A DNA stretch of 6,883 bases, from positions 1 through 6,883 of the forward strand of contig PUOB01000369.1 in NCBI GenBank assembly GCA_003551985.1. Reading direction: 5' to 3'. Shown in pieces: positions 1 through 6,883 of this stretch (positions within the stretch are counted from its first letter, which is position 1; every line of letters starts with the position of its first letter). The notes below the pieces were generated by a model, which saw only the letters and a list, made by a program, of their open reading frames with translations, was not told where the DNA came from and did not search any database. This DNA comes from Desulfobacteraceae bacterium. GTDB lineage: Bacteria > Desulfobacterota > Desulfobacteria > Desulfobacterales > Desulfosalsimonadaceae. Made by a program: the position numbers and the translations under genes.

Positions 1-942
1 TCCCACGCGCCCTTTTGGCATACCGGGAGCAGTACCAGCGTAAAGTATTATCATATCATTGGGGCCGCGATGATCGCGGTTCTGTTCGGACTGTATCAAT
101 ACGGAATGCCGGCCCTGGCCGTGATCGCCCTGTCCGTCGGCAGCGCCATGATCTGGGAATCTATCTTTAACTACCTCGCAAAACGTCCCAACACCATTTA
201 TGACGGAAACGCCGCCCTGATAGGGCTTCTGTTCGCCATGCTGCTGCCTGCGGTAACGCCCTGGTGGGTGGTTATAACGGGAACATTCGTGGCGGTCATC
301 ATTGGCAAGCAAATATACGGTGGCCTCGGGGCCAATCCATTCAACCCGGTGATCGTTGCGTATGCCATGCTGCTGATCTCCTGGCCGGTCCACCTTGACT
401 ACAATGCCGCCCTGGTTGACTACGTTTTTCCATTCGAATCCTTCTATCCCATGGCGGCGGCCAAGTTTCAGGGTGCCGCTGGGGTTGAGAATTTCACCAT
501 CACGGGTTTGCTCCTGGGCCAGCAGGTCGGCGGCATCGGCACGGGATTCGGCATCGGGTTGATTATCGGCGGCATTTATCTGATCGCAAGAGGATTTATC
601 CGGTGGGAAATCACGGTTGCTTTTCTGGCGGGCATTTTTGTCACCGCCTACCTGTTCAACCTCAGCAACCCGGAACTTTACGCCAGCCCCGGTTTTCACC
701 TGTTCAGTGGCATGTCCCTGATCGGCGCCATATTCCTGGCAACGGAAGATTCATCATCACCCGTTAATTTTGTTCCGATGCTTATCTACGGCGCCCTTGG
801 CGGCTTCCTCACCGTGATGATCAGAAATATGGGGGTTCATGTTGACGGGGTGATTTTTGCGGTACTGATCATAAGCCTGGTCAATCCGATAGTCGATAAA
901 ATACGGCCCAAAGCCAAGAGAAGGGTTATGAACTATGCGTGA
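1..942 (+). CDS. rnfD: RnfD, membrane subunit of the Rnf complex (5' partial)
   Basis: This is an integral membrane subunit of the Rnf ferredoxin:NAD+ oxidoreductase, homologous to NqrB of Na+-NQR. The frame is open from base 1; the first ATG (70) is internal, because the residues before it (SHAPFWHTGSSTS) match the usual RnfD start region 'SSPHIRS..ST', so probably only about ten residues are missing. 313 residues are visible. Recognisable family blocks are PWWVVITGTFVAVIIGKQIYG, GGLGANPFNP, the HLFSG-LIGAIFLATED segment and GVHVDGVIFAVLIISLVNPIVD near the C-terminus. Most of the protein is hydrophobic helices. Family members usually carry a covalently bound FMN on the Thr of a D-G-x-(S/T)-x-A-T-P-L motif, placed between the NPFNP block and the G-rich helix; here that region reads ESFYPMAAAK (436-465), with no such Thr. 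The stop overlaps the rnfG start. The identification is secure; the loss of the flavin site is an observation from family knowledge. Confidence 0.95.
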   Translation, partial: SHAPFWHTGSSTSVKYYHIIGAAMIAVLFGLYQYGMPALAVIALSVGSAMIWESIFNYLAKRPNTIYDGNAALIGLLFAMLLPAVTPWWVVITGTFVAVIIGKQIYGGLGANPFNPVIVAYAMLLISWPVHLDYNAALVDYVFPFESFYPMAAAKFQGAAGVENFTITGLLLGQQVGGIGTGFGIGLIIGGIYLIARGFIRWEITVAFLAGIFVTAYLFNLSNPELYASPGFHLFSGMSLIGAIFLATEDSSSPVNFVPMLIYGALGGFLTVMIRNMGVHVDGVIFAVLIISLVNPIVDKIRPKAKRRVMNYA

Positions 943-1534
943 AATGATTAGAATGGTTGCCACTTTGACAATTCTGGCTGCGGTTGCCGGCGGATTGCTC
1001 GCTACGGTAAAAACAACGACCGCGGAGCGAATTGAGCAGGCGGTGCTTGAGTATGTTCAAGGGCCCGCTGTCATGTCAATCATGGAGAATGTCACCAATG
1101 ATCCCCTGGAAGATCGGTTCGCCATTGAAATTGACGCGGAAGAAAGGGATTTCTTTGTCGGCATGGTGGACGGCGTACCAAAACTGGTCGCTTTTGAAGG
1201 GAAGGCGTCCGGTTACGGCGGCGACCTTGGGGTGATGGTTGGGATCAATGTCGAGACCGGCGAGATCGTGGGCATCGGCCTTACGACCCACGCGGAAACA
1301 CCGGGGGTCGGTTCCCGCGCGGAAACGGACATCCGTTTTTTGCAATCTTTTGTCGGGCTGCCGGTCGTGGCCGCGGACAAGATCCGAATAGGGGAAGATG
1401 ACGGTGAGATCGCCAACATCGGCGGCGCCACGGTCACCGCCCGCGCCGTCTGCACGGCGGTTCGCCGGGTCGGCAATATGTATGAGAATTATGAGTCCGA
1501 AATTAAAACGAAGGTCGCGGACTTTTCCGGATAG
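935..1534 (+). CDS. rnfG: RnfG, FMN-binding-domain subunit of the Rnf complex
   Basis: This is the extracytoplasmic, membrane-anchored electron-transfer subunit, related to NqrC. It has 199 residues, with an N-terminal membrane helix at about residues 4-25 followed by the soluble FMN-binding fold. The family signature HAETPGVGSR is at residues 119-128. The covalent FMN site lies near residue 166, within NIGGATVTAR; the usual form is D-A-(I/L)-S-G-A-T-x-T-S. The acceptor Thr166 is kept, but the Asp of the motif is Ala160 and the Ser is Gly163. The chosen ATG overlaps the end of rnfD by 8 bp, has AGAAGGG nine bases upstream, and implies translational coupling. A second in-frame ATG at 944 is a less likely start. 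The function as RnfG is clear from fold motifs and position; whether it is flavinylated normally by ApbE is uncertain. Confidence 0.94.
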   Translation: MREMIRMVATLTILAAVAGGLLATVKTTTAERIEQAVLEYVQGPAVMSIMENVTNDPLEDRFAIEIDAEERDFFVGMVDGVPKLVAFEGKASGYGGDLGVMVGINVETGEIVGIGLTTHAETPGVGSRAETDIRFLQSFVGLPVVAADKIRIGEDDGEIANIGGATVTARAVCTAVRRVGNMYENYESEIKTKVADFSG

Positions 1535-1547
1535 GAGTTAACAGATC

Positions 1548-2141
1548 ATGGCTAAGACGATTGCACAGGAATTTAAAAAAGGCTTGTGGGATGAAATCCC
1601 CCCCTTTCGGCTGGTGCTCGGGTTGTGCCCGGTTCTCGCAGTCACGACGACTGCGGAAAACGGCGTGGGGATGGGGCTGGCCACTACATTCGTGCTGGTA
1701 TGCTCAAACATGCTGGTATCGCTCCTTCGCAACAACATTCCGCCCCGGGTCAGGGTTCCCTGCTTTATCATTATTATCGCCACCTTTGTCATCCTGGTGG
1801 AACTCTTGATGCAGGCTTTCGCATACGGGCTTTTCCTTGAACTCGGAATATTTATTCCCCTGATTGTTGTGAATTGCCTGGTTTTGGGGCGTTCGGAAGC
1901 CTTTGCATCCAAAAACAAATTTTTACCATCGCTTGCCGACGGTCTCGGCATGGGGATCGGTTTTACGATATCCCTGGGTATTCTCGGTGCGGTTCGGGAG
2001 TCCCTGGGTACCGGAATGATCTCTGGGATTCAGGTTTTCGGGCCTTCTTTCGAGCCGTTCGAGTTCATGGTCCAGGCACCCGGCGCCTTTGTTGCACTCG
2101 GGCTTTTGTTATGCCTGATGAATATCCTTGGTAAAAAATAG
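1548..2141 (+). CDS. rnfE: RnfE, membrane subunit of the Rnf complex
   Basis: This is an integral membrane subunit of 197 residues, the normal family length, homologous to NqrD and to RnfA. It is distinguished from RnfA by the N-terminal segment FRLVLGLCPVLAVTT, by LATTFVLVCSN, and by FGPSFEPFEFMVQAPGAF near the C-terminus. Cys27 (LGLCP) and Cys110 (VVNC) are the conserved pair that, with the equivalent pair in RnfA, is known to hold a [2Fe-2S] cluster inside the membrane at the RnfA/RnfE interface. AFASKNKFLPSLADGLGMG (about 125-143) is a family hallmark. AGGAG at 1533-1537 overlaps the rnfG stop and sits ten bases before the ATG. The 13-bp gap after rnfG indicates a single transcript. Confidence 0.97.
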   Translation: MAKTIAQEFKKGLWDEIPPFRLVLGLCPVLAVTTTAENGVGMGLATTFVLVCSNMLVSLLRNNIPPRVRVPCFIIIIATFVILVELLMQAFAYGLFLELGIFIPLIVVNCLVLGRSEAFASKNKFLPSLADGLGMGIGFTISLGILGAVRESLGTGMISGIQVFGPSFEPFEFMVQAPGAFVALGLLLCLMNILGKK

Positions 2142-2225
2142 ATTGTTTGGCGAATTTGTTAAAATCAATTCATTTGTTGCCGCAGCGGTAATTTCAATGG
2201 CCGCGAATAAAGCAGGAGACGAGCA

Positions 2226-2801
2226 ATGGGCGACTTCACAGTAGTGATCATAAGCAGCATATTTATCAACAATATCATCCTGGCCCAGTATCTGGGGGCA
2301 TGCCCGTTTGTGGGGACTTCCAAAAAAATGGAAACCGCCACCGGCATGGCCGGCGCCGTCATTTTTGTACTGACGCTGGCCGGAGTCATCACCTGGATCA
2401 TCAACACCTATTTCCTTGTTGCACTCGAAATCGAGTTTTTACGGACGATCGCGTTTATTATGGTGATTGCCTCGCTGGTTCAGTTTGTGGAGATGTTTCT
2501 CAAAAAAAGCATTCCTTCGCTTTACGCCGGTCTTGGTATTTTTCTGCCGTTGATAACAACCAATTGTGCGGTTATGGGGGTTTGCCTCCTCAACGTGCAG
2601 GATGAGCTGTCATTTATCATGGCCCTTGTTACATCCATTGCCTATGCGCTAGGGTTCGGGCTTGCGCTGATTCTCTTTGCGGGAGTGCGCGAGCGCGTCA
2701 ACCTGGGCCGGACGCCCGGGCCGCTCAAAGACACTTCCATCGGTCTTGTCACCGCCGGTATGCTGGCAATGGCCTTTATCGGGTTTCAGGGAATGGTTTA
2801 A
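2226..2801 (+). CDS. rnfA: RnfA, membrane subunit of the Rnf complex
   Basis: This is an integral membrane subunit of 191 residues, typical length, homologous to NqrE. It pairs with RnfE as an inverted-topology partner. The hallmarks are FINNIILAQYLGACPFVG (residues 13-30), Cys26 and Cys114 (LITTNCAVMG) for the shared intramembrane [2Fe-2S] centre, SIPSLYAGLGIFLPLITTN, and the C-terminal AFIGFQGM. AGGAGA at 2214-2219 precedes the ATG at good spacing. An 84-bp gap separates it from rnfE and a 101-bp gap from rnfB; both are larger than the other gaps in the operon. The first contains nothing I can name. No residue expected in the family is visibly missing. Confidence 0.97.
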   Translation: MGDFTVVIISSIFINNIILAQYLGACPFVGTSKKMETATGMAGAVIFVLTLAGVITWIINTYFLVALEIEFLRTIAFIMVIASLVQFVEMFLKKSIPSLYAGLGIFLPLITTNCAVMGVCLLNVQDELSFIMALVTSIAYALGFGLALILFAGVRERVNLGRTPGPLKDTSIGLVTAGMLAMAFIGFQGMV

Positions 2802-2902
2802 CCGGCTGTCAAGTGTTTTTCCGGCCATGGGTTTGAATTTGTGTCATTTTCGCTGAACACACGCAATAACTTACGGAAAATTTTTTATATAAGGGGTTAG
2901 AC
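2802..2902 (+). other. 101-bp rnfA-rnfB spacer
   Basis: No ORF or clear terminator is visible between rnfA and rnfB. The last 25 bases are very AT-rich (including TTTTTTATATAA) just before the rnfB ribosome binding site AAGGGG (2891-2896). A weak pair TGTGT/ACACA (about 2840-2861) could form a short hairpin. An internal promoter is possible, but I see no convincing -35/-10 pair. Confidence 0.4.
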
Positions 2903-4978
2903 GTGCTTGCATCGATTCTGTTTACACTCGGACTGGGGGGGGCTTGCGGTGCTGTCTTGAGTGTCGCGTCAAAAGTTTTTTATGTATACGAGGACCCGCG
3001 TATTGCTGAAGTGGAAAATCTTACAGCCGGTGCGAATTGCGGCGGCTGCGGATATCCCGGGTGCTCCGGGGCGGCTGAAGCCGTTGTTGCCGGAAAAGCG
3101 CCGCCCTCGGTTTGCATTCTTGTCGGTCCTGAAAATGTGGCCGCCATTGCCGAGATCGTCGGCGGCGAGGCCGGGACCGCCGAAGCCCGGAAGGCTTTCA
3201 ACGATTGCCTTGGCGGCGACCGGGCAACCGACCGTTTTATTTACCAAGGGGTCAATACGTGCAATGCGCTTGCATCCCTGTACGGCGGGAAAAGGGACTG
3301 CATGATCGGCTGCCTGGGGTACGGGGACTGTATCCGGGCCTGTCAGTTCAACGCGATTGATATGGCCCCGGAAGGGTATCCGGTCGTGGATCTTGAACGG
3401 TGCGTCGGATGCGGCGCCTGTGAGGCGGTCTGCCCCAAGACCATTATTGATGTGAGTCCCATGTCGGGCCGCCTGATGCACCTGAATACCGATGAGGACC
3501 CGCTTGCCCCCTGCCAGCAGACCTGTCCCGCGGAAATCGACATTCCCCGTTATATCGACCACATCCGAAAGGGAGAATACGAGGACGCCGTGAATACGAT
3601 TCGGGAGCGAAACCCGCTTCTGTTGACCTGCGGACGGGTTTGCCCGCATCCGTGCGAAGAAATGTGCCGCCGCGCCATTGAAGACGACCCCGTCTCCATC
3701 AACCAGTTAAAGCGCTTCGTTGCCGATATTGAAATGAACGCCGGCAAGCGTTACCCCATACCCTGCAATCCGGATACCGGCAAAAGCGTTGCCATTATCG
3801 GCGGCGGGCCGGCCGGTCTCACAGCGGCCTATTTTCTTCGCCGTATGGGACATCATCCCACCATATTCGAGGCAATGCCGGGCCTCGGCGGGATGCTTCG
3901 CTACGGCATTCCCGAATACCGGCTTCCCAAGAAGGTGTTGGATTGGGAGATTGACGGTATTTTGAACCTGGGCATCGATTACCGCGTCAATGCCGAAATG
4001 GGGTTTGATTTCGACCTGGCGTCCCTGATCGGCGGCGGATTCGACGCTGTTTTTTTCGGGGTAGGCGCCTGGAACGACTATAATCTCGGCATTCCCGGGG
4101 AAGACCTTGAAGGATGCTTCACCGGGATCAAGTTTCTTGCGCAGGTGGGGAAAAACGAAATCCCCGATATCGGCAACCGGGCCGCGGTTATCGGCGGGGG
4201 CAACACCGCCATAGATTGTGCCCGAACACTGGTTCGCATGGGTCTTGAAAAGGTTTATCTGGTCTACCGCCGAACCCGCAAGGAGATGCCCGCCAACGAG
4301 GTTGAAATTGTGGCCGCCGGCCACGAGGGGATCGAGTTTATTTTTCTTGCCGCCCCCAACAAGGTTCTGGAGGATGAAAACGGGCGGGTCAAGGGGCTCG
4401 AGTACCTCAAGATGGAGCTTGGGGAGCCGGATGCCAGCGGCAGACGACGGCCCGTGCCCGTTGAAGGCTCCGAGACCGTTTTGGACATCGACACGATTGT
4501 TACCGCGATCGGACAGAATCCGGATCTTTCCTTTAAAAAAGAAGGCACGCGCCTGGATGAACTCAAAATCACCCGCTGGAACACTTTTGATGTGAATCCG
4601 GAAACCTGCCAGACCAATATTCCTTATATTTTTGCGGCCGGCGATTCCCAGACCGGGCCGGCCACCGTGGTGGAGGCCATTGGCGGCGCCCGCCTGGCAG
4701 CCCGTTCAATGGATCAATTCCTGCGCGGCAAGCCCGTGGTGGGAGAGCCCAAGGCGCTTTTGGGCCAAAAAAAGATTGAAGAATCCCTTTTTGACAAGGT
4801 TGAGGGGGTTCAAAAAACCAAACGGGTTGAAATGCCCGAGCTGCCTGTGAAAGAAAGAATTACCAACTATGACGAAGTTGATCTGGTCATCAGCGAACCG
4901 GATGCACTGCGCGAAGCCAACCGCTGCCTTAATTGCTGCAGGCTGTGCTATGATCCGGATACGATTAAGTTGAATTAA
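2903..4978 (+). CDS. rnfB: RnfB fused to a GltD/NfnB-type FAD-NAD(P)H oxidoreductase
   Basis: This is the ferredoxin-facing iron-sulfur subunit of Rnf, 691 residues, against roughly 190-330 for ordinary RnfB. Domains in order: N-terminal membrane helix (about 3-22); the Fes domain with C46, C49, C54 and C71; a bacterial ferredoxin pair with C133/C137/C143/C147 and C167/C170/C173/C177; then a complete glutamate-synthase-small-subunit-like module. The latter has cysteines C204, C208, C243, C247, C251 and C255 (CGRVCPHPCEEMC), an FAD-binding GGGPAG at 300-305, GGMLRYGIPEYRLP at 329-342, an NAD(P)-binding GGGNTAID at 431-438 followed by YRRTRKEMPA (455-464, suggesting NADPH), and FAAGDSQTGPATVVEAI for the flavin. 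The tail ends in C675, C678, C679 and C682. The reading frame is continuous with no break between modules. The GTG start has AAGGGG six bases upstream and gives the expected RnfB anchor. It probably receives or passes electrons between a pyridine nucleotide, ferredoxin and the membrane complex; the direction is inferred only. Confidence 0.93.
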   Translation: MLASILFTLGLGGACGAVLSVASKVFYVYEDPRIAEVENLTAGANCGGCGYPGCSGAAEAVVAGKAPPSVCILVGPENVAAIAEIVGGEAGTAEARKAFNDCLGGDRATDRFIYQGVNTCNALASLYGGKRDCMIGCLGYGDCIRACQFNAIDMAPEGYPVVDLERCVGCGACEAVCPKTIIDVSPMSGRLMHLNTDEDPLAPCQQTCPAEIDIPRYIDHIRKGEYEDAVNTIRERNPLLLTCGRVCPHPCEEMCRRAIEDDPVSINQLKRFVADIEMNAGKRYPIPCNPDTGKSVAIIGGGPAGLTAAYFLRRMGHHPTIFEAMPGLGGMLRYGIPEYRLPKKVLDWEIDGILNLGIDYRVNAEMGFDFDLASLIGGGFDAVFFGVGAWNDYNLGIPGEDLEGCFTGIKFLAQVGKNEIPDIGNRAAVIGGGNTAIDCARTLVRMGLEKVYLVYRRTRKEMPANEVEIVAAGHEGIEFIFLAAPNKVLEDENGRVKGLEYLKMELGEPDASGRRRPVPVEGSETVLDIDTIVTAIGQNPDLSFKKEGTRLDELKITRWNTFDVNPETCQTNIPYIFAAGDSQTGPATVVEAIGGARLAARSMDQFLRGKPVVGEPKALLGQKKIEESLFDKVEGVQKTKRVEMPELPVKERITNYDEVDLVISEPDALREANRCLNCCRLCYDPDTIKLN

Positions 4979-4990
4979 GGTGAATTAAGT
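4971..4990. repeat. Tandem 10-bp direct repeat across the rnfB stop
   Basis: TGAATTAAGG and TGAATTAAGT lie back to back. The first copy contains the rnfB stop codon (4976-4978), and a weaker third copy (ACGATTAAGT, 4961-4970) precedes them inside the gene. The array runs directly into the heptamer inverted repeat. Confidence 0.7.
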
Positions 4991-5064
4991 TGTAGGTTGT
5001 AAGTTGTGATAGTCTCGTAAAAAGTCGGTTACAACCTACAACCTACAACCTACAACTTACAACC
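4989..5064. repeat. Inverted repeat built from tandem heptamers (GTTGTAG / ACAACCT)
   Basis: The left arm 4989-5009 reads GTTGTAG, GTTGTAA, GTTGTGA. The right arm 5031-5064 reads ACAACCT three times, then ACAACTT and ACAACC. The left arm pairs perfectly over 13 bp with 5052-5064, and 18 of 19 positions with 5031-5049 or 5038-5056, so the hairpin can form in several registers offset by seven bases. The loop contains the word CTCGTAAAAAGTCG. It lies immediately after the rnf operon and could act as a transcript-end structure, though there is no T run directly after it. It resembles a small dispersed intergenic repeat; family membership cannot be judged from one copy. Confidence 0.8.
5014..5027 (+). 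repeat. 14-bp word CTCGTAAAAAGTCG, copy 1
   Basis: This lies in the loop between the two heptamer arms. Its exact reverse complement recurs at 6523-6536 in the next intergenic region, which suggests a dispersed intergenic element. Confidence 0.65.
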
Positions 5065-5098
5065 GCCCCCCCTACCTTCCTCCTGTATGTCAAGACCC

Positions 5099-5120
5099 CT
5101 CATTTTTGAGTGTTTTTTTT
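5099..5120 (+). terminator. Weak terminator-like hairpin with T8
   Basis: CTCA (5099-5102) and TGAG (5107-5110) flank a TTTT loop, with eight T at 5113-5120. The stem is only 4 bp, so this is a weak candidate for the end of the rnf transcript. Confidence 0.3.
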
Positions 5121-5153
5121 AAGAATGCCGTATTTAAGACCATTTCCATAGAT

Positions 5154-5183
5154 TTATCAATACTCCCTTCCGCAGATTAAAAT
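5154..5183 (+). promoter_or_regulatory. Possible sigma-70-type promoter for the rpoH-like gene
   Basis: TTATCA (5154-5159) and TAAAAT (5178-5183) are separated by 18 bp, matching 4/6 and 5/6 of the -35 and -10 consensus. Transcription would start near 5190 and give a leader of about 130 nt. The region is AT-rich, so chance matches are likely. Confidence 0.3.
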
Positions 5184-5206
5184 ACAGTCTATTACGTATA
5201 TCCATG

Positions 5207-5242
5207 GCCGGTTTGTTCGTTTAATAATCAAACTAAACCGGC
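5207..5242 (+). promoter_or_regulatory. Leader stem-loop 1 upstream of the sigma factor
   Basis: GCCGGTTT (5207-5214) is perfectly complementary to AAACCGGC (5235-5242). An inner GTTT/AAAC pair (5219-5222/5230-5233) closes a 7-nt loop, with an asymmetric bulge between. It could be an RNA structure in the leader or a palindromic protein-binding site. Confidence 0.55.
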
Positions 5243-5257
5243 AAATACTATGGTTTT

Positions 5258-5290
5258 CCATTGCCGGGATATCAATGGGCTGTTTTTTTT
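5258..5290 (+). terminator. Attenuator-like hairpin with T8 in the sigma factor leader
   Basis: CCATTG (5258-5263) pairs with CAATGG (5273-5278) around a 9-nt loop, and eight T follow at 5283-5290. It lies only 31 bases before the gene start, so if active it would act as an attenuator. A competing small hairpin ATGG/CCAT (5250-5253/5258-5261) uses the same left arm. The stem is short, so function is uncertain. Confidence 0.35.
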
Positions 5291-5293
5291 CGA

Positions 5294-5319
5294 TCACTTT
5301 CCATCTTCCAGGGAGGCGA
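5294..5319 (+). promoter_or_regulatory. Imperfect helix covering the Shine-Dalgarno (RNA-thermometer-like)
   Basis: CTTTCC (5297-5302) pairs with the ribosome binding site GGGAGG (5311-5316) through four Watson-Crick and two G-U pairs, with an 8-nt loop. Below one A-C mismatch, T5294-A5319 and C5295-G5318 continue the helix. A weak, wobble-rich stem with a U run opposite the Shine-Dalgarno is the general form of fourU/ROSE-type thermosensors, and the gene is a heat-shock-family sigma factor. The thermosensing role is inference. Confidence 0.4.
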
Positions 5320-5321
5320 AC

Positions 5322-6326
5322 ATGTTTAACGATCCGTTTCAGACCCCGACCGGAACGACAAAACCCAATCACCTTGAAGCCCGCCAGGAAAAGGATGCTC
5401 AATCCACCAGCGAACGACCCGCATCCCGGGTTGAAGCAGTTGCAACGCAGAAGCGTAAAAAACAATATGATCCGGTTCAGCAATACATGGCCGACATAAG
5501 AAAGCATCGACTGGTTACCCGGGAAGAGGAGAGGGCCCTTGCCAGAAGGATTCAGTTGTATGACGATACGGCGGCATTTCATGAGCTGGTGAATGCAAAT
5601 CTTCGGCTGGTCGTTAAAATCGCTCTGAAATTTCAAAGGTTCTGGAGCCGTAATCTGCTTGACCTGATCCAGGAAGGAAACGTCGGACTCATCCATGCAG
5701 TCCGAAAATATGATCCCGATCGGAATGTGAAGTTTTCTTATTATGCGTCTTTTTGGATAAAGGCGTATATAATGAAATATATACAGGACAACTGGCGGAT
5801 GGTGAAGGTGGTTACCACCGAGGGCCAGAGAAAACTGTTTTACAAGCTGAAGCAGGAAAGAAGAAAGCTGAGCAATGAAGGTATCGAACCCAGTATGACA
5901 ACGCTTTCCGAAAAGTGCGGGGTTAAGGAGCAGGAAATCATTGAGATGGACCAACGGCTCCAGAATTGGGACGTCTCGCTTGATGCCCCGGTCCGCGAGG
6001 ATTCCGACACCGACCGGATCGATATGCTCAGCATGGATGAACCGTCCCTTGAAGAACAGTATTCCGATAAGGAATCGGACGGGCTTATCAGGAGCAAACT
6101 TGGTGAGTTTCGGAAAACCATATGCAAAAGGGAGCGGGAGATCCTCGATTATCGGATCTACTCGGAAAATCCAATGACCCTGCAGTCTCTCGGAGACCGG
6201 TTGAGCCTCTCCCGGGAAAGGGTGCGGCAGCTTGAAAAACACATCATTGGCGAGTTAAGGCAGTTTCTGGTCACCCAGATCCATGATTTTGATGCACTTT
6301 CGGAAAGGCCAAGGCTCCCGGTATAA
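5322..6326 (+). CDS. RpoH-like (sigma-32 family) RNA polymerase sigma factor
   Basis: This is a sigma-70-family factor of 334 residues. Region 1.2 is at about 50-80 (YDPVQQYMADIRKHRLVTRE). Region 2 spans about 86-162, with LVNANLRLVVKIALKF, the core-binding DLIQEGNVGLIHAV (114-127) and the -10-recognising FSYYASFWIKAYI...NWRMVKV. Directly after comes QRKLFYKLK (169-177), matching the 'RpoH box' QRKLFFNLR of sigma-32 proteins. Region 4.2 with its helix-turn-helix is TLQSLGDRLSLSRERVRQLE (286-305). About 48 polar residues precede region 1.2, longer than in E. coli RpoH (284 aa in total). The ATG at 5322 has GGGAGG five bases upstream; an in-frame ATG at 5250 lies within the leader hairpins and lacks a good binding site. 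It likely directs a heat-shock or other stress regulon; the exact regulon is unknown, and deltaproteobacteria-like genomes often have more than one such paralogue. Confidence 0.9.
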   Translation: MFNDPFQTPTGTTKPNHLEARQEKDAQSTSERPASRVEAVATQKRKKQYDPVQQYMADIRKHRLVTREEERALARRIQLYDDTAAFHELVNANLRLVVKIALKFQRFWSRNLLDLIQEGNVGLIHAVRKYDPDRNVKFSYYASFWIKAYIMKYIQDNWRMVKVVTTEGQRKLFYKLKQERRKLSNEGIEPSMTTLSEKCGVKEQEIIEMDQRLQNWDVSLDAPVREDSDTDRIDMLSMDEPSLEEQYSDKESDGLIRSKLGEFRKTICKREREILDYRIYSENPMTLQSLGDRLSLSRERVRQLEKHIIGELRQFLVTQIHDFDALSERPRLPV

Positions 6327-6347
6327 ACGCTCCTGTTTTGCATATTC

Positions 6348-6386
6348 AGCAGGGGAAAGGCGCCATGCTTTCCCCTGCTTTTGTTT
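6348..6386 (+). terminator. Rho-independent terminator of the sigma factor gene
   Basis: AGCAGGGGAAAG (6348-6359) and CTTTCCCCTGCT (6368-6379) form a perfect 12-bp stem with an 8-nt loop, followed by TTTTGTTT. It lies 22 bases after the stop codon. Confidence 0.92.
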
Positions 6387-6507
6387 GTGTCCACCCAGAA
6401 CCCATTTATATCGTTCCCGCCTGCCGGTATTTATCTCTCTTTCCAGGCTGCCCGGACGCATCATTTTACCTGCAAAATCGCGCAAGCCTTGATCTCGGTC
6501 TTTTTAC

Positions 6508-6531
6508 AAAGTCGTCTGATCGCGACTTTTT
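6508..6531 (+). repeat. Hairpin AAAGTCG/CGACTTT followed by T
   Basis: A perfect 7-bp stem with an 8-nt loop (6515-6522) runs into a T5 stretch. CTTTTTAC also occurs twice as a direct repeat (6500-6507, 6526-6533). The right arm belongs to the 14-bp word shared with the interval after rnfB. It may be a remnant of an intergenic repeat or a weak terminator-like structure. Confidence 0.5.
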
Positions 6532-6536
6532 ACGAG
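6523..6536 (-). repeat. 14-bp word CTCGTAAAAAGTCG, copy 2 (inverted)
   Basis: CGACTTTTTACGAG on the + strand is the exact reverse complement of 5014-5027. The rest of the interval 6387-6665 shows no gene, and nothing else there is convincing apart from the promoter candidate listed separately. Confidence 0.65.
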
Positions 6537-6566
6537 TTCATCAATCGTGTTTTGCGATACAAAGCC

Positions 6567-6595
6567 TTCCAATTTTTTCGGAAATAATATATAGT
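6567..6595 (+). promoter_or_regulatory. Possible promoter for the response regulator
   Basis: TATAGT (6590-6595) matches the -10 consensus at five of six positions and has TTCCAA (6567-6572) 17 bp upstream, a poor -35 match. The AT-rich surroundings reduce the weight of this call. Confidence 0.25.
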
Positions 6596-6665
6596 ATTTA
6601 GTGTCCGAATGAAAATCAGATATATCGGCTTTATTCGTTAAACCCGTTTTTGAGGGCTGGTATAG

Positions 6666-6883
6666 GTGAAAAATACAAAAAAAGTAATTATTGCCGAGGA
6701 TCACCAGTTGTTCCGGGAAGGCCTGAAATCCATGCTAATGGTACGGGAAGACCTGGAAGTGATAGCGGAAGCCCCGGATGGTTTGGCTGCCATAGAAGCG
6801 GTCAAAGCCCATGGGCCTGACCTGCTGCTGCTCGACCTGTCCATGCCGCGTTTGAGCGGCGTAAGCGTGGTTAAGGAGGTCAA
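6666..6883 (+). CDS. Response regulator, receiver domain (3' partial)
   Basis: This starts with GTG at 6666, preceded by GAGGG (6652-6656) at nine bases, and is open to the window end (72 codons). The visible part is most of a CheY-like receiver domain: beta-1 KKVIIAEDHQLFREGL with the acidic pair Glu11-Asp12, then LLLLDLSMPRLSG, in which Asp57 is the predicted phosphorylated residue. The 'AEDHQLFREGLKSML' opening is typical of NarL/FixJ-type regulators, which carry a C-terminal LuxR-type DNA-binding domain; that part lies outside the window, so the class is an inference. A partner histidine kinase is not visible. The strong terminator and the 340-bp gap indicate a transcription unit separate from the sigma factor. 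Confidence 0.9.
   Translation, partial: MKNTKKVIIAEDHQLFREGLKSMLMVREDLEVIAEAPDGLAAIEAVKAHGPDLLLLDLSMPRLSGVSVVKEV

Follow-up and report, generated by a model that had tools for sequence, protein, structure and literature searches.

A fused RnfB with a StnC-like FAD/NAD(P)H module in the Rnf2-type operon of a Desulfobacteraceae bacterium, and a candidate electron path to periplasmic cytochromes

Described Rnf-type and related complexes

The Rnf complexes of Acetobacterium woodii and Clostridium tetanomorphum, taken here as canonical, have [2Fe-2S] cysteines in RnfA and RnfE, an FMN threonine in RnfG, and an anchor and Fes domain in RnfB, all of which recur in the locus analysed here. They differ from it in carrying flavins in RnfD, FMN and NADH on RnfC and an RnfB without a flavin module (passages of PMC11889175 and PMC12174285). 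In A. woodii the pumping part of the path is described as running from RnfB through RnfA/E to RnfG (a passage of PMC11889175).

The closest described system is Rnf2, the name under which the fused-RnfB architecture is already published. According to passages of PMC5109826, the RnfB of Desulfobacula toluolica Tol2 is about 700 amino acids long and has NAD+-binding sites, its RnfC is without NADH and SLBB domains, and Desulfococcus multivorans (DSM 2059) has both Rnf1 and Rnf2, with a cytochrome encoded in the rnf2 cluster. Parts of PMC11887813 (2025) place Rnf2 in the core genome of the Desulfobacteraceae and report its abundant formation in each of the six strains examined. The 691-residue protein described below matches the roughly 700-residue RnfB with a nucleotide site of these reports (PMC5109826 and PMC11887813, in part), and further Rnf2 traits are seen in its relatives: absence of the FMN-NADH motif from RnfC and a cytochrome gene. 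The fused RnfB, the RnfC without an NADH domain and the cluster cytochrome are thus already known. What goes beyond the published Rnf2 passages is the loss of RnfD flavinylation, the StnC-type lysine and a decayed sister clade, none of which is mentioned in the main-text passages of the two papers; nor was a report of the RnfD loss in Rnf2 found in the parts consulted of the open-licence literature, outside which most subscription papers lie.

Why should the electron path of such a complex matter? Parts of the literature attribute a large share of carbon oxidation in marine sediments to the Desulfobacteraceae, and call the route of NAD(P)H electrons to sulfate reduction a long-standing mystery for Desulfovibrio.

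Several other complexes resemble portions of the locus. StnC of the Sporomusa ovata Stn complex (8oh5_C) and subunit A of NfnABC (9bov_A, 9n5u_A) share the GltD-like module, the lysine at the FAD-proximal cluster and a cysteine segment after the module; StnC differs in having no RnfB part and in its partners StnAB, a HydBC-like bifurcating module. NfnB/NfnL (5jca_L, 4ylf_B) has the same FAD/NADPH folds and Fer4_20 region, but a glutamate for the lysine, an N-terminal cysteine segment where that of the fused RnfB is C-terminal, and NfnA as partner. The Rnf of Methanosarcina acetivorans likewise has a multihaem cytochrome in its operon, with RnfG as proposed exit and no reaction with NAD or NADP (passages of PMC4023990). 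In Na+-NQR the nucleotide site is on an anchored subunit in the RnfB position, and NqrA, the RnfC homologue, has no cofactors (passages of PMC12174285 and PMC4014512). This complex differs in that NqrF, a [2Fe-2S]/FAD reductase, belongs to a different family, the acceptor is quinone and, according to part of the literature, the FMN threonine is kept in NqrB. Finally, the NqrB/RnfD-like flavinylation complexes also have a membrane subunit without a flavinylation site and are proposed to pass electrons from NAD(P)H to an extracytosolic acceptor (passages of PMC11334425), but they consist of just two subunits and lack RnfA/E.

The fused gene, its operon and a proposed electron path

The window, i.e. 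the whole stretch of 6,883 nucleotides that was analysed, contains an rnfDGEAB operon that houses the fused rnfB. A single open frame with a GTG start (2903-4978, + strand; 691 amino acids) encodes a complete RnfB, with anchor, Fes domain and two [4Fe-4S] sites, followed by an FAD/NAD(P)H module of the GltD/NfnB and StnC type. An earlier note on this DNA had claimed an uninterrupted frame running from the RnfB anchor through Fes and ferredoxin domains to FAD and NAD(P) folds, and a domain search of the protein confirms it. Pfam places FeS at residues 43-72, the Fer4_7 4Fe-4S dicluster at 136-180, Fer4_20 at 202-280 and Pyr_redox_2 at 295-594, all four above gathering scores, and PDB sequence matches are split between RnfB chains (residues 5-191) and NfnL, StnC and GltD chains (about 199-686). 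The domain scan found no NuoG-like domains in the chain, unlike the StnC type.

The RnfB part (2903..3466, +; residues ~1-188) is marked by PF04060, PF12838, conservation and a predicted N-terminal helix at residues 2-26 of a structure model that is low in confidence over its RnfB part, with pLDDT below 50 for most of residues 91-140. Its cysteines, assigned by conservation, are C46, C49, C54 and C71 of the Fes domain and C133-C147 and C167-C177 of the dicluster. The Fer4_20 region (3500..3742, +; residues ~200-280; PF14691 and alignment with StnC and NfnL) contributes C204, C208, C247, C251, C255 and the StnC-type lysine K270. The FAD and NAD(P) Rossmann folds (3785..4684, +; residues ~295-594; PF07992 and motif conservation) carry GGGPAG (300-305), R340 within GIPEYRL, GGGNTA (431-436) and YRRTR (455-459). 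Three further conserved cysteines, C675, C678 and C682 (CLNCCRLC; 4925..4948, +), were recognized at the C-terminus by alignment and conservation and occur in 129 of 130 aligned proteins. Each cluster cysteine is present in 123 or more of the 130 proteins; where Fes cysteines are missing, this is mostly because anchorless forms have an alignment gap there. The six-cysteine N-terminal FeS region of the earlier note stands for C204, C208, C247, C251 and C255, but C243 is conserved in only 110/130.

The other genes of the operon, all on the + strand, have lost some cofactor sites and kept others. The rnfD gene (1..942, its 5' end cut by the window; PF03116 at 3.5e-82, TIGR01946 above cut-off) encodes no covalent-FMN threonine motif. 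Where canonical RnfD reads like DAVSSATPL, with the threonine in an [ST]x[AS]T motif, the window has VFPFESFYPM and a tyrosine at the aligned column. The motif occurs in 0/82 fused operons vs 24/25 operons with FMN-type RnfC, and threonine at that column in 5/82 vs 25/25; the canonical operons are mostly the 30 best-scoring RnfC loci among those given as loci, so that this set leans to the most typical operons. Unlike the RnfD motif, the [2Fe-2S] ligand positions of RnfE (1548..2141; C27 and C110; TIGR01948 above cut-off) and RnfA (2226..2801; C26 and C114; TIGR01943 above cut-off) and the FMN threonine T166 (GGATVT) of the periplasmic flavoprotein RnfG (935..1534; PF04205, and NF045876 RnfG_DVU2794 above cut-off) are kept in the window and in 81/81 fused operons.

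As the window starts inside rnfD, RnfC lies outside it. In relatives, the GxGGAxFP FMN-NADH motif is absent from the RnfC encoded beside fused RnfB in all 82 operons, the close L002 and L004 included. PF01512 was above cut-off in one of three such RnfC proteins scanned (L028), and both [4Fe-4S] motifs are still present. The earlier note had proposed that the fusion gives Rnf a second pyridine-nucleotide port, linking NADPH, ferredoxin, NADH and the ion gradient. This is rejected as the best reading on the RnfC motif loss, from which a relocation of the nucleotide site from RnfC to RnfB is inferred instead, in line with what has been published for Rnf2. With the RnfA/E cysteines and RnfG threonine kept and the RnfD and RnfC motifs gone, the pumping part of the path is retained, whereas the flavins of the return part appear to be lost.

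Do these losses depend on the fusion? They do not need it, since 9 of 36 operons with a small RnfB also lack the RnfC FMN motif; six of these nine lack the RnfD motif by a regex count that holds mis-scored rows (L201 in a wrong frame, L106 and L111 truncated, L102 with a variant motif). In L232-L235 RnfB is small and both RnfC and RnfD are without FMN motifs. The idea that an FMN-less RnfC with a small RnfB is paired with a soluble ferredoxin-NfnB protein was considered but is not adopted: it is true in genomes G142, G113 and G080 but fails in G044, where a genome sample search found no such protein.

A multihaem cytochrome is a frequent neighbour. Among fused operons with enough flank, a protein with 4-8 CXXCH motifs ends at most 500 bp upstream of rnfC in 66/77 (seven operons with short flanks, five fused and two canonical, were left out of the 500-bp count), and the two cytochromes scanned resemble tetrahaem c3/TmcA. 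In canonical operons the same 500 bp, often occupied by rnfB, held a cytochrome in 0/28; a protein with at least three CXXCH motifs was found in 0/22 operon regions, and on the operon strand in 0/21 operons with 2.2-7.5 kb upstream, L272 and L273 among these 21 being perhaps near-copies. Operons with a small RnfB and FMN-less RnfC have the cytochrome in 2/7 cases by the 500-bp test and 3/9 with longer flanks. The cytochrome is not universal, as 11 of the 77 fused operons had none in the test region; L049 has one farther off, and no cytochrome was seen within 3 kb in the remaining ten, most of which belong to deeper branches. Fused operons are related by ancestry, so that neither the cytochrome counts nor the motif losses represent independent events. 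It speaks against a cytochrome exit that the dhcA cytochrome of the Desulfovibrio alaskensis rnf operon is described, in part of the literature, as largely dispensable, although that Rnf may be of another type.

From the domains, the motifs lost and retained, and the gene neighbours (RnfC and the cytochrome in relatives only), we infer cofactor binding, a preference for NADPH, and the path, exit point and direction of electrons. NAD(P)H would reduce the FAD of the StnC-like module, whose electrons would pass linearly, without bifurcation, through the two [4Fe-4S] clusters of the module to the RnfB ferredoxin dicluster, where ferredoxin could also exchange electrons. They would continue to the Fes cluster, the [2Fe-2S] cluster of RnfA/E (the pumping step), the periplasmic FMN of RnfG and, at the end, the multihaem cytochrome c whose gene lies immediately ahead of rnfC. 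Such a complex would be reversible in principle, and the ion gradient could equally well drive electrons backwards, from the cytochrome to NADP+ or ferredoxin. With the return branch (RnfD FMN, RnfC FMN, NAD+) apparently broken, the most likely exit for electrons is from RnfG to the cytochrome. As a whole, an Rnf2-type pump with the nucleotide site moved from RnfC to RnfB, acting as an ion-coupled NAD(P)H/ferredoxin:cytochrome c oxidoreductase, is a reading in which confidence is about evenly divided. The Methanosarcina Rnf, the NqrB/RnfD-like complexes and Nqr may each be seen as a precedent for half of this path; to our knowledge, the M. acetivorans RnfB has no flavin module. The missing flavins make the cytochrome exit directly testable.

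The strongest argument against a cytochrome exit is that RnfC keeps both [4Fe-4S] motifs, which is hard to explain if it lies off the path; RnfD, moreover, might bind FMN or riboflavin without a covalent bond. Electrons might then cross RnfD by riboflavin or a loosely bound flavin to the RnfC clusters and on to some cytoplasmic protein, the cytochrome being auxiliary, in keeping with a published suggestion for Tol2 of some further electron acceptor or donor of RnfC. This route is the most serious competitor but is considered less likely, as RnfD, which directly precedes RnfC in the path, has no flavinylation motif in 82/82 and the cytochrome association is strong (66/77 fused vs 0/21 canonical).

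Does Rnf2 need to pump at all? With the ferredoxin dicluster and the FAD/NAD(P) module in one chain, and with anchorless relatives that combine a ferredoxin domain and an NfnB module, it might be a membrane-bound ferredoxin-NADP reductase, both carriers reacting on RnfB and the link to ion pumping weak or absent. That is quite improbable, since it leaves unexplained the 81/81 retention of the RnfA/E cysteines and RnfG flavin threonine, and the retained anchor and Fes domain.

The FAD- and NAD(P)H-binding module

If the path begins as proposed above, at the FAD of a StnC-like module, is that FAD bifurcating? At the FAD-proximal cluster the window has K270, and the Glu ligand that NfnB/NfnL has there is absent; lysine is found in 130/130 aligned proteins, a count that takes in five anchorless proteins and L150, of doubtful kinship. 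In StnC this cluster is held by three cysteines and K170, where NfnB has a glutamate; its FAD is non-bifurcating, and NADPH electrons run linearly along the clusters (passages of PMC10482914). On the strength of the StnC lysine, the GltD-like module of fused RnfB does not look bifurcating. The earlier note's comparison with NfnAB thus survives for the FAD/NADPH folds but not for this ligand.

The nucleotide motifs of the window, GGGPAG, GGGNTA and YRRTR, are intact, and YRRTR is common across the whole family. Its arginines, which we take to be 2'-phosphate-binding residues, fit with the other motifs a use of NADPH, short of proof. Conservation of the FAD and NAD(P) motifs, and of an arginine at the NfnB R201 position (R340, 130/130), would also suit a module that bifurcates NADPH electrons as NfnB does and gives Rnf a bifurcating input with a second nucleotide port. 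Such a module is very improbable in view of the invariant lysine, as in StnC with its non-bifurcating FAD, the FMN motif gone from RnfC in every fused operon, and the genes of the window (rnf genes and a sigma factor), among which a domain and family scan found no NfnA-like partner.

Distribution, paralogues and flanking sequence

There is ample evidence that the fusion is genuine. A protein similarity search returned a protein from another source that matches the query over its whole length (100%) at 97% identity; of 7995 candidates scored, 7991 matched, and the 120 matches listed each have 94-100% query coverage and at least 65% identity. The fusion is in one frame in 80/80 loci, the best 80 among 215 stretches of genome that encode a relative (L001-L080, picked by similarity to the window), and 79 of these encode at least 686 amino acids, L071 ending early at 604. 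The earlier note had looked to a survey of RnfB fusions across the phylum, and this finds the same junction: 38 of 297 genomes sampled have a match across it (E <= 1e-35; 49 matches in total, none with inner stops), five of them in an anchorless form only, of about 600 amino acids. NfnB/GltD-like paralogues are common across six genomes searched, but an assembly artefact or chance join of two neighbouring genes is ruled out for practical purposes by the identical junction in 80/80 kept loci and 38/297 genomes (five anchorless-only) and by the 97% identical protein elsewhere.

Passages of PMC11434368 report that rnfB was lost in Desulfovibrionaceae and that an FAD-dependent oxidoreductase stands in its place. 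Several fused RnfBs carry the NCBI name 'FAD-dependent oxidoreductase', so the substitute may be a fused RnfB recognized by its flavin half alone.

In a 77-row tree, where intact-clade loci of L001-L080 were thinned to every third and L150 was left out, a branch with SH-aLRT 100 divides the fused proteins: on one side is an intact clade, which includes the window, and on the other a sister clade whose FAD motif is altered (e.g. GGGVEG) and whose NAD(P) motifs have largely decayed. The loss of nucleotide binding in related proteins that the earlier note had raised against its own reading is thus seen in the motifs of the sister clade, but those of the window are intact. Nine of the 25 sister-clade genes are near rnf genes and 16 away from them; of these 16, seven adjoin rseC and four a same-strand HydB/NuoF-like gene. 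L226 has the order NuoE, DRTGG, NuoF, fused RnfB, RseC; in L224, L155 and L220, too, a fused RnfB with decayed NAD(P) motifs lies by HydB/NuoF-like and RseC genes away from rnf, and some of the four loci also have NuoE and DRTGG genes. These second fused RnfBs are possibly an alternative membrane input module.

A wider reading can be offered tentatively: Rnf2 may be an ion-pumping NAD(P)H/ferredoxin:periplasmic-cytochrome oxidoreductase rather than a ferredoxin:NAD+ one, its RnfD and RnfC return flavins gone and its RnfB input rebuilt. It would join the cytoplasmic pools to the c3 network of sulfate reducers, with an input like that of Nqr and an output like that of the Methanosarcina Rnf, and the paralogues encoded next to HydBC-like genes and rseC would serve this one core as interchangeable inputs. 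Should the pump empty into periplasmic cytochromes and not NAD+, schemes in which Rnf2 links the ferredoxin, NADH and NADP pools would need revision.

Five anchorless proteins (L205, L206, L207, L210, L211; 595-602 amino acids) are nested inside the intact clade of the tree; they have a ferredoxin domain and NfnB module without anchor or Fes domain, L205 being the one domain-scanned. Seven loci (L188, L189, L191-L193, L203, L204) have an intact-clade fused RnfB with no rnf gene in the surrounding 16-17 kb. Gene order is altered in L065 (7980-16425), with fused rnfB upstream of rnfC, and in L064 (3075-7206) a 1.7-kb gap separates rnfG and rnfE.

An Rfam scan gave no match, and a promoter and terminator scan gave scores near the shuffled mean. 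Downstream of the operon, an imperfect hairpin with tandem acaacct-like units (4985-5065) lies between fused rnfB and an RpoH-like sigma factor gene (5250-6326), which scores below the RpoH model cut-offs. The sigma factor is also found downstream of the operon in the close relatives L001, L002, L004 and L005.
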